Source of the DNA: Erythrobacter sp.
Lineage (GTDB): Bacteria > Pseudomonadota > Alphaproteobacteria > Sphingomonadales > Sphingomonadaceae
Direction: 5' to 3'
NCBI RefSeq assembly: GCF_030066995.1
Contig: NZ_JASJAP010000007.1
Coordinates: 1-64,000 of the forward strand
DNA: 64,000 bases
Shown: piece after piece, positions 1 to 64,000 of the stretch
Layout: each line of letters opens with the position of its first letter
Numbering within the stretch: the first letter of the stretch is position 1
The notes under the pieces: generated by a model
What the model was told of the DNA's origin: nothing
Seen by the model: only the letters and a program-made list of their open reading frames with translations
The model's database searches: none
Position numbers and translations under genes: made by a program

Positions 1-78
1 CCCCCCCCCCCCCCCCCCCCCCCCGCCCCCCGCCCCCCGGGCCGGCGGCCCCCCCCCCCCCCGCGCGCGGCCCCCGCA
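1..78. other. C-homopolymer/low-complexity window edge
   Basis: The first 78 bases are almost pure C with a few G, and the run stops exactly where the valS stop codon begins. No coding sense or plausible terminator is visible. This looks like a sequencing or assembly artefact at a contig end (for example dark-cycle poly-G read tails) rather than real genomic sequence. The real 3' flank of valS is therefore unknown. Confidence 0.75.
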
Positions 79-3000
79 CTACCCCAGCCGTTCCAGCGCC
101 GCCTTCAACCGGTCCACCTCAGCAGAATGGTGGGCGAAGTCCTCGCGGGCCTTTTCGACCGCTTCGGGCTTGGCGCGCTCGACGAAATTGGCGTTGGAAA
201 GCCGCCCTTCGAGCGATTTGGCCTCTTTCTCCGACGCGGCGAGCGCCTTTTGGAGGCGGGCTTTCTCCGCATCGATATCGATGATCCCTTCGAGCGGGAT
301 GATGAACACATCGCCCAGCGCTGTGACCTGCATGGCCGGGCCTGACGGGGCCTCACCGGTGGTCACGGGAGTGAGGCGCGCAAGGCGTTCGATGGCGGCG
401 CTCGAACGCTCGATAGTGCTCGCGGCCAGCTCCGAAGGCTCGGGAACGAAGGCCGCGAGCTTGGCACCCGGCGGGATGCCGAGCTCATTCTTGGCTGAGC
501 GCACATTGGTGGTGAGATCGATCACCCAGTCAATCGCGTCGGTCGCGTCCTTGCTGACCTCGGCGCGTGGATCGGGCCATTTGGCGGTGATAAGATCGTA
601 GCTGCGCTGACCCTGAGCGTGCCACAGCTCTTCGGTGATGAAGGGCATGAAGGGGTGGAGCATGACGAGGATCTGGTCGAGCGCCCAACCGGCGACTTCA
701 CGGGTTTCTTCCAAAACCGTTCGGGCTGAGCTTGTCGAAGCCCCGTCCTCCTCTTGAGGACCGCCGGAAGAAACGGAGGGCGGCCCTTCGACAGGCTCAG
801 GGCGAACGGAGCTCTGAGCAAAAATGGGTTTGATCAGCTCCAGATACCAGTCGCAGAACTTGCTCCAGGTGAACTGATAGATCGCGTTGGCCGCGGCGTC
901 GAAACGCAGGTCCGCCATCGCTTTCTCGATCTCTTCGCAAACGCGCTGGACCTCGCCGATGATCCATTGGTTGGCGGCCAGGCGGGCCGTGGGGGCCTTG
1001 AGGGTGGTCGAAGCGCCGATACCGTTCGACTGGGAGAAACGCGTTGCATTCCAGAGCTTTGTGGCGAAGTTGCGGTATCCCTCGACGCGGCGTTCATCCA
1101 TCTTGATGTCGCGCCCTTGGCTCTCCATCGCCGCCATGAAGAACCTGAGGGCATCGGCGCCATATTGGTCGATGAGGCCAAGCGGATCGACCACATTGCC
1201 CTTGGACTTCGACATCTTCGCGCCGTCCGCCGCGCGCACCAGCCCGTGGAGATAGAGGCGCGGCCACGGGGCCTCGCCCATATTGTAATTCCCCATCATC
1301 ATCATGCGCGCATCCCAGAAGAACAGGATATCGAAGCCGGAGATGAGGAGGGAATTGGGAAAGTGTCTCTGCAACAGGTTGCGTTCGTCCTGAGGAGCGG
1401 TCGAAGCCGAAGGCTGAGCGCGTCTCGAAGGGCCCTTCGAGACAGGCTCTCGACTTCGCTTCGCTTCGCTCGATCCTTCCTCAGGGCGAACGGTTTTGAA
1501 TTCAGAACCCCGCTCATCCTGAGGAGCCGCTGAGCTTGTCGAAGCGGCGTCTCGAAGGACGGGCCAACCGAGCGTGGCGAAGGGCCACAAGGCGGAGGAG
1601 AACCATGTGTCGAGGACGTCGGGGTCGCGGATCAACGCGATCTCGTCACCCCGGCGAAGGCCGGGGTCCAGTTCCGGGCTCTCGTCTGGATTCCGGCCTG
1701 CGCCGAAATGACGCGATCGGGCCTGTGCATAGGCTTCTTCTTCGCTCTCAGCCACAAACACATTGCCGTCGGCGTCAAACCACGCCGGAATCCGGTGCCC
1801 CCACCACAGCTGGCGCGAGACACACCAGGGCTGGATGTTCTCCATCCAGTTGAAGAAGGTTTTCTCCCAGCTCTTGGGCACAATCTCGATCGTGCCGTCG
1901 CGCACCTGCTCGATCGGCTTGGCCGCGAGCTTCTCGGCGTCCACATACCATTGGTCGGTCAGCCACGGCTCGATCACCACGCCGCCGCGATCGCCGAAGG
2001 GGGTTGCGATCTGGCGCGGTTCGGCGTCGATCTCTTGAGTGTCGCCTTTCTTGGTCTTCAAGATATGCGGGATCAGAAAACCTTGATCCTTAAGCGTCTT
2101 GACGACCCATTCTCTCGCCCCGTCCACACCATCGCGTTTGAAACGGTGCATTCCGATCACTTCTTCGGGCACCAGCCCATCGGCGGTCTGGCAGACATTC
2201 GCCTCGCCATCGAGCATGTTGAGCATGTCGCCCGCCGCAATCCCTGCGCGTTTGCCGACTTCGAAGTCGTTGAAATCGTGGCCCGGCGTGATCTTCACCG
2301 CGCCCGAGCCCAGCTCCGGATCGGCGTGTTCGTCGGCGACGATGGGAATGCGGCGACCGGTGATGGGCAGGATTACGTGCTTGCCGACAACGCTGGCGTA
2401 GCGCTCGTCCGTCGGGTGCACCGCCACGGCCATATCGGCGAGCATGGTTTCGGGCCGGGTGGTCGCGACGACGATGTAATCGCTCCCATCGTCGAGCGTC
2501 ACACCGTCCGCCACGAGGTACTTAATGCGCCAGAAATGCCCCGGAATGGTCTGTTGCTCCACCTCAAGGTCGCTGATCGCGGTCTTGAGCTTGGGATCCC
2601 AGTTGACCAGCCGCTTGTCGCGGTAAATCAGGCCATCGTTGTACAGATCGACAAAGGTCTTGATCACGGCCTTGGTGAAGTGCTCGTCCATCGTGAACTG
2701 CTCGCGCGACCAGTCCATCGAACAGCCCAGACGGCGCAGCTGCGTCGTGATCGTGCCGCCGCTCTCGGCTTTCCATTCCCACACCTTGTCGACGAATTCC
2801 TCGCGCGTGTAATTGGTGCGCTTGTCCTGACGCTCCTCAAGCTGGCGCTCGACCACCATCTGCGTCGCTATCCCGGCGTGGTCGGTGCCCACCACCCACA
2901 GCGCGTCCTTGCCGCGCAGCCGCTCGTAGCGAATGACGATATCCTGAAGCGTGTTGTCGAGCGCGTGGCCGATATGCAGGCTGCCGGTCACGTTGGGCGG

Positions 3001-3129
3001 CGGATTGACGAGGGTGAAGGGTTCCGCGTCCGGGCGCTCTGGGCGAAAACCGCCGGTCGTCTCCCAGTGCGTATACCAGCGCTTCTCGATCTCGCCGGGG
3101 TTGAAAGTGGTGGGTAGGGAAGAGGTCAT
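79..3129 (-). CDS. valS: Valyl-tRNA synthetase, enlarged by in-frame repeat insertions
   Basis: Class I aminoacyl-tRNA synthetase that charges tRNA-Val in the cytoplasm. Seen: the HIGH motif at residues 52-55 (GSLHIGH), a KMSKS motif at 638-642, the [13 protein letters not shown] and [12 protein letters not shown] blocks typical of ValRS, and a C-terminal coiled-coil arm over roughly the last 70 residues. The chosen start (MTSSLPTTF) begins just before the conserved N-terminus; the frame stays open upstream but gives no conserved sequence. At 1016 residues it is longer than the usual 870-950. The excess sits in three blocks (about residues 473-497, 524-583 and 774-804) that are translated palindromic repeats rich in P, E, R and S. 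They lie in surface positions between conserved blocks, so the enzyme is probably functional. Confidence 0.96.
717..809. repeat. Palindromic repeat (family 1) inside valS
   Basis: Arms at 717-740 and 786-809 are inverted copies of one 24-base sequence with a few mismatches (core GAGCTTGTCGAAG against CTTCGACAGGCTC). The element spans 93 bases, a multiple of three, so it adds 31 codons to valS without breaking the frame. The same arm pair recurs between gatC and gatA (11859-11935). Confidence 0.8.
1382..1560. repeat. Compound palindromic repeat (family 1) inside valS
   Basis: Several partial copies of the CTGAGGAGC..GTCGAAG / CTTCGA..CTCAGG arms follow one another here, with a short TTCGC direct repeat in the middle. 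The block is read in frame within valS, between the conserved ATLGWP and HFPNS segments, and adds about 60 residues. It looks like nested or repeated insertion of the same family. Confidence 0.7.
1640..1713. repeat. Palindromic repeat (family 2) inside valS
   Basis: The segment contains CACCCCGGCGAAGGCCGGGG followed by a partial inverted partner ending in CGCCGAAATGACG. This resembles the common proteobacterial CCGGCGAAGGCCGG-type palindromic repeat. It is translated in frame within valS (residues about 473-497), giving a typical LDPGLRRGD peptide. Confidence 0.65.
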
Positions 3130-3159
3130 TTTTGTTCTTGGCTCGCTATCGCTCGCGGT

Positions 3160-3245
3160 CCGGGCCACCCGCTCCCTCCACTCTTCCACCTGGATTTTGT
3201 CCCGGTGGGCTCCGGGTGGAAGGGTGGAGGGAGCGGGTGGCCCGG
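3160..3245. repeat. 31-bp inverted repeat between valS and mlaE
   Basis: Arms at 3160-3190 and 3215-3245 are reverse complements with one mismatch, separated by 24 bases. The element lies in the 236-base gap between the divergent valS and mlaE start codons, about 30 bases upstream of the valS start. It would form a very stable hairpin in the valS leader. It may be a third family of mobile palindromic repeat or a leader structure. Confidence 0.75.
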
Positions 3246-3365
3246 CACCCCCGAAAAGACGTCCTCCATCCCTTACACCGCGCGTGTTGCGGCGCAACAC
3301 CCCGGTTAGGCCGGTTTGCCTACACTCTTGTGATGCGCCGCGTTTGCGGACATACCGCGCCGGTA

Positions 3366-4487
3366 ATGGACGCAACGGCGCATTATTCGCTTAAGGATGC
3401 GGGCGATGGGACTTCACAGCTCTCGCTTGGCGGGCCGCTGCTGGTGTCCACCATCGGCACGCTGGACCGCGAGATGCGCGGCGCCCTGGGATCGCTGGGC
3501 GCGGTGAGCCGGATCGATCTCTCCGGTGTCGAGGAGATCGACACGGTGGGCGCGTTCCTGGCCTGCCAGCTCGCCTCCGACCACCAGGCCGACATTGTCG
3601 GTGCGAGCGAGCGTGCGCAGCGGCTGCTGGCCGCCGTCGAGGGCGCTGGCGCGCACGCCGATCACACCGTGCACAAGGAGCCCGCGTGGGAGCGCGTTCC
3701 GATGGCGCTCGGGCAACAGGTCTTCGAGGCGCGCGACGGGTTTGCCGGAGTGGTGGGCGCGATCGGCCGGGTCATCATCGGCTTTGGCAATCTGGCGCGG
3801 CACCCTGGGCGTTTCCCCTACAAGGCGCTGGTTGCGCAGATGGAACAGGTGGGCGTCAGCGCGCTGCCCATCATCGGGCTTATGAGCTTCCTCATCGGTG
3901 TCGTGATCGCCCAACAGGGCGCGGTGCAGTTGGAGCAATTCGGCGCAGAAGCGCTGACGGTCAATCTGGTCGGACGCATTTCCTTACGCGAACTGGGCGT
4001 GTTGATGACCGCGATCATGGTGGCGGGGCGCTCGGGAAGCGCCTTTGCCGCACAATTGGGGACGATGAAGCTGACCGAGGAAATCGACGCAATGCGCACG
4101 ATCGGCATTTCGCCCACCGAAGTGCTGATCATTCCGCGCGTTCTGGCTTGCACCTTCATGATGGTGCTGCTGGGCTTTTACTCTTCGGTCATCTCGATCA
4201 TCGGCGGCGCGGTGGTGGGCCAGCTCGGCCTTGGCATCCCGTTTCTTACCTTCCTTATCCGCATTCAGGAGGTGGTGCCGCTCCACGATGTGTGGGTGGG
4301 CCTGATCAAGGCGCCGGTGTTCGGCCTCATCATTGCGCTGGCGGGCTGCTATCACGGGATGCGCGTGCAGGGGAATTCCGAGGAAGTGGGCAAACGCACG
4401 ACCCTGGCGGTGGTGTCCGCGATCTTCGCGGTGATCGTGCTCGATGCGTTTTTCGCTGTGTTCTTCACCGAGATCGGCTGGGGCTGA
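3366..4487 (+). CDS. mlaE: MlaE/LinK-type ABC transporter permease with N-terminal STAS-like domain
   Basis: Inner-membrane permease of an MCE-type lipid or hydrophobic-compound transporter, 373 residues. Residues 1-95 look like a STAS-like domain ([20 protein letters not shown]). The MlaE domain (about 120-373) carries several hydrophobic segments and the conserved stretches [27 protein letters not shown]-like ([10 protein letters not shown]) and an E/R-rich loop. The ATG at 3366 places the STAS domain correctly; an in-frame ATG at 3333 is possible, and neither has a clear Shine-Dalgarno. It is the first of four co-directional genes whose order (permease, ATPase, MCE, lipoprotein) matches LinKLMN of Sphingobium. 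The substrate cannot be read from the sequence. Confidence 0.9.
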
Positions 4488-4491
4488 GCCA

Positions 4492-5343
4492 ATGAACGAC
4501 GCCACACCCGTTACGCCCGCTTCTCCCGAAAGCCAGCCCGGCGATCATGCCTATAACTCGAACGAGCCGCCGATCGTCATCGAGGGGCTGGTCAACCAGT
4601 TCGGGCGCAACCGGGTTCACGATGGCGTCGACCTTACCGTGCGCGCGGGGGAGATTCTGGGTGTCGTCGGGGGCTCGGGCTCGGGCAAATCGGTGCTGAT
4701 GCGCTCGATCATCGGCTTGCAGGTGCCCGCCGAGGGCCGCGTCACCGTGCTGGGCCGAACGCTGACCGATTTCGATCCCGACGCCAATGTCGGCGTGCGC
4801 TGCCGCTGGGGTGTGCTGTTCCAGGGCGGAGCCTTGTTCTCGACATTGACGGTGGGCGAGAATGTCGAGGTGCCGCTCAAGCAGTTCTACCCCGAACTGC
4901 GCCCCGATCTGCGCGCGGAAATCGCGCGCTACAAAGTGCTGCTTTCGGGCCTGCCCGAGGACGCCATCGACAAATACCCCAGCGAGCTTTCGGGCGGGAT
5001 GAAGAAACGCGCCGGCCTCGCGCGCTCGCTCGCGCTCGATCCCGAGCTGCTTTTCCTTGACGAACCCACCGCCGGCCTCGACCCGATCGGTGCATCGAGA
5101 TTCGACCAACTGACCAAAGAGCTCAAGGAAACGCTCGGTTTCACCGTTTTCCTGATCACGCACGATCTCGATACGCTGCACGAAATCTGCGACCGTGTGG
5201 CGGTCATCGCGGACAAGAAAGTGATCGCGGTGGGCACGATCCCCGAGTTGATCGAGACCGGGCATCCCTGGATCCTCGAATACTTCCAGGGTGTGCGAGG
5301 GCGCGCCGCGGCCGCCTCGCAAAAGCGGGGGGAAACGCTGTGA
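4492..5343 (+). CDS. mlaF: MlaF/LinL-type ABC transporter ATPase
   Basis: Cytoplasmic ATPase subunit that powers the adjacent permease; 283 residues. Seen: Walker A GGSGSGKS at about 60-67, the signature LSGGMKKRAGLARSLA from about 166, Walker B LLFLDEPTAGLDP from about 186, and an H-loop (LITHDLDT). The GMKKR form of the signature is characteristic of the MlaF subfamily. The start codon lies 4 bases after the permease stop, so the two are surely co-transcribed. The N-terminal 25 residues before the ABC core are a low-complexity, proline-rich extension. Confidence 0.93.
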   Translation: MNDATPVTPASPESQPGDHAYNSNEPPIVIEGLVNQFGRNRVHDGVDLTVRAGEILGVVGGSGSGKSVLMRSIIGLQVPAEGRVTVLGRTLTDFDPDANVGVRCRWGVLFQGGALFSTLTVGENVEVPLKQFYPELRPDLRAEIARYKVLLSGLPEDAIDKYPSELSGGMKKRAGLARSLALDPELLFLDEPTAGLDPIGASRFDQLTKELKETLGFTVFLITHDLDTLHEICDRVAVIADKKVIAVGTIPELIETGHPWILEYFQGVRGRAAAASQKRGETL

Positions 5344-5473
5344 TCGCGGACGCCGCGGGCGCGCCGCTCAAAGCGCCGGCGCCCTCGCCACGCGCGTGGT
5401 CTTTTGCACAAGCCGATGGACACATTGGCCTTTTCATGCCCATAGGAGCGCTTCGTAAGGGAACCGATCGGTA

Positions 5474-6421
5474 ATGGAAACGCGCGCAAATCATCTTTGG
5501 GTGGGCGCTATCACGTTGATTCTGCTAGTGGCTCTGGCCGCTTCGATCGTGTGGATGGCGCGGTTGAATCAGGGCGCGCAGAACGAGTACGATATCCTCT
5601 ATCAGAGTTCGGTAACCGGTCTTGCCACCGGCAGCCAGGTCTCGTTTGCGGGCGTGCCGGTGGGGCAGGTCTCCGAGATTGCGCTGTCTTCGCAAGACCC
5701 CGAATTCGTACGGGTGCGGATCAAGGTGAAGGACGGGATCCCGATCCTCGTCGGCACCACGGCGACGATCCAGTCGAGCTTTACCGGTGTCGCCACCATC
5801 TTGCTCGACGGCGCGCGCAAGGACCAGCCGCCGATCACCTGCGAAACAACCGCATGTCCGGAAGGCGTACCACTGATCCCGCCGCAGGATGGCGGTATCA
5901 ACGCGCTGTTGAATTCCGCGCCCCTGCTGTTTGAGCGGCTCTCGACGCTGACCGAAAACCTCAACATCCTGCTGGGCCCCACCAATCAGGAGGAGATCAC
6001 TCGAATCCTCTACAACACCGATCGGCTCACCGCAGGGCTGGCGGATGCAACGCCGGAATTGAAGCAGAACCTGATCGAATTCCGCACCACGATTGCCGAA
6101 TTCAACGAGACGCTGGATGGCTTGCAAAAGCTGACCGCGACGGCGGATACGTTCATGGGTAACGAGGGCGAGGGGCTGGCGAAAGAGCTCAAGACGACAC
6201 TCGCATCGGCAACCAGGGCGGCCGATGCGCTGGCGGCGACACTCGAAGACACGCGTCCGGCGGCTCGCGAGCTGCGCGAGACAACACTACCTGCGACCGA
6301 GGCAACGCTCCAGGATCTTCGCGCAACCAGCCGGGCGCTGCGCTCGATCAGCGAGAAGCTCGAAAGCGAAGGGATCGGCTCGATTATCGGGGGCCGCGCG
6401 CTGCCGACTTATGAGGAGTAG
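5474..6421 (+). CDS. mlaD: MCE-family periplasmic substrate-binding protein (MlaD/LinM type)
   Basis: Anchored periplasmic MCE protein of the transporter, 315 residues. Residues 9-28 form one membrane anchor (WVGAITLILLVALAASIVW). The MCE domain follows at about 38-115, with the expected GLATGSQVSFAGVPVGQV pattern. The rest (about 130-315) is helical with heptad-like A/L/E/T spacing, as in MCE proteins whose C-terminal helices form a channel. A 130-base gap separates it from the ATPase gene, longer than the other gaps, so an internal promoter is possible. It is followed 9 bases later by the lipoprotein gene. Confidence 0.9.
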   Translation: METRANHLWVGAITLILLVALAASIVWMARLNQGAQNEYDILYQSSVTGLATGSQVSFAGVPVGQVSEIALSSQDPEFVRVRIKVKDGIPILVGTTATIQSSFTGVATILLDGARKDQPPITCETTACPEGVPLIPPQDGGINALLNSAPLLFERLSTLTENLNILLGPTNQEEITRILYNTDRLTAGLADATPELKQNLIEFRTTIAEFNETLDGLQKLTATADTFMGNEGEGLAKELKTTLASATRAADALAATLEDTRPAARELRETTLPATEATLQDLRATSRALRSISEKLESEGIGSIIGGRALPTYEE

Positions 6422-6430
6422 GGAGAGGCG

Positions 6431-7060
6431 GTGGTGAAACTGTACGCACACGGGCGCGCAGCGCTACGGGCGGGGCTGGTGGCGGCTTTCGCGCTTGCGC
6501 TTTCGGGCTGCTTGAGCCTTGGCGTTGAGGTGCCCGAAAGCCTGCTAACCCTCTCGCCGGAGACCAGCGCTCCGGTCGGGGCGAGCGCGCAGGCTGGCGG
6601 AGAAGAGGGCGGCGAAGCCATCGCGGTGCTCACCCCTGAAGTGCCTGCCAAGCTGGATGTGCTGCGCGTACCGGTAAACGTGTCCGAGACGAAGATCGCC
6701 TATCTTGAGGATGCGATCTGGATCGAAAAGCCGGCGCGGCTGTTCCGGCGGGTGCTCGGAGAAACCCTGCGCGCGCGCGGTGGCGAGAACGCTCCGTTAG
6801 TGCTCGACAGCGAAGATGCGCCGGTGCGCGCAAAGACGGTTCTGCGCGGGACGCTTATGGAACTGAGCTTCGAGGCGGCCACCGGATCGGTGGTGGTGCG
6901 TTACGACGCGATTCGATCGGACGCGCAAGGCAACGCGATCACGCGGCGCTTCGAAGCGCGCGAGAGCGGCGTGAGCCCGGACGCCGCGTCGATTGGTCCC
7001 GCGCTCAATCGCGCCGCCAACGCCGTGGCGGTCGAAGTGGCCGATTGGGTGTTATCCTAA
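6431..7060 (+). CDS. ABC transporter auxiliary lipoprotein (LinN-like)
   Basis: Probable outer-membrane-facing lipoprotein partner of the MCE transporter, 209 residues. The N-terminus is a signal peptide ending in the lipobox LALSGC, with the acylated cysteine at residue 27. The remainder matches the ABC-type transport auxiliary lipoprotein pattern (LRVPVNVSETKIAYLEDAIWIEKPARLFRRVLGE..). The GTG at 6431 follows a GGGAGAGG Shine-Dalgarno; a second GTG lies three bases on. Placement after the MCE gene is the LinKLMN arrangement. The assignment rests on context and moderate motif similarity. Confidence 0.8.
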   Translation: MVKLYAHGRAALRAGLVAAFALALSGCLSLGVEVPESLLTLSPETSAPVGASAQAGGEEGGEAIAVLTPEVPAKLDVLRVPVNVSETKIAYLEDAIWIEKPARLFRRVLGETLRARGGENAPLVLDSEDAPVRAKTVLRGTLMELSFEAATGSVVVRYDAIRSDAQGNAITRRFEARESGVSPDAASIGPALNRAANAVAVEVADWVLS

Positions 7061-7073
7061 CCGGCGGCTCGCG

Positions 7074-7778
7074 CTAGGTGTGGGTCCCTCGCGCCAGTCG
7101 CGTGAATTCGCAGGCGCGCAGGAAATCCGTCTGACGCCGTCGCCGGCGCTCCTCGGCCTCTTCATCGCGGCCCCAGGCATCGGCCTGCCATTCCTCTTCG
7201 AGGCTCGCCGCGCCCCATAAGGAGAGCGGATCGGCATCCGGCTCCAACGCGCTCATCCCGATGGTGAGCGAGGCAGCGAGGCTGGTCATCGCCTCAAGGC
7301 CCGTAAGCGCAAAGGGATCGAGCGTGTCGAGGCTGTCGCGCACGGCGCGCATCGCTGCCTCGTCCTGCTGGGCGTGGACAACGCCTGATACACGGCGCAA
7401 GCTCACGTCGTGGCGGCTTTCAAACGCGATGACAATCGGCTCCCACACTTCCTGTTGACGCTGGAAGAGCGGGTCGTCCGGATCGGCGCGGTAAAGCAGC
7501 GTGTCGGTGTCGGCAAACGCGACAAGCTTGTCCGCGATCTCCTTGCGCGAACTGGTTACGATATCGATCGTGTAATCGACCATGTCGCGCAATGGAAAGG
7601 CGCGCGGATCCAGCTCCTCGCCATCGATATCCCATTCCCTAGCCAGCGCGTTCGCAAGCGCTTTTGTGGGGACGCGCTGCGCTGCGCCGCGCACGGTCTT
7701 CAAGGGCCGGTCATCGAGCGTGACCCGCCACACGCCGTCCTCTTCGCGCGTGCCGACCGTGTGGTAGAAACGCTTCAT
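7074..7778 (-). CDS. ATP12-family F1-ATPase assembly chaperone
   Basis: Protein of 234 residues matching the ATP12 family, which binds the alpha subunit of F1 before assembly. Seen: MKRFYHTVGTREEDG at the start, followed by VTLDDRPLKTVRGAAQRVPT, then ALANALAREWD and DTDTLLYRADPDDPLFQRQQ, which are the family's conserved blocks. The true start is the ATG at 7778; the long open frame upstream is a shadow of the HAD gene. It is the last gene of a five-gene minus-strand operon and overlaps its upstream neighbour by an ATGA. Its 3' end nearly abuts the convergent lipoprotein gene, 13 bases away. Confidence 0.92.
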   Translation of the reverse strand: MKRFYHTVGTREEDGVWRVTLDDRPLKTVRGAAQRVPTKALANALAREWDIDGEELDPRAFPLRDMVDYTIDIVTSSRKEIADKLVAFADTDTLLYRADPDDPLFQRQQEVWEPIVIAFESRHDVSLRRVSGVVHAQQDEAAMRAVRDSLDTLDPFALTGLEAMTSLAASLTIGMSALEPDADPLSLWGAASLEEEWQADAWGRDEEAEERRRRRQTDFLRACEFTRLARGTHT

Positions 7779-8008
7779 GGCTGGCGGTCTTGCGCTTTCC
7801 AGCGTTTGAGAAGGAGCGGTGGGCCAAAGAAGAACGCGCCAATGCCCAGCAAGACCATGGCCACGCCCACGGCGTAGGGCAGCGGCAGAACGTCGCGGGC
7901 GCTGGCGAGCCCGGCGATGGTGACTGCGATCCCGCCAATCCGTACCGCGTTGAGCCAGGCGTAGCGCCGACGGGCGAGCGCTTCGGTTTCGTCGACCGGC
8001 TGCGGCAT
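7775..8008 (-). CDS. Small two-TM membrane protein
   Basis: A 77-residue protein with two hydrophobic segments (about residues 23-38 and 42-62), a short charged N-terminus (MPQPVDETEALARRRYAW) and a basic tail after a PPLLLKRW turn. The family was not recognised; similar small membrane proteins are common between these genes in sphingomonads. Start ATG at 8008 was chosen because it overlaps the stop of the HAD gene as ATGA; an alternative start lies three codons upstream. Its own stop overlaps the ATP12 start in the same way, so translation is probably coupled. Confidence 0.75.
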   Translation of the reverse strand: MPQPVDETEALARRRYAWLNAVRIGGIAVTIAGLASARDVLPLPYAVGVAMVLLGIGAFFFGPPLLLKRWKAQDRQP

Positions 8009-8667
8009 CAAGCCCACTCCCGCAGCGTCCGCGCAAGCTCTCCGATCGTGCCCGCCACGTGGATGGCTCCCGCCTGGCGCAGCTCATCGGCGGGATGATA
8101 TCCCCACGCGACCCCGACGCTGGCGACGCCCGCGGCGCGGGCCATGTCGACATCGAACACCGTGTCGCCAATCATCACAGCCTCATCCGGCTGCGCGGCG
8201 GCTTCGAACAGAGCGGCCTCAAGCATGGCGGGGTGCGGTTTGGAGGGATGGCGGTCGGCGGTCTGGAGCGAGACGAACAGGTCGGCGATGTCGTGCGCCG
8301 CAAGGCAGGCCAGAAGCCCGCGATCCGACTTGCCCGTGGCGACCGCCAGGCTCCAGCCCTCGCTATGGAGCGCGCGCAGCAGATCGGCGATCCCGTCGTA
8401 GAGCGGCTCATCGAGCAAGCCTTCCTCGCGCCGGGCGCGATAGCTCGACTTGTAGAATTCGACGAGCGCGCGGCGCTGCTCCTCATCGAGATCGGGCGCC
8501 AGTTGGCGCATCGCGACCGGCAGGCTGAGGCCGACCAGGTGACGCACCGCGTTATCGGGTGGCGGCGCGAGTTTGGCGCGCTCAAAGGCCCGGCGCATCG
8601 CCCAGCACACATCGGCCTGCCCGTCGACCAGCGTGCCATCGCAATCGAAAACCGCAAGGCGATTCAT
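8008..8667 (-). CDS. HAD-superfamily phosphatase, phosphoglycolate-phosphatase-like
   Basis: Haloacid-dehalogenase hydrolase of 219 residues. Motif I is FDCDGTLVDG with nucleophile D8 and acid D10; motif II is AVATGKSDRG; the lysine of motif III lies in SKPHPAML; motif IV is VMIGDTVFDVDMA. A helical cap domain lies between motifs I and II, as in Gph-type phosphatases. The exact substrate is unknown; phosphoglycolate or another small phosphate ester is likely. It overlaps rluC upstream (ATGA at 8664-8667) and the small membrane protein downstream. Confidence 0.9.
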   Translation of the reverse strand: MNRLAVFDCDGTLVDGQADVCWAMRRAFERAKLAPPPDNAVRHLVGLSLPVAMRQLAPDLDEEQRRALVEFYKSSYRARREEGLLDEPLYDGIADLLRALHSEGWSLAVATGKSDRGLLACLAAHDIADLFVSLQTADRHPSKPHPAMLEAALFEAAAQPDEAVMIGDTVFDVDMARAAGVASVGVAWGYHPADELRQAGAIHVAGTIGELARTLREWA

Positions 8668-9836
8668 AACCGCCGCCCTTTGGGCTTGGTGCGCGCTTTC
8701 TTCTTCGCCGTTCCCGCCGAGGTCGTGCGGCTGCGGCGTTCGCCCCGCCGGTTCTTGCGATACTGCTTGGCGTGCTGGCGCGCGGCCTGCTTTTTCTCAG
8801 CCGGCGTGCGCGCGGGCGGCTCGTCGCGCAAAGGGGCCGCGTCCGACATCGCCGGATTAAAGCCGAGCGCCTCCATGCTGGCCGCGAAATGCTCGGGCAG
8901 ATCGGCGGTAACGTCAAGCTTGCCGCCCGCCGTGCCCTTCGCTGCGGTGTTGGACGGCTCGGCGATGATCAGCCGGCGCGCGTGCAGATGCATCTTGCGC
9001 GAGATAGCTCCGGTCAGAAACGCGTCGCGACCGCCATATTTGCCATCGCCCACGATCGGGTGGCCGATCGCCGCCATATGCACGCGCAGCTGGTGGGTGC
9101 GTCCGGTGAGCGGTTCGAGCTCGACCCACGCCGCCTTGTCCGAGGCGCGGTCGATCACGCGGTAGCGGGTCTTGGCGCTCTGGCCGTTCTCCTCATCGAC
9201 ATGCATCTTCTCGCCGCCCGTTCCCGGCTGCTTGGCGAGCGGCGCGTCGATCGTGCCTTCGCTGACCTCCGGACGGCCAACCACCAGCGCCCAATACACC
9301 TTGCGCGCGCTGCGGCCGGAAAAGCGCTTGGAAAACGCCGCCGCGCTGCCCGGCGTCTTGGCGATCAGGAGGACGCCCGAGGTGTCCTTGTCGAGCCGGT
9401 GGACGAGGCGCGGGCGCGGCGTGTCCTCGTCGTCCACAAAAGCATCGAGCAGGCCGTCCACGTGACGGGTGGTCTTCGAGCCGCCTTGCGTGGCGAGGCC
9501 CGGCGGCTTGTTGAGCACGATCGCGCTGGGTGTCTCGCGGATGACCATGGCGCGCGCCTCGGCGATATCCTCAGCGGTCAGCTCGCGCCGCTTGCGAGCC
9601 TTCGCCGAGCCCCTGGCGTCTGCGCCCGGCGGGACACGCAGCACCTGACCCTCGGCCAGACGATCTTCGGGTCTGGCGCGCTTGCCATCGACGCGCACCT
9701 GCCCCGTGCGCGCCCAGCGCGACACGGTCGCAAAGCCGATCTGCGGCAAATTGCGCTTGAACCAGCGATCGAGCCGGATGCCATCATCGTCCGCGCTGAC
9801 GGTAAACTGGCGCACGGCGGGGCTGGTCCGGCTCAT
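8664..9836 (-). CDS. RluC/RluD-type 23S rRNA pseudouridine synthase
   Basis: Converts uridine to pseudouridine in RNA, most likely 23S rRNA; 390 residues. An S4 RNA-binding domain lies at about 15-75 (IRLDRWFKRNL..VSRWARTGQVRVDGKR). The catalytic block is LVHRLDKDTSGVLLIAK with catalytic Asp149, followed by the LTGRTHQLRVHMA block. The last 55 or so residues form a strongly basic, disordered-looking tail (KKQAARQHAKQYRKNRRGER), longer than in E. coli RluC. The start ATG at 9836 overlaps the crcB stop. RluC versus RluD specificity cannot be decided here. Confidence 0.9.
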   Translation of the reverse strand: MSRTSPAVRQFTVSADDDGIRLDRWFKRNLPQIGFATVSRWARTGQVRVDGKRARPEDRLAEGQVLRVPPGADARGSAKARKRRELTAEDIAEARAMVIRETPSAIVLNKPPGLATQGGSKTTRHVDGLLDAFVDDEDTPRPRLVHRLDKDTSGVLLIAKTPGSAAAFSKRFSGRSARKVYWALVVGRPEVSEGTIDAPLAKQPGTGGEKMHVDEENGQSAKTRYRVIDRASDKAAWVELEPLTGRTHQLRVHMAAIGHPIVGDGKYGGRDAFLTGAISRKMHLHARRLIIAEPSNTAAKGTAGGKLDVTADLPEHFAASMEALGFNPAMSDAAPLRDEPPARTPAEKKQAARQHAKQYRKNRRGERRSRTTSAGTAKKKARTKPKGRRL

Positions 9837-10237
9837 TTCGCTGGACCCATCGCGATCAGGCCGATGTAGAGCGCCGCAACGCCGGACAGAACGGAGGCGG
9901 CGATAAAGGCGCAGGCCAGTCCGAAGGCGCCGCGCTGGATCAGCAGGATTATCTCGAGGCTGAACGCGCTGAACGTGGTGAACCCGCCTAGCATCCCCAC
10001 GGCGAAAAGCAGGCGTTGCGCTTCGGTCCCGCCATTGTTGAGGTAGAACCACCCGAACAGCAGCCCCATGGCAAGGCTGCCCAGCGTGTTGATCGCAAGC
10101 AAGGGCCACGGGAAAAACCCGCTCCCCAGCCACTCCGTCAGCGCCTGACCCAACAGGTAGCGGGCGAGCGATCCCAACGCGCCGCCGCACGCGACAAGCC
10201 CGCAGGCGGTCCACGCAGAAAGGGAAGCTGTCGACAT
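9833..10237 (-). CDS. crcB: Fluoride channel CrcB/Fluc
   Basis: Small dual-topology fluoride exporter in the inner membrane; 134 residues with four hydrophobic segments. Family signatures seen are GGALGSLARYLLG near the N-terminus, FPWPLLAINTLGSLAMG, and VGMLGGFTTFSAFSLE, which holds the TTFS fluoride-path motif and the central Na site. It is the first gene of the overlapping operon crcB-rluC-HAD-small TM-ATP12. The ATG at 10237 follows a strongly structured leader and has only a weak AGG as Shine-Dalgarno. Confidence 0.93.
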   Translation of the reverse strand: MSTASLSAWTACGLVACGGALGSLARYLLGQALTEWLGSGFFPWPLLAINTLGSLAMGLLFGWFYLNNGGTEAQRLLFAVGMLGGFTTFSAFSLEIILLIQRGAFGLACAFIAASVLSGVAALYIGLIAMGPAK

Positions 10238-10252
10238 CCTGGCAGCCCATAA

Positions 10253-10291
10253 CGAGGAGAAGGCGCGCTGCCTAGCGTTGCCGTCTCCTCG
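10253..10291 (-). promoter_or_regulatory. Structured leader hairpin upstream of crcB
   Basis: Read on the minus strand, CGAGGAGA (10291-10284) pairs with TCTCCTCG (10260-10253). Inside it are a GGC/GCC pair and a CGCT-AGGC-AGCG hairpin, giving one long segmented stem. It ends 15 bases before the crcB start codon. The purine arm contains a Shine-Dalgarno-like GAGGAGA that would be hidden in the stem. It lacks the conserved sequence of the known fluoride riboswitch. Confidence 0.5.
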
Positions 10292-10487
10292 AAACCTTGC
10301 CAAATTCGACGTTTGTGACTATACCGCCCACACCAAGAGCGCGATCCGGCTGGGCTCACCGCAGGATTCGCGCCCTTTTTAGCGTCAATTTTTCGCGCAA
10401 TCCCGCGTTGCAACCCGCGGGCTCTGGCGCTTTTGAACAGATCGGCGGGTGAGACCCCGCTCAGAACAGACAAGGTAGTGATCGTTT

Positions 10488-10694
10488 ATGCAAATTATGG
10501 TTCGCGATAACAATGTCGATCAGGCTCTTCGTGCCCTCAAAAAGAAGCTGCAGCGCGAAGGTGTTTATCGCGAGATGAAGCTGCGTCGCCACTATGAGAA
10601 GCCGAGCGAAAAGCGCGCCCGCGAAAAGGCGGCTGCTGTGCGCCGCGCGCGCAAGCTTGAGCGCAAGCGCATGGAGCGCGACGGCATCAAGTGA
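10488..10694 (+). CDS. rpsU: Small ribosomal subunit protein bS21
   Basis: Ribosomal protein S21 of 68 residues, which binds the 3' end of 16S rRNA and helps initiation. The sequence [20 protein letters not shown] followed by [25 protein letters not shown] is the standard alphaproteobacterial form. The ATG at 10488 follows an AAGG Shine-Dalgarno; an internal ATG at codon 4 is less likely. It is preceded by about 180 bases of apparent promoter region and followed by a strong terminator. Confidence 0.97.
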
Positions 10695-10734
10695 CGCGGT
10701 TCGTTGGCGAGCGCCAGCGAGCTTGCATACCGCG

Positions 10735-10762
10735 TCGTTCCCGCGAAGGCGGGGATCTAACA
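10735..10762. repeat. Partial palindromic repeat (family 2) after rpsU
   Basis: CGTCGTTCCCGCGAAGGCGGGGATCT contains the short palindrome CCCGC-GAAG-GCGGG. It belongs to the same broad type as the valS element at 1640-1713 and may be one half of a longer pair. It sits between rpsU and its terminator. Confidence 0.5.
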
Positions 10763-10809
10763 AGCGTCGCTCTGCGCGAACCGCTTGAAACGCCAAATAG
10801 GATACGCCA

Positions 10810-10843
10810 AAGGGGCGCAAGGGGCATATCTCTTGCGCCCCTT
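10810..10843 (+). terminator. Rho-independent-type terminator after rpsU
   Basis: A perfect 12-bp stem (AAGGGGCGCAAG paired with CTTGCGCCCCTT) with a 10-base loop, followed by CGTTTGT. It lies between rpsU and the FKBP gene. Confidence 0.75.
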
Positions 10844-10900
10844 CGTTTGTCGGGCTGCGCGGCTCCATCGCGGCGCTCGCCCGCTTTCCAGGGATTGTAG

Positions 10901-11524
10901 ATGACCGAAATCACCCGTGTTCCTTTAAAGCCTGTTGCCAAGGGCTCGCTCACCAAGCTTTGGCTCGGCGTTCTTGGCGCCGTCGGCATTGGCGCGGGCC
11001 TTGCCGTCGCCGCCGCTCCGATCGAATGGGGCGATGTCGAAGTGATCGAAGAGGTTGCGGCGAGCGAGCCGGGGGGCAAAGCGCAGCGCCTGACCATAGA
11101 AACGATTGTCGAGGGTGCTGGCCCAACCGCGCAAGTGGGGCAGTACGTTTTTGTGAATTACAAGGGGTTTCTCGAAGACGGCACGCAGTTCGACGAATCG
11201 CAGCCTATCCCCTGGCCCGCCCCCGGCGTCTTTCCGGAAGAGGGCACACCCTTCCCGATCGAGGAGGGCGCGACGGTCGAGGGCTTTTACAAGGGCCTGC
11301 AGCGCGTGCAGAAGGGCGGCACCTACAAGCTCTTTATCCCCTCGGCGCTGGGCTATGGCAACGAAGCGCGCCCCGGATCGCCGATACCGCCCGGTTCCAA
11401 TCTGATCTTCGAGCTTGAAGTGGTCGATATCGTCGATGAAGCCGTGTTCGAGGAAGGTATGGCGATCAACCAGCGCGCGTTCGAAGCCAGCCGCCCCGGC
11501 CCGCCGCCGGGCTTTGGAGAATAG
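10901..11524 (+). CDS. Membrane-anchored FKBP-type peptidyl-prolyl isomerase
   Basis: Prolyl cis-trans isomerase of 207 residues. One N-terminal hydrophobic segment (about 21-42, LWLGVLGAVGIGAGLAVAAA) is a membrane anchor or uncleaved signal, so the enzyme faces the periplasm. The FKBP domain spans about 70-180: GQYVFVNYKGFLEDGTQFDES, then EGFYKGLQRVQKGGTYKLFIPS, LGYGNEARPGSPIPPGSNLIFELEV. A proline-rich insertion (IPWPAPGVFPEEGTPFPI) enlarges the loop after the first strand pair. It lies 12 bases upstream of gatC and may be co-transcribed with it. Confidence 0.9.
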   Translation: MTEITRVPLKPVAKGSLTKLWLGVLGAVGIGAGLAVAAAPIEWGDVEVIEEVAASEPGGKAQRLTIETIVEGAGPTAQVGQYVFVNYKGFLEDGTQFDESQPIPWPAPGVFPEEGTPFPIEEGATVEGFYKGLQRVQKGGTYKLFIPSALGYGNEARPGSPIPPGSNLIFELEVVDIVDEAVFEEGMAINQRAFEASRPGPPPGFGE

Positions 11525-11536
11525 GGAACGCGTCTG

Positions 11537-11839
11537 ATGTCGGTTACCAAACAGGACGTCGCCAAGATCGCAGGGCTCGCCCGCATCAACATGAGCGAGG
11601 AAGAGCTCGACCACATGGTGCCCGAGCTCAACAACATCCTTGAGTGGGTCGAGCAGCTTGGCGAGGTCGACGTCGAGGGTGTCGAACCCATGGCCGCCGT
11701 TATCGAAAACACACTGCGCCTGCGCGCTGATGAGGTCGACGCGGATCCCAAGACCGGGGGCGGCAAGCGCGACGCGGTGCTTGCCAACGCGCCGGTGGCC
11801 GAGCACGGCTTTTTCGGCGTGCCCAAGGTGATCGAGTAG
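11537..11839 (+). CDS. gatC: Asp/Glu-tRNA amidotransferase subunit C
   Basis: Small subunit of the GatCAB transamidase, which converts Glu-tRNA-Gln and/or Asp-tRNA-Asn to the amide; 100 residues. The family pattern is clear: [34 protein letters not shown], then [22 protein letters not shown]. GatC stabilises GatA on GatB. gatA follows after a 103-base gap occupied by a palindromic repeat. Confidence 0.95.
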
Positions 11840-11858
11840 AAAGGCTACGCTAGCATCA

Positions 11859-11935
11859 CCGTTCGTGCTGAGCTTGTCGAAGTATGAACGGTGAGAGCGG
11901 AAGGGTTCGCCCTTCGACAGGCTCAGGACGAACGG
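11859..11935. repeat. Palindromic repeat (family 1) between gatC and gatA
   Basis: Arms 11859-11882 and 11912-11935 are 24-base inverted copies with two mismatches (CCGTTCGTGCTGAGCTTGTC against GACAGGCTCAGGACGAACGG). The right arm ends 7 bases before the gatA start codon, so the repeat occupies the place of the usual ribosome-binding region. It is the same family as the elements in valS. Confidence 0.85.
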
Positions 11936-11942
11936 AATTGAA

Positions 11943-13427
11943 GTGAGCGAAGAACTTACAAGTCTTGGTGTAAAAGCCATCCGCGATGGCGTCGCCGCGG
12001 GCGATTTCACTGCGCGCGAAGTGGCGGAAAGCTTCAACACGGCGGTCGCGGACGCGGCGGCTCTGAACGCGTTTATCGTCACGACGCCCGATCACGCTCT
12101 GGCCGCCGCCGATGCGACCGATGCCAAGCGCGCGAAAGGTGAGGAACTGGGGGCGATGGCCGGTGTGCCGATCGGCATGAAGGATCTGTTTGCGACGCAC
12201 GGCGTGCAGACGACTGCCGCAAGCCATATCCTCGAAGGCTTCAAGCCTCAGTATGAAAGCACCGTGTCGCAAAACCTGTGGGATGCGGGCGCGGGCATGC
12301 TGGGCAAGCTCAATCTTGACCAGTTCGCGATGGGCTCTTCGAACGAGACCTCGTATTTCGGCAACGTGTCCTCGCCCTGGCGCAAGGCTGGCTCCAACGC
12401 TGCAATGTCGCCGGGCGGTTCCTCTGGTGGTTCCTCCTCTGCGGTTGCCGCGCGTATCGCGCCCGCCGCGACCGGCACCGACACGGGTGGCTCGATCCGC
12501 CAGCCGGCTGCTTTCACCGGCATTTGCGGGATCAAGCCGACCTATGGGCGTTGCTCGCGCTGGGGGGTGGTAGCGTTTGCCTCCTCGCTCGATCAGGCGG
12601 GCCCGATGGCGCGCAGCGTTGAGGATTGCGCGATCATGCTGGGCGCGATGGCGGGCTTCGATCCCAAGGATGCAACCAGTCTGCAAATGGACGTGCCCGA
12701 TTGGGAAGGCGCGCTCAACGCCGACCTCAAAGGTAAGCGCGTCGGCATCCCGAAGGAATACCGCATGGAGGGCACCTCCGAGGCGATCCTGGAAAGCTGG
12801 GAGCAGGGCAAAGCGTGGCTCAAGGATGCGGGCGCGCAGATTGTCGATATCTCGCTGCCGCACACCAAATACGCGCTGCCAGCCTATTACATTATCGCCC
12901 CGGCTGAAGCCTCGTCCAACCTCGCGCGCTATGATGGCGTGCGCTACGGCCTGCGCGAACTGCCCGAGAATGCGGGGCTGCAGGATATGTACGCCGAAAC
13001 GCGCGAGGCGGGCTTTGGTGACGAGGTAAAGCGCCGCGTGCTGATCGGGACCTATGTGCTTTCGGCGGGCTTTTACGACGCTTACTACAACCAGGCGCAG
13101 AAGGTGCGCGCGCTGGTCGCGCGTGATTTCGAGCAGGCGTGGGCGCACTGCGACGTGATCCTCGCGCCGACGACGCCGACGCCATCGTTTCCTTTGGGCA
13201 GCCTCAACGAAGACCCGCTGACGATGTATCTGAACGATGTGTTCGCGGTTCCGGCATCGCTCGCGGGGCTCCCTGCCATGAGCGTGCCCGCCACGATGAC
13301 CGAAGACGGCCTCCCGCTTGGCCTGCAGCTGGTCGGCAAGGCGTTCGACGAACAGAGCGTGCTCGACGCAGGCCTCGCGATCCAGCAGCGTAGCGGCTTC
13401 GACCACGCGCCGGAGAAGTGGTGGTAA
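11943..13427 (+). CDS. gatA: Asp/Glu-tRNA amidotransferase subunit A
   Basis: Amidase-signature glutaminase subunit of GatCAB, 494 residues. The catalytic triad can be placed: Lys80 in [10 protein letters not shown], cis-Ser160 in SPGGSSGGS, and nucleophile Ser184 in [13 protein letters not shown]. The GTG start at 11943 fits the conserved N-terminus ([16 protein letters not shown]). No good Shine-Dalgarno precedes it because the palindromic repeat ends 7 bases upstream, so translation may rely on coupling or weak initiation. gatB is not adjacent but lies 2.6 kb downstream. Confidence 0.96.
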
Positions 13428-13431
13428 GGCG

Positions 13432-13728
13432 ATGTCCGAGCCAGTCTATCTTGTTCCTGATGAGGGTTGGGACAGAATTGACGGACAATTGGCTCCGCGC
13501 TTTGAGGTGGGGATTTTGGCCGAAGGTGTCGAATTCGCGAAAGGCGTGGTTGGTTGGAAAGCGAAGGCTATTGATGGGAAGTATGCGAAAGCCCAAGTAA
13601 GGATCACGCCGCGGCACTCCCCTTGGTCTGGCTGGGTAGCGCTTAGCATAAATGATGCAAAAGACGGGCGCTTGCTGTTTAGTGGATTGGCCAAGAGTGA
13701 GCGTTTAGCGCCAAGTTGGCGTTCGTAG
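13432..13728 (+). CDS. Hypothetical protein, 98 residues
   Basis: Not recognised. It starts at an ATG 4 bases after gatA (MSEPVYLVPDEGWDRIDGQL) and encodes a soluble, strand-rich protein with GWKAKAIDGKYAKAQVRITP in the middle. Its base composition is visibly more AT-rich than gatA. Close spacing suggests co-transcription with gatA. It is the first of the interposed genes that separate gatA from gatB. Confidence 0.6.
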   Translation: MSEPVYLVPDEGWDRIDGQLAPRFEVGILAEGVEFAKGVVGWKAKAIDGKYAKAQVRITPRHSPWSGWVALSINDAKDGRLLFSGLAKSERLAPSWRS

Positions 13729-13734
13729 TGAAGT

Positions 13735-13887
13735 ATGACCGGCGAGATCATCTACGCAACGATTTTCATGCTCTGCTTCGTCCTTCTGGCGGGGCTTGTG
13801 ATGTATCTCTCCAAGACGATCGACCACGGCGAGGCGCGTTTTGGTGAGGATGGTCGGCCACTGCCCAAAGACGACGACGCCGACTAG
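13735..13887 (+). CDS. Small single-TM protein, 50 residues
   Basis: The frame MTGEIIYATIFMLCFVLLAG.. encodes one membrane helix (about 5-26) followed by a short acidic cytoplasmic or periplasmic tail ending KDDDAD. It begins 6 bases after the preceding gene stops. It was not assigned to any family; the clean single-TM layout and operon spacing support a real gene. Confidence 0.6.
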   Translation: MTGEIIYATIFMLCFVLLAGLVMYLSKTIDHGEARFGEDGRPLPKDDDAD

Positions 13888-13895
13888 ACGCGGCT

Positions 13896-14981
13896 TCAGG
13901 CGACGCTGGGTCGCGCCTGCCGGTTTCGCCCCAGCGTCAACGCCGGTTTCTCGATCAGCCACCACGAGGCCGCTCCAAGCAGCGCGGCGATCGGCATCGC
14001 GAACAGCGTGTTGGCGAGCCACCCCACCGAGACGCCGCCAATCGTCAAACCCAGAGTGAAGGGGACGAACACCTGCTGCACCGGGAATGCGTAGACGTAG
14101 ACGCCATAGGAGATGTCGCCGCGCGCGGTGAGGGCGCGAAAGCCCTCGGGGCTGAGATAGGCGGCGGCGATCAACGCGTAGCTGCCGAGTGTCGCGCAGG
14201 CTTGAAGGAAGAACGGCGTCGGGATCGAAAGCGCGACGCCCAAGAGCGCAAGCCACGCGTACCCGGCGCGCACTCGAATTCGATCCTTGTAGAGGAAGAA
14301 CAGCATTCCCACGCCGTAAAACTGGAACAGCGAGGCCATCTGCTCAACGAAGAAAAGCGCGCCTCGTGTATCGCCTTGCAACCAGTGTGTCACCAGAAAG
14401 CTGCCCAGCGTCGCGGCCCAAACCGCCGCGGCGCGAAGGCGCGCAAACGCCATCAGGATCGGCACAAGAATATAGCAGGCAACCTCGAATTTGAGGCTCC
14501 AGAGGCTGCCGTTAACGGCGGAAACCGGGTTGCCCTCGAACACGCCGGGAAGGTCGTAGCCCACTGGCAGAAACACCATGTTGGCGAGGAATTTGAAAGT
14601 CCCGAAATTGCTCAGGTAAGCGCCGGTCGCCATGGTGGTTGCCACCGGCCCAAGCGCGAAGGCGCACAGCATCACTGCAACGATTAAGGCCGGCATGATG
14701 CGGCGCGCGCGCTTTTCGGCAAACCGGGCGAGCGTGCCGCGCTCCAGACTGGCGGGGATCAGGAAACCGCTAATCACGAAGAACGCGCACACCGCCAGCT
14801 TGCCAAGGCTTGCCTGCCCGCCGGTGAGCCACTTGAGCGGCTCGGCAAGCGCGTTGAGCGGGAAGGCGTGGCTGACGATGACGGCACACGCCGCGATCAG
14901 GCGGATCGTGTCGAACCCGTTCGCCGCGACGGGCAATTCGCTTAGTCGCGGTGGCTCCTGCCCTGTGGTCGGTTCGTTCAT
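13896..14981 (-). CDS. Acyltransferase-3 (OafA/OpgC-like) integral membrane protein
   Basis: Membrane O-acyltransferase of 361 residues with about ten hydrophobic segments. The family start is seen in GFDTIRLIAACAVIVSHAFPL, where the histidine after the first helix is the probable catalytic residue, and RGTLARFAEKRARRIMPALI follows with the conserved arginines. Such enzymes acetylate or succinylate glycans of the cell surface. The start ATG at 14981 gives MNEPTTGQE before the first helix; an upstream extension is unlikely. It is on the opposite strand to the gat genes and ends 8 bases from the small TM gene, so it is an insertion in the gat locus. Confidence 0.88.
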   Translation of the reverse strand: MNEPTTGQEPPRLSELPVAANGFDTIRLIAACAVIVSHAFPLNALAEPLKWLTGGQASLGKLAVCAFFVISGFLIPASLERGTLARFAEKRARRIMPALIVAVMLCAFALGPVATTMATGAYLSNFGTFKFLANMVFLPVGYDLPGVFEGNPVSAVNGSLWSLKFEVACYILVPILMAFARLRAAAVWAATLGSFLVTHWLQGDTRGALFFVEQMASLFQFYGVGMLFFLYKDRIRVRAGYAWLALLGVALSIPTPFFLQACATLGSYALIAAAYLSPEGFRALTARGDISYGVYVYAFPVQQVFVPFTLGLTIGGVSVGWLANTLFAMPIAALLGAASWWLIEKPALTLGRNRQARPSVA

Positions 14982-15178
14982 TCGTGCCCCTGCATTTCGC
15001 AGAACGCACGCCTTACCGATTCGGCCCGTTCGCATCCAGTCCGGCGCGCAACTGGACGGGTGTGGTGCACAGGGTGCGTAAAAAGAGCTTCTTCTCGGTT
15101 GGCAGGGGCCTAGTCGTCTGAATCAAAGATCTGTAATAGCGTCGCCCCGTAGATCGCATGGCAACACGAGGGACTGGA

Positions 15179-15988
15179 ATGAGAAAAATACTGGCCTTTT
15201 CGCGTCACTATCTCGCTGAGCGCGGTCTTGCGGTGCGGCCCCAGACGCATCGCACGACAGGACAGTACAGCGGCTTTTCGATGACGTGGGGCGGCGAACA
15301 GGAGGGCGTGGTTCGGGGCGCGGCGGTGTTGGTGTCCCATGAACGCGGGGAGGCCATATTCTTTGTCGAGAACGAACGCGACTTCATTCAGCGTATGCAC
15401 CTGCACGGCAGATTCTACGAGTTGGACGAGCTTGAGATGATTGCTGCGCACGCAAACGATGGGACCTATCTCGATATCGGCGCAAATGTCGGCAATCATG
15501 CGGTTTTCGCCGGGCTCTTCCTTCCCTTCAAACGCATCCTCGCCGTCGAACCGAACCCCCGACCGCGCCGGTTGCTGGAATTAAACCTGAGGCTGAACGG
15601 ATTGTTTGCACAGAGCACGATTTTGCCGGTCGGATTTTCCGACCAGGAGGGTGAGGCGAGCATAGTCGTGCCGCTTGTGAACAATATCGGCGCCGCGCAT
15701 ATCAGCGATGATGCATCGTCAGGCGTGCGGGTGAATATCGTTAAGGGGGACGATGCGCTTGGCGAGGAACCGCTTGGCTTTGTAAAGATGGACATTGAAG
15801 GGCACGAACTCAGAGCGCTTCGCGGGATGCGCGGCGTGCTGGAACGCGACAAGCCGACCCTGCTTTTAGAGGTTCACCGCAAGAACGATATCAGCGTTGG
15901 CGACTTGATGGCGCAGCTTGGCTACAGGCTTGAGCACCGGCTGGATTTCGCCGAAAAAATATCGAACCAGTTATTCGTGGCCGCCTGA
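15179..15988 (+). CDS. FkbM-family methyltransferase
   Basis: SAM-dependent methyltransferase of 269 residues. Seen: [20 protein letters not shown] (motif I, SAM binding), [22 protein letters not shown], and the FkbM hallmark [20 protein letters not shown]. The ATG at 15179 has AGGGA at a good distance; an ATG at 15158 would add seven residues. FkbM enzymes methylate sugars or other hydroxyls, often in glycan synthesis, which fits the neighbouring acyltransferase. It ends 34 bases before gatB. Confidence 0.88.
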
Positions 15989-16022
15989 GACGGGCGCCGC
16001 TAATCAGTCGAAGGCCATTTTT

Positions 16023-17519
16023 ATGAGCAACTACCGCATCCAGGGGCAAACAGGCGAATGGGAGGTCGTGATCGGCCTTGAAGTGCACGCGCAGGTGACG
16101 AGCGCGTCAAAGCTGTTTTCGGGCGCCGCCACCGCCTTTGGCGCGGAGCCCAACAGCCAGGTCAGCCTCGTCGACGCGGCGATGCCCGGCATGCTGCCCG
16201 TGCCCAACCGCGAATGCATCCGCCAGGCGGTGCGCACCGGCATGGCGATCGAGGCGCAGATCAACGCGTGGTCGCGCTTCGACCGCAAGAACTACTTCTA
16301 CGCCGATCTGCCGCAGGGCTATCAGATCAGCCAGCTTTACCACCCGCTGGTGGGCGAAGGCTCATTGCTGATCGAGGCGGATGAGAAACACGGCATTCCA
16401 GACGACAAGGTGATCGGCATCGAACGGATCCATGTCGAGCAGGACGCGGGCAAGCTGATGCACGATCAGCACCCGACCATGTCTTACGTCGATCTCAATC
16501 GCTCGGGCGTTGCGCTGATGGAGATCGTCTCCAAGCCCGACATGCGTTCTCCGGCGGAAGCAGGCGCCTATGTGCGAAAGCTGCGCTCGATCCTGCGCTA
16601 TGTCGGCTCGTGCGACGGCAATATGGAAGAAGGCTCAATGCGCGCCGACGTCAACGTCTCTGTGCGCAAGCCCGGTGACGAGTTCGGCACGCGGACCGAA
16701 ACCAAGAACGTCAACTCGGTCCGCTTTGTCATGCAGGTCATCGAATACGAAGCGAGCCGCCAGGTCGATGTGATCGAAGGCGGCGGCACAGTCGATCAGG
16801 AAACGCGCCTATTCGATCCGGGCACCGGGACGACGCGCACGATGCGCTCGAAGGAAGACGCGCACGATTACCGCTATTTCCCCGATCCCGACCTGTTGCC
16901 GCTGGTTCTGGAGGATGGCTTTCTCGCAGAGTGTCGCGCTTCGCTCCCCGAACTGCCCGATGCAAAGCGCAAACGGTACGAAGAGGAGCTGGGTCTTACA
17001 CCCTATAACGCGCGCGAGTTGACCGTTGAGGTTGAGACTTTTGCCCGATTCGAGACACTGCTCACCGCTGCGGCGAATGCCATCGGCAAGCCCGAGACCA
17101 AGGTGGCGACGCAGGTCGCCAACTGGGCGCTTTCGGTCGCTCCGGGCGTGATAAAGTCCGTCGGCGACGAGGCTGACCCTGCCCACGCAACCGCGACCCG
17201 TCAGGCGAGCATCCTCGCGATGCAGGACAAGGGCGAGATCAGCGGCGGTCAGGCCAAGGAGATCTTCGAGATCGTGCTACGGCAGGGCCGCGAGCCCGAC
17301 GAAATCGCTGAGACCGAGGGGCTGAAGCAGGTCTCCGACACCGGCGCGATCGAAGCCGCGATCGACGAAATTCTCGCCAATAACGAGGACAAGGTCGAGC
17401 AATACAAGGGCGGCAAGGACAAGCTCTTCGGCTTTTTCGTCGGCCAGACGATGAAAGCGATGAAAGGCAAGGCGAACCCTCAGGTCGTCAACCAGATCCT
17501 GAAGGAGAAGCTGGGGTAA
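16023..17519 (+). CDS. gatB: Asp/Glu-tRNA amidotransferase subunit B
   Basis: tRNA-binding and kinase subunit of GatCAB, 498 residues. Conserved blocks seen: [22 protein letters not shown] at the N-terminus, [19 protein letters not shown], the [19 protein letters not shown] block, [19 protein letters not shown], and the C-terminal YqeY-like tail ([20 protein letters not shown]). The ATG at 16023 places the conserved start about 12 residues in. It is separated from gatCA by four genes. Confidence 0.96.
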
Positions 17520-17529
17520 GCGAGCGAAC

Positions 17530-18507
17530 ATGCGCGCGGGCCGAGCCTTCTGGATCGCCGGAGCGCTCGCGATTGCGCTGATCCTCGTTGCCGGGGTCAT
17601 ACACCGGCGCGGAGCGACTGATGATCGCGTCGTTCTGGTTGCGCTAGATCCCGACAATCCAAGTCGAGAGCGTGTAGGCGATCTGCTCTATCGCGGCGGG
17701 ATTGATATCCCGAGAATGGACCAGAACATCGGTGGCCTCTCGGCGCTGCGTTGGGACGAGGGGAGTGGAAGCCTGGTGGCGCTCACAGACGACGCGCGCT
17801 GGGTGTGGTTTGCACCGGTTGAGAGAGATGGGCAGCTTGTCGGCGTCGCAGATATTGCGATCGGCGCGCTTCGCGGTCTCGATGGCGCTTCACTTACCGG
17901 GAAGGCGCAGGGCGACAGTGAGAGCCTGACGCGCAGCGCGCAAGGCGGATGGCTGGTAGGCTTTGAGCGCGACCATCGCATCTGGCGTTACCCGATGCTT
18001 TCCAGTCTACCCAAACCCACGGAAATTGATCCGGTTGCGATCATGGGGCCGCTTGAGGCGAATGGTGGAGCTGAAACTCTGGCGGTCGACGAACGCGCGC
18101 TGTTTCTGTGTGCTGAGAGCGAAAGACCCGCTCCCCAGCCCAATTGTTTCTGGCAAACACAGGGCATGGCACCGTCGGCTTTTCGCCTCGATCCGCCCGA
18201 AGATATGCTGGGCCTCGGTGCGGTGCCAACCGATGCGGATATGACGAGCGATGGGCGGTTGTTCGTGCTCTTCCGCAGCTACACGCCTGATCGCGGGAAC
18301 ACCGCGGGTATCCTAGTCCTTCGACCTGACGATGCCGACGAAGATCTCGCCGTCCTTCGGGCTCCGCTGACCGTCGATAACTTCGAAGGGCTCGCGGTGC
18401 GTGAAGCGGAAGACCGAACCTTCCTCTACATAGTGTCTGATGACAACTTTTCCTCAAGCCAGCGCACGCTTCTGATGAAATTCGAGGTTCTGCCCGACGC
18501 GGATTAG
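17530..18507 (+). CDS. Esterase-like activity of phytase family protein, membrane anchored or secreted
   Basis: Protein of 325 residues with an N-terminal hydrophobic segment (about 7-24, AFWIAGALAIALILVAGVI) for export or anchoring. The rest is a beta-propeller-like domain matching the phytase-like esterase family: NIGGLSALRWDEGSGSLVALTDD, GDSESLTRSAQGGWLVGFERDHRIWRY, VDNFEGLAVREAEDRTFLYIVSDDN. It probably hydrolyses phosphate or carboxyl esters in the periplasm; the substrate is unknown. It starts 10 bases after gatB and ends just before a bidirectional terminator. Confidence 0.82.
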   Translation: MRAGRAFWIAGALAIALILVAGVIHRRGATDDRVVLVALDPDNPSRERVGDLLYRGGIDIPRMDQNIGGLSALRWDEGSGSLVALTDDARWVWFAPVERDGQLVGVADIAIGALRGLDGASLTGKAQGDSESLTRSAQGGWLVGFERDHRIWRYPMLSSLPKPTEIDPVAIMGPLEANGGAETLAVDERALFLCAESERPAPQPNCFWQTQGMAPSAFRLDPPEDMLGLGAVPTDADMTSDGRLFVLFRSYTPDRGNTAGILVLRPDDADEDLAVLRAPLTVDNFEGLAVREAEDRTFLYIVSDDNFSSSQRTLLMKFEVLPDAD

Positions 18508-18511
18508 ACAC

Positions 18512-18546
18512 AAAAAAGCCGCCGGGATCGCTCCCGACGGCTTTTT
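18512..18546. terminator. Bidirectional Rho-independent terminator
   Basis: AAAAAGCCGCCGGGA and TCCCGACGGCTTTTT form a 15-bp stem with one mismatch around a TCGC loop, with A and T tracts on both sides. It serves the convergent phytase-like gene and the small minus-strand gene at 18570-18875. Confidence 0.85.
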
Positions 18547-18569
18547 CGATTTTCGCTTGTGAAGCGGGC

Positions 18570-18875
18570 TTAGCCTTCGCGCTCGCCTGTTACCGGCATC
18601 GCGCCGAACGCGCCCGCGTTCACGGTGCCGGTGAGCTGGTCGCCGTCGACCGTCGCTTCGCATTCGAGCTTCATCGGCATCGGCACGGTCATGTTCATTT
18701 CCCACTTGAGCGTGTCGCCGTCGATGGTGCCGTTTTCGACGTCCATCTGGCCCATGCCGCCGGCCATCGTGCCGGTGAAAGTGCTGCCATCATCGCCGGG
18801 GACGACGGTGAAGGTGCCGGACTGGTCCCCCATCGGGCTCTTGACGACGGTCTTGTAGGTTCCTGCAACGGACAT
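18570..18875 (-). CDS. Small conserved-type hypothetical protein, 101 residues
   Basis: Begins MSVAGTYKTVVKSPMGDQSG and consists of alternating short strands with many G, T and V (GTFTVVPGDDGSTFTGTMAG, then LKWEMNMTVPMPMKLECEATV). It resembles a small beta-barrel or lipocalin-like fold and lacks a signal peptide. The ATG at 18875 has a strong AAGGGAGAA Shine-Dalgarno; an upstream in-frame ATG at 18902 is less likely. No function is known. It shares the bidirectional terminator with the gene to its left. Confidence 0.75.
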   Translation of the reverse strand: MSVAGTYKTVVKSPMGDQSGTFTVVPGDDGSTFTGTMAGGMGQMDVENGTIDGDTLKWEMNMTVPMPMKLECEATVDGDQLTGTVNAGAFGAMPVTGEREG

Positions 18876-18953
18876 GCTGTTCTCCCTTGAGATATGTTTC
18901 ATGTGTGACCGGCGACGATCCCGACGGCCTTGGCCACGCTGTTTACACCAGTG

Positions 18954-21182
18954 TCAGTTCGCTTCAACCACATAACGCCGCTTGGCGTTCGCTTCGACAT
19001 CGTCGCGCCAGAATCGGACCGGTTTGAGCTCGTGATCGACGTAGAGTTGCATCTGATCGGCGTAGTGCGGGCTGTCCGGACGCGTGATCGCCTGGCCGAA
19101 CGGCTGGACCGATCGTGAAGAGACCCGCTCGCCGTCCTTCCACTCCACCCACTGGATGAAACTGTCGCCATGGATAAGGGCAAGCCGGCCATCCGCGTCC
19201 ACCTGCCACGTGGTCGCCGCGCGCAAGGTGTCCGATCCGCCATCGAGCGGTAGGTCGACATCGCCCTGGCGCAGCCGCAACAGCTCCGACAACGGCGGGT
19301 CGATCCGGCCAAAATGCTGGACAAGGTGATCGACGGCCGCCTGCAGCTTCTCGCGAATGTCGGGATAGTCCGCCTTGTTCTGATACTCGGCCGACATGTA
19401 GTCGCGCAGCACCAGATAGGCGAGTGCGTCGGCGGGGCCTTCGCCATCGGAATTGAGGTCCCAGCCGGTTAGCAAGTCGCGCGCCTCGGCAAGCTTGCCC
19501 TCCGCCTCCAGTTTTTCAAGGGCGCTTAGCATCGTTTCGACATAGCTCGCGCGCTCATACACGGTGTCGTACTTGATCGCCTTGAGCGCCGCGCGGTCGA
19601 GCACTTCGGCCTCGCTCAGCAATTTGTACGCTCGGCGCGAACGATTGGTCTGCTTGCGTTCGATGCCGAGGATCGGCGAGAAATCCTCCGGGCTAAGATC
19701 GCTCCCTTCGCCTGCCGCCGTGTAGGGTTCGTTGTTGGAGTTGTAGACCCATCCACTCGCCGGATTGATGAGCTTGGGCAGGCGTGCATAGCTGACCGGG
19801 CTCTCCCAGATCAGATCCGAGCGCGAGCCGTCCAGAACTCCGCGCCAGTTGGCTTTGGGATCTTCGGGCCGGTCGGGGATCGCAGCGTTGTACACATAGG
19901 CGATGTTGCCGTCTTCATCGGCGTAGATGAAATTGGTCGAGGGGATCGCCATACGCTCTAGCTGCGCCTGCCATTCATCCAGGGTCGTCGCCTTGGTCAG
20001 ACGATAATACGCGTCGAGCTGATCGGCAGTGCCCATGCCGCCATAGCGGATCGCGAAGAAGCCGTTATCGTTCGCGATCACCGGCCCGTGCACGCTGCGA
20101 TGAATTGTACGCGGGATCGGCAGGACCAGTGGGCCCATGCGCACTGGAAGAATGACGGTCTTGCTTTCCAGATCGCGCCATTCGCCATCGAGTTGGTAGC
20201 GCGTGCCGCTCTCATCCATCTGAAGCTGGTAAACGTCGATCATGTCAGGGCGATTGACCGTGTTGGTCCAGCCCAGATGTTCGTTGTGGCCGAGAAAGGG
20301 GTAGGGTGAGCCGGGGAAGTTCGCGCCCGTGAAATGCCAGCCTTCTTCGCTCTCGACGCTGAATTCGTACCAGGCCACGCCGCCGCGCAGGGGCTGGTGC
20401 GAATTTGCGATCAACGTGGTTGTGCCGCCGCCCTTTGCAGCGGTGACGGCGAACGCGTTGGAACCCAGCAGCCCCGCATCCTCGCTGCCGGGCAGGGGTA
20501 GTGGGTGAGGGCGGTGGCTCGCGACCTCGTCGGCGGCATCGGGGTCCATCAATGGCTCGGTCGATGGCGCGATCACCCGGTCTCTCGGGAAGCCGGGAAT
20601 GTCGGGGCCGAACTCGCGGTTCAGCTCCTCACCCGCAACCAGCGGCCCGATAACGTTCGCCAGCCCGAAGAAGAACGGCTGGCGCAGCACAAAGCCCGCC
20701 GCAATGTCCTCACCGTTCACTGGGAACAGGTTCGCAAGTTTTACCTCGTCGGGATGCTGGTGTGCGTATCGGTTCAGCCCCGCGGCGTAGGCTTCGAAAA
20801 GCGCTCGTGTCTCAGCCGGCAGTTTGGGAAATTCCGCCACGGCGGTGTCGCGCGCTTCGAGCAGGTGATAGGCGAAGTCCAGAACGGCGCCTTCCTGCCC
20901 GGCGATCGCGCCATAGCGGCCCCGGCTCATCGCGATCACATCCTGAAGCGTGAAGAAATCGTCTTCCGCGTGCGCCACCGCTACACCGAACGCAACGTCG
21001 GCATCGGTCTTCCCGTAGATATGCGGAACGCCATATTCGTCGCGAATGATCTCGGCGCGATAAGCCTTGCTCGAAGTCGTTGCCGAGGCGCTTGCGTAGA
21101 AAGGCTCCCAAGTCGCAAGCGCGATGAACGCGATGATGAGCACGGCGACGAAGCCGATCCCCAGGCGCATTGGCCAACTCAT
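18954..21182 (-). CDS. Penicillin-acylase-family (Ntn-hydrolase) amidase
   Basis: Exported N-terminal-nucleophile amidohydrolase of 742 residues, of the penicillin G acylase / acyl-homoserine-lactone acylase group. An N-terminal hydrophobic segment (about 8-27) directs export. EIIRDEYGVPHIYGKTDADV marks the start of the alpha chain. The autocleavage site is LLGSNAFAV, with the probable nucleophile Ser241; the beta chain continues with the FTGANFPGSPYPFLGHNEHLGW and DGNIAYVYNAAIPDR blocks. The usual substrates are N-acyl amides such as beta-lactams or quorum-sensing lactones, but specificity cannot be read here. The ATG at 21182 was chosen because it sits just before the export signal. Confidence 0.92.
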   Translation of the reverse strand: MSWPMRLGIGFVAVLIIAFIALATWEPFYASASATTSSKAYRAEIIRDEYGVPHIYGKTDADVAFGVAVAHAEDDFFTLQDVIAMSRGRYGAIAGQEGAVLDFAYHLLEARDTAVAEFPKLPAETRALFEAYAAGLNRYAHQHPDEVKLANLFPVNGEDIAAGFVLRQPFFFGLANVIGPLVAGEELNREFGPDIPGFPRDRVIAPSTEPLMDPDAADEVASHRPHPLPLPGSEDAGLLGSNAFAVTAAKGGGTTTLIANSHQPLRGGVAWYEFSVESEEGWHFTGANFPGSPYPFLGHNEHLGWTNTVNRPDMIDVYQLQMDESGTRYQLDGEWRDLESKTVILPVRMGPLVLPIPRTIHRSVHGPVIANDNGFFAIRYGGMGTADQLDAYYRLTKATTLDEWQAQLERMAIPSTNFIYADEDGNIAYVYNAAIPDRPEDPKANWRGVLDGSRSDLIWESPVSYARLPKLINPASGWVYNSNNEPYTAAGEGSDLSPEDFSPILGIERKQTNRSRRAYKLLSEAEVLDRAALKAIKYDTVYERASYVETMLSALEKLEAEGKLAEARDLLTGWDLNSDGEGPADALAYLVLRDYMSAEYQNKADYPDIREKLQAAVDHLVQHFGRIDPPLSELLRLRQGDVDLPLDGGSDTLRAATTWQVDADGRLALIHGDSFIQWVEWKDGERVSSRSVQPFGQAITRPDSPHYADQMQLYVDHELKPVRFWRDDVEANAKRRYVVEAN

Positions 21183-21325
21183 ATGTCTGTCTCTCCCGCA
21201 GATTTCGAACCGACAATTGCGGGCGCAGCAGGGCAGGTCAAGCGCAAGCCAAAGCGACGCTTGCATTTGGCTTTGACCGACCCAACTACTTGGATAACAC
21301 ACCGTTCGAAAAGCGACGCGCCAGC

Positions 21326-21356
21326 CTTGTGTTGCACAAATGCAACACTACATCTA
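21326..21356 (+). promoter_or_regulatory. Candidate heat-shock (RpoH-type) promoter of clpB containing an inverted repeat
   Basis: CTTGTG (21326-21331) and CTACATCTA (21348-21356) are 16 bases apart and resemble alphaproteobacterial RpoH -35 and -10 elements. The spacer contains a perfect inverted repeat, GTGTTGCA-CAAA-TGCAACAC (21329-21348). The site is 30-60 bases upstream of the clpB start. The promoter call is inference from weak consensus; the inverted repeat is directly visible. Confidence 0.4.
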
Positions 21357-21385
21357 GGCGGAACACTGAGTGAGGGGTTTTCTGA

Positions 21386-23965
21386 ATGAATCTCGAAAAG
21401 TTTACCGATCGCGCCAAGGGCTTCCTCCAATCCGCCCTCACCGTTGCCATTCGCATGAATCACCAGCGGATCTCGCCCGTCCACATCCTTAAAGCCCTGC
21501 TTGAGGACGATGAGGGCATGGCCGCGGGCCTGATCCAGCGCGCGGGCGGCGAGGCGGCTCTGGCCGTGAGCGCGGTGGACGCAGCGCTCGACAAGATACC
21601 CGCCGTCACGGGTGGCGGCGCGCAGTCGCAGCCGGGCCTCGATAACGATGCGGTGCGCGTTCTCGACAGCGCGGAACAGCTCGCAGATAAAGCTGGCGAC
21701 AGCTATGTTACGGTTGAGCGGCTGTTGACCGCGCTCGCGCTCGCGCCCGGCGCGAGCGGTGAGGCGATGAAGGCCGCAAGCGTCACCCCGCAAAGCCTCA
21801 ACGCGGCCATCGAAGACCTGCGTGGGGGCAAGACCGCCGACAGCGCCAACGCAGAAAGCACCTATGACGCGATGGAGAAGTTTGCGCGCGACCTGACCCA
21901 GGCGGCGCGCGACGGGAAGCTCGATCCCGTGATCGGACGCGACGAGGAAATCCGCCGCACCGTCCAGATCCTCGCGCGGCGCACGAAGAACAACCCCGCG
22001 CTGATCGGCGAACCGGGCACGGGCAAGACCGCGATTGCCGAAGGCCTGGCGTTGCGCATTGCCAATGGCGATGTTCCCGACAGCCTCAAGGGCCGCACGC
22101 TGATGAGCCTCGACATGGGCGCGCTGATTGCGGGCGCGAAATATCGCGGCGAGTTCGAGGAGCGCTTGAAGTCGGTGCTCGATGAGGTGAAGAACGCCGA
22201 GGGCAACATCATCCTTTTCATCGATGAGATGCACACGCTGATCGGGGCGGGCGCAAGCGAAGGCTCGATGGATGCCTCCAACTTGCTCAAACCCGCGCTT
22301 TCGCGCGGCGAGCTGCACTGTATCGGCGCCACCACCCTTGATGAATACCAGAAATATGTCGAGAAAGACCCCGCGCTCCAGCGGCGCTTCCAGCCCGTCT
22401 ATATCGAAGAGCCCAGCGTCGAGGACACGATCAGCATCCTGCGCGGCATCAAGGACAAGTACGAGCTGCACCACGGCGTGCGCATCACCGATGGCAGCAT
22501 CGTCGCCGCCGCGCGTTTGTCCGACCGGTACATCCAGAACCGCTTCCTGCCCGACAAGGCGATCGATCTGATGGATGAAGCCGCCTCGCGCATCCGTATG
22601 GAGGTGGAATCCAAGCCGGAAGAAATCGAGGCGCTCGACCGGCGGATCATTCAGCTCAAGATCGAGGAATCGGCGCTTGAGAAAGAGGATGACGCGGCCT
22701 CCAGGGATCGCCTTGCGAATCTGCGCGAGGAACTCGCCAATCTCGAGCAGGAATCCGCCGAACTTACCACTCGCTGGCAGAATGAGCGCGACAAGATCGA
22801 GGCGGAAGGCAAGATAAAGGAGGAGCTCGACGCCGCGCGGCTAGAACTGGAGCAGGCGCAGCGTGAAGGCGATCTCGCCAAGGCAGGCGAGCTTTCCTAC
22901 GGCCGTATTCCGGAGCTCGAAAAGCGCCTCGAGGCCGCTGAAGAACTGAGCGAGGACGCGCTGCTGCGCGAGGAAGTCACCGAAGAGGATATCGCCGCCG
23001 TTGTCAGCCGCTGGACCGGCATCCCCATCGACAAGATGATGGAGGGCGAGCGCGAGAAGCTGCTCGACATGGAGAACATCCTTGGCAAGCGCGTGATCGG
23101 CCAGGCTTCAGCGATCGAAGCGGTGTCCAAGGCCGTGCGCCGCGCCCGCGCCGGCCTGCAAGACCCGAACCGTCCGCTTGGCTCGTTCCTGTTCTTGGGG
23201 CCCACAGGTGTGGGCAAGACCGAACTCACCAAGGCGCTCGCCGGTTTCCTGTTCGACGATGATCAGGCGATGGTGCGCATCGATATGAGCGAGTTCATGG
23301 AGAAACACTCGGTCGCCCGTCTGATCGGCGCGCCTCCGGGCTATGTCGGCTATGACGAGGGCGGGGTGCTGACGGAGGCCGTCCGCCGCCGCCCCTACCA
23401 GGTCGTGCTGTTCGATGAGGTCGAGAAGGCGCATGGCGACGTTTTCAATGTGTTGTTGCAGGTGCTTGACGATGGCCGCCTGACCGACGGACAGGGCCGG
23501 GTGGTCGATTTCTCGAACACCCTGATCATCCTCACCAGCAATCTGGGCAGCCAGTTCCTCTCCAATCTGCCCGACGACGGCAAGGTCGCCGATGTCGAGG
23601 ACCAGGTCATGGACGTGGTGCGCGGGCACTTCCGGCCCGAGTTCCTGAACCGCCTGGACGAGATCATCCTGTTTCACCGCCTTGCCATGGAGCACATGGC
23701 GCCGATCGTCGCAATCCAGGTCAGGCGGGTGCAAAAGCTGCTCGACGATCGCAAGATCACGCTTGAGCTGACGGAAGCCGCGCTGCGCTGGCTTGGTCGG
23801 GTTGGCTACGATCCGGTCTATGGCGCGCGGCCGCTCAAGCGCGCGGTGCAGAGGTATTTGCAGGATCCGCTCGCCGAAATGCTGCTCGAAGGCGAAGTCG
23901 TCGACGGATCGACAGTCAAAATCGACGAAGGCGATGGCGAACTGCGCATGGAGATCGACGAATAG
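21386..23965 (+). CDS. clpB: ClpB disaggregase
   Basis: Hexameric AAA+ chaperone that extracts proteins from aggregates together with DnaK; 859 residues, the usual length. Domains in order: Clp N-domain (1-145, beginning [17 protein letters not shown]), NBD1 with Walker A GEPGTGKT near 209 and IIFLIDEMHTL-type Walker B ([12 protein letters not shown]), the coiled-coil M domain at about 400-525 rich in E, L, A and R, and NBD2 with Walker A GPTGVGKT near 605. The ATG at 21386 is unambiguous. The upstream region has a possible RpoH promoter. Confidence 0.98.
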
Positions 23966-24336
23966 CGACTCCGGTTCGGCCAGCGTGGGAGTAGCGGAGC
24001 TTTCCCGTCTTTACGCTTTGTGAGCCATGCGAGCCGAAATGCGCCTTGTTACGTGCAAGGCATATATTATTACGCAAGACCGGGTTTGCGGGCTTAGAAA
24101 AGTCCAAGAAGCAATTCTGTATGTGGGATTAACGACACACTCGCGTGAAATCTTCGGTGAGGCGAGAACCGACTTTGACAACAAAATGTTGCTGATGCAC
24201 AAAAAAAGGATCGCAGGGGCTAAATCGCGATCACGGACAGGGGACCAGCTCTCACGCCTGTAGGGGTACAGGCGTGAGGCAAAAGAGGTGTGTTCGCACG
24301 CGATGAAAGCTTCGGTTGTCGCAACTGGAGTTATTC
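23966..24336. other. Non-coding gap and leader of the first TonB receptor
   Basis: 371 bases with no convincing gene; short open frames here lack family features and good starts. The region is AT-richer than its flanks. Its right part contains a 12-bp perfect hairpin (24251-24278) and the receptor's GGAG ribosome site. No obvious clpB terminator with a T run was found. Confidence 0.6.
24251..24278 (+). promoter_or_regulatory. Perfect 12-bp hairpin in the receptor leader
   Basis: CTCACGCCTGTA and TACAGGCGTGAG are exact reverse complements around a GGGG loop. The hairpin ends 58 bases before the TonB receptor start and is not followed by a T run, so it is not a standard terminator. It may be a leader RNA element or a protein-binding palindrome. 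Confidence 0.55.
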
Positions 24337-27300
24337 ATGAAAACTTTTCACAGCAATTCGCTTAAGGCGCTCGCCTTTTCCGCTTCGGCTATCGCGTTTG
24401 TCATTGCCGGCCCAGTGGCCGCGCAAGAGCAAGCCGAAGATGAACAAGCCGAAGATGAACAGGTCGAGCAAGAAGAGCCGATCGATATCACCAGCGATGA
24501 CGAGGTTCCGGAGGATGAAGGGCGCATCACCGTTACGGGTTCGCGTATTGTCAAAGACACCTATTCGTCGATTTCTCCGCTGCAGGTGATCAGCACCGAG
24601 GGTCGGCAAGCAGTTGGCGCCTTCGACCCGACGCAGATTCTTCAACGGTCTGAAGCGGCGGCGGGCCTTCAAATCGACGCCACCTTTAACGGCTTTGTGC
24701 TTGATAACGGGCCGGGTTCGGAGACGATCAACCTGCGCGGTCTTGATGCAAGCCGGACGCTTGTGTTGCTGAATGGTCGCCGCCTTGCACCCGCAGGTGT
24801 GGAAGGCGCGCCGACAAGCCCGTCGACGAACCTCATTCCTGCGTCTCTTGTTGACCGTTATGATCTGTTGCTTGATGGTGCGTCGGCCATCTATGGCTCT
24901 GACGCTGTCGCGGGTGTGGTCAACATCATCCTGCGGAAAGATTTCGACGGTCTTGAGCTGTTCGCCGCGGGCGATCTCAACGAGCAAGGCGCGGGTAACG
25001 ATGCTACCCTAAGCGCTGCTTGGGGTTTTACGACCGACCGGGGCGTGTTCGGGATCGGTGCGGAGTACCGTTATCGGGACGAAATCCGCTTTAACGATCG
25101 CGACTTCTTTAACGGGTGTGACGAGCACGAAGAGATCGACCAGAACGGAAACCGTTTGAACCTCGATGTTCGCAACGCTGCAATCGTCGAGAACCGCACG
25201 CCTGGTGTATCTACGTCGCGCGATGAATGCAAAATCACCAGCCAGGTGGGCCGTCTCGTCTCGCAGTTCCAAACGTACGGAAACCTCTGGACCATCCCCG
25301 GAACCGGCAACTCGGGTATTCCGGGCCTCGACGTTTTTTTCACGGGCGGTCGGGATATCGATGCCGACGGCGACGGTCTTCGTGATGTTGACTTCCAGGA
25401 GGTCAATCGCAACGGAACAAACCTTGATCAGATTTTTTTGAGCCGGCAGGATTTGTACAACGTGATGGCCTACGGGGAATACACTTTCCCAGGCGAGGCC
25501 AACATCACGCCGTTCTTCGAGGCGAACTACACGCGCGCTGACATCAGATCGGATAACACCGGCGCTCCCCAAATTTTCCCTTATGTGCCGGGAAGCAACG
25601 AGTTCAACCCGTGCAACATTGCCAATAACGATTGCGCGGCCGCTGAAGTCACTCTGCTTGGTCGTCCGGGCGTAAACGCTGGCTTCAGCCTGCCGACTAT
25701 TCCCGTTATCTCAGTGAATGGTGATCGAAATAACTTCGACATCACGCAAGAGCAATATCGCGCCGTGCTGGGCGTTCGTGGTGACCTGCCCTTTATCGGG
25801 CCGAGCTGGTCGTTCGAATTTTCAGGCGTCTACTCGCGCTCAGAAGGCAGCTCGCTGACGCGTGGTATCCGCGAAGATAAGCTTGCCTTTGCGCTGGGCA
25901 TTGACCCGACCGCTGATTTCAACGGAGACGGTGTTGCGGATAATAACGGCGATGGCTTCGCCGATGACTATAACCAAAACAATGCGTTCCCGCCGCTCAC
26001 CGGAGGACCCTGCAACGCGGCGGGATTGGCTAATCCGGACCTGGCCTTGCCTGACCTTACACAAGGCTGCGTTGCGACTAACCTCTACGCACCGGGCTTG
26101 ATTGATCAGGTGATCGGTGATTTCGAAACGCAGGCCGAGCGCGATTACCTGTTCGGCGACCGGGTCTTTGACACGATCTACGAACAGACCATGCTTTCCG
26201 CGTTTGCTACCGGCGATCTCTTTGATCTGCCGGCAGGCCCGGTTGGCCTCGTGCTCGGTGCGGAATGGCGCGAAGACAGCATTGATTCCCGTCCGAACGA
26301 TGCCGCTGCGAACGGCCTTTTCTTCGCCTTTACCGCTGACCAGGGTGCGACAGGTTCGGCTTGGATCCGTGAAGCTTTCGGCGAAATCGATATCCCGCTT
26401 GTGGCTGGCGAAACACTCGTCGAAGAACTGAACCTTAACCTTTCGGGCCGCATCACCGATCAGGAGTTTTACGGCACCAACGGGACGTTCGCTTTGAAAG
26501 GCGGCTGGCGTCCGGTGGCACCGCTATTGCTCAAATTCAGCTACGGCACGTCGTTCCGCGCGCCGAACCTGCGTGAGAACTTTCTGCGCGGTCAGTCCGG
26601 CTTTAACACTTTCATTGACCCCTGTGCGGTTCCCGATGACGCCTACGATACCGAGACGGGCCAGTACGTTCAGTCCGGCGATAATCGTGACCCCCGAGTT
26701 CTCGAAAACTGCCGCCGTGAAGGCCGTGATCCTGAGCAGGTCGGTCTCGATCCGAACAACCCCCAACTTTCGCCCAACCAGCTCACTGGTGTGGAGGTCA
26801 TAACGGGTGGTTCGCTGGATATTGATCCTGAGACCTCTCGCTCGATAGCGACTGGTTTTGCCTTCGAGGAAAGCTTCGCAAGCGGCTTCAATTTTGCCTT
26901 CAATTTCAACTACTACGACATCAAGTTGAAGGACTCGATCGTTGAACCGAGCACGCAATTCATTCTGAACGATTGCTACACCCGGCAGGAGGAGAACCGC
27001 AGCCCGTTCTGCGATCGTATCGTGACAGGCCCGCTCGATTCCGCGACACGGGGACTAGTAACCAATGTGAACAGTGGTTTCATCAACCTCAACGAAGAAA
27101 GCGTACGTGGTATTGACCTTAACGCAACCTTCGCCAAGGATTTCACGATTGGCGGTGAAGTTTTCGACGCTAACCTGATAATTAGGGCTAACCACCTGAT
27201 CGAACGGTCCACGCTTTTTATCGGTGATGACGGTACACAAACCTTCGACGAAGATGCCGGTGAATTTGGTTTTCCTGCATGGACGGGAACGGCAACTTTC

Positions 27301-27735
27301 TTCGTCGATTGGGATGACTTCCGTCTGACGTGGGAAACTTACTACATTGGCCGGGTCGAACAGGAAGAGGCCCAGCGCGATGATTTCTCAGATGCCTTCG
27401 GCTATGGTCCGGATGGCGAGTTCACCGGCTTTTTCTCAGACACCTGTCTTGGCTCTGGTTCGCGCGATCCTGACGGGACTCTCAACGGGAATGTCGCTGG
27501 CGACGGCGTGTTCTGCCGCAACGTTGGCTTTGCGGAAGAATACTTTGAGCATGCGGTGTCGGTCCAATACCGCGGCGATAATCTCACACTCACGCTTGGT
27601 ATTACGAACCTGTTTGACCGGGCTCCGCCGCGCGTGGATTCGACCGAAGTCTTCTCGATCGTGAATAACCCGATCGGCAACGGCTACGATTTCGACGGCC
27701 GCGAGTTCTTCGCGACTATTGGCTACAGCTTCTAA
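24337..27735 (+). CDS. TonB-dependent outer-membrane receptor with Ca-binding-like loops
   Basis: Outer-membrane active-transport barrel of 1132 residues. A signal peptide covers about 1-28 (ending PVAAQ). Next come a repetitive acidic stretch (EQAEDEQAEDEQVEQEEP), a plug domain (VTGSRIVKDTYSSISPLQVI, INLRGLDASRTLVLLNGRR, DGASAIYGSDAVAGVVNIIL) and a 22-strand-type barrel ending in aromatic ..FFATIGYSF. Two loops carry aspartate-rich repeats like calcium sites (about 340-355 and 527-545). The ATG at 24337 has GGAG six bases upstream and precedes a proper signal. The S9 peptidase gene follows 156 bases later, suggesting uptake of a peptide-like substrate. Confidence 0.95.
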   Translation: MKTFHSNSLKALAFSASAIAFVIAGPVAAQEQAEDEQAEDEQVEQEEPIDITSDDEVPEDEGRITVTGSRIVKDTYSSISPLQVISTEGRQAVGAFDPTQILQRSEAAAGLQIDATFNGFVLDNGPGSETINLRGLDASRTLVLLNGRRLAPAGVEGAPTSPSTNLIPASLVDRYDLLLDGASAIYGSDAVAGVVNIILRKDFDGLELFAAGDLNEQGAGNDATLSAAWGFTTDRGVFGIGAEYRYRDEIRFNDRDFFNGCDEHEEIDQNGNRLNLDVRNAAIVENRTPGVSTSRDECKITSQVGRLVSQFQTYGNLWTIPGTGNSGIPGLDVFFTGGRDIDADGDGLRDVDFQEVNRNGTNLDQIFLSRQDLYNVMAYGEYTFPGEANITPFFEANYTRADIRSDNTGAPQIFPYVPGSNEFNPCNIANNDCAAAEVTLLGRPGVNAGFSLPTIPVISVNGDRNNFDITQEQYRAVLGVRGDLPFIGPSWSFEFSGVYSRSEGSSLTRGIREDKLAFALGIDPTADFNGDGVADNNGDGFADDYNQNNAFPPLTGGPCNAAGLANPDLALPDLTQGCVATNLYAPGLIDQVIGDFETQAERDYLFGDRVFDTIYEQTMLSAFATGDLFDLPAGPVGLVLGAEWREDSIDSRPNDAAANGLFFAFTADQGATGSAWIREAFGEIDIPLVAGETLVEELNLNLSGRITDQEFYGTNGTFALKGGWRPVAPLLLKFSYGTSFRAPNLRENFLRGQSGFNTFIDPCAVPDDAYDTETGQYVQSGDNRDPRVLENCRREGRDPEQVGLDPNNPQLSPNQLTGVEVITGGSLDIDPETSRSIATGFAFEESFASGFNFAFNFNYYDIKLKDSIVEPSTQFILNDCYTRQEENRSPFCDRIVTGPLDSATRGLVTNVNSGFINLNEESVRGIDLNATFAKDFTIGGEVFDANLIIRANHLIERSTLFIGDDGTQTFDEDAGEFGFPAWTGTATFFVDWDDFRLTWETYYIGRVEQEEAQRDDFSDAFGYGPDGEFTGFFSDTCLGSGSRDPDGTLNGNVAGDGVFCRNVGFAEEYFEHAVSVQYRGDNLTLTLGITNLFDRAPPRVDSTEVFSIVNNPIGNGYDFDGREFFATIGYSF

Positions 27736-27758
27736 GCGAGAATCGGCAGAAATTAGCC

Positions 27759-27802
27759 AAAAAAAGGCGGCCTCCTGGACTTGCTGGGGGGCCGCTTTTT
27801 TG
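27759..27802 (+). terminator. Terminator after the first TonB receptor
   Basis: AAAAAAGGCGGCC pairs with GGCCGCTTTTTT (with a small bulge) around a 20-base loop and ends in a T run. It separates the receptor from the S9 peptidase gene, so the peptidase probably has its own promoter. Confidence 0.7.
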
Positions 27803-27891
27803 ATTTAATCTTGATCTACGGGCGCGTTGGAATGGAGGCCGGTGCGTCTCGTTTGATCACCTATAAGACTCAGCAAAGAGGGTAATCCCCG

Positions 27892-29889
27892 ATGAAATAT
27901 CTCAAAGCTTCGGCGGCGGCTGTCATGGTCGGCGTGTCGGTTCTTGGCCTCAGTCTCGCCGCTCCTAGTGAAACCCAGGCTCAGGCAAAAGGTGCTACCT
28001 CTGTCCCTGTCGATGTCTGGGCGCTGCGCGATGTCGTCAATCGGGTCGAAATCTCCCCGGACGGCAAGCACCTGTTGGTGCATGTCAGTCCCAGTCGCGA
28101 AGGCGAATATCTGCTCCAGATCTACAAGACCGATAACCTAGCGGAACCCTTGCGCACATTGAACGCCGATCCGATGGAAATCATTTCGGCATCCTGGGTC
28201 AGCAACACGCAGATTTACGGCGCGGCCTGGCAGGTCGTTCGCAAGTCCGTGAAGCGTCAAGAGCAGGACATCCGCGGCTACGCCTCGTTTTTCTACGATC
28301 TTGAGGAGAACAAATTCAACCGGGTCGACGGCAACTTCGGGCTTGTGAACCGTTTGCCCAACGACCCCGAGCGCATCCTGGTTTCGACCGGCACCGCGGT
28401 TGATGGAGGGACCGGCAGCGATCCGCTGGCGCGTTTCCGCCCGCGCTCTTACTACAAGTTCAACCTCGAGACCGGCGCGCGCGAGCTTGTGCTGCGCGGA
28501 ACCTCCAAATACGGGCAGGTTGTCTTCGACAACGAGGCGAATCCTCGCTTTGCCTTGGGCGTCGATGGAAATGACACCGTTGCCTTTTTTCGCAAGCCTG
28601 GCGACGGTTCATGGAGTGAATTTGGTCGTTACAGCAACGATGATCTCAAGAACGTTCCACGCACCTGGACCAACATTTCGGGTCTGAAAGGCTTCGATCC
28701 GAACAATCCCAATATCGGCTACTTTGTCGACTGGCAGGGCGAGGACGACAAGGCTGCGCTGTACGAGCTTGATTTCGAGGCAGGGGCGCTCGGCAAGAAG
28801 TTGTTCCAGGCCGAAAGCGCTGACGTGCTGGACATCCAGCTGCACTCGATTCCAGGGGACGACAAGCTGGTCGCTGCCCGCTATCCCGGCGCCAAGATGG
28901 AGCGGCACTGGTTCGACGAGGAAGAAAAAGCGCTTTATGAGGCGCTGGAAGCCCAAATACCCTATGCGCACCAATTGTCGATCACGAGCCGATCCTATGA
29001 CGGACGCTCCATGATCGTGTACAATTCGGGGCCGAAGGATCCGGGCTCGTTCTGGCTTGTCAAAGAGGGCAAGCTTGCCAAGCTGGGCAGCCGTAACCCT
29101 CTAGTTAATCAGGAAAATCTCGCCGAGGTCGAATTCATTCGCTACCCGTCTCGCGATGGGAAGCTCATGATTCCCGGCTATGTGACCAAGCCCAAGGGGG
29201 AAGGCCCCTTCCCGCTGATCGTGATGCCGCACGGCGGACCGATGGTGAACGAGGTAGTGACCTATGACGAGTGGGCGCAGCTCCTCGCCAGCAGCGGTTA
29301 CATGGTTCTCCAACCGCAATATCGCGTCACCTATGGCTGGGGCCGTGAGCACTTCCTGGCCGGCTTTGGCGAATATGGACGCGCGATGCAGGACGATAAG
29401 GACGACGGCGCGTTGTATCTGGTTGAGCAGGGTCTGGCGGACCCGGATCGCCTGGCGATGTTCGGCTGGTCCTATGGCGGTTACGCCGCGCTCGTGGCGG
29501 CCAGCCGCCAGGACAACATCTATCAATGTGCGATCGCTGGCGCTGCGGTCTCGAATTGGCCCAAGCTCAAGCAAGTCTGGGGCCGCGGCATCAGCAGCGC
29601 CGTCGAGCAGTACTGGCTCGATACCGCCTATGGCGTGAACCCGGTCGATGAAGCGGCGAACGCGCAAATCCCGCTTCTGATGGTCCACCCCAGAAACGAC
29701 CGCCGGGTCCTTTACTACCACTTCCAGGACTACAAGAAGGAGTTCGAGAAGGCGGGCAAGGACGGCCAGTTCGTCACCATCGAGGGCGCGGACCACTTCT
29801 ACAACACCCTGATGTTTGAGCATCAGCAGCAATTCTACACCAAGATGCTCGACTATCTGGCGAACGACTGCGGTCCCGGCGGCCTGTAA
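27892..29889 (+). CDS. Secreted S9-family prolyl-oligopeptidase-like serine peptidase
   Basis: Peptidase of 665 residues with a signal peptide (about 1-30, ending SETQAQA). The N-terminal two thirds have a beta-propeller-like pattern. The C-terminal alpha/beta hydrolase domain has the nucleophile Ser527 in GWSYGGY, Asp603 in HPRNDRRV and His635 in EGADHFYN, so the triad is complete. It should cleave small peptides in the periplasm. In sphingomonads such enzymes are often encoded next to TonB receptors, as here, and some relatives act on lasso peptides; no lasso precursor or maturation genes are present. The start ATG at 27892 matches the signal peptide. Confidence 0.93.
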   Translation: MKYLKASAAAVMVGVSVLGLSLAAPSETQAQAKGATSVPVDVWALRDVVNRVEISPDGKHLLVHVSPSREGEYLLQIYKTDNLAEPLRTLNADPMEIISASWVSNTQIYGAAWQVVRKSVKRQEQDIRGYASFFYDLEENKFNRVDGNFGLVNRLPNDPERILVSTGTAVDGGTGSDPLARFRPRSYYKFNLETGARELVLRGTSKYGQVVFDNEANPRFALGVDGNDTVAFFRKPGDGSWSEFGRYSNDDLKNVPRTWTNISGLKGFDPNNPNIGYFVDWQGEDDKAALYELDFEAGALGKKLFQAESADVLDIQLHSIPGDDKLVAARYPGAKMERHWFDEEEKALYEALEAQIPYAHQLSITSRSYDGRSMIVYNSGPKDPGSFWLVKEGKLAKLGSRNPLVNQENLAEVEFIRYPSRDGKLMIPGYVTKPKGEGPFPLIVMPHGGPMVNEVVTYDEWAQLLASSGYMVLQPQYRVTYGWGREHFLAGFGEYGRAMQDDKDDGALYLVEQGLADPDRLAMFGWSYGGYAALVAASRQDNIYQCAIAGAAVSNWPKLKQVWGRGISSAVEQYWLDTAYGVNPVDEAANAQIPLLMVHPRNDRRVLYYHFQDYKKEFEKAGKDGQFVTIEGADHFYNTLMFEHQQQFYTKMLDYLANDCGPGGL

Positions 29890-29939
29890 ATCGAAGCCAA
29901 AGGCGATCGAGGGCTGAAGGGAGTCTTCCGATCCAACGT

Positions 29940-29972
29940 AAGGCCCGGCGACACCCAAGTGCGCTGGGCCTT
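29940..29972 (+). terminator. Terminator after the S9 peptidase
   Basis: AAGGCCCGGCG pairs with CGCTGGGCCTT (one mismatch) around an 11-base loop, followed by TCCTTTTCTTT. Confidence 0.75.
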
Positions 29973-30013
29973 TCCTTTTCTTTGAGAGAAGGGCGCTGTA
30001 AAGCGCGAGCGGA

Positions 30014-30580
30014 TTATCCGATGCGGTTTCCGCGCACGCCTTTGCGCCCGTTTACGCGGATCCAGTATGTGCCCATCGTCGCTGGCTTGAATTCAACGGT
30101 GTCACCCACTTTGGGCGCGCGGAAACGGATCGAGTTGGTCTTGATCCGCCACTTCGCGTTGCCTTCCTCGATCCAGAAGTGCCACTCTTTCGAGCTGACT
30201 TTGCGCACTTTGGTGACGGTAGAGGTGAGCCGATTACTATCTTCTTTCGCCTCTTCGCTTTGCGCAGCGAAGATCCCTACGTCAGGCACATTATACCCAA
30301 ACAGCTTCTTGCGCGCCTCGGCGATCTCTTCGGTCTCGACGACCGTCACTTCGCCCTCATTGCTGGCGCCAACCAGAGCGCCGACTTCACGGTCAAAGCA
30401 GGCGAGGCGCTCTGCATCTTCGGTTATGCTAAGACAGCTTTCCAGCTTCCCGACGATGGGGCTGTTGCTTATGCCGCCGCTATCGGCTTCCTGTGCCCCA
30501 GCTGAAGCCGCAGCCGCAGCGAAAACTATCGAAGATCCCAGCGTCGAGGTTATAAAAACGGGGCGGCGAAACCTAATCAT
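30014..30580 (-). CDS. Secreted hypothetical protein, 188 residues
   Basis: An N-terminal signal peptide (about 1-29, ending ASAGA) shows export. The next part contains LESCLSITEDAERLACFDRE, a C-x(8-12)-C-F/Y-D pattern seen in several exported proteobacterial proteins, including some type VI-associated ones; the two cysteines could form a disulfide. The C-terminal half (KVRKVSSKEWHFWIEEGNAK onward) looks like a small OB or SH3-type barrel. No secretion-system genes are nearby, so no specific function is proposed. Confidence 0.7.
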   Translation of the reverse strand: MIRFRRPVFITSTLGSSIVFAAAAASAGAQEADSGGISNSPIVGKLESCLSITEDAERLACFDREVGALVGASNEGEVTVVETEEIAEARKKLFGYNVPDVGIFAAQSEEAKEDSNRLTSTVTKVRKVSSKEWHFWIEEGNAKWRIKTNSIRFRAPKVGDTVEFKPATMGTYWIRVNGRKGVRGNRIG

Positions 30581-30618
30581 GCGATTTGCCTAGTTCCGGC
30601 TGAGGAAACCGCAAGCGG

Positions 30619-30960
30619 TCAGTTTTGGCCCGGGATTCTTTGGAAACCGGGCTGGTTGTCGCCCACAAAGTCGCGCGAACGATCGTTGCCCTGTCGGGCC
30701 ACTTCGGCCCATTCCCGGTTTGTCATGCAGGTACGCTTGCGCTGGGCGCGCGATCCGATCACCGGCTTGCTCTTGCAACGCACGTAATCAGGGTGGGAGC
30801 GATCCGTGATCTTTTCCGGCTTTTGCTCGACCACATCGATGTTGGGATCCGCTGTCGGTTCGGCCTTGGCTTGCGCAGCCGGTTCCGCTTCGGGAGCGGC
30901 CGGCACCTCCGGTGCTGCTTGCACGGCGAAAAGGCTGAAAGCGATAAGAGAATAGATCAT
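30619..30960 (-). CDS. Secreted hypothetical protein, 113 residues
   Basis: A short signal peptide (MIYSLIAFSLFAVQA) is followed by a low-complexity stretch rich in A, P and E (about 16-45), and then a basic domain with two cysteines (YVRCKSKPVIGSRAQRKRTC). The cysteines about 17 residues apart may pair in the periplasm. Similar small proteins with the RCK..IGSR pattern are widespread in sphingomonads, with no known function. The ATG at 30960 gives the clean signal peptide. It is 38 bases downstream of, and may share transcripts with, nothing obvious on its strand. Confidence 0.7.
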   Translation of the reverse strand: MIYSLIAFSLFAVQAAPEVPAAPEAEPAAQAKAEPTADPNIDVVEQKPEKITDRSHPDYVRCKSKPVIGSRAQRKRTCMTNREWAEVARQGNDRSRDFVGDNQPGFQRIPGQN

Positions 30961-31061
30961 GCTGGCTCCCCTATTTCGGCAACAGATGAAGAATAGCACA
31001 GCGCCCGAGGGAAAGACAGGCATGAATGCCTAAGGTGTGCGCTTGCGCGGAAAAAAGAAAA

Positions 31062-31085
31062 GGGGCGAGCCCAACGGCTCGCCCC
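31062..31085 (-). terminator. Terminator after the second TonB receptor
   Basis: A perfect 10-bp stem (GGGGCGAGCC with GGCTCGCCCC) around CAAC. On the minus strand, the direction of the receptor gene, it is followed by TTTTCTTTTTT. Confidence 0.85.
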
Positions 31086-31121
31086 TCTCTTGTCAGGTCA
31101 GTCCGGCTGACCGCTTGCGGC

Positions 31122-34100
31122 TTAGAAGCTGAAGCGGACACCGATATTGTAGCGACGACCCAGTGTGTCGTAGGTCGACGGGTAGACGTTACCCGAGTTG
31201 AACGCCGTCGTGCCGACCGTCGAACCAACCACGGTCGGCTGATTGTCGAACAGGTTCGTCACCGTGGCGGTGAACAGAACGTTCTCGATCACGTCCCACT
31301 GCAGCGTCAGGTCGAAGTAGCTTTCCGCGGGAATTTCACGGAATTCTTCTTCAACGAGACAGCCACCCGGATCGGCGCCCAACGGATCGGGGCAACCTTC
31401 CGGATCGGCCAAAGCCGCATCAAGTTCAGCCTGGAATTGCTCCGGCTCGTACTCAACGCCGCTCAGGTAGCGCCAACGCAGCGACAACGAGTAGTCGTCG
31501 AAGAAGTTGAGCGTTGCGCGCGTGTCGAACACGAACTCTGGCTGGATCGAAGCGCAGTTGACCGAGTAGAAACCGACGCAATCGCGCGCGATCGATTCCG
31601 GGGTCGCCTGGAAGATGTTCTCGTTCGTCCAGGTGCCGATCACACCAAGGTTGAGCCCGATGTCATCGGTCAGGTCCATGCCGTAATTGATCGCCGTGTC
31701 GATACCATCGGTCTGGATCAGGCCGAGGTTGGTGAGACCCAGAAGCAGACCGCGCACTTCGTCCGGTGAACCGTCAAGACCACCGGTCGTCGGGCTACGC
31801 TCGATCAACTGGCAGAATGGGTTGGAATCGAAGTCGAGGTTACCGGTGTTGTAGCAGCCGTTGACCACGTCACCGCTGGTGGGAGTGGTGATCGCGTCTT
31901 CGATGCGCAGGTTCCAGTAGTCGACCGAGACCGACAGACCCGGGATCGAGGCGGGCTGTGCGATGAACCCAACGGTCCAGGTCGTGGCCTGCTCGGTGTC
32001 CAGCTCAAGGTTACCACCGGTCGTCACGTTGATCTGGCCTGCTGCCGGTTCCTGAATGCCGCCGGCATTGACGATCTGCGCCGGAGCGCCCTGCGCGATA
32101 CACACCGCTGCAAGCGCTGCGTCTTGCGTCGGCGCTGCACCGGCACACGGGTCACTTGCCAGGTTGTCAAGACCAGTGGTCTCCGGGAAGAACAGCTCGC
32201 CGATGTTCGGTGCGCGAGCCGCACGCTGGTAGTTACCGCGGACAGTGAAGCCAACCACGGGTTCCCAGGTACCGCCGACTTTCCACGTGAACTCGTTGCT
32301 CGAAAGTTCGTAATTCGAGTAGCGACCGCCGACATCGATGGTCAGACGCTCTGCGAACGCCACGCCTTCGAGGATCGGGATGTACAGTTCGCCGAACACG
32401 TCGAACACATCATAACTGCCATCGAAGTTCGGATCGGCACCGCCGCCACCGACAACCGCGCCGGGGGTCTGCGAAGCTTCATCCGAAACCTGGCTCGCGC
32501 CAAAGTCGCGGTACTCAACGCCGGTCGCAAATGAAACCGGCGAGGAGCCGAAGAGCGAAAGCGGAAGGTCGCCCGAGATGATGCCCTGCACCGTACCGAT
32601 CGTCGAAATGTCGATAACCTGTTGCGTGAGGCTGAAGACATAGTCGATGGCTTCTTGCGAGCCGAGATCACCCGACGGGCCGAACAGGTTGATCGCCTGA
32701 CAGCCGCCCGAAGTGTCGATGCACTGCACACCGCCGCTGCCGTCGGGGATGGCGAGCAGAGACTGCTGAAGGTTATCAAACCGAGCAAAGCCGGACTGGC
32801 GCTGGATACGCTCGGATTCGCCGTATGTCGCCGACACATCGTAGTTGATGCTGTCGGTGATCTCGCCGCGCGCGCCCACAACAATGTTGAACAGCGTCGT
32901 GGTGAAGTCTGAGTCACGCGTACCCGCTTCGATCGAGCGACGGCGCACCTGAGTGTCGAACTCGACATAGTCAGGGTTCGCCGTACCATCGGGAAGCGTC
33001 GGGCCGAACTGCGTGTTGCGCGCCGCATCGTATTCCGCGCCGACCAGGCCAAGGCCTTCACCGTAACGCACCGCGATGTCTTCCGGGATCAGAGGGTTGT
33101 TGAGGTTCAACGAGTAGGTGTTGAAGAACGAACCACCCGGCGCGATGATCGTCGAAACGGTCTGGCGCGAGAAGGTGGCTTGGCTGTACACCTCGACGGC
33201 GGGCGAGATTTCGTAGTTCGCCTGGCCGAAGATGTTGAACCGTTCAAACGGCGTCTGGAACAGATTGAACGGGTTGAAGTTGAACGGGTTCGGGTTGAAC
33301 TCGCCGTCGTCCAGCGGATCGTTGGGATTGTTCGAAACGATATCCGTGCCCGATTCGTTGATCTGCGCAGTAATACCATTGGTATACCCAAGGCCACCGA
33401 AGGTTTGACGCTGCAGCTCACCAGTGTTCGGATCAATTGTGCCATCACGGAAGAGCGTTCCGGAAAGCACTGGGCAATCGGCTGCGGCAGAGAACTGCGT
33501 GTCGTCGCAAATCGTGGCCGGATCGATCGTTGAGTTGAAAAGGATGTTGGCCGGGACAGCGTTCGAAGAACCGCCGGGGTTGCCAGTGAACGAGTTGATG
33601 TTGAATTCCGAATAGGGACGATCGCCCTGGAACACCGCCGATTGGTCCTGATAGCCAACACTCAGCACCGCGTTACCGCGACCATCGTCGAAGTTGGCAC
33701 CAATCGTCATTTCGATGCGGTATGTTTCGCCGTCACCTTCTTCGGTAAGGCCCGTGCTTGCATCGATCTGGACGCCGGCAAAGTCCTTCTTGGTGATGAA
33801 GTTGATAACACCGCCAACCGCGTCGGCGCCGTAGGTGGTTGTCGCACCGCCGGTCAGTACTTCGGTCTGCTCGATCACGGCGAGCGGAATGTTGTTAAGG
33901 TCAACGCGGCCGGTTTCGTCAGCCGGAACGAAGCGACGCCCGTCGAGAAGGATGAGGTTACGCACCGAACCCACACCGCGGAGGTTGACAAAGGACGCAC
34001 CGCCGTTGCCGTTGTTCACCGCCGAGCCGATGCTCGGAACCGCGCTGGGAAGTTCGCGCAGGAACTGCTCAGCCGTGTTGGTCTGGCGCAGCGTCAGCTC

Positions 34101-34301
34101 TTCTTCGCCGATCGCGGTCACAGGCGATGACAGCTCAAGGTTGGGATCAGTCACGCGTGAACCGGTGACGATGATCGCGTCGGCCGAGATCTCTTCGGTT
34201 TCTTCGGTCTCAGTGTCCTGAGCAAAGCCGGGCGTCGAGGCCAGCGCAAGGCCGACCGCGAACGAGCCGGCGCTCAGACGCAATTGTGTTGACTTTTTCA
34301 T
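31122..34301 (-). CDS. TonB-dependent outer-membrane receptor
   Basis: Outer-membrane receptor of 1059 residues. It has a signal peptide (about 1-27, ending PGFAQ), an acidic linker (DTETEETEEISADAIIVTGS), a plug domain (EQFLRELPSAVPSIG, FVNLRGVGSVRNLILLDGRR, TTTYGADAVGGVINFITKKD) and a barrel ending in aromatic RYNIGVRFSF. One loop has an odd N-P-F repeat (FNPNPFNFNPFNLF). The ATG at 34301 follows AAGGAACCT. The TPR-2OG oxygenase gene lies upstream on the same strand with a 346-base gap. Its substrate is unknown. Confidence 0.95.
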   Translation of the reverse strand: MKKSTQLRLSAGSFAVGLALASTPGFAQDTETEETEEISADAIIVTGSRVTDPNLELSSPVTAIGEEELTLRQTNTAEQFLRELPSAVPSIGSAVNNGNGGASFVNLRGVGSVRNLILLDGRRFVPADETGRVDLNNIPLAVIEQTEVLTGGATTTYGADAVGGVINFITKKDFAGVQIDASTGLTEEGDGETYRIEMTIGANFDDGRGNAVLSVGYQDQSAVFQGDRPYSEFNINSFTGNPGGSSNAVPANILFNSTIDPATICDDTQFSAAADCPVLSGTLFRDGTIDPNTGELQRQTFGGLGYTNGITAQINESGTDIVSNNPNDPLDDGEFNPNPFNFNPFNLFQTPFERFNIFGQANYEISPAVEVYSQATFSRQTVSTIIAPGGSFFNTYSLNLNNPLIPEDIAVRYGEGLGLVGAEYDAARNTQFGPTLPDGTANPDYVEFDTQVRRRSIEAGTRDSDFTTTLFNIVVGARGEITDSINYDVSATYGESERIQRQSGFARFDNLQQSLLAIPDGSGGVQCIDTSGGCQAINLFGPSGDLGSQEAIDYVFSLTQQVIDISTIGTVQGIISGDLPLSLFGSSPVSFATGVEYRDFGASQVSDEASQTPGAVVGGGGADPNFDGSYDVFDVFGELYIPILEGVAFAERLTIDVGGRYSNYELSSNEFTWKVGGTWEPVVGFTVRGNYQRAARAPNIGELFFPETTGLDNLASDPCAGAAPTQDAALAAVCIAQGAPAQIVNAGGIQEPAAGQINVTTGGNLELDTEQATTWTVGFIAQPASIPGLSVSVDYWNLRIEDAITTPTSGDVVNGCYNTGNLDFDSNPFCQLIERSPTTGGLDGSPDEVRGLLLGLTNLGLIQTDGIDTAINYGMDLTDDIGLNLGVIGTWTNENIFQATPESIARDCVGFYSVNCASIQPEFVFDTRATLNFFDDYSLSLRWRYLSGVEYEPEQFQAELDAALADPEGCPDPLGADPGGCLVEEEFREIPAESYFDLTLQWDVIENVLFTATVTNLFDNQPTVVGSTVGTTAFNSGNVYPSTYDTLGRRYNIGVRFSF

Positions 34302-34647
34302 AGGTTCCTTACCCTCAAAAAATGTCAGCCAGACGACTAACCGCCCGGCCTTTGAATACGGTCGCAGCTTTAGGTGTAGTGGAATGCACCCCTGTTCCCG
34401 CCTTTTGCTGGGCATTGGCCGGTCCAGATTTCACGCGCTCCCATGCGCAATATCTGGCAACGCAATGCCTCGCAGGCGAAATGAACCGTTCGCCCCGGCA
34501 AGGGAAGCGACACTGATCGAATTTCGAAAAATGAGACACGGCTGTCGTATTGTTGCAACACTGTGAAATGCGTCGCAAACTGGGCCTTTAGCAATGATTC
34601 CGAAGGATTTTCTCAGTTCATCGCAAGCGCGCCTCGGAACACCGATG
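34302..34647. other. Promoter/leader region of the second TonB receptor
   Basis: 346 bases between the oxygenase stop and the receptor start, visibly more AT-rich than the genes. No gene was recognised. It contains a short perfect palindrome TGTTGCAACA near 34550-34560, similar in core to the inverted repeat in front of clpB. No strong terminator for the oxygenase gene is visible. Confidence 0.5.
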
Positions 34648-36084
34648 TTACACGCCCTGTTGCGCGGTAATAACATCAAAGGCAATCGTCATACGCGCGC
34701 TCTGATCGGGTGGTCGAGCAAACCGCGTCGTGCCGTGATAGAGCGTCGAAGGGAACAGCGCGAGGTGCCCCTCCTTGGGCTGAATCGACGCGATCGGCGC
34801 CAAATCGAGCCTCAGATCCGCAGGCGGTCGGCCGATTTCCAGCCAGCCCTGCTTGTCCGCATCGTTGGCCGTTTGGGGCACCGTCACGTAGAGCGCGCTA
34901 GAGATCAGGCCTGCGGGGTGGATGTGGGCGGCGTGGTGGTCCCCCTCACCGGTCAGGCGAACCGACCATGATCCCGCGAGGCGCCAGGGTGTGTCGCGCG
35001 CTTTCAGGAGCGGGTGGTCTGCGTCTTTATCGGGCAGTTCATCGCGATAGGCCTTGAGCGTGTCGAGGATAGCGCTGTGCAGTTCGGCAAACTCCGGTTC
35101 AGGGCGCTGAAGCAGGATCCCGCGGGTCTGCGATCCGCCGCGCAGACTTTGCCCAAGCGGCATTCCAGCGCCCTCGTGAAGCGCCTCGAGCCGGGTTCGA
35201 ACGCGCTCGAGCAAGCCGTCTTGCGCGATCAGCGGGCGCATCTGCACCAGACCGGCCTGCTCATGCAGCCATCGCGCCTTCGCTTTGCCCTCATCGGTTT
35301 CGCTCAACCGCCACACGATGCCTTGCAGCGCCCATGCGGCGACATCGTGCGGCGCGGTGTCGAGCGCTTTGTCGACCAGCGCCTGCGACATGGCAATCTG
35401 GCCTGCGCGTAGGCGATGCCGCGCCTCGGCGAGCCAGCGTTGCGCGCTCTCAAGCGCGAGATCGGCAAAAACGGCTTCGGCCCGATCCCAATCGCCTGCC
35501 GATCCCGCGTTGAGCGCTTCGAGCAACGCGAAATGCGGCTCAGCCGGAAAGGCCGCGCGCGCCTGGTCGGCGATCCTTGCGGCGTCGGCGAACCGTTCGA
35601 TCCCTGCAAAGCTGTTGATCCAGGCGGCCAGAATATTGGGATCCTGCGGAGCTTTGGCTGCAGCGGCGGCAAAAGGTGCGGTGAAATCAGATTCACCTGC
35701 CGCCAGATAGAGGCTGGAGAGAAACGAGAGCGCTGCGATGAAACCGGGGGCCTGCGCGGCGATCTGCTCCGCCACGATACGCGCGCCCTTCCGGTCGCCA
35801 GAGAGTTCCAGCGCCTGCGCTTTTCCAAGATGGAGCTCGGCGTTTCCTGGGTCCGCGCGCAAGGCTTCATCGAAGCGCCCGAGCGCGCTTGCCTCGCCGC
35901 GTTCGAGCGCGACGCGCGCGCGCAGGCGCAATGGGATGGGGTGATGCGGAGCGGCCTTGAGCACACCGTCCAGCGCCCTGGCTACGCGCGCCAGATCCCC
36001 TTCCTTGCGCGCCCTGATCGCCGCTTCCAGCAACGCTTCGGGCGTCGGTGGCGCCGATTGGCGGGTGGAGTTGTCCATGGCCAT
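34648..36084 (-). CDS. TPR protein with C-terminal 2OG-Fe(II) oxygenase domain
   Basis: Protein of 478 residues. Residues about 14-260 contain tetratricopeptide-type helical repeats rich in A, L and R (ALLEAAIRARKEGDLARVAR, FDEALRADPGNAELHLGKAQ). The C-terminal third resembles the putative 2OG-Fe(II) oxygenase family: HAAHIHPAGLISSALYVTVP supplies metal-binding histidines, LALFPSTLYHGTTRF a further one, and ARMTIAFDV the 2OG-binding arginine. It probably hydroxylates a protein or peptide. Such genes are common next to TonB receptors in sphingomonads. The ATG at 36084 follows GGGGAGAGG; an ATG two codons later is also possible. Confidence 0.85.
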   Translation of the reverse strand: MAMDNSTRQSAPPTPEALLEAAIRARKEGDLARVARALDGVLKAAPHHPIPLRLRARVALERGEASALGRFDEALRADPGNAELHLGKAQALELSGDRKGARIVAEQIAAQAPGFIAALSFLSSLYLAAGESDFTAPFAAAAAKAPQDPNILAAWINSFAGIERFADAARIADQARAAFPAEPHFALLEALNAGSAGDWDRAEAVFADLALESAQRWLAEARHRLRAGQIAMSQALVDKALDTAPHDVAAWALQGIVWRLSETDEGKAKARWLHEQAGLVQMRPLIAQDGLLERVRTRLEALHEGAGMPLGQSLRGGSQTRGILLQRPEPEFAELHSAILDTLKAYRDELPDKDADHPLLKARDTPWRLAGSWSVRLTGEGDHHAAHIHPAGLISSALYVTVPQTANDADKQGWLEIGRPPADLRLDLAPIASIQPKEGHLALFPSTLYHGTTRFARPPDQSARMTIAFDVITAQQGV

Positions 36085-36224
36085 GCCTCTCCCCTCGATT
36101 TGCCCGCTTGATTCCGCGCGGCTCCTCTCATAGGCCATGCGCCAACACGCGGCGAGTGGCAAATCGCAACTTGCTTTTCGCCTCATCGCCCGCACCCCTG
36201 GCCCAGCCTATTGGAGACAGAAAC

Positions 36225-37397
36225 ATGCCCACAGCCTATATTGTCGACGCCGTCCGCACTGCGGGTGGCCGCCGCGGCGGTCGCCTGGCCGGGGTTCATC
36301 CGGTGGACCTCCTCGCCAAGTCACTCGACGCGGTTGTCGAGCGCAGCGGGGTCGATCCCTCGGTGATTGACGATGTCGTGACTGGATGCGTCAGCCAGGC
36401 GGGCGAGCAGGCGATGCAGGTCGGGCGCATGGGCGTGCTGGCCTCAAAGCATCTCCCGCAATCGACGCCCGCCGTGACGATTGACCGTCAGTGCGGCTCC
36501 AGCCAGCAGGCGATCCAGTTCGCCGCGCAGGCCGTGATGAGCGGGACGCAGGACCTCGTGATCGCGAGCGGTGTGGAAAGCATGACGCGCGTGCCGATGG
36601 GCTCGACCGCGACGCTGCACATGAAAGAGGGGCTTGGCCACTACAAGTCGCCGGGCCTCGAAGAGAAATATCCCAAGGTCCAGTTCAGCCAATTCATGGG
36701 CGCGGAGATGATCGCGAACAAGCACGGCATGACCAAGGATGAGCTCGATAAGTTCGGGCTTTCGAGCCACGAAAAGGCCATCGCGGCCACGCAGGCCGGG
36801 GCCTTCGACAATGAGATCGTGCCGGTCGAGATCGAGACTCCCGAGGGCAATGAAGTCCACAAGATCGACGAGGGCATCCGCTTTGATGCGAGCCTTGAAG
36901 GCATTGCTGGCGTCAAGTTAATCAGCCCGGATGGCAAGATCACCGCTGCGACCTCCAGCCAAATCTGCGACGGGTCTTCGGCGGTTTTGGTAGTTTCGGA
37001 AGAAGCGCTCAAGGCCCATAACCTCACTCCGATGGCGCGCATTCACAACCTTACCGTCACGGCGGGCGACCCGGTTATCATGCTCGAAGAGCCGCTGTTT
37101 GCGACCGACAAGGCGCTCGAACGCGCTGGGCTCAAGATCGACGATATCGACCTTTACGAAGTCAACGAGGCCTTTGCGCCTGTGCCGCTCGCCTGGCTCA
37201 AGCACACCGGCGCGGACCCCGACAAGCTCAACGTCCATGGCGGCGCGATTGCGCTCGGCCACCCGCTCGGCGCGTCCGGCACCAAGCTGATGGCGACGCT
37301 GGTTCACGGTCTCAAGCGTCACGACAAGAGGTACGGCCTGCAAACGATGTGCGAAGGCGGCGGCGTCGCCAACGTTACTATCGTGGAGAGCCTTTGA
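36225..37397 (+). CDS. Acetyl-CoA acyltransferase (thiolase)
   Basis: Thiolase of 390 residues that carries out thiolytic cleavage of, or condensation to, beta-ketoacyl-CoA. The nucleophile Cys90 lies in DRQCGSSQQA; YEVNEAFAPVPLAW and GGAIALGHPLGASG contribute His, and TMCEGGGVANVTIVE at the C-terminus holds the second Cys. The ATG at 36225 has GGAGA at a good distance and starts with the family's typical AYIVDAVRTAGGRR. It heads an acyl-CoA cluster with the SDR and, beyond an island, the enoyl-CoA hydratase. Substrate length specificity is unknown. Confidence 0.94.
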   Translation: MPTAYIVDAVRTAGGRRGGRLAGVHPVDLLAKSLDAVVERSGVDPSVIDDVVTGCVSQAGEQAMQVGRMGVLASKHLPQSTPAVTIDRQCGSSQQAIQFAAQAVMSGTQDLVIASGVESMTRVPMGSTATLHMKEGLGHYKSPGLEEKYPKVQFSQFMGAEMIANKHGMTKDELDKFGLSSHEKAIAATQAGAFDNEIVPVEIETPEGNEVHKIDEGIRFDASLEGIAGVKLISPDGKITAATSSQICDGSSAVLVVSEEALKAHNLTPMARIHNLTVTAGDPVIMLEEPLFATDKALERAGLKIDDIDLYEVNEAFAPVPLAWLKHTGADPDKLNVHGGAIALGHPLGASGTKLMATLVHGLKRHDKRYGLQTMCEGGGVANVTIVESL

Positions 37398-37408
37398 TTG
37401 AATTGTGC

Positions 37409-37468
37409 GTCCCGGCGGAAGCTGGGACCTCCCGCTAAATTGAACGAGGTCCCAGCCTTCGCTGGGAC
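37409..37468. repeat. Palindromic repeat (family 2 type) between thiolase and SDR
   Basis: Arms 37409-37431 and 37446-37468 are 23-base inverted copies with three mismatches (core GCTGGGACCTC / GAGGTCCCAGC, ending CTTCGCTGGGAC). It fills the 91-base gap between the two genes. The CCAGCCTTCGCTGGGAC hairpin resembles the family-2 elements. Confidence 0.75.
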
Positions 37469-37488
37469 TCACGCTTTAGGAGAGAATA

Positions 37489-38274
37489 ATGGAAGTTTCA
37501 GCCAACACCCCCGCCGTCGTCACCGGCGGAGCCTCCGGCCTAGGCGCGGCCACCGTGCGCGCGCTCGCCGCAAAGGGCGCGAAGGTCGCAATTTTCGACA
37601 TGAACGAGGAAAAGGGCGAAGCGATGGCGGCCGAAGTCGGCGGCGTCTTTTGCAAGGTCAATGTGACCAGCGACGAAGAAGTCGACGCCGCGTTTGCCAA
37701 GGCGCGCGAAGCCCACGGGCAGGAGCGCATTCTGGTCAACTGCGCCGGGATCGGCAATGCGATCAAGACCGCCAGCCGCGACAAGCAGGATGGCTCGATC
37801 AAGCACTTCCCGCTGTCCGCCTTCGATTTTGTCATTCAGGTGAACCTTGTGGGTACCTTCCGCTGCATCGCCAAGTCGGCGGCGGGCATGATGACGCTCG
37901 ATCCGCTCTCCGAAGACGGCGACCGCGGTGCGATCGTTAACACCGCGAGCGTGGCGGCCGAAGACGGCCAGATGGGTCAGGCGGCGTATTCGGCGTCGAA
38001 GGGCGGCGTTGTCGGCATGACCCTGCCGATCGCGCGCGACCTCATGAAGGAAGGTATCCGCGTCAACACCATCCTGCCGGGCATCTTCGAGACCCCGCTG
38101 ATGAACGCCGCGCCCCCGCAGGTAAAGGAAGCGCTCGCGGCGTCCGTGCCGTTCCCCAAGCGCCTCGGTTTGCCTGATGAATACGCGAAGCTAGCCATGT
38201 GCATGATCGAAACCGGATACTTCAACGGCGAAGACGTGCGGCTGGATGGCGCGATCCGGATGGCGCCGCGCTAA
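37489..38274 (+). CDS. SDR-family dehydrogenase, 3-hydroxyacyl-CoA dehydrogenase-like
   Basis: Short-chain dehydrogenase of 261 residues. The cofactor motif TGGASGLG is near residue 13; aspartate in IFDMNEEKG suggests NAD rather than NADP; then NCAG, and the catalytic Ser/Tyr/Lys in NTASVAAEDGQMGQAAYSAS followed by KGG. Overall pattern and length match type-2 3-hydroxyacyl-CoA dehydrogenases (HSD17B10-like). With the thiolase upstream and crotonase downstream it could carry out the dehydrogenase step of beta-oxidation. A strong terminator follows. Confidence 0.9.
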   Translation: MEVSANTPAVVTGGASGLGAATVRALAAKGAKVAIFDMNEEKGEAMAAEVGGVFCKVNVTSDEEVDAAFAKAREAHGQERILVNCAGIGNAIKTASRDKQDGSIKHFPLSAFDFVIQVNLVGTFRCIAKSAAGMMTLDPLSEDGDRGAIVNTASVAAEDGQMGQAAYSASKGGVVGMTLPIARDLMKEGIRVNTILPGIFETPLMNAAPPQVKEALAASVPFPKRLGLPDEYAKLAMCMIETGYFNGEDVRLDGAIRMAPR

Positions 38275-38302
38275 GGGCGATCAACCGGGCGTCGAGACTG
38301 GA

Positions 38303-38337
38303 AACGCCGTTCGCATTTGGGTGCGGACGGCGTTTTT
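38303..38337 (+). terminator. Terminator after the SDR gene
   Basis: AACGCCGTTCGCA pairs with TGCGGACGGCGTT (one mismatch) around a TTTGGG loop, followed by a TTTT run. It closes the thiolase-SDR transcription unit. Confidence 0.85.
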
Positions 38338-38424
38338 TCGTGGTCCGACAGGGCGGCGATGAGGTGGATAGCTGCCTAACCGCTTTCAGATGGCAGGACG
38401 AGATCTATATCGGAAAGGTATTCT

Positions 38425-38625
38425 TCAATCTTTGCTTTCCCGCACGACCTTGCGCGCGATGGACAAAAGATTCTTGTGCCAGCGCACGTCCGAGGGTGTT
38501 GAAGGGCAAACGATCACGCCCTGCGCACAGGCGATCTTCAAATGCTTCCCGCCATACCTGATCTGGAGTACTTGCAATCCGGCGGACTTGCAGAGGCGAA
38601 CGCACTCACGTTCATGCTTTGTCAT
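38425..38625 (-). CDS. Small HicA-like hypothetical protein, 66 residues
   Basis: Small basic protein (MTKHERECVRLCKSAGLQVL..). The predicted order, one helix, then three short strands, then a helix, with GGKHLKI in the second strand, resembles the dsRNA-binding-like fold of HicA toxins (where GSHH lies at this place); this is inference. The VCPSTPSDVRWHKN segment is a pattern seen in uncharacterised small proteins of mobile elements. It starts 16 bases after the RAMA-like gene ends, on the same strand, so the two probably form an operon. The sequence is AT-richer than the flanks. Confidence 0.6.
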   Translation of the reverse strand: MTKHERECVRLCKSAGLQVLQIRYGGKHLKIACAQGVIVCPSTPSDVRWHKNLLSIARKVVRESKD

Positions 38626-38641
38626 TTCTCGATCCTTCGGC

Positions 38642-39199
38642 TTAGAGATTGACTTTAATAGACTTCAGATAGTTTTCACGCAGCAACGCCGCAGGCTGCC
38701 AAACGCTTTCACCTGGAAACCTGAACCAAAGGTCACGCCAGGCATTGCGTGAGGTGCCACCCGCTACTTTCGAGGCGTATTCCGACGGGGAGTACGCACC
38801 GCTATCATCCTTGATCGCGCCATCAATGACCTTGGCGTAATACTGCGTCCCGCCGTAAGTCATGCGAACGTCCGCTCCGGAAGGAACGGTCACATACTTC
38901 CACACCAACGGGCGATTCCCTTCGCGCCGTGCCTTGGCCGCTGCTTCGTCCTGTTGATCCCAGTATTCGAGAACCTGCGGGTAAAACTCAGCAGCGAAAT
39001 CTTCCATACGTTCGTCGAACATGGCCATGAAGCCGTCGCTCGCCCAACCACCGCCGAAGCACTCAGAGCTGAAGTTGTGCTCGATCCAAGCCTCAAGCCG
39101 CGACACAGCCCACTCGACCGGATCGCACTTTCCGTCGGAGAAGCGGATCAGGTCGTCATAGAGCTTCCGGGGGAAGGGGACATAAATAGTTTCAGGCAT
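38642..39199 (-). CDS. Protein with possible RHH N-terminus and RAMA-like C-terminus
   Basis: Protein of 185 residues. The start (MPETIYVPFPRKLYDDLIRF, then DPVEWAVSRLEAWIEHN) reads as strand-helix-helix, as in ribbon-helix-helix DNA-binding proteins. The C-terminal half (PSGADVRMTYGGTQYYAKVI, GAYSPSEYASKVAGGTSRN, AWRDLWFRF) resembles the RAMA/DUF4357-type domain often found with restriction-modification enzymes. Both calls come from pattern only. The ATG at 39199 follows GGGAG; an upstream extension to 39265 is unlikely. It precedes the HicA-like gene in a probable two-gene operon placed within the acyl-CoA cluster, consistent with acquisition by transfer. Confidence 0.65.
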   Translation of the reverse strand: MPETIYVPFPRKLYDDLIRFSDGKCDPVEWAVSRLEAWIEHNFSSECFGGGWASDGFMAMFDERMEDFAAEFYPQVLEYWDQQDEAAAKARREGNRPLVWKYVTVPSGADVRMTYGGTQYYAKVIDGAIKDDSGAYSPSEYASKVAGGTSRNAWRDLWFRFPGESVWQPAALLRENYLKSIKVNL

Positions 39200-39714
39200 T
39201 GTTAGGGCTCCCGATTGCCGTTTTAGCGATAAACAGTCTATGGGCCAAATCGCCAATTTTAGCAAGATGTTTTTTCAAATAGCTAGTTATAGTCTATATG
39301 GTGTGCCTGGGCTGTCATGCGAATGATGCCTGTCCATCGCGGTTCTGATGCTATAAACAGCTAATGAAGGCGACAGCTGCCTCTCGGCAGGTCGCTGCGG
39401 GAAGGAAGAGATTTCCAGATTTCTCCCTCACGGTGCCGTATGGACGCGCGACCGCTTTGAGGAAAACGCGGGCGGAAACCGAACGTCTGACTTTAGGGTC
39501 GTAAGCGGACGGCGATCATTTCCTACTCTGAGCTACCATACTATTCGGAGCGCATGCGCATCAGGCATCCGTTTCTCGCGAAAAGCTCATCTGCATCGAC
39601 ATTCCCCAGCGCCGCTGAAAGGCAATTGAGCGAATGAGCAGTTTTCTTGGCCTGGACAGTGTGTCAGGTGTGTCAGGCGTTGCTCAGCTGCGATGAACCG
39701 ATGAGAGGACTACC
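39200..39714. other. Non-coding gap with palindromes and repeats upstream of the RAMA-like gene
   Basis: 515 bases with no recognisable gene, clearly more AT-rich near 39200-39370. It has a perfect TATAG-T-CTATA palindrome (39288-39298), AGTCTAT at 39235 and 39291, and ATAAACAG at 39229-39236 and 39353-39360. These could be operators of the divergent or minus-strand genes. Near 39658-39680 GTGTCAGG occurs twice. The right end holds the start region of the enoyl-CoA hydratase with a GAGAGGA ribosome site. Confidence 0.55.
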
Positions 39715-40587
39715 ATGACCAACCCAACCCAGATCACGCTCGAAAAGGCCGAGGGCATCGCCACGATCACCTTGAATCGCCCGGACAAGATGAACGCCTA
39801 CACCCGCACGATGGGGCAGGAGATCATCGCGGCAATGGACGATATCGACGCCGACGACAGTGTGCGCGCGGTGATCTTCACGGGCGCGGGGGAGAAGGCG
39901 TTTTGCGCGGGCGCGGATCTGACGCCGGAGGGGGGAGGGCAGGTGTTCTCGGATCCCACGCCAGTGGACGACCTCTCCGATGAGCGCGTGCGCGATGGCG
40001 GTGGGTTGCTCACCTTGCGCTTGTTCGAAAGCAAGAAGCCGCTGATCAGCGCGTGCAACGGCGTCGCGGTCGGCGTTGGCGCCACCATGCAACTCGCGAT
40101 GGACATCCGTCTCGCCAGCGAAACCGCGCGATACGGCTTCGTTTTTGCCCGGCGCGGGATCGTACCCGAGGCAGCCTCAAGCTGGTTTCTGCCCCAGCTT
40201 GTGGGTGTCAGCCAGGCGCTCGAATGGTGTTACACAGGCCGCGTGTTCGACGCGGACGAGGCGCATCGCGGCGGGTTGGTGCGCTCGGTCCATGCGCCCG
40301 GTGTGCTGATGAGCGAAGCGCGCGAACTGGCTCGTGAAATTGCACAGAACACCTCGGCCGTCTCGGTCGCGATGACGCGCGCGATGATGTGGCGGTTGAT
40401 GAGCGCGGACCATCCGATGGAAGCGCACAAGATCGACAGCCGGGCGATTTATCGCCTCTCGCGCGGGGCCGACGCGAAGGAAGGGATCGCGAGCTTTCTC
40501 GAAAAACGCGCGCCCGCTTATCCCGGCAAGGTGAGCGAGGACATGCCCGATTTCTACCCCTGGTGGGAACAGCGCGTTTACGAGTAG
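39715..40587 (+). CDS. Enoyl-CoA hydratase/crotonase-family protein
   Basis: Crotonase-fold enzyme of 290 residues. Residues near 60-70 give the oxyanion-hole region FTGAGEKAFCAGADL, and ACNGVAVGVGATMQLAMDIR and FVFARRGIVPEAASSWFLPQ contain the glycine-rich loop and one catalytic glutamate. It likely hydrates enoyl-CoA in beta-oxidation or degradation of an unusual acid. A GAGAGGA Shine-Dalgarno precedes the ATG. The MarR regulator follows on the same strand; both, with the thiolase and SDR, form an acyl-CoA cluster. Confidence 0.92.
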   Translation: MTNPTQITLEKAEGIATITLNRPDKMNAYTRTMGQEIIAAMDDIDADDSVRAVIFTGAGEKAFCAGADLTPEGGGQVFSDPTPVDDLSDERVRDGGGLLTLRLFESKKPLISACNGVAVGVGATMQLAMDIRLASETARYGFVFARRGIVPEAASSWFLPQLVGVSQALEWCYTGRVFDADEAHRGGLVRSVHAPGVLMSEARELAREIAQNTSAVSVAMTRAMMWRLMSADHPMEAHKIDSRAIYRLSRGADAKEGIASFLEKRAPAYPGKVSEDMPDFYPWWEQRVYE

Positions 40588-40624
40588 GCGCGGCGCGGCT
40601 GTGCGGCCCACTTGAAAATCCGAC

Positions 40625-40642
40625 TGGTTTCAGTAGAAACCA
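40625..40642. promoter_or_regulatory. Candidate MarR operator
   Basis: Perfect inverted repeat TGGTTTC-AGTA-GAAACCA ending 6 bases before the marR start. Such sites close to the start often bind the regulator itself. Confidence 0.5.
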
Positions 40643-40648
40643 ATTGTC

Positions 40649-41167
40649 ATGACCGACACCCTTGAAGCCCCCCCCACCAGTTCGTCAGAAAAGACCGCGG
40701 GCGCGGGCCAGCTTGCGCAGTTTCTGCCCTATCAGCTCTCGATCACTTCGAACGCGGTCAGCGCCCTGATAGCCGAGCGCTATCGCAAGCGCTTTGCCCT
40801 CAAAGTGACCGAATGGCGGATTATGGCGGTGTTGGGCGACGCGTCGCGCGAGCACGAAACGAGCAACGCGGGCGCGGGCATGACTCAGCGCGCGCTGACC
40901 GATGCGACCCTGATGGACAAGGTGGCGGTCAACCGCGCTTGCAAGGTGCTGGAAGCGCGAGGGCTGATCGCTCGCGCGCCAAACGCTGCAGATGGTCGTT
41001 CGCACATTCTTGTGTTGACCGCCGAGGGTCGCGACATTCATCGCGAAGTGTTGCCGCTTGCGCTCGCCACCGAGCGCGAAATCCTAGCCGATTTCAGCGA
41101 GGCGGAGCAGAAGCGCCTGCGCACCATGCTCGAACGGCTGCGCGTAAAGGTGGAAGCTCTGACCTGA
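40649..41167 (+). CDS. MarR-family transcriptional regulator
   Basis: Winged helix-turn-helix repressor of 172 residues. The recognition region shows as TEWRIMAVLGDASREHE, MTQRALTDATLMDKVAVNRA, and the wing at LEARGLIARAPNAADGRSHI, followed by a dimerisation helix with an L/R pattern. An N-terminal 25-residue extension is low complexity. The gene probably controls the adjacent acyl-CoA cluster and responds to an acyl-CoA or aromatic acid. A perfect inverted repeat lies in front of its start. Confidence 0.9.
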   Translation: MTDTLEAPPTSSSEKTAGAGQLAQFLPYQLSITSNAVSALIAERYRKRFALKVTEWRIMAVLGDASREHETSNAGAGMTQRALTDATLMDKVAVNRACKVLEARGLIARAPNAADGRSHILVLTAEGRDIHREVLPLALATEREILADFSEAEQKRLRTMLERLRVKVEALT

Positions 41168-41175
41168 AGAGCGAA

Positions 41176-41206
41176 GCGGCCCGCGAAGGTATCCCTCGCG
41201 AGCCGC
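41176..41206. terminator. Possible hairpin terminator between marR and tadC
   Basis: GCGGCCCGCGA and TCGCGAGCCGC pair over 11 bp with one mismatch around a 9-base loop. There is no T run on either side, so termination is uncertain; the genes are convergent. Confidence 0.4.
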
Positions 41207-41231
41207 GTCGTTAAGCGATCCGCAGACCCGC

Positions 41232-42302
41232 CTAGGTTTCAATCAGCGCGTCGTTGATCGAGCAGGCCGCTGGGCCAAGAATGACGATGAACAGCACCGG
41301 CAAAATGAACAGGATCAGTGGCACAGTCATGATCGCCGGCAGGCGGGCGGCCTTTTCCTCGGCGCGCATCATGCGTTCGTTGCGGAATTCCGCCGAAAGC
41401 ACGCGGAGCGAGGAAGCGAGCGGCGTACCGTAACGCTCGGTCTGGATCATGGTGGTCACCACGCCCTTCACCGCCTCCAGATCGACGCGATAGGCGAGGT
41501 TGTCAAAGGCCAGTTTGCGTTCGTTCAGGAAGGACAATTCAATCGCGGTCAGCGCGAACTCGTCGCCCAGTTCCGGATAGGCCCGGCCCAGTTCCTTGGC
41601 GACGCGGTTGAAGGCGGAGTCGACCGTAAGACCCGCTTCCGCGCAGATCACCAGCAGGTCGAGCGCGTCCGGCAGACCTTTCTGGATTTCCTTGGTCCGC
41701 TTGGAAGACTTGTTCGACAGATAGATCTCTGGCCCCTTATAGCCCACGAACAGCATGAGGCTGACCGCGCCCAGCCGCATCATCGGGCTCCAGTCAGGGA
41801 AGTATTCGACAACGTAGATTACGATGAACCCAAGCAGACCCAGCACAATCGGTCCGATCAGGCGCAGACCGATGATAATGACCGCGAGTTCCTTGTTGCG
41901 ATAACCAGCATGGGCCAGCTTTTGCTGAACCGCTTCGATCTGGCTTTGCTGCAGAACGTTAAGTCGGCCCAGCTGATCGCGCACCGCGTTGGTGGTGTCC
42001 GATTTGCGCGCAAGGCTCGCGCGCTTCTTTGAATTGGAGGTGACGATGCCGGCCTTGAGCTCTTCGCGGCGATCGCTCAGCGCTTTCACGCGCTTCGCCA
42101 TCGGATCCTTGATCGTGAGCGCGGTGTAGATCGCGAACATCACTGCTAGAGCCGCAAGACCCGCCAGCACGGTGCCAACGAAGACGACGTCAAAGCCAAG
42201 CAGGTTTGGTCCTTCTGGCTGGTTCAAAACCGCCACTGCGGCCGTAAGGACGGCGCCATCAAGGTTAAGGAAGGCGAGGGCGGAAGATTGGTCGATGCTC
42301 AT
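41232..42302 (-). CDS. tadC: Tad pilus assembly protein TadC
   Basis: Inner-membrane platform protein of the Tad/Flp pilus, 356 residues. Hydrophobic segments lie near the N-terminus, mid-protein (VLGLLGFIVIYVVEYF) and C-terminus. The T2SS F domain reads KRTKEIQKGLPDALDLLVIC, AEAGLTVDSAFNRVAKELG and ERYGTPLASSLRVLSAEFRN. It is the last gene of the minus-strand operon, 20 bases after tadB. It would pair with TadB to form the platform for pilin extrusion. Confidence 0.93.
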   Translation of the reverse strand: MSIDQSSALAFLNLDGAVLTAAVAVLNQPEGPNLLGFDVVFVGTVLAGLAALAVMFAIYTALTIKDPMAKRVKALSDRREELKAGIVTSNSKKRASLARKSDTTNAVRDQLGRLNVLQQSQIEAVQQKLAHAGYRNKELAVIIIGLRLIGPIVLGLLGFIVIYVVEYFPDWSPMMRLGAVSLMLFVGYKGPEIYLSNKSSKRTKEIQKGLPDALDLLVICAEAGLTVDSAFNRVAKELGRAYPELGDEFALTAIELSFLNERKLAFDNLAYRVDLEAVKGVVTTMIQTERYGTPLASSLRVLSAEFRNERMMRAEEKAARLPAIMTVPLILFILPVLFIVILGPAACSINDALIET

Positions 42303-42322
42303 AGCGTGCTCGTGCGTCCTCG

Positions 42323-43294
42323 TCAGATTTCGAAATTGACCATCTTGGCCATGATTGCGACGCCGATTCCCATCCAGACGAGCCCACCCAAGCCGACGAC
42401 GATCAGTCGATCGTCGGTAAAGAAGGTGCCCAGGTAGCTTGGGTTGATCCAGTAGATCAGGCCGAACACGATGAAGGGTAGTGAGCCGACGATATAGGCC
42501 GACGCCTTCGATTCCGAGCTCATCGCCTTGATCTTGAGCTTCATCTGCGCGCGCTTGCGCAGCACGTCCGCCAGGTTCGAAAGCGTCTCAGCGAGGTTGC
42601 CACCTGTTTCGCGTTGGATAGCCAGCGTGATACAGAAGAAGTTGAATTCGGGGATACCAAGACGATCCGCCGTTTCCTGAAGCGAATCTTCCATCGTCTT
42701 CCCGATCTTGATCCGCTCGACAATGCCTTTGAACTCGATGCCGACAGGGCCTGGCACCTCTTGGGCGACCACAGACAACGTTTCAGTCACCGGCAGACCG
42801 GAGCGAAGACCGCGAACCAGCAGTTCGATCCCATCGGGAAATTTTGCGTTGAATTGCGCGGTGCGCTTGCCGATCATCATCCCGACCACGAGGTGCGGGA
42901 TGCCCGCGCCGACCAAAAGGCCAACGCCAAGCGACAGCAGCGCCGCACCCGATTGAAGGTAAATCAAGACGGTCACCGCCAGCGCAAGACCGACGGAGGT
43001 GTAGATGTATTGCGACACGGTGAATTCGCGACCGGTGCGATCAAGCCTTGTGGCCAGCGCTTCGAGCTGCGACCCCGAGCCAGCGACCTTGTAGGTCTTC
43101 GGTTTGCGCGCGGCGATCGCTTTCTTGAATTGCGATTCGACCTTGGCGTCCATGCTGTCCGAGTGTCGGAAGCGCAGAGCCTGAAGGCGGCGCTTCTGGG
43201 CCGACGCGACACCCGAATTGGCGACAAGGTAGTACCCGCCGACAAGAATACCGAAGATCACAACGGTGATCAGCAGAGTTTGGATGATTTCCAT
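42323..43294 (-). CDS. tadB: Tad pilus assembly protein TadB
   Basis: Platform protein homologous to TadC and GspF, 323 residues. An N-terminal hydrophobic segment (TLLITVVIFGILVGGYYLVA), mid-protein segments and a C-terminal one anchor it; the F domain reads FNAKFPDGIELLVRGLRSGL, PVTETLSVVAQEVPGPVG and RETGGNLAETLSNLADVLRK. It is 90 bases downstream of cpaE. That gap is where cpaF (the secretion ATPase) is expected in most such operons, but nothing encodes it here. Confidence 0.93.
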   Translation of the reverse strand: MEIIQTLLITVVIFGILVGGYYLVANSGVASAQKRRLQALRFRHSDSMDAKVESQFKKAIAARKPKTYKVAGSGSQLEALATRLDRTGREFTVSQYIYTSVGLALAVTVLIYLQSGAALLSLGVGLLVGAGIPHLVVGMMIGKRTAQFNAKFPDGIELLVRGLRSGLPVTETLSVVAQEVPGPVGIEFKGIVERIKIGKTMEDSLQETADRLGIPEFNFFCITLAIQRETGGNLAETLSNLADVLRKRAQMKLKIKAMSSESKASAYIVGSLPFIVFGLIYWINPSYLGTFFTDDRLIVVGLGGLVWMGIGVAIMAKMVNFEI

Positions 43295-43384
43295 GAAACG
43301 ATCGTCCTGCTTTTGTCCTCTGCGTGCGGGCGGGGGGAAGGAGCGGGGAAAGCGCGGCCAGAGGCGCGCGGGTCCCCGTCTCGC

Positions 43385-44671
43385 TTACTCCGCAGCCTGC
43401 GCGGGTTCCTTGTCTTTCTTCGCGAGCAGACCCTTCAGATCGAAGCCGCCGAGCAGCGATTTCTTCTCTTCGCCAGCCATCGCTTCCTCAAGATCTTCCT
43501 CGCTCGCGCCCAGAATGCGCTCGGCGATCTGTTTGATGGCCGCCGTCGTCTTGCTCGAACGATTGGCATCGACGAACACCTGACCCAGCTTGGCCGCATT
43601 CGAGGCTGCCTTGATGTCATAGGGGATCGCAAAGTCGATCCGGCGCTCAATCGAGGCTTCGAAATCGGCCTTGCTGATCTCGGCGACGCTGGCCTGGACC
43701 TTGTTCGCAACGATCATCGGGTGTGCGTGCGGCGCGTTGGCCTTCAGCCACGAAAGGATGCGGATCGTATCGCGCGCCGAAGCGAGCGTCAGTTCGCAGG
43801 TAAGCAGGACGAGGTTCACGTCTGCCAGGAGCTGCGGGAAGTTGATCAGCATGTTACGCGGCATGTCGATCAGCGTCATTTCGAACGCTTGACGGAACTC
43901 TTCTTCCAGCTGCACGAACGCGGAACCGTCGGTCATCAGCGGCTGGCTGATCGGCGCTTCGGCCGAGAGGATCGACAAATTGTCGTTCGCGCGGATCATG
44001 GCGCGTTCGATAAACAGGCCGTCAATGCGGCTGGGGTTGTCGATCGCGTCGGTCAGTCCGCGGCCCGGCTCCAGATCAAGAGCGAGGGCGCCGGTGCCAA
44101 AGTGCACGTCAAGGTCGAGCAGCGCGGTCGGCGAGTGGTGATCTTCGCTAAACAGCCAGGCCAGCGAAGTCGCAAGCGTGGAGGCACCGACGCCGCCACG
44201 CGTGCCGACGATCGCGGTCGAGATGTGACGCTTGACCGAGCCGTCATCGCCCGCCTTGGGCGCGGTGAAGACCGCCAGCGCCTGGTTGAGCGAATCGTGC
44301 ACCTGCTGCGCCGACAGGGGCTTGAGCAGATAATCGTGAATGCCGCTTGACAGCAGATCACGATAAAGGCGCACATCGTTAACCTGGCCAATTGCGATCA
44401 CGACTGTGCCGGGCTCGCAGACCTCAGCCAAAGCGTTGATGTCGTTAAGCGGATCGCCGCTTTCCGAAAGGTCGACCAGGAGGATCGCGGGCGAGGCGCT
44501 GACGGAGAGCGACTGGATCGCGTTGCGAAGGCCACCCTTATTGCACTTCTCCGGCTGCCAGCCCATTTCGATGACGACCGGACGCAAAACGTCCAGAGCG
44601 CTATCATCGCAGATAAAGGCGGCAAAAGGATCACGATTGCCGGGAAGACCCGATTTCCAAGGCGCGTTCAT
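43385..44671 (-). CDS. cpaE: Pilus assembly ATPase CpaE/TadZ
   Basis: MinD/ParA-type protein of 428 residues that localises the Tad pilus machine. The N-terminal part is receiver-like (residues about 10-130). A variant Walker A occurs in IVGTRGGVGASTLATSLAWL (about 155-175), as is normal in CpaE, and later LLDLDVHFGTGALALDLEPG and MTLIDMPRNMLIN. The C-terminal tail is charged. It starts inside the cpaD stop (ATGA). Confidence 0.93.
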   Translation of the reverse strand: MNAPWKSGLPGNRDPFAAFICDDSALDVLRPVVIEMGWQPEKCNKGGLRNAIQSLSVSASPAILLVDLSESGDPLNDINALAEVCEPGTVVIAIGQVNDVRLYRDLLSSGIHDYLLKPLSAQQVHDSLNQALAVFTAPKAGDDGSVKRHISTAIVGTRGGVGASTLATSLAWLFSEDHHSPTALLDLDVHFGTGALALDLEPGRGLTDAIDNPSRIDGLFIERAMIRANDNLSILSAEAPISQPLMTDGSAFVQLEEEFRQAFEMTLIDMPRNMLINFPQLLADVNLVLLTCELTLASARDTIRILSWLKANAPHAHPMIVANKVQASVAEISKADFEASIERRIDFAIPYDIKAASNAAKLGQVFVDANRSSKTTAAIKQIAERILGASEEDLEEAMAGEEKKSLLGGFDLKGLLAKKDKEPAQAAE

Positions 44672-45351
44672 TGTCCGTTTCCTCCAGCTTGTCCAGCATC
44701 GGCAAGACCCGCGGCCCCGGTGTTCGGGGTTTCACGGAGTGTTGTGATGGCCTTGGTGGCGGTCGCAACGACGTTTTCGCCGTCACCCTTTTGCCCTTCG
44801 AGCAGATCTTCCGGGTTTGCGACCATCGCCGCCAGGTTGCTGTTGCTGGCGCAACCGTAATTGGGGCTCGTCGCGTTAGTGTAGTTCATGTCCGATTTGG
44901 CCGACCAATCGGGACAGCCAGGCACCTCGGCGCTCGATCGGGTGATGACGACGCGCGCCCGTCCCTGTCCAAGAGCTCCGGTGGTGGTGGGCGCGGTTTT
45001 GCTGACGATCAGACCGTAGCGTCCGGCCAGATCGTTCACCGCGTTGGTGACCGCAGGGTTCGCGCTGGGATCCTCGATCGAGATGCGATCACCGTAGCCA
45101 ACGTTCATGGCTTCGAACCAGCCGTTCAGGCGAACCTGTTCAGTGACCGGAAGACCGTTAGAGATCGTTGATACGTCAAGCGCGAAGTTCTGGCGTTCCA
45201 CCACCGGTTGCTTGGTCGAGTAGAGCGTATTGTTTGTCGCCATACCGCCGCAACCCGCGAGGCCGAGGCCGAGCGCGATGGCTAAAGCCATCCTCGGGGC
45301 CAGTTTACCCGCCGACTTGAAGTTGCTGTACTTTGCGTTTTGCATCGTCAT
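44668..45351 (-). CDS. cpaD: Pilus assembly lipoprotein CpaD
   Basis: Outer-membrane-associated lipoprotein of the Tad pilus, 227 residues. A lipobox occurs in IALGLGLAGCGG. The CpaD family block is RVVITRSSAEVPGCPDWSAK with MNYTNATSPNYGCASNSNLAAM. The mature N-terminus runs through TLYSTKQPVVERQNFALDVS. The ATG at 45351 follows AAGG; an ATG two codons later is possible. It overlaps cpaE. Confidence 0.92.
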   Translation of the reverse strand: MTMQNAKYSNFKSAGKLAPRMALAIALGLGLAGCGGMATNNTLYSTKQPVVERQNFALDVSTISNGLPVTEQVRLNGWFEAMNVGYGDRISIEDPSANPAVTNAVNDLAGRYGLIVSKTAPTTTGALGQGRARVVITRSSAEVPGCPDWSAKSDMNYTNATSPNYGCASNSNLAAMVANPEDLLEGQKGDGENVVATATKAITTLRETPNTGAAGLADAGQAGGNGQ

Positions 45352-45374
45352 AACCTTTTCAATGAGGCTGGGCG

Positions 45375-47018
45375 TTAGAGGCTGAAGCCCGGGGTGGGTG
45401 TTTCTGCGGTGCCTTTGTCCTTCTTCGACTTCTTGGAGACGCGGTTGCTCTTCGAAGAACCAGCGCGCATCGCGGCGTCGGGATCGAACTGGCTAATGTC
45501 GGGCGAAGGTGCGGACGGCTCAGCCGCAGTCGGGCCGGGGCGCTGCTCGCCCGAGACACCAGAATGCTCCTGGAAGCCGAGCAACTGCTCGAATTCATTG
45601 GCGGTGTGGAAGCCATCGGTCGGCAACTTGATGTCGCGTTCGTTGACCGGCTTCACGAGATAGGGGGTTGCGATGATGACCAACTCCGTCTCGCCGCGGT
45701 TGAATTGGCGCGAGCGGAACAGATTGCCCAGTATCGGCACGTCCCCAAGACCCGGCGCCTTCTCAAGCGCGTTCTGCGAGTTGTTGCTCATCAGGCCTGC
45801 AAGCATGAAGCTTTGGCCAGAGCCTAGCTCGACCGTCGTCTCGGTGCGACGGGTGGTGAGTGAGGGGACCTGAAATCCGTTAAGCTCAACCGCGCCCTGC
45901 GTCGAAAGCTCCGAGACCTCCGGACGAACGCGCATTGAGATGCGGCCATTCGCGAGCACGGTGGGCGTGTAGGCCAGGCTAACACCGAAGTTGCGATACT
46001 GGATTGCCACGTTGCCCAGACCCTGGCTGACCGGGATCGGGAATTCACCGCCCGCAAGGAACGTCGCGGTCTCGCCTGAAAGCGCGGTCAAGTTTGGCTG
46101 TGAAAGCGTTGTAACAAGACCCAGAGTCTCGGCAAGATCGAGCGCGCCGATAATATCAAGTCCGAACAGGCGGCCCATTCCGCTCAGAGTTGTGCCGGCC
46201 AGACTGGAGTCAACGCCGGGACCCGTCACGTCGATGGGGTTGCCCTCACCGTCGACAAGGACATTGCCAAATTGATCAGTGACGGGCGCGCCGAGAACCG
46301 GGTTTTGGATTCCAGCGCCAACGCCAAGCGGGCCGTTCTGGAAATCGTAGGTCTGGTTGGCCGCGCCAAGTTGGCGTCCGGTGCCGACGCCTCCGCGGAA
46401 ACCACCGGTTGACGCATCATATGTCGTGATACTTCCCGCCAAACTGCGGACAAGACTGCGGCTGACTTCGGCAAACTTGACCTGCAGATTGACCTGCAGC
46501 GGCGTCGCGGTCCGGAGACGCGAGATCACGTTTGCTTCGTCGCCAAGGAAAGCCTGAATAAGGCGCTCGGCCTCGGCGGCGTCCTCAGGCGCAGCCACCG
46601 TTCCGGTCAGGAGGACCGTGTTGGAGCCCATCGTCGCGACATTGACCTGAGCGCGCGGCATGGCGAGCGCCAGCATCTGATCGATGCTGTCGATGTTGTT
46701 GCCGACGCGAACATTGGCCGACCAGATGATGTCACCGGCGGAGTTGCTGGCGTAGATCGTCGCCTGACCACCGGCGCGTGCGAAGACATAGAGCTGACGC
46801 TGCGACTTGATCTGGACATCGGCGACCGCGTCGTTCGAGACGAACACATCGGTCATTTGACCCGGTACGCTGATCAGCTCTCCGCGTCCGATCGAAAGCA
46901 CGATGTCCTGCGATGGGCTGACGACCTGCTGAGCGGTCGCGGTGGAGGTCGCCGTCGCGCCCAGCGGCGCAAGAGCCAGACCGGCAAGCAGCATGCTAAG
47001 CTTTGATTTGCGTTTCAT
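45375..47018 (-). CDS. cpaC: Pilus secretin CpaC
   Basis: Outer-membrane secretin channel of 547 residues. A signal peptide spans about 1-30 (LSMLLAGLALAPLGATATST). N-terminal domain DIVLSIGRGELISVPGQMTD is followed by a BON-like domain (TMGSNTVLLTGTVAAPEDAA) and the secretin domain (VKFAEVSRSLVRSLAGSI, then VVTTLSQPNLTALSGETATF, FLAGGEFPIPVSQ). The C-terminal 100 residues are charged and basic. The ATG at 47018 follows AAGGGGCGG; an in-frame ATG at 47099 is also possible but has a weaker ribosome site and would not start with a signal peptide. Confidence 0.93.
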   Translation of the reverse strand: MKRKSKLSMLLAGLALAPLGATATSTATAQQVVSPSQDIVLSIGRGELISVPGQMTDVFVSNDAVADVQIKSQRQLYVFARAGGQATIYASNSAGDIIWSANVRVGNNIDSIDQMLALAMPRAQVNVATMGSNTVLLTGTVAAPEDAAEAERLIQAFLGDEANVISRLRTATPLQVNLQVKFAEVSRSLVRSLAGSITTYDASTGGFRGGVGTGRQLGAANQTYDFQNGPLGVGAGIQNPVLGAPVTDQFGNVLVDGEGNPIDVTGPGVDSSLAGTTLSGMGRLFGLDIIGALDLAETLGLVTTLSQPNLTALSGETATFLAGGEFPIPVSQGLGNVAIQYRNFGVSLAYTPTVLANGRISMRVRPEVSELSTQGAVELNGFQVPSLTTRRTETTVELGSGQSFMLAGLMSNNSQNALEKAPGLGDVPILGNLFRSRQFNRGETELVIIATPYLVKPVNERDIKLPTDGFHTANEFEQLLGFQEHSGVSGEQRPGPTAAEPSAPSPDISQFDPDAAMRAGSSKSNRVSKKSKKDKGTAETPTPGFSL

Positions 47019-47128
47019 AATCCGCCCCTTGGTGGGTTCCCCATTTGCTGCTTTCGCAGCGCTTTGGCCGTCCATCAGGCCGTTGAAATTCGGTGCCATG
47101 AGACTCAAAGCCCCTCTCGTTCGATCGA

Positions 47129-48280
47129 TCACTTGATGAGCGTAGCGGTGGTGGCGGCCGGGACCGTTTCACCGGCCTCACGAAGGCCCCGCGATTGCGA
47201 GTTGAGCAGGCCATTGGCGGCGCCGCGAACGTTGCCGGCTGGCACTTCGGTGGCCTGGGTGCCGCGGATCACGCGAACTACAGGTCCGGATTGGTTACCC
47301 GACAGGTTGCGGCCAGCGGCCCGAGCGGCGGCCAGAGCGCGTTCCTGCGCCAGTTGCGCAGCCCGCGCGGCCTCTTCGCGGCGACGACGCGCGGCGGCTT
47401 CTTCCTCGGGAAGCGTCTTGCGCTGGAAGCGCGAGACATCGCCGCCTGTCTGGAAGGTCGTGCCCTTGTCGACGGGCATACCCATCGCGGTGCGGAGTAT
47501 GCGCTCTTCTTCTTCCGGCGTCGCGTCTTCGGGGATGTCGATTTCGCCCGATGCGATAGCGCGCTCAAGTTCAGCCTGGTTGTCCGCGATCGAGCGCAGG
47601 ACGAGGCTCAACGTGCCGATCGTCTGCGCGACCGAGACCTTTTCAGCGAGCTTGGGTGTCACTTCGATCGTGACCGTGCGGAACGCGCGAACCACGGTCT
47701 TGCCGCTTTCGGGATCCTGCACCTTTTCGGTCTGCTGGTCGGTCGCGAGGACACGCAGGTTGCGCAACACGGTTTCGGCGGTGCGCAGCGGACGGCCATC
47801 GCCTTCGACAGTCTGCGTCAGAACAAGGTCTACCCGGTCGCCAGGGAACACGAAACCCGCAACGCCGGTGCGCGCCGACACGGGCACGGTTACGGCGCGC
47901 ATTCCCGGCCCGAGAGCCGCGGCGAGGAAGCCACGGTCGCCAGGGCTGACCAGCGAGCCCATGGTTACCGGCTCACCCGCCGTGATCGGAAAACGGACCA
48001 CTGTGCCAAGCAGCGAGTCGAGCTGAGCGTTGCCTTCGATGTAATAGGCGTCCTGCACCAGCTCTTCCGGCCACTGCTGGAAGTCCAGAGCGTCGGCCTG
48101 GATGATTGTGCCCGCAGGAAGGGCGCGGTTAGCCACAAGGACCTTGGGACCTGTGGGCTGTGCCGGGGCGGCTTCCGCTGATGGCGTCGTACCTCCCAAG
48201 AACATGCTGCGCGCCGCAAAGGCGGTCCCGACCGCTACGATCAGCGCTCCAAGCAGCAGAACCAGTTTTTTCCTATCCAT
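47129..48280 (-). CDS. cpaB: Pilus assembly protein CpaB/RcpC
   Basis: Periplasmic SAF-domain protein of 383 residues. A single N-terminal membrane anchor (LVLLLGALIVAVGTAFAARS) is followed by the SAF domain (VLVANRALPAGTIIQADALD), then RMRAVTVPVSARTGVAGFVF-type sequence (GMRAVTVPVSARTGVAGFVF) and a long charged region from about residue 260 rich in E, A and R. It is the second gene of the operon after cpaA; 88 bases separate them. Confidence 0.93.
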   Translation of the reverse strand: MDRKKLVLLLGALIVAVGTAFAARSMFLGGTTPSAEAAPAQPTGPKVLVANRALPAGTIIQADALDFQQWPEELVQDAYYIEGNAQLDSLLGTVVRFPITAGEPVTMGSLVSPGDRGFLAAALGPGMRAVTVPVSARTGVAGFVFPGDRVDLVLTQTVEGDGRPLRTAETVLRNLRVLATDQQTEKVQDPESGKTVVRAFRTVTIEVTPKLAEKVSVAQTIGTLSLVLRSIADNQAELERAIASGEIDIPEDATPEEEERILRTAMGMPVDKGTTFQTGGDVSRFQRKTLPEEEAAARRRREEAARAAQLAQERALAAARAAGRNLSGNQSGPVVRVIRGTQATEVPAGNVRGAANGLLNSQSRGLREAGETVPAATTATLIK

Positions 48281-48368
48281 GGCTATTCAGCCCCCTCGTG
48301 TTCGGCCCAAAGTGAATGGCGGGCGGGTATGGTTTCGACGTGTATGGTCGAACTGGTTAAAATCGGGT

Positions 48369-48854
48369 TCATCCCAAAGCGTTTGTGAGGTTTGCAGAGG
48401 GAAGGTGTGTCCAGCCCAGCACCCAGAGGGCGCCAGCGGTGATCGCAACGCCGTAGGGCAAGGTCCCTTGTGTCTTGGGCTTGAAGACGACACGGCGCAC
48501 GATAAAGGCCACCGCGATGGCGCCGCCCACGAACGCCATGACAAGCAGGAGATCGAGAAAGGCGAGTGGGGTCAGCCACAGGGCCAGCGCGCCGAGCAGT
48601 TTCACATCGCCCCCGCCAAGCAGGCCAAGGGCGAACAAGGCGGCAAACGCCCAGAAGACAACGAAGGCGAGGCCCAGTTGGATCACCATGTCCGGCCAGA
48701 AGGCCATGCCCGAGGCGAACCAGAACAACGGCGCGCCTGCGGCGATGGCGATGTTCAGCCAATTGGCGATCTTGCGTTCTCGCAGGTCACTGACCGCAGC
48801 GACGACGAGCGCGATTGCCAAGGCAAGCAGCAATCCGTATTTGAGAATTTCCAT
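48369..48854 (-). CDS. cpaA: Prepilin peptidase CpaA
   Basis: Aspartic membrane peptidase that processes the Flp prepilin, 161 residues. The two catalytic aspartates lie in AAVSDLRERKIANWLN and LGLLGGGDVKLLGALALW. About six hydrophobic segments are present. It is the first gene of the Tad operon here and is divergent from the hydrolase gene at 48974. No flp pilin gene was seen within the window. Confidence 0.93.
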   Translation of the reverse strand: MEILKYGLLLALAIALVVAAVSDLRERKIANWLNIAIAAGAPLFWFASGMAFWPDMVIQLGLAFVVFWAFAALFALGLLGGGDVKLLGALALWLTPLAFLDLLLVMAFVGGAIAVAFIVRRVVFKPKTQGTLPYGVAITAGALWVLGWTHLPSANLTNALG

Positions 48855-48973
48855 CGTCGTCAGCCCCCAAAGCCCTACGCGTTCCGGCGCGACACACGCC
48901 CGTCCTCGTGTCTTGTGGTGGTGGGGCTACAGGGGATGGCTTACTAAAAAGTAACCAAGGCTGGAGGGACCAC

Positions 48974-49963
48974 ATTAGCAACGATACGGCGCAAGCGCTG
49001 ACATCCCCGCCGATTGATCGGCGCTCAATACCCAAGGCGGCGCGCGAAGGCGTGTGGGCGCTGGAAGATGGGCATGAGGTGCGCCGGATCGACTGGCCGG
49101 GGCGCGCTTCAATTGCTGAGGGTAGGGTGCGCGGATCGATCCTGTTCTTCCCCGGTCGCGGTGATCACTACGAAAAATATCTTGAGAGCCTGGAAGAGTG
49201 GCATCGCGCAGGTTGGCGGGTGACGGCTTCAGACTGGCGCGGGCAAGCTGGCAGCGGTCGGTTGGGCAAGGACGCGGTTACCGGCCACATTGAGGATTTC
49301 GCGATCTGGATCGAAGATCTGGCGCATTTGTGGCGCGGATGGGCGGCGGAGGCGCCGGGACCGCGCGTTCTTATCGCGCATTCGATGGGCGGGCACCTTG
49401 CCTTGCGCGCTTTGATCGAAGAACGCCTTGCGCCCGATGCGCTCGTGTTGTCGGCGCCCATGCTCGGCTTTCAGACACCGCCCCTGCCGCTGCCAATGCT
49501 GCATGGAGTCGCGCGGATGATGAATCTTGTCGGCGATTCGAGACGCCCGGCGTGGAAATGGAGCGAGAAGCCCGGCGAGATTCCGGCTGGGCGCGAGACG
49601 CTGCTGACGCATGATCCCGATCGTTATAACGATGAGCAATGGTGGCGCGATGCGCGGCCCGAACTCGTCATGGGACCGGCAAGCTGGCGCTGGGTGGAGC
49701 GCGGCTACGAATCGATGCGGCGGCTGGAGGCCCCTGGCGCGATGGAGGGAGTGCAGACACCGATCCTGATCCTCTCGACCCAGAACGACAAGCTGGTGAG
49801 CCATTCGGCGAACGTGCGCGCGTCGCAGCGCCTGCCCAACGCCGAGTTGGTCGAGTTCGGTGCAGAAGCGCATCACGAAATTCTGCGCGAAGTGGACGCG
49901 GTGCGCGAGCGCGCCATGGACGCGATCGCCGATTTTCTCGATCGGGTCGCGCCCGCCTCATGA
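48974..49963 (+). CDS. Alpha/beta hydrolase (lysophospholipase-like), possible ATT start
   Basis: Serine hydrolase of about 329 residues. The nucleophile elbow is LIAHSMGGHLAL; upstream GSILFFPGRGDHYEKYLESL and DWRGQAGSGRL match the monoglyceride-lipase/lysophospholipase group; the acid and base lie in LSTQNDKLVSHS and EAHHEILRE. No ATG start fits the frame. An ATT at 48974 lies five bases after a strong GGAGGG, so an ATT start is proposed; a GTG at 48908 (22 codons upstream, no ribosome site) is the alternative. It overlaps the FAD oxidoreductase start by ATGA. Confidence 0.88.
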   Translation: MSNDTAQALTSPPIDRRSIPKAAREGVWALEDGHEVRRIDWPGRASIAEGRVRGSILFFPGRGDHYEKYLESLEEWHRAGWRVTASDWRGQAGSGRLGKDAVTGHIEDFAIWIEDLAHLWRGWAAEAPGPRVLIAHSMGGHLALRALIEERLAPDALVLSAPMLGFQTPPLPLPMLHGVARMMNLVGDSRRPAWKWSEKPGEIPAGRETLLTHDPDRYNDEQWWRDARPELVMGPASWRWVERGYESMRRLEAPGAMEGVQTPILILSTQNDKLVSHSANVRASQRLPNAELVEFGAEAHHEILREVDAVRERAMDAIADFLDRVAPAS

Positions 49964-51087
49964 CGGCCGCACCCCGCTACGATTTCGCCGTAATCGGCGC
50001 CGGGATCGCCGGTGCAAGCCTGGCCGCCGAACTGGCGCCTTACGCGCGGGTGCTGGTGCTGGAGGCGGAAGAGATGCCGGGCTATCACGCGACAGGTCGC
50101 TCGGCGGCGTTCTGGGACGAATGCTACGGTGGGCCGGGCGTTGTTCCGCTAACCCTATCTTCCGGCGCCTTCCTTCGCGAAAACGGCTTCCTGCGAGAGA
50201 GCGGTGCCCTTTATATCGGGCGCGCTCAAGACAAACGCGCAATGGACGAGTTTATGCGCTCCTTTGCGGGCACCGGCGTCACGATTGAGCGGCTGGGGCG
50301 CGAGGGACTGGAGGCTCGTGTGCCGTTCGCGCGCGAGGATTGGTGCGACGCGATCTGGGAGCCTGCCTGCGCCAACATCGATGTCGCCGCGCTGCACCAG
50401 CGCTATCTCAAGACGATGAGAGCGGGCGGGGCAGATCTGGTGTGCCGCTCCCGTGTCGCCTCGCTGAAGCGGTGTGAGGGCGAATGGCGGATTACTTGTG
50501 AAGACGGTGCGACCCATCGCGCCGCCGGACTGGTGAACGCCGCCGGGGCCTGGGCCGATCATGTTGCCGCGATGGCCGGAGCGAGGCCTCTTGGTATCAA
50601 GCCGTTGCGCCGCACGGTGGTGCAATTGCGCGTCGCTCCCGACGCTCCTGACAACCTCCCTCTGGTCATCGACATCAACGGCTGCTTCTATTTCAAGTCG
50701 GAGAGCGGGCGTCTGTGGCTCAGCCCCCATGACGAGGTTCCCAGCGCGGCGTGCGACGCGGCTCCCGAAGAAATTGACGTGGCGCTGGCGATTGATCGCT
50801 TTCGGCAGGTAGCGGATTGGCGAATCGAAGCGGTGGAACATCGCTGGGCGGGCTTGCGCAGTTTCTCGCCGGACCGTCTGCCCGTCTACGGCCCCGACCC
50901 TGAGGTCGCAGGCTTCAACTGGTTTGCAGGCCAGGGCGGCTACGGTATCCAGACCGCTCCCGCTGCGGCGCGCATTGCCGCTCAACTCCTGCTTGACCAC
51001 GGACCCGATGCGATGACCGTAGCCATTGACGCGGAGGCCTACAGCCCGGCGCGCTATTACGAAAAAGTCCCCGCGAAAGTCGGCTAG
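49960..51087 (+). CDS. FAD-dependent oxidoreductase (DAO/glycine-oxidase-like)
   Basis: Flavoenzyme of 375 residues. The FAD-binding fold is YDFAVIGAGIAGASLAAELA near the start, with VLVLEAEEMPGYHATGRSAA next; the C-terminal block FNWFAGQGGYGIQTAPAAAR completes the site. Family members oxidise D-amino acids, sarcosine or related amines. The ATG at 49960 overlaps the hydrolase stop, so both genes are probably co-translated. Confidence 0.9.
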   Translation: MTAAPRYDFAVIGAGIAGASLAAELAPYARVLVLEAEEMPGYHATGRSAAFWDECYGGPGVVPLTLSSGAFLRENGFLRESGALYIGRAQDKRAMDEFMRSFAGTGVTIERLGREGLEARVPFAREDWCDAIWEPACANIDVAALHQRYLKTMRAGGADLVCRSRVASLKRCEGEWRITCEDGATHRAAGLVNAAGAWADHVAAMAGARPLGIKPLRRTVVQLRVAPDAPDNLPLVIDINGCFYFKSESGRLWLSPHDEVPSAACDAAPEEIDVALAIDRFRQVADWRIEAVEHRWAGLRSFSPDRLPVYGPDPEVAGFNWFAGQGGYGIQTAPAAARIAAQLLLDHGPDAMTVAIDAEAYSPARYYEKVPAKVG

Positions 51088-51150
51088 CCAAGCGCTGACA
51101 ATTCGTTACGGTGCACGCGTTGGTTTTGATCAATCGAAAAGGGAGAACCC

Positions 51151-51327
51151 ATGGCTCACAAGTTTGAAATCTATAAAGACAAAGCGGGCGAGTTTCGTGT
51201 GCGTTTCAGCTACAACTCGGAAGTGATGTTCTCGACGCAAGGGTACGCGTCGAAGTCGAGCGCGCAGAATGCGATTGATTCGATCAAGAAAAACGGTCCC
51301 GAAGCGCCGGTCGAAGACAACAGCTAA
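51151..51327 (+). CDS. YegP-like DUF1508 protein, 58 residues
   Basis: Small protein beginning MAHKFEIYKDKAGEFRVRFS followed by YNSEVMFSTQGYASKSSAQ and AIDSIKKN, the single-domain YegP/DUF1508 pattern. AGGGAGA precedes the ATG. Members are stress-related in other bacteria, with unclear function. The gene is followed by a terminator. Confidence 0.85.
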   Translation: MAHKFEIYKDKAGEFRVRFSYNSEVMFSTQGYASKSSAQNAIDSIKKNGPEAPVEDNS

Positions 51328-51352
51328 GCAGGTTCCTGACCTACGATTGAAT

Positions 51353-51381
51353 CGGGCGTGCTCTGATCAGGGGCGCGCCCG
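51353..51381 (+). terminator. Terminator after the YegP-like gene
   Basis: CGGGCGTGCTC and GGGCGCGCCCG pair with two mismatches around a TGATCAG loop, followed by TTTTGCTTTGG. It sits between the YegP-like gene and the convergent rnhA. Confidence 0.65.
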
Positions 51382-51407
51382 TTTTGCTTTGGTCGAGTGT
51401 GGGGGGA

Positions 51408-51851
51408 TCAGGCTTCCGCCGCGATCCGATCCGCCTCGTCGCTGGCACGCTTGTCGACACGCTCGTTCTCGGGATGTCCGTTGTGGCCCTTGACCCAGTG
51501 CCAGTTTACCTCGTGACGCCCGGCGACCTCGATCAGCTCGTGCCAAAGATCGGCGTTGCGCACCGGCTTCTTGCTCGCTGTCACCCAGCCGCGTTTCTGC
51601 CAACCCTCTACCCATTTGGTGATGCCGTCGAGGACGTATTTGCTGTCCGAATACAGCTGGACCTCGCACGGCTCAATCAACGCGGAGAGCCCGCGGATCA
51701 CCGCCGTCATCTCCATGCGGTTATTGGTTGTCTCCGCCTCGCCCCCCGAAAGCTCCTTTTCATGCGCCCCCATGCGCAGCAGAGCGGCCCAGCCGCCTGG
51801 CCCCGGATTGCCCTTGCAAGCCCCGTCCGTAAAGATATCGACCTTCTTCAT
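51408..51851 (-). CDS. rnhA: Ribonuclease HI
   Basis: Endonuclease that degrades RNA in RNA-DNA hybrids, 147 residues. Catalytic acids can be placed: Asp in [19 protein letters not shown], Glu in [10 protein letters not shown], Asp in [12 protein letters not shown], and the last Asp in [15 protein letters not shown]. The ATG at 51851 is the usual start; the frame extends a few codons further to 51866. It is 28 bases after thrB and follows it on the same strand. Confidence 0.95.
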
Positions 51852-51879
51852 CGCGCGTCTCATCACTCTTTACTTAGCA

Positions 51880-52848
51880 TTAAGCAAACACACGCGCTCC
51901 GGATTTGCGATAAAAGTCCCACCTTGCGACAAATTCGAGGGGATCCTTACGCGTCACCAGCGCGTCATCAGGTGTGTCGAGCCAGTCTTCCGCGCGACTT
52001 GCGACAAAGCGCAGGCAGGCGCCCTGCGCGATGGCCGGCAACGCTTCGTGCTCCTGCGGTGTAAGCGCCCGCGCGCTTTCATAGCCTTCGATCAAAGCCG
52101 TCCCAAGATCGCTTCGATACTGACCATCCGGGCCAAAACACCACGCGGCGTGCGTGACCGCAAGATCAAGCGCCATCGGGCCAGTGCAGGCGAAGTAGAA
52201 GTCGATCAGACCCGTTACCCGATCGCCGAGCATCAGCGTGTTGTCCGGGAAAAGGTCGGCGTGGATTTGCGCGGATGGGAGAGCGCTCACATCGAGCGCC
52301 GCCGCTTCGCGTGCGGGTCCCAGGATCGCCGGAAGGTTGGGGTCGATTGACCTAAGCCCTGCCTCGCCGCACTTCTCCAAGACTGCAAGATTATCTGCAA
52401 ATCCCATCGTGTTCGCGCGCGAAAGCGGAAAATCTGCGCCCGCTAGGTGAAGGCGCCCAAGAACCTCTCCGACGCTGCGGGCCTGATCCGCTGTGGGCCG
52501 TGTGGGCGACACACCGGGCAGAAACTCGATCAGGGCGACCGCTTTCCCGTGCTCCATGCGGAACGCGGAGCCTTCGCGATCGTGGATTGTACGCGGCACT
52601 GGACAGCCTTTGGCGGACAGGTGATCCAGCAGCCCAAGGAAGTAGGGCAGATCCGACAGCTCGATCCGCCGCTCATACATGGTCAGGATGAATCGCCCCC
52701 CCGCTCCGTCCGTCCCGGTTGTCTCGATGAGCCAGTTGGAGTTGGAGATACCCTCAGCGATTCCCTTGGCCGAGACGAGCGCGCCGACATCGTAGCGCGC
52801 GATAAGCGCCGCGAGCTCTTCGGCACCCAGATGCGTGTAAACCGCCAA
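51880..52848 (-). CDS. thrB: Homoserine kinase, choline-kinase-fold type
   Basis: Kinase of 322 residues that phosphorylates homoserine in threonine biosynthesis. ISNSNWLIETTGTDG and RFILTMYERRIELSDLPYFL mark the N-lobe; AQIHADLFPDNTLMLGD and GLIDFYFACTGPMALDLAVT supply catalytic Asp and metal-binding residues. This APH-fold form is usual in alphaproteobacteria. It lies 23 bases after ispH on the same strand. Confidence 0.94.
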   Translation of the reverse strand: MAVYTHLGAEELAALIARYDVGALVSAKGIAEGISNSNWLIETTGTDGAGGRFILTMYERRIELSDLPYFLGLLDHLSAKGCPVPRTIHDREGSAFRMEHGKAVALIEFLPGVSPTRPTADQARSVGEVLGRLHLAGADFPLSRANTMGFADNLAVLEKCGEAGLRSIDPNLPAILGPAREAAALDVSALPSAQIHADLFPDNTLMLGDRVTGLIDFYFACTGPMALDLAVTHAAWCFGPDGQYRSDLGTALIEGYESARALTPQEHEALPAIAQGACLRFVASRAEDWLDTPDDALVTRKDPLEFVARWDFYRKSGARVFA

Positions 52849-52871
52849 GACGAACCCAGCCTTGCGCGGGC

Positions 52872-53867
52872 TTATTCGGTGAGTTGGCGCGGAAGTTTGA
52901 ACACCATCTTTTCCTCGGTTGTGGTGATCGTTTGCTCTTCCACAGGGCGAAGCGCGGCGAGGCCATCGACCACTTCACGCACCAGCACTTCAGGCGCGCT
53001 CGCACCGGCTGTAAGCCCGACGGTGTTGACGCCGTCTAGCCACGCGGGGTCGATTTCGGACGCGCGCTGGATGAGCTTGCCTGGGGTTCCAAGCCGCTCG
53101 GCCACCTCGACAAGGCGGAGTGAATTGGAGGAATTGGGCGCGCCGACAACGATCACCAGATCGCAATCAGCAGCGAGTTCTTTCACCGCCGCCTGCCGGT
53201 TGGAAGTCGCGTAGCAAATGTCCTCGGCCTTTGGCCCGACAATGTTGGGATACCGCCATTCGAGCGCCTCAATCACTTCGCGCGTGTCATCGACGCTCAG
53301 AGTCGTCTGCGTGAGATAGGCGAGCGGTTCGTCGCTGTCGAAGGGAAGCTTGTCCACGTCTTCGATGTTCTCGACCAGGGTCATCTGACCTGGGCGCACC
53401 TGACCCATCGTGCCGATTACCTCCGGGTGGCCTTCGTGGCCGATGAAGATGATATGCATGTCCTTTTCGATCAGTCGCTCGGCCTGGCGGTGAACCTTGG
53501 AGACGAGCGGGCAAGTCGCATCGACGTAGACCATGTTGCGCCGTTCGGCTTCGGCTGGGACCGATTTGGGCACGCCATGCGCGCTGAAAACCACCGGCAT
53601 GTCGGTGGGAACCTCGTCGAGCTCCTTGACGAAGATCGCGCCTTTGGCCTTCAGACCTTCAACCACATACTTGTTGTGCACGATTTCGTGGCGCACATAG
53701 ACCGGCGCTCCGTAGCGCTCGAGCGATTTTTCGACGATCTCAATCGCGCGATCGACCCCGGCGCAAAAGCCACGCGGGGCCGCGATCAACAGTTTGAGCG
53801 GCTTGGCGTCGATTGCGGAGGTCGCTGCGCCCTCGGGCAGAGTCGAGTCAGGAAACGGTGCGTTCAT
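52872..53867 (-). CDS. ispH: 4-hydroxy-3-methylbut-2-enyl diphosphate reductase
   Basis: Last enzyme of the MEP pathway, an iron-sulfur protein of 331 residues that makes isopentenyl and dimethylallyl diphosphate. The three cluster cysteines are in [15 protein letters not shown] (Cys35), [13 protein letters not shown] and [12 protein letters not shown]. The substrate-binding histidines lie in [10 protein letters not shown] and FIGHEGHPE. It is the first gene of a likely ispH-thrB-rnhA operon and is divergent from the lipoprotein at 53958. Confidence 0.97.
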
Positions 53868-53957
53868 GCCACTGCCTCTAGCGCTTTGTGAAAGCTCCCG
53901 CTAGGGCGAGCGTGTTGCGGCTTTGGTCGCCAGGGATGGGTAAAGGACGATGTTTCG

Positions 53958-54605
53958 ATGAAGTTTCGCACGCGGGTGATCCCAGCGATTGCTGTTGTGG
54001 CCGCGCTTTCCGGATGCGCGCGCGAAGGCGATCTTGTGGTTGGCCAGGGCGTCGGCATTAGTGCCGTGCTGACGACGTGCCCTTCCGTGGGTGTTCCAAA
54101 CTACACCGGCGATGTGACGATCTTTCGGGGCGCCGCGCCGGTTGCCACGGCGATCGATGTAACCGCCACGATCACAAATCTGCGCTCCACCTGCACGGAC
54201 AGCGGCGAAAACGTCTACTCTGAGGCGACTTTTGATGTGTTTGCCCAGCGTCGCGACACGAGCGGCGCGCGCACGGTCACGCTGCCCTACTTCGTGACCG
54301 TCTTGCGCGGCGGTACGGCCGTTCAGTCCAAACGTGTGGGCCAGGTCACGCTCAATTTCGCCGATGGTGAGGCACGCGCGCAGGCGGGCGGAAAGGCCGC
54401 AAGCTTCGTCGACCGCGCCTCAGCCACCCTACCAGAGGAGGTGCGCGAACGCATCACGCGTCGGCGACGACCCGGCGATCCCGAGGCCGCGCTGGATCCT
54501 TTGGCCGACAATCAGGTGAAGGCAGCAATCGCGCGCACTCGCTATGAAATGCTGATCGGTTTTCAGCTTACCGAAGACCAGTTGCGGTACAACGTCACGC
54601 GTTAG
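53958..54605 (+). CDS. Hypothetical lipoprotein, 215 residues
   Basis: Signal peptide with lipobox AALSGCAREG, cysteine at residue 20. The mature part has strand-rich sequence (DVTIFRGAAPVATAIDVTAT, TVTLPYFVTVLRGGTAVQSK) and a helical C-terminus ending NVTR. It has no catalytic motif. This family is common in sphingomonads and unnamed. It precedes argS by 146 bases. Confidence 0.75.
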   Translation: MKFRTRVIPAIAVVAALSGCAREGDLVVGQGVGISAVLTTCPSVGVPNYTGDVTIFRGAAPVATAIDVTATITNLRSTCTDSGENVYSEATFDVFAQRRDTSGARTVTLPYFVTVLRGGTAVQSKRVGQVTLNFADGEARAQAGGKAASFVDRASATLPEEVRERITRRRRPGDPEAALDPLADNQVKAAIARTRYEMLIGFQLTEDQLRYNVTR

Positions 54606-54751
54606 TGGCTTAGCCCGTCCATAAAGGAGGTTTCCGCTGGCCCTCCGTTTCCGCACACGAAAGGGCTCTTGATATCGCCCGGTCAGGCGTGCGTTCTCAT
54701 GGCGAACGAACGATCCGGCGCGCTTAAAGGCGCGAACACACGAGATTTCTG

Positions 54752-56500
54752 ATGACTGACACCACTCTTTACAAGACCTTCGCCGCCGTTGTGGAGGACG
54801 CGCTGAGCGAACTCGTTGCATCCGGTGATCTGCCGGAGAGCACCACCTTCGAGCGTGTTACGGTGGAGCCGCCGCGCGACCCCTCGCACGGCGACCTGTC
54901 GACCAACGCGGCGATGGTGCTCGCCAAACCCGCGAAGACCAACCCGCGCGCTCTGGCGGAGAAGATCACGCCCAAGCTGGAATTGCACCCGCTTATCACA
55001 AGCGCCGAGGCCGCCGGGCCAGGTTTCATCAATATTCGGCTCTCATCCACCGCTTGGATCGACGAGCTCAAGACCATCGATGAACTTGGTGCGAGCTATG
55101 GGCGCAGCGGCATGGGCGAGGGTACAAAAGTTAACGTGGAATACGTTTCGGCTAACCCCACGGGGCCAATGCATATGGGCCATTGCCGGGGCGCGGTGGT
55201 CGGCGACGCGCTCGCCAGCCTGCTTGAATTTGCTGGCCATGAGGTGATCCGCGAATACTACATCAACGACGCTGGCGGGCAGGTCGACACGCTCGCGCGC
55301 TCCGCGCATCTGAGATATCGCGAGGCGCTGGGCGAGGAGATCGGGCCGATCCCAGAGGGGCTTTATCCCGGCGACTATCTGGTGCCGGTGGGCCAAGCTC
55401 TGGCCCATGAATTCGGGGACCAATACGCGGGCACACAGGAAGCGGAATGGCTCCCGCTGTTTCGCAAGCAGGCGGTCGCAAAGATGATGGATCTGATCAA
55501 GGCGGACCTCGCGCTGCTCAACATCCACCATGACGTTTTTGCGTCCGAGGCTGCGCTGCACGAAGCGGGCAAGCCCGCCGAGGCCGAGGCCTGGCTGCGC
55601 GCCCACGACCTTGTCTATGACGGCGTGCTCGAAGCGCCCAAAGGCAAGGCACCGCCCGAAGACTGGGAACCGGTCGAGTTGCCGCTGTTCCGGTCGAGCA
55701 AGTATGGCGATGATCAGGACCGTCCGATCAAGAAGTCGAACGGACAGTGGACCTATTTCGGCGCGGACCTCGCTTATCACTTTGAAAAAGCATCAAAAGC
55801 GGACGCGCTGATCGATATCTGGGGCGCCGATCACGCCGGAACGGTCAAGCGTATCCGTGCAGCGGTATCGGCCCTTACCGAGGGTGCAGGGCGCGAGGTT
55901 CCCTTTGACGTGAAGCTTGTCCAGATGGTCCAGTTGATGCGCGCGGGAGAGCCGGTGAAGATGTCAAAGCGCTCGGGCAACTTCATCACCATCGCCGACA
56001 TGGTAGAGGAAGTGGGCAAGGACGTGGTGCGCTTTACCATGCTGACCCGCAAGCCCGAGGCGCAGATGGAGTTCGACTTTGCGAAAGTGGTAGAAGCCTC
56101 CAAGGACAACCCGGTCTATTACGTCCAATACGCCCACGCCCGCATCAGTCGATCGCTTCGCAAGGCGGCGGATGAGCACGCGATCACTCCGAGCGCTGAC
56201 GATCTGGACCGCTTGGGAGAAGACGAGCTTGGTCTGGTGCGCCGCGCCGCGCAATTCCCGCGCGAGGTCGAAGCGGCGGCGAGGGCGCGCGAGCCTCATC
56301 GGATCGCGTTTTACCTCTATGATCTGGCTTCTGATCTCCATGCCTTTTATACTGCGGGCAACAAGGACACCCAAAAACGCTTCATCGTGGAACACGATTG
56401 GGGTTTATCCGGAGCAAGGCTTTTCTTAGCGGACGCAATCGGGCAAGTGCTTCGTAATGGGTTAGGCGTGTTAGGCGTCGAAGCTGTCGAATCGATGTGA
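54752..56500 (+). CDS. argS: Arginyl-tRNA synthetase
   Basis: Class I synthetase that charges tRNA-Arg, 582 residues. N-terminal Add1 domain (to about 110), HIGH-type motif ANPTGPMHMGH near 140, KMSKR motif near 402, and DALR anticodon-binding C-terminus (NPVYYVQYAHARISRSLRKA, LRNGLGVLGVEAVESM). The ATG at 54752 starts MTDTTLYKTFAAVV. It begins the conserved sphingomonad block argS-SPOR-nagZ-scpA-scpB-tatABC. Confidence 0.97.
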   Translation: MTDTTLYKTFAAVVEDALSELVASGDLPESTTFERVTVEPPRDPSHGDLSTNAAMVLAKPAKTNPRALAEKITPKLELHPLITSAEAAGPGFINIRLSSTAWIDELKTIDELGASYGRSGMGEGTKVNVEYVSANPTGPMHMGHCRGAVVGDALASLLEFAGHEVIREYYINDAGGQVDTLARSAHLRYREALGEEIGPIPEGLYPGDYLVPVGQALAHEFGDQYAGTQEAEWLPLFRKQAVAKMMDLIKADLALLNIHHDVFASEAALHEAGKPAEAEAWLRAHDLVYDGVLEAPKGKAPPEDWEPVELPLFRSSKYGDDQDRPIKKSNGQWTYFGADLAYHFEKASKADALIDIWGADHAGTVKRIRAAVSALTEGAGREVPFDVKLVQMVQLMRAGEPVKMSKRSGNFITIADMVEEVGKDVVRFTMLTRKPEAQMEFDFAKVVEASKDNPVYYVQYAHARISRSLRKAADEHAITPSADDLDRLGEDELGLVRRAAQFPREVEAAARAREPHRIAFYLYDLASDLHAFYTAGNKDTQKRFIVEHDWGLSGARLFLADAIGQVLRNGLGVLGVEAVESM

Positions 56501-56550
56501 GCTTGGTTCGTCGTGGCAATAATGGCGTCGCACGAACTCGCTGATGCAAG

Positions 56551-57297
56551 GTGCAGTACCTGTCGATGATGATCGAGGCGGAATACAACGAGATTGAAGA
56601 CAGCGGCGAGCAGCTTGACTTCGCCGCCGAAGAGGGCTTGCCATGGCTCGAATCCGACAGTGAGCGGGACGACGCTGGCGGTGTGGATACTATCCAGATC
56701 GTGGGTTTTGTCGCGCTGCTTGTCATTGTCCTGATGGCCGTTCTTGGCCTCGTCACCGCGGTGTCCAACTACAACAGCGGACCGGAGCAGCTAGCCGACG
56801 GCAGCCTGATCGAAGCCCCCGATGGCCCGATAAAGGAACGCCCGGAAAACGCGGGTGGCAAGCGGTTCGCCGGGACAGGCGACGTCGCTCCGGGCGTGGG
56901 TCAGGGCGAAGCTCCGGATGCAAGAATGGCCGAACTGGCCAATGCTGGCCAAACAGTAGATGCGCCCACCGAAGCCGCGTCACAAACCAGCAATGCGACC
57001 GAACCCTCTGCCCCCTCGACGTCCGCGAGTGAATCGGGGCCAGCCACCGCAGGGGCCAGCGCGGGCGTTGGGGTGCAGGTTGGCGCGTACAGCTCTCGTG
57101 AACGCGCGGAACAAGGCTGGCGGGTGCTTCAGCGTCAGTCGCAGGCGCTGGTTGGGCTGAAAAGCCGTATCCTCGAAGGGCAGGCGGACCGTGGCCGCGT
57201 GTTCCGGCTGCAAGCCGTCACGCCAACGCGGGCAGAGGCCAACGCGCTTTGTCGCACTCTCAAGAGCCAGGGTCTGGATTGCCAGGTCAAAGGCTAA
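56551..57297 (+). CDS. SPOR-domain membrane protein
   Basis: Protein of 248 residues that should bind denuded peptidoglycan at the division site. Acidic N-terminus, one membrane helix at about 50-72 (IQIVGFVALLVIVLMAVLGL), a disordered linker rich in A, S, P and T, and a C-terminal SPOR domain (about 172-248) with VGVQVGAYSSRERAEQGWRV. The start is uncertain: GTG at 56551 or ATG at 56566; neither has a strong ribosome site. It lies between argS and nagZ. Confidence 0.85.
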   Translation: MQYLSMMIEAEYNEIEDSGEQLDFAAEEGLPWLESDSERDDAGGVDTIQIVGFVALLVIVLMAVLGLVTAVSNYNSGPEQLADGSLIEAPDGPIKERPENAGGKRFAGTGDVAPGVGQGEAPDARMAELANAGQTVDAPTEAASQTSNATEPSAPSTSASESGPATAGASAGVGVQVGAYSSRERAEQGWRVLQRQSQALVGLKSRILEGQADRGRVFRLQAVTPTRAEANALCRTLKSQGLDCQVKG

Positions 57298-57428
57298 CGC
57301 GCTGATTGGCGCACAACCGGGGCCGTTTCGGCCCATTCTGGCCGAGTTTTGCCGCTGTTTCCCCCATTTTCGTCGAGGTGGTGGTTACCGCGCTTGCCTC
57401 CATGCCAAGCGGATGCAACGCTTGATCA

Positions 57429-58451
57429 ATGACGCCCGCAATCTTTGGATTTTCCGGCCCCACCCTGACTGCTGACGAGCGAGCCTTCTTCCGCGAGGCG
57501 GATCCCGCTGGATACGTCCTGTTCAAGCGCAATTGCGAAAACCCCGAACAATTGCGCGCGCTCACCGACGATCTGCGGTCGATCCATGGGCGCGAGCGCC
57601 TGCTTGTCTCGATCGATCAGGAAGGCGGACGGGTCGCGCGCCTGCGCCCGCCGCATTGGTCCCCTTATCCAGCGGGCGAAGCGTTCGACAGACTTTACAC
57701 TCGCGCGCCCGCCAGCGCGATCGAGGCCGCGCGCGCCAACGCCGAAGCAATGGCGCTGGAACTCGCGGCGATGGGAATAACGGTGACGTATCACCCGCCA
57801 CTCGATCTGCGCCAACCGGGGGCTCACGATGTAATTGGCGACCGCGCGCTTGGCTCGGACCCGATGCAGATCGCCGCCATTGGGCGCGCCATGCTTGATG
57901 GGCTTGCGCGCGGAGGGGTTTCTGGCTGTATCAAGCATATGCCTGGCCATGGCCGAAGCATGGTTGATACCCACAAGGAAGTGCCAACGGTGCGCGAAAG
58001 CGCGCAGGAGCTGGAGCGCGATATCGCCCCTTTCCGTGCGCTTAGGTCAGCCAAGATCGGGATGACGGGCCACCTGATCTTCCCGGTGTGGGACCCCGAG
58101 AACCCGGCAACACTCTCGCCCACCATCATTCGCGACATCATTCGGGGCGCAATTGGTTTTGAAGGCCTCCTGCTGACCGACGACATCGATATGGAAGCGC
58201 TGACGGATACGATCCCTGAGCGCTCTGCACGCGCTTTCGCGGCTGGCTGCGACATTGTTCTCAATTGCTGGGCGAAAATGGACGACATGCAAGGTATCTG
58301 CGAGGTGGCGCCGGCAATGTCGGATGCGGTGGCCGCGCGGCTAGACGCGGCGCTTGCAGACACTCGGATTGCGGCAACCATCCCTCCGGCGCATAGCGAA
58401 CTGCTCGCCAAGCGCGACGCACTGCTTGCGCTTGCCGGAGAAGCCGCGTGA
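57429..58451 (+). CDS. nagZ: Beta-N-acetylhexosaminidase NagZ (GH3)
   Basis: Peptidoglycan-recycling glycosidase of 340 residues that removes GlcNAc from muropeptides in the cytoplasm. GH3 signature KHMPGHGRSMVDTHKE holds the catalytic His; IDQEGGRVARLRPPH is the N-terminal block; LLLTDDIDMEALTD holds the Asp nucleophile. The ATG at 57429 fits the family start. scpA overlaps its stop. Confidence 0.95.
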   Translation: MTPAIFGFSGPTLTADERAFFREADPAGYVLFKRNCENPEQLRALTDDLRSIHGRERLLVSIDQEGGRVARLRPPHWSPYPAGEAFDRLYTRAPASAIEAARANAEAMALELAAMGITVTYHPPLDLRQPGAHDVIGDRALGSDPMQIAAIGRAMLDGLARGGVSGCIKHMPGHGRSMVDTHKEVPTVRESAQELERDIAPFRALRSAKIGMTGHLIFPVWDPENPATLSPTIIRDIIRGAIGFEGLLLTDDIDMEALTDTIPERSARAFAAGCDIVLNCWAKMDDMQGICEVAPAMSDAVAARLDAALADTRIAATIPPAHSELLAKRDALLALAGEAA

Positions 58452-59347
58452 GCGAGCGTGAAAAGGAGCTTCAGGCCGTGCAGCTCGGCGATGCTGAACA
58501 GTCCGACCGGGCGGACGCATTCATGCTTGCCGATGACAACGAGGCGCACACCGAACCGACCGCGCAAGGGTGGGGTAACTCCCAGCCGCCGCGCAGTCCT
58601 GGGGACAAGCTCTATCTGGAACTGGACGGCTGGGAGGGACCACTTGACCTGCTGCTTGATCTCGCTCGGCGGCAAAAGGTCGATCTGCGGCAGATTTCAA
58701 TTCTCGCGCTGGTGGATCAGTATCTGGACTATATCGAGCGCGCAGCGGACCTAAAGCTGGAGGTGGCGGCGGACTACCTCGTGATGGCCGCCTGGCTTGC
58801 CTTCCTGAAATCCTCGCTCCTGCTGCCGAAGGAAGAACAGGAAGACCCAAGTCCGGAAGAACTCGCTCTGCGCCTGCAACTGCGTTTGCAGCGACTGGGG
58901 GCGATGCGTGAGGCGGCGGCGCGTTTGATGGCGCGCGACCGGATCGGGCGCGATATCTTTCTGCGCGGCGCGCCCGAAGGTTTGCGGATCGACCGCAATA
59001 CGCAGTGGAAGTCGGACACTTATTCCCTGGTCCAGGCCTATGGCCAGGTGAAGGCTCGTACCGCGCCGCGGATCTATCACGTGGCCGACCGCCCGGTAAT
59101 GACGCTCGACAGCGCGCTCGATCGCGTCTCCGCCATGCTGGGGGTGAGCGTGGACTGGATAGACATTCGTGACTTCCTGCCCCCGCATGCGAATTCCGAC
59201 CTGCGCCGATCAGCGCTTGCGTCAAGCTTTGTGGCCGCGCTTGAACTGGCGCGTCTCGGTCGCGCGGAAATCGCTCAGGATGGAGCGTTTGAACCGCTGC
59301 GCATCCGCCGCCTCAAGGGTAGCGCTCAGCCGAAGGCCCGCTCATGA
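58448..59347 (+). CDS. scpA: Segregation and condensation protein A
   Basis: Kleisin subunit of the SMC condensin, 299 residues. ELDGWEGPLDLLLDLARRQK and VDQYLDYIERAADLKLEVAA are the N-terminal SMC-binding block; the C-terminus holds the second winged-helix-like part. An unusually long N-terminal 55-residue acidic extension precedes the core. GTG at 58448 overlaps the nagZ stop (GTGA); a start further downstream is possible. Confidence 0.93.
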   Translation: MSEREKELQAVQLGDAEQSDRADAFMLADDNEAHTEPTAQGWGNSQPPRSPGDKLYLELDGWEGPLDLLLDLARRQKVDLRQISILALVDQYLDYIERAADLKLEVAADYLVMAAWLAFLKSSLLLPKEEQEDPSPEELALRLQLRLQRLGAMREAAARLMARDRIGRDIFLRGAPEGLRIDRNTQWKSDTYSLVQAYGQVKARTAPRIYHVADRPVMTLDSALDRVSAMLGVSVDWIDIRDFLPPHANSDLRRSALASSFVAALELARLGRAEIAQDGAFEPLRIRRLKGSAQPKARS

Positions 59348-60039
59348 GCGAGTTGACCGACGATGCGGTGGCCCAACACGATGTCGCACCTGATCGCGCG
59401 CCCGACGAGGTAGAGCGCGCGCTGGAAGCAACCCTTTTTGCGGCCGAGAAACCGATGAGCGTCGATCAACTCGCGGCGCATCTGGGCGGGCTTGCGAACG
59501 CCAGTGTGCGGGAGGGCTTGCGCGCTTTGTCCGAGCATTACGCCGACAGGGGCGTGCGGCTCGTCGAACGCGCAAAGCGATGGCATTTCGAGACCGCGCC
59601 CGAGCTTGCTCATCTGCTGCGGCGCGAGCGCGAGCAGGTCAGGCGTCTGAGCCGCGCAGCGACCGAAGTGCTGGCGATCATCGCTTATCACGAGCCGGTC
59701 AGCCGGGCGGAGATCGAATCGATTCGCGGCGTGCAGACAGCCAAGGGGACGCTCGACGTGCTGCTGGAGGCGGGGTGGATCAAGCTCGCCGGTCGCCGCG
59801 AGGTGCCCGGCCGCCCAGTGATCTACGCAACCACAGCGGAGTTTCTCGACCATTTCGGCCTCGCCTCACGCCGCGACCTTCCCGGCATCGATGAATTGCG
59901 CGCCGCTGGCCTGCTCGACCCGGTCGATGAGGCGCTGGAGGACGCCATGTCAGCCGCCGCCAAGCCCGAAGACGAGCCCGAAGATGAAGGGGACTGTGAG
60001 GTCGAGATCGAAGACGAATTCCCGCGCGGCCTCGATTGA
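59344..60039 (+). CDS. scpB: Segregation and condensation protein B
   Basis: Partner of ScpA and SMC, 231 residues, with two winged-helix domains (EVERALEATLFAAEKPMSVD, FETAPELAHLLRRE.., TEVLAIIAYHEPVSRAEIES and RGVQTAKGTLDVLLEAGWIK). The C-terminus is strongly acidic (about 200-231). ATG overlaps the scpA stop (ATGA). It precedes tatA by 75 bases. Confidence 0.95.
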   Translation: MSELTDDAVAQHDVAPDRAPDEVERALEATLFAAEKPMSVDQLAAHLGGLANASVREGLRALSEHYADRGVRLVERAKRWHFETAPELAHLLRREREQVRRLSRAATEVLAIIAYHEPVSRAEIESIRGVQTAKGTLDVLLEAGWIKLAGRREVPGRPVIYATTAEFLDHFGLASRRDLPGIDELRAAGLLDPVDEALEDAMSAAAKPEDEPEDEGDCEVEIEDEFPRGLD

Positions 60040-60114
60040 TTGACCCGTCTGACTGGCGCATGAGCGCTTTGCGCCCTATATTGTGGTCGAACAAACCAAG
60101 GAAAGTGTGTCCCC

Positions 60115-60366
60115 ATGGGTCTTAGCGTCTGGCAAATTGCAATCATCGCGGTGGTCGTCCTCGTCCTGTTCGGGCGCGGTCGCATCTCGGAAATGATGGG
60201 CGACTTCGGCAAGGGTATCTCCAGCTTCAAGAAAGGCATGAACGAGGATGTCGACGACACCTCTTCCAACGCCAGCGCCAGCAAGGCGCAGATTGAAGCG
60301 CCTGCAAAGGAGGTTGGTGGAGCCGAAACCACGCCGAGCGAGGCGGGCGATACCGCCAAGTCCTGA
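60115..60366 (+). CDS. tatA: Twin-arginine translocase subunit TatA
   Basis: Protein of 83 residues: one membrane helix ([20 protein letters not shown]), an amphipathic helix with the [12 protein letters not shown] pattern, and a low-complexity tail. It forms the protein-conducting element of the Tat system. It is followed by tatB 63 bases later. Confidence 0.96.
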
Positions 60367-60429
60367 GTTTCACGCGCTCCCGAAAGGGACCACAATTGAC
60401 GTAAGGAGCGGCGCCGCTGAGCGCGACCC

Positions 60430-60858
60430 ATGTTCGATATCGGCGCTCTTGAACTGCTGGTGATCGTCATCGTTGCGGTGCTGGTTATCGGCCCCAAGGA
60501 TATGCCCGCGGCCATGCGGACTGCGGGACGCTGGATCGGTCAGGTGCGCAAGGTTTCCGCGCATTTCCGCACCGGGATCGACGCCATGGTTCGCGAGGCC
60601 GAGCTAGAGGACATGGAAAAGAAGTGGAAGGCGCGAAACGAGGAGATCATGCGCCAACACCCGTCAACCGCCGAAAGCGCGGCGGGTGAAGGCGCGGGTT
60701 CCGATACGATGACGGGCCAACCGGTCTCGCAAGAATCGGCGGATGCCGCTCCTTTGGACGCGCCATCCGCTCCCGCGTCGAAGAAAGAGCCGTCGACCGG
60801 GCCATCAATCGAGCCGCCGGGGCAGCCCCCCGCCGCTGATGCGCCCGAGAAAGCGTGA
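60430..60858 (+). CDS. tatB: Twin-arginine translocase subunit TatB
   Basis: Protein of 142 residues: membrane helix MFDIGALELLVIVIVAVLVIG with the conserved Glu, then PKDMPAAMRTAGRWIGQVRK as the amphipathic helix, and a long proline- and serine-rich tail. It forms the receptor complex with TatC. Its stop overlaps the tatC GTG start. Confidence 0.95.
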   Translation: MFDIGALELLVIVIVAVLVIGPKDMPAAMRTAGRWIGQVRKVSAHFRTGIDAMVREAELEDMEKKWKARNEEIMRQHPSTAESAAGEGAGSDTMTGQPVSQESADAAPLDAPSAPASKKEPSTGPSIEPPGQPPAADAPEKA

Positions 60859-61706
60859 CCACGGCCATGGCGTTCGAGATAAAGGACATCGATGAGAGCA
60901 AGGCTCCGCTGCTGGATCACCTTGTCGAGCTGAGGACGAGGCTGGTTCGGTCGGTTGCTGCTTTGGTGATCGCGTTTGCCGTGTGCCTTTATTTCGCCGA
61001 TCCGATCCTCGGTTTCCTGGTCCAGCCGCTGCGCGACGCGTTTCCTGAGGGTGAGGGGCAGTTGATATTCACGAAACTGCCCGAGGTGTTTTTCGTCGAG
61101 CTCAAAGTAGCGTTGTTTGCCGGGTTCATGATGAGCTTTCCGATCATCGCCAACCAGCTGTGGGCGTTTGTCGCGCCGGGCCTCTACGCCAACGAGAAGA
61201 AGGCGTTCCTGCCCTTTCTTTTTGCCACGCCCGTGCTGTTCTCGGCCGGAGCGGCTCTGGCGTATTACGTGGTGATGCCGACCGCTTTCCTGTTTTTCCT
61301 CGGCTATGGTGGATCGACCGGGGGGCTGGATATCAAGGCGCTGCCCTCGGCGGGGGACTACCTCAATCTGGTGATGCAGTTTATCCTCGCCTTTGGGGTC
61401 ACATTCCTGCTCCCGGTGCTTCTTATGCTGCTGCACCGCGCCGGGATCGTGACGCGCGAGCAATTGGTGGGCGCGCGGCGTTATGTGATCGTTGGCGTTG
61501 TCGCGCTGGCTGCGATTGTCACCCCGCCCGATCCAGGCAGCCAGGTCATCCTCGCGGTGCCGCTATTGCTGCTGTTTGAGGGATCCTTGCTGCTGATGCG
61601 TTTTCAGGAAAAGAAAGTCCGCGCGCACGCGAATGGAAACGAGGGCAGCGCAAGCGAGAAAGCGTCGGGTGCGAGCGCAAGCGAGGTTGAGGAGCCTCAG
61701 CGCTGA
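60855..61706 (+). CDS. tatC: Twin-arginine translocase subunit TatC
   Basis: Six-helix receptor for twin-arginine signal peptides, 283 residues. Conserved elements seen: PLLDHLVELRTRLVRS at the N-terminus, FTKLPEVFFVELKVALFAGF, FPIIANQLWAFVAPGLYANE, and the C-terminal ALAAIVTPPDPGSQVILAVP. The start is GTG at 60855 (GTGA overlap with tatB) or ATG at 60867. A terminator lies about 115 bases downstream. Confidence 0.96.
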   Translation: MTTAMAFEIKDIDESKAPLLDHLVELRTRLVRSVAALVIAFAVCLYFADPILGFLVQPLRDAFPEGEGQLIFTKLPEVFFVELKVALFAGFMMSFPIIANQLWAFVAPGLYANEKKAFLPFLFATPVLFSAGAALAYYVVMPTAFLFFLGYGGSTGGLDIKALPSAGDYLNLVMQFILAFGVTFLLPVLLMLLHRAGIVTREQLVGARRYVIVGVVALAAIVTPPDPGSQVILAVPLLLLFEGSLLLMRFQEKKVRAHANGNEGSASEKASGASASEVEEPQR

Positions 61707-61819
61707 TCATCCTTGCGTGCGATGGGTGACGGTACTCACCACAAAGCGTTTCAGAGGTGGGTTGGGAATTCACCCATGTCGCAAGTATCGTGCCCTGCTC
61801 CTTTCCGGGTCTCCGGCAC

Positions 61820-61848
61820 AAAAAAGCCCCGTCGAAGCGGGGCTTTTT
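61820..61848. terminator. Bidirectional terminator after tatC
   Basis: AGCCCCG pairs with CGGGGCT around TCGAAG, with A and T tracts on both sides. It serves tatC and the convergent small gene. Confidence 0.85.
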
Positions 61849-61873
61849 CAAAACGTGTTTGACGGTTTAAGAC

Positions 61874-62092
61874 TTAACCGCTGACTGAGTCGTCGTCTCC
61901 GTCATCGACTGCGATGACGATGCCGGCGATGATCGCGGCCGCCGCGAGGACACCGAGAATTACGCCCGATCCCTGAAGCTCGCTTTCGCCTTCAATGGGG
62001 GCGCTCGCGCGCTCGAAAGTGGCCTGAGCGATCGCCGGAGCCGTAGCAAGCGACAGCGCAGCGGTGGCCATGGCAATGTTGCGGAACTTCAT
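61874..62092 (-). CDS. Small exported protein with a membrane segment, 72 residues
   Basis: Signal-like N-terminus (MKFRNIAMATAALSLATAPA, cleavage near AIAQA), a short linker, one hydrophobic segment (about 43-62, GVILGVLAAAAIIAGIVIAV) and an acidic tail (DDGDDDSVSG). No known function; similar small proteins are frequent in sphingomonads. A GGAGACAAC-type ribosome site lies in front of the ATG. Confidence 0.75.
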   Translation of the reverse strand: MKFRNIAMATAALSLATAPAIAQATFERASAPIEGESELQGSGVILGVLAAAAIIAGIVIAVDDGDDDSVSG

Positions 62093-62447
62093 CTGTTGTC
62101 TCCTGTGAGCTCTTTGTCTTCTTAAGAGTTGCTAGCTGAATAGGCCAGCTGTCGCGCGATTACAACCCACTTCGTGTATCAATTCGTCCGATCATTGGGC
62201 AAAAGAACAGAGCGTATTCAGTCTTCTAGGGCTTTGTGACAAAAATGCACCGCCTACCAAATGGTCAGAGCGCCATGTCGGGCCTTGGGCATATCGCAAA
62301 AGGCGTTAACACCTCGGTCTGTTCAAAGCGGACGGCAACGGCTTTGGCGTGCGATATAGGATTCAATCCCAACCAAATAGTGAATTCCCGGAAGAAACCA
62401 GGCCGTTTCTTTGCCCCTCCGCGTCTTTGACGAAGCACTGAGCCAAT
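62093..62447. other. Intergenic region
   Basis: 355 bases between the small exported protein gene and the amidohydrolase stop. It should contain the promoter of the small gene. No convincing gene or repeat was found; short open frames show no family features. Confidence 0.5.
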
Positions 62448-64000
62448 TCATCGGCCACGCACATTGCGCCCGCCGATCCAGACTTCCTCAATTTGTGTTC
62501 GCCGGATTTCCTGCGGCGAAGACAGAAATGGATCCCGGTCGACCAACAGGAAATCCGCGCGCTCTCCCGGCACCAGCCGTCCAAATCGACCGTCGGCGAA
62601 ACCAGCGTAAGCGGCGTCGGCCGTAAACGCCCTGAGGGCCTGCTCGCGATTGACAGTCTCCTCAGCTCGCCATCCTCCGAACGGGTTCCCATTCTCATCG
62701 GTCCGACTGATTGCCACCGCGATGCCAGCGAAGGGATCGGCGGGCTCGACCGGCGTGTCCGAGCCGAAGGCGAGCTTTGCGCCTGCTTTCAGGACGCTGC
62801 GCCAGGCGTAGGCGCCGACTAGCCGATCTTGTCCCAACCGCGCCTCGGCCATTTGCATGTCAGAGGTCTGGTGGAGCGGTTGCATCGAAGCGATCGTCCC
62901 ATGCCGACCAAAGCGCGACAAATCCTCCGGATGAACGATCTGGGCGTGTTCCACCCGCCAGCGCCGATCACCTTTGTAAACCTGCGAGAGTTCATCGATG
63001 GCCTGCAACACGTCACGGTTGGCGGCATCGCCAATCGCGTGAATGGCAGTCTGGAAATTGTCGAGCGCGGCGCGGCTCATGAGGTTACGCAGCTCGGTGG
63101 AACCGAGAAGCGGCACCCCGCGCGATTCCATCTTGTCCTTGTAAGGCTTTAGCAACAGCGCCCCGCGCGAGCCCAATGAACCATCGACAAACAGCTTGAT
63201 CCCATTGAGTCGCAGCTTGTCATCATACAGCCACCTTGTGGGGCCCGGACCGCCGATCAGTTCCATCGTCTCGGCGTCGACCGCGTAGGACATGATCCGG
63301 ATTTTCAGTTGTCCAGCGTCGCCTGCGCGGCGGAAGGTCTGCCAATCGGCCATGGTCGTGCGCATGTCCGCAACCGCCGTAACGCCGTACTCCAGCAGCT
63401 TTTCCTGCGCGGCGGCGAAGGCTGCGTCGCGGTCTCCCGGTCGCGCATTGGGGACAGCCGCGCTGACCAGGCTTTTGGCCCGGTCGACGAACACACCGCT
63501 TGGCGCGCCGTTCTCATCGCGGATCACCTGGCCGCCCGTGACATCGGGCGTCCCGGCAGTAACGCCGGCGATCTCCATGGCGCGGCTGTTTGCCCAGTTG
63601 GCGTGATTGTCGGCGCGTTCGAGCCAGACGGGGCGGTCGGCCACGACGCGGTCGAGCTCGGCGGCCGTCGGGAAACGACCGAGACCCCACTTCTCCTGGT
63701 TCCAGCCGCGACCAAGGATCCAGGGGCGCGCAGGGTTGTCCTCGGCAAATTGCCTGATCTTGCCGAGCGCTTCTTCGAGCGAAGTCGTGCCTGAAAGATC
63801 GAGCGTCAGCTGGCCAAAGCCCAGATCCATGACATGGACATGCGCATCGATCATGCCGGGCAGCATCACGCGTCCCGCGCCGTCGATCGCGAAATCGGTT
63901 TGGGGCCGGGCATCATCGCGCTTGAGGGTGTGGGTGATGATGCCTTCATCATCGAACACGAGGCCTGTGAAGCGCTTGATCTCCCCGTTCTCGTCGATCG
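62448..64000 (-). CDS. Amidohydrolase (YtcJ-like), 5' end beyond the window
   Basis: Metal-dependent amidohydrolase; about 517 residues are visible and the frame remains open at position 64000, so the N-terminus (probably a signal peptide) is missing. Seen: MLPGMIDAHVHVMDLGFGQL with the HxH metal site, AIHAIGDAANRDVLQAI and VEHAQIVHPED with metal histidines, and LAFGSDTPVEPADPF with the catalytic Asp. GERADFLLVDRDPFLSS is the usual C-terminal block. The substrate is probably an N-acyl or cyclic amide. Confidence 0.92.
   Translation of the reverse strand, partial: IDENGEIKRFTGLVFDDEGIITHTLKRDDARPQTDFAIDGAGRVMLPGMIDAHVHVMDLGFGQLTLDLSGTTSLEEALGKIRQFAEDNPARPWILGRGWNQEKWGLGRFPTAAELDRVVADRPVWLERADNHANWANSRAMEIAGVTAGTPDVTGGQVIRDENGAPSGVFVDRAKSLVSAAVPNARPGDRDAAFAAAQEKLLEYGVTAVADMRTTMADWQTFRRAGDAGQLKIRIMSYAVDAETMELIGGPGPTRWLYDDKLRLNGIKLFVDGSLGSRGALLLKPYKDKMESRGVPLLGSTELRNLMSRAALDNFQTAIHAIGDAANRDVLQAIDELSQVYKGDRRWRVEHAQIVHPEDLSRFGRHGTIASMQPLHQTSDMQMAEARLGQDRLVGAYAWRSVLKAGAKLAFGSDTPVEPADPFAGIAVAISRTDENGNPFGGWRAEETVNREQALRAFTADAAYAGFADGRFGRLVPGERADFLLVDRDPFLSSPQEIRRTQIEEVWIGGRNVRGR

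Follow-up and report, generated by a model that had tools for sequence, protein, structure and literature searches.

A stretch of 64,000 nucleotides from Erythrobacter sp. (contig NZ_JASJAP010000007.1; hereafter the window) carries an inserted pair of genes that probably forms a type II toxin-antitoxin-like module, with gene 1 as antitoxin and autorepressor and gene 2 as a HicA-type, RNA-targeting toxin (Table 1). The genes, their insertion, the RAMA fold of the gene 1 protein (P0001), the diversity of partners among its relatives and the enrichment of an upstream motif were established directly. In the proposed mechanism, the two-gene module was probably acquired horizontally. Gene 1 would encode a DNA-binding protein ending in a RAMA domain. 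Most likely, this protein uses an AATAG/CTATT-type operator to repress its own promoter and also binds and neutralises the product of gene 2 (P0002), a 66-residue protein of HicA fold whose free form would most likely attack RNA. Members of the wider family are coupled to unrelated toxins, in two-gene forms with HicA-like, PIN or DUF4258-like partners and in three-gene forms with HicA-HicB, RelE-HTH or MazE-MazF; in the three-gene forms, the RAMA protein would act as a regulator. The RAMA domain may serve as an extra DNA contact, as a toxin-binding surface or as a sensor.

Table 1. Features of the two-gene module and its surroundings, in window positions.
Feature	Position	Strand	Description
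Inserted segment, outer limits	38275..39640	none	Limits from spacer comparison and a 34-base match starting at 39641
Gene 2 (P0002)	38425..38625	-	Intact 66-aa ORF; HicA-like fold, GGKH and TPSDxRW motifs; predicted probable toxin (RNase)
Intergenic gap, gene 1/gene 2	38626..38641	-	16 bases
Gene 1 (P0001)	38642..39199	-	Intact 185-aa ORF; C-terminal RAMA domain; predicted probable antitoxin and autoregulator
Candidate operator	39278..39299	-	ACTAT at 39289-39293, CTATT at 39278-39282; bases checked in the window
Promoter-like ATGACA-16-TAGACT	39291..39318	-	1 found in the region; shuffle mean 0.8

A recurring RAMA gene with exchangeable partners

Gene 1 has seven close relatives (L003, L012, L013, L014, L015, L017 and L018), which together with the window make up group A. 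Six are full-length at 38–48% identity, and the seventh, L018, is at 27%. In all eight group A loci, a small ORF on the same strand directly follows the RAMA gene, and in four of them (the window, L012 from Rhodobacteraceae, L015 from Mesorhizobium, and L017) this ORF is P0002-like. The same pair in the same order is found at four loci of four families, with gene 1 44–48% and gene 2 34–47% identical to the window. Because the pair recurs in three of the seven close relatives, the two genes cannot be called rarely adjacent, and recurrence beyond chance is borne out by the seven relatives of gene 1 and by gene 2 relatives at the same position in three other loci. The two genes overlap in L012, L015 and L017; the RAMA gene also overlaps the next gene in L018, L002, L004, L005 and L006. 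In favour of a joint module, two (the window and L017) of the three genomes with a gene 2 match, out of 240 of the class, have a RAMA gene beside it; the third, L090, does not.

The remaining group A loci have other partners. The gene following the RAMA gene encodes a PIN protein in L014 (Pfam E 1.5e-13), a DUF4258-like protein in L003 (0.0013, under the Pfam cut-off) and a weakly DUF4258-like protein in L018 (0.096). The next ORF in L013 (49 aa) had no Pfam match, and its likeness to the DUF4258-like partners was seen by eye only. Inspection of the downstream side by eye revealed no further antitoxin gene in the window, L012, L014 or L015, and the list of downstream ORFs is empty for L017.

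For group B, the sister group, and more distant relatives, the downstream side could be read at 22 loci. In L006 and in L002, the latter in the window’s own genome, the next genes are HicA and then HicB (in L002, HicA at 4.2e-15 and a 74-aa HicB). Gp49/RelE followed by an HI1420-type antidote is found in L005 (1.9e-8 for Gp49/RelE) and L027. The next gene is HigB in L004 (6.8e-16), and MazE and MazF (PemK) follow the RAMA gene in L031. In L040 and L023, possible defence pairs, the RAMA gene lies directly before an HNH endonuclease gene and a gene for a 403-aa HEPN_Swt1-like protein (1.3e-5, 25.8 bits, under the 27.5 cut-off), respectively. No recognised toxin lies beside the RAMA gene in the other 14 of the 22 loci (L028, L034, L038, L039 and L046–L055), where the next ORFs were judged mostly by eye and from the gene table rather than by profile; this counts against the toxin-antitoxin reading. 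A further family protein of 147 aa near a contig end (L021), with no ORF of at least 45 aa in the next 300 bases, was not counted among the 22. Also set aside were RAMA matches that fall within large proteins (L007, L008, L019, L029, L030, L045 and L091) and weak matches (L041–L043 and L093 on the RAMA side; L010 and L011 for gene 2).

On the basis of this survey of next genes, the group B RAMA protein is often encoded ahead of a toxin-antitoxin pair that is already complete, making a third component, or stands alone, while in group A loci the RAMA protein would be the sole candidate antitoxin. The partners found among relatives (HicA-like, PIN, HicA-HicB, HigB, RelE-HTH and MazE-MazF) support the original prediction of a toxin-antitoxin layout. 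The one direct case of partner swapping is that of L005 and L006, whose RAMA proteins share 75% identity over 143 aa: the first has RelE-HTH as its partner and the second HicA-HicB. Both RAMA genes lie behind a gene read by eye as uvrB, as do those of L002, L004 and L027; the 3' side of this gene in this bacterial family holds RAMA genes with three kinds of toxin and appears to be a swapping site. A tree of the family gives full support only to the split between groups A and B, with two further groupings weaker and 11 of 14 inner branches open, so the order of partner changes is not given by the tree.

Two other family loci were seen close to home. L002 (G000:C2:171474-172442) is a second module of the family in the window’s genome, with an RHH-like/RAMA protein, HicA and HicB behind the uvrB-like gene; its HicB lacks the length for the C-terminal DNA-binding part that HicB usually has. 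The HicA of L002, adjoining this second RAMA-family protein, is the only one above the Pfam cut-off in that genome. In L028, from the same genus, the gene of an orphan RAMA protein whose N-terminus is SeqA-like is flanked by genes read as ilvN and ilvC and follows a series of TACTATT-like repeats.

Mobile elements gave few relatives of gene 1. Searches of IMG/VR with P0001, with group profile A2 or with P0002 alone found no close relative; the sister-group profile found one orphan relative there (L034). Searches of phages by tblastn with P0001, P0002, the L034 protein and the Mesorhizobium gene 2 gave no match. Among plasmids, tblastn gave one partial match each for P0001 and the Mesorhizobium gene 1, in the same Rhizobium record, and none for P0002 or the Mesorhizobium gene 2. 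The sister-group protein of L004 matched nine plasmid records, and no toxin gene was recognised beside the RAMA gene in any of them, judging from gene tables and also from ORFs by eye because the PLSDB gene tables are incomplete.

The gene 1 protein ends in a RAMA domain

In an AlphaFold2 model built from six sequences, P0001 consists of two N-terminal helices, a helical middle and a C-terminal RAMA domain at about residues 99–181. Mean pLDDT is 72.7, rising to 82–93 in the ten-residue blocks of residues 101–180. For residues 99–181, the RAMA domains of MPND (Z 8.4 and 8.3) and CcrM (Z 8.1) take the top three VIA structure rows, spanning 74–78 residues, and the next row reaches only Z 5.5. Foldseek alone ranked CcrM first, at E 0.17. 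By sequence, P0001 matches Pfam RAMA (PF18755) at E 0.075 and 13.4 bits, below the gathering score of 35.2 bits, while matches at E up to 1 were obtained for 13 of the 17 proteins in the family, the best at 1.8e-7. The modelled fold and the matches across the family agree, and the call of a C-terminal RAMA domain, originally made by eye, stands.

The N-terminus was originally read as a ribbon-helix-helix (RHH) domain. In the model, an extended start is followed by helices at residues 11–20 and 27–44, arranged as in an RHH monomer, at pLDDT 54–70. A Pfam search with the N-termini of the eight group A proteins at E up to 5 matched no family for any of them (0/8), and a PDB profile search gave no RHH protein among its rows. 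In group B, the N-terminus matches that of SeqA (E 0.0036); across the 17-member family, Pfam SeqA_N matches four members and VAPB_antitox matches four. The N-terminal domain of SeqA is an RHH-type dimer domain. Groups A and B join by profile over the RAMA part only (probability 95.8%), and a profile-profile comparison of their N-termini gave a probability of 0.7% and no join. An RHH-type N-terminus is supported in the sister group; for P0001, in which no profile found one, the original call does not stand, and an RHH domain is plausible from the alignment.

The gene 2 protein and the case for a HicA-like toxin

The model of P0002 (pLDDT 86) consists of a helix, three strands and a helix, matching the helix-strands-helix pattern read from its sequence. 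In a VIA realignment of the 995 best Foldseek chains, the best row is HicA of Streptococcus pneumoniae, from complex 5yrz (Z 5.2, rmsd 2.8, 55 residues), and further HicA rows come from 6g26 (4.6), 4p78 (4.2), 6hpb (3.7) and 4c26 (3.5). Since unrelated chains in the same list reach Z 4.8 and 4.6, the match is suggestive of a HicA-like fold. Foldseek alone gave nothing at E 0.001 or better; ribosome-bound YfiA is among its leading rows, and HicA first appears at rank 29 (E 0.47).

Sequence comparisons gave a similarly divided picture. The PADLOC “HicA-like” profile matches all four gene 2 members tested, with the best value, 2.9e-4, for P0002 of the window. Pfam HicA (PF07927) did not match P0002 at E up to 10, the gene 2 profile did not find HicA among PDB sequences, and hhalign of gene 2 with two HicAs from the analysed loci gave a probability of 1.3%, with few sequences on each side. 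Five residues are invariant across seven gene 2 members (His28, Thr43, Pro44, Arg48 and Asn52), and in a joint alignment His28 of P0002 aligns with the His of GSH in two Pfam-level HicAs. The conserved His of HicA is catalytic. The best VIA row, the PADLOC profile and the invariant His support the original prediction of a HicA-like protein; Pfam, hhalign and the Foldseek ranking do not. In HicAB systems, HicB adjoins HicA; here, the first 199 bases after gene 2 contain no start of a same-strand ORF of at least 35 aa, and an 82-aa ORF at +200 is antisense within the dehydrogenase gene.

If these likenesses mislead, gene 1 might do no more than regulate by binding DNA, perhaps having come from a transposon or phage, and gene 2 might encode a small helper that binds RNA or DNA and is not a toxin. 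Several observations are consistent with such a role. Two gene 2 relatives were found in IMG/VR, in viral contigs L086 and L087; these and the ORF in L090 keep the TPSDxR motif, and no RAMA gene is among the listed same-strand ORFs around any of the three. Two phage families of unknown function, phrog_2089 and phrog_2053, match four of four bacterial gene 2 members at E up to 1. In addition to the His, the gene 2 family keeps an invariant Thr-Pro, Arg and Asn of its own, and RAMA, which partly matches DUF2924, has been recorded as a transposon-encoded DNA-binding domain (PMC11342252). Against this reading stand the sibling loci, where members of known toxin families (PIN, HicA, HigB, RelE or MazEF) occupy the position of gene 2, and the HicA toxin as the best VIA row; a helper role is rather unlikely. 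Gene 2-like proteins may be a HicA-fold family of their own in phages.

An upstream motif consistent with autorepression

The 100 bases upstream of the RAMA genes bear on the proposed autorepression by gene 1. The motif AATAG/CTATT, chosen after inspection of the upstream regions, occurs there in 26 copies and at 15 of 23 loci, figures that none of 1000 dinucleotide shuffles reaches. When corrected for the choice of the best 5-mer, one (copies) and two (loci) of 1000 shuffles reach them. The 23 loci are those of group A and 15 of group B (L002, L004, L005, L006, L023, L027, L028, L031, L034, L038, L039 and L046–L049); L021, L040 and L050–L055 were left out. Taken alone with the same correction, group A is marginal (60 and 52 of 1000 shuffles), and for group B the figures are 2 and 32 of 1000, with ACTAT the best 5-mer by copies and AAAAT by loci.

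Control regions contain the motif less often. Two copies were found 300–400 bases upstream in 16 loci, and 8.2% of 134 other upstream regions, 35 of which were drawn from related hydratase loci, contain it. The share rises with base composition, to 17.1% of the 35 control regions with at least 45% A+T and 25% of the 16 with at least 50%. Against the 16 most A+T-rich controls, random sets match the copies of group A in 747 of 20000 draws and those of group B in 463 of 20000. Some ACTAT copies may be part of a −10 box. Promoter and terminator scans found no more than shuffles, and repeats upstream of gene 1 are short and few. The shared upstream motif is in keeping with an autorepressor role for gene 1 and suggests similar binding sites for groups A and B, despite N-termini that have no profile link.

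The RAMA domain raises the question of DNA methylation. A candidate mechanism in which gene 1 senses methylation at its own promoter through CcrM-type sites went unsupported: GANTC occurs 13 times in 17 upstream regions of 200 bases, against 12.3 expected, and is absent from that of the window. We consider it unlikely that the family is one of promiscuous regulators, with a SeqA-like N-terminus and a RAMA domain, that couple many unrelated toxins to DNA methylation state and so gate toxin release.

A related proposal is that of a defence module, in which RAMA would read an invader’s DNA, either modified or unmodified, and so release the toxin. RAMA has been proposed as a 6mA reader and is found fused to restriction nucleases (PMC11037411), a methylation-reading role that is disputed: the methylation preference of the MPND RAMA could not be confirmed, and the CcrM RAMA touches only the DNA backbone (PMC9963953). 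Genomic neighbours are suggestive in places, with relatives lying before the HNH gene of L040 and the sub-threshold HEPN-like gene of L023, one relative adjoining an N-6 DNA methylase on a plasmid, and proteins named by eye as GmrSD-like, with a C-terminal RAMA, in L007 and L008. Given that GANTC is not enriched near the promoters and that no other defence gene was seen by eye among the ORFs of 34–44 kb, a defence role is quite unlikely.

The gene pair is an insertion

The toxin-antitoxin-like module lies in the spacer between a short-chain dehydrogenase gene and an enoyl-CoA hydratase gene, both named by eye. The spacer (38275–39714) has a G+C content of 54.7%, and the two flanking genes have 64.2% and 64.3%, in agreement with the original description of two intact, co-directional genes 16 bases apart in an AT-richer segment. 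Bases 39200–39714 hold only the upstream region and the remainder of the spacer, with neither gene of the pair. The hydratase gene is present in 39 of 41 genomes of the genus, and 30 places with this gene were compared, the window’s own included. Among the 29 others, the spacer measures 103–345 bp in 10 and 872–1246 bp in four, compared with 1440 bp in the window; in the remaining 15, the dehydrogenase lies beyond the stretch examined and they give no spacer length. From window position 39641, 34 bases match the spacer found in three relatives, at 79–82% identity.

Neither P0001 nor P0002 is found in any of the 29 stretches. Because these stretches lack both proteins, and the 14 spacers measured are shorter or hold other ORFs, the two-gene island is an insertion. 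The four longer spacers (L069, L075, L078 and L082) contain two alike ORFs of 291–323 aa, one cytochrome-c-like ORF (by eye) and one unknown ORF, and from these loci the dehydrogenase-hydratase spacer is read as insertion-prone. That the island is a decaying insertion of small genes unrelated to each other and with no shared function, as the other ORFs taken up by the same spacer and the absence of the pair from the other genomes of the genus examined (six by search, plus the 29 stretches) might allow, is very improbable and already disfavoured by the conserved pairing: each ORF is intact, and the pair recurs with unchanged gene order across four families.

Comparison with known systems

No description of a RAMA-domain antitoxin or regulator of a toxin operon was found in the open-licence PMC literature, as far as its accessible text extends; such a role seems to be unrecorded there, and the toxin-antitoxin function of the module is a prediction. 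RAMA is debated as a reader of adenine methylation. For its role in bacteria outside methyltransferases and nucleases, a RAMA protein encoded where several different toxin operons have their antitoxin would offer small two-gene systems suited to direct tests. The C-terminal 80 residues of P0001 share the fold of the CcrM and MPND RAMA domains. One difference is that the RAMA domain of P0001 is joined to a short DNA-binding-like N-terminus rather than to a methyltransferase or an MPN protein, and another is that it is encoded in a toxin-antitoxin-like operon.

The module has parallels with HicAB in its small partner, with a helix, three strands, a helix and a conserved His, and in the L002 sibling of the same genome, where a Pfam-level HicA precedes a short HicB. 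Unlike HicAB, the window module has no HicB, its probable antitoxin is a RAMA protein encoded first, and its gene 2 falls below Pfam detection as HicA. In omega-epsilon-zeta, the gene of an RHH regulator lies ahead of a complete toxin-antitoxin pair, an order also seen in L002, L005, L006, L027 and L031; those loci differ in their toxins and in the additional RAMA domain, and the window module has only two genes.

Swapping of partners is known among type II toxin-antitoxin systems, most notably in Panacea (PMC10440598). In Panacea, one antitoxin domain, PanA, adjoins many unrelated toxins and has a hypothesised sensor role, as proposed here for RAMA among other functions; the domain is a different one, and the word RAMA is absent from the main text of that report (PMC10440598). 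Alongside Panacea, the gene 1 family is a further candidate for an antitoxin scaffold with exchangeable toxins.
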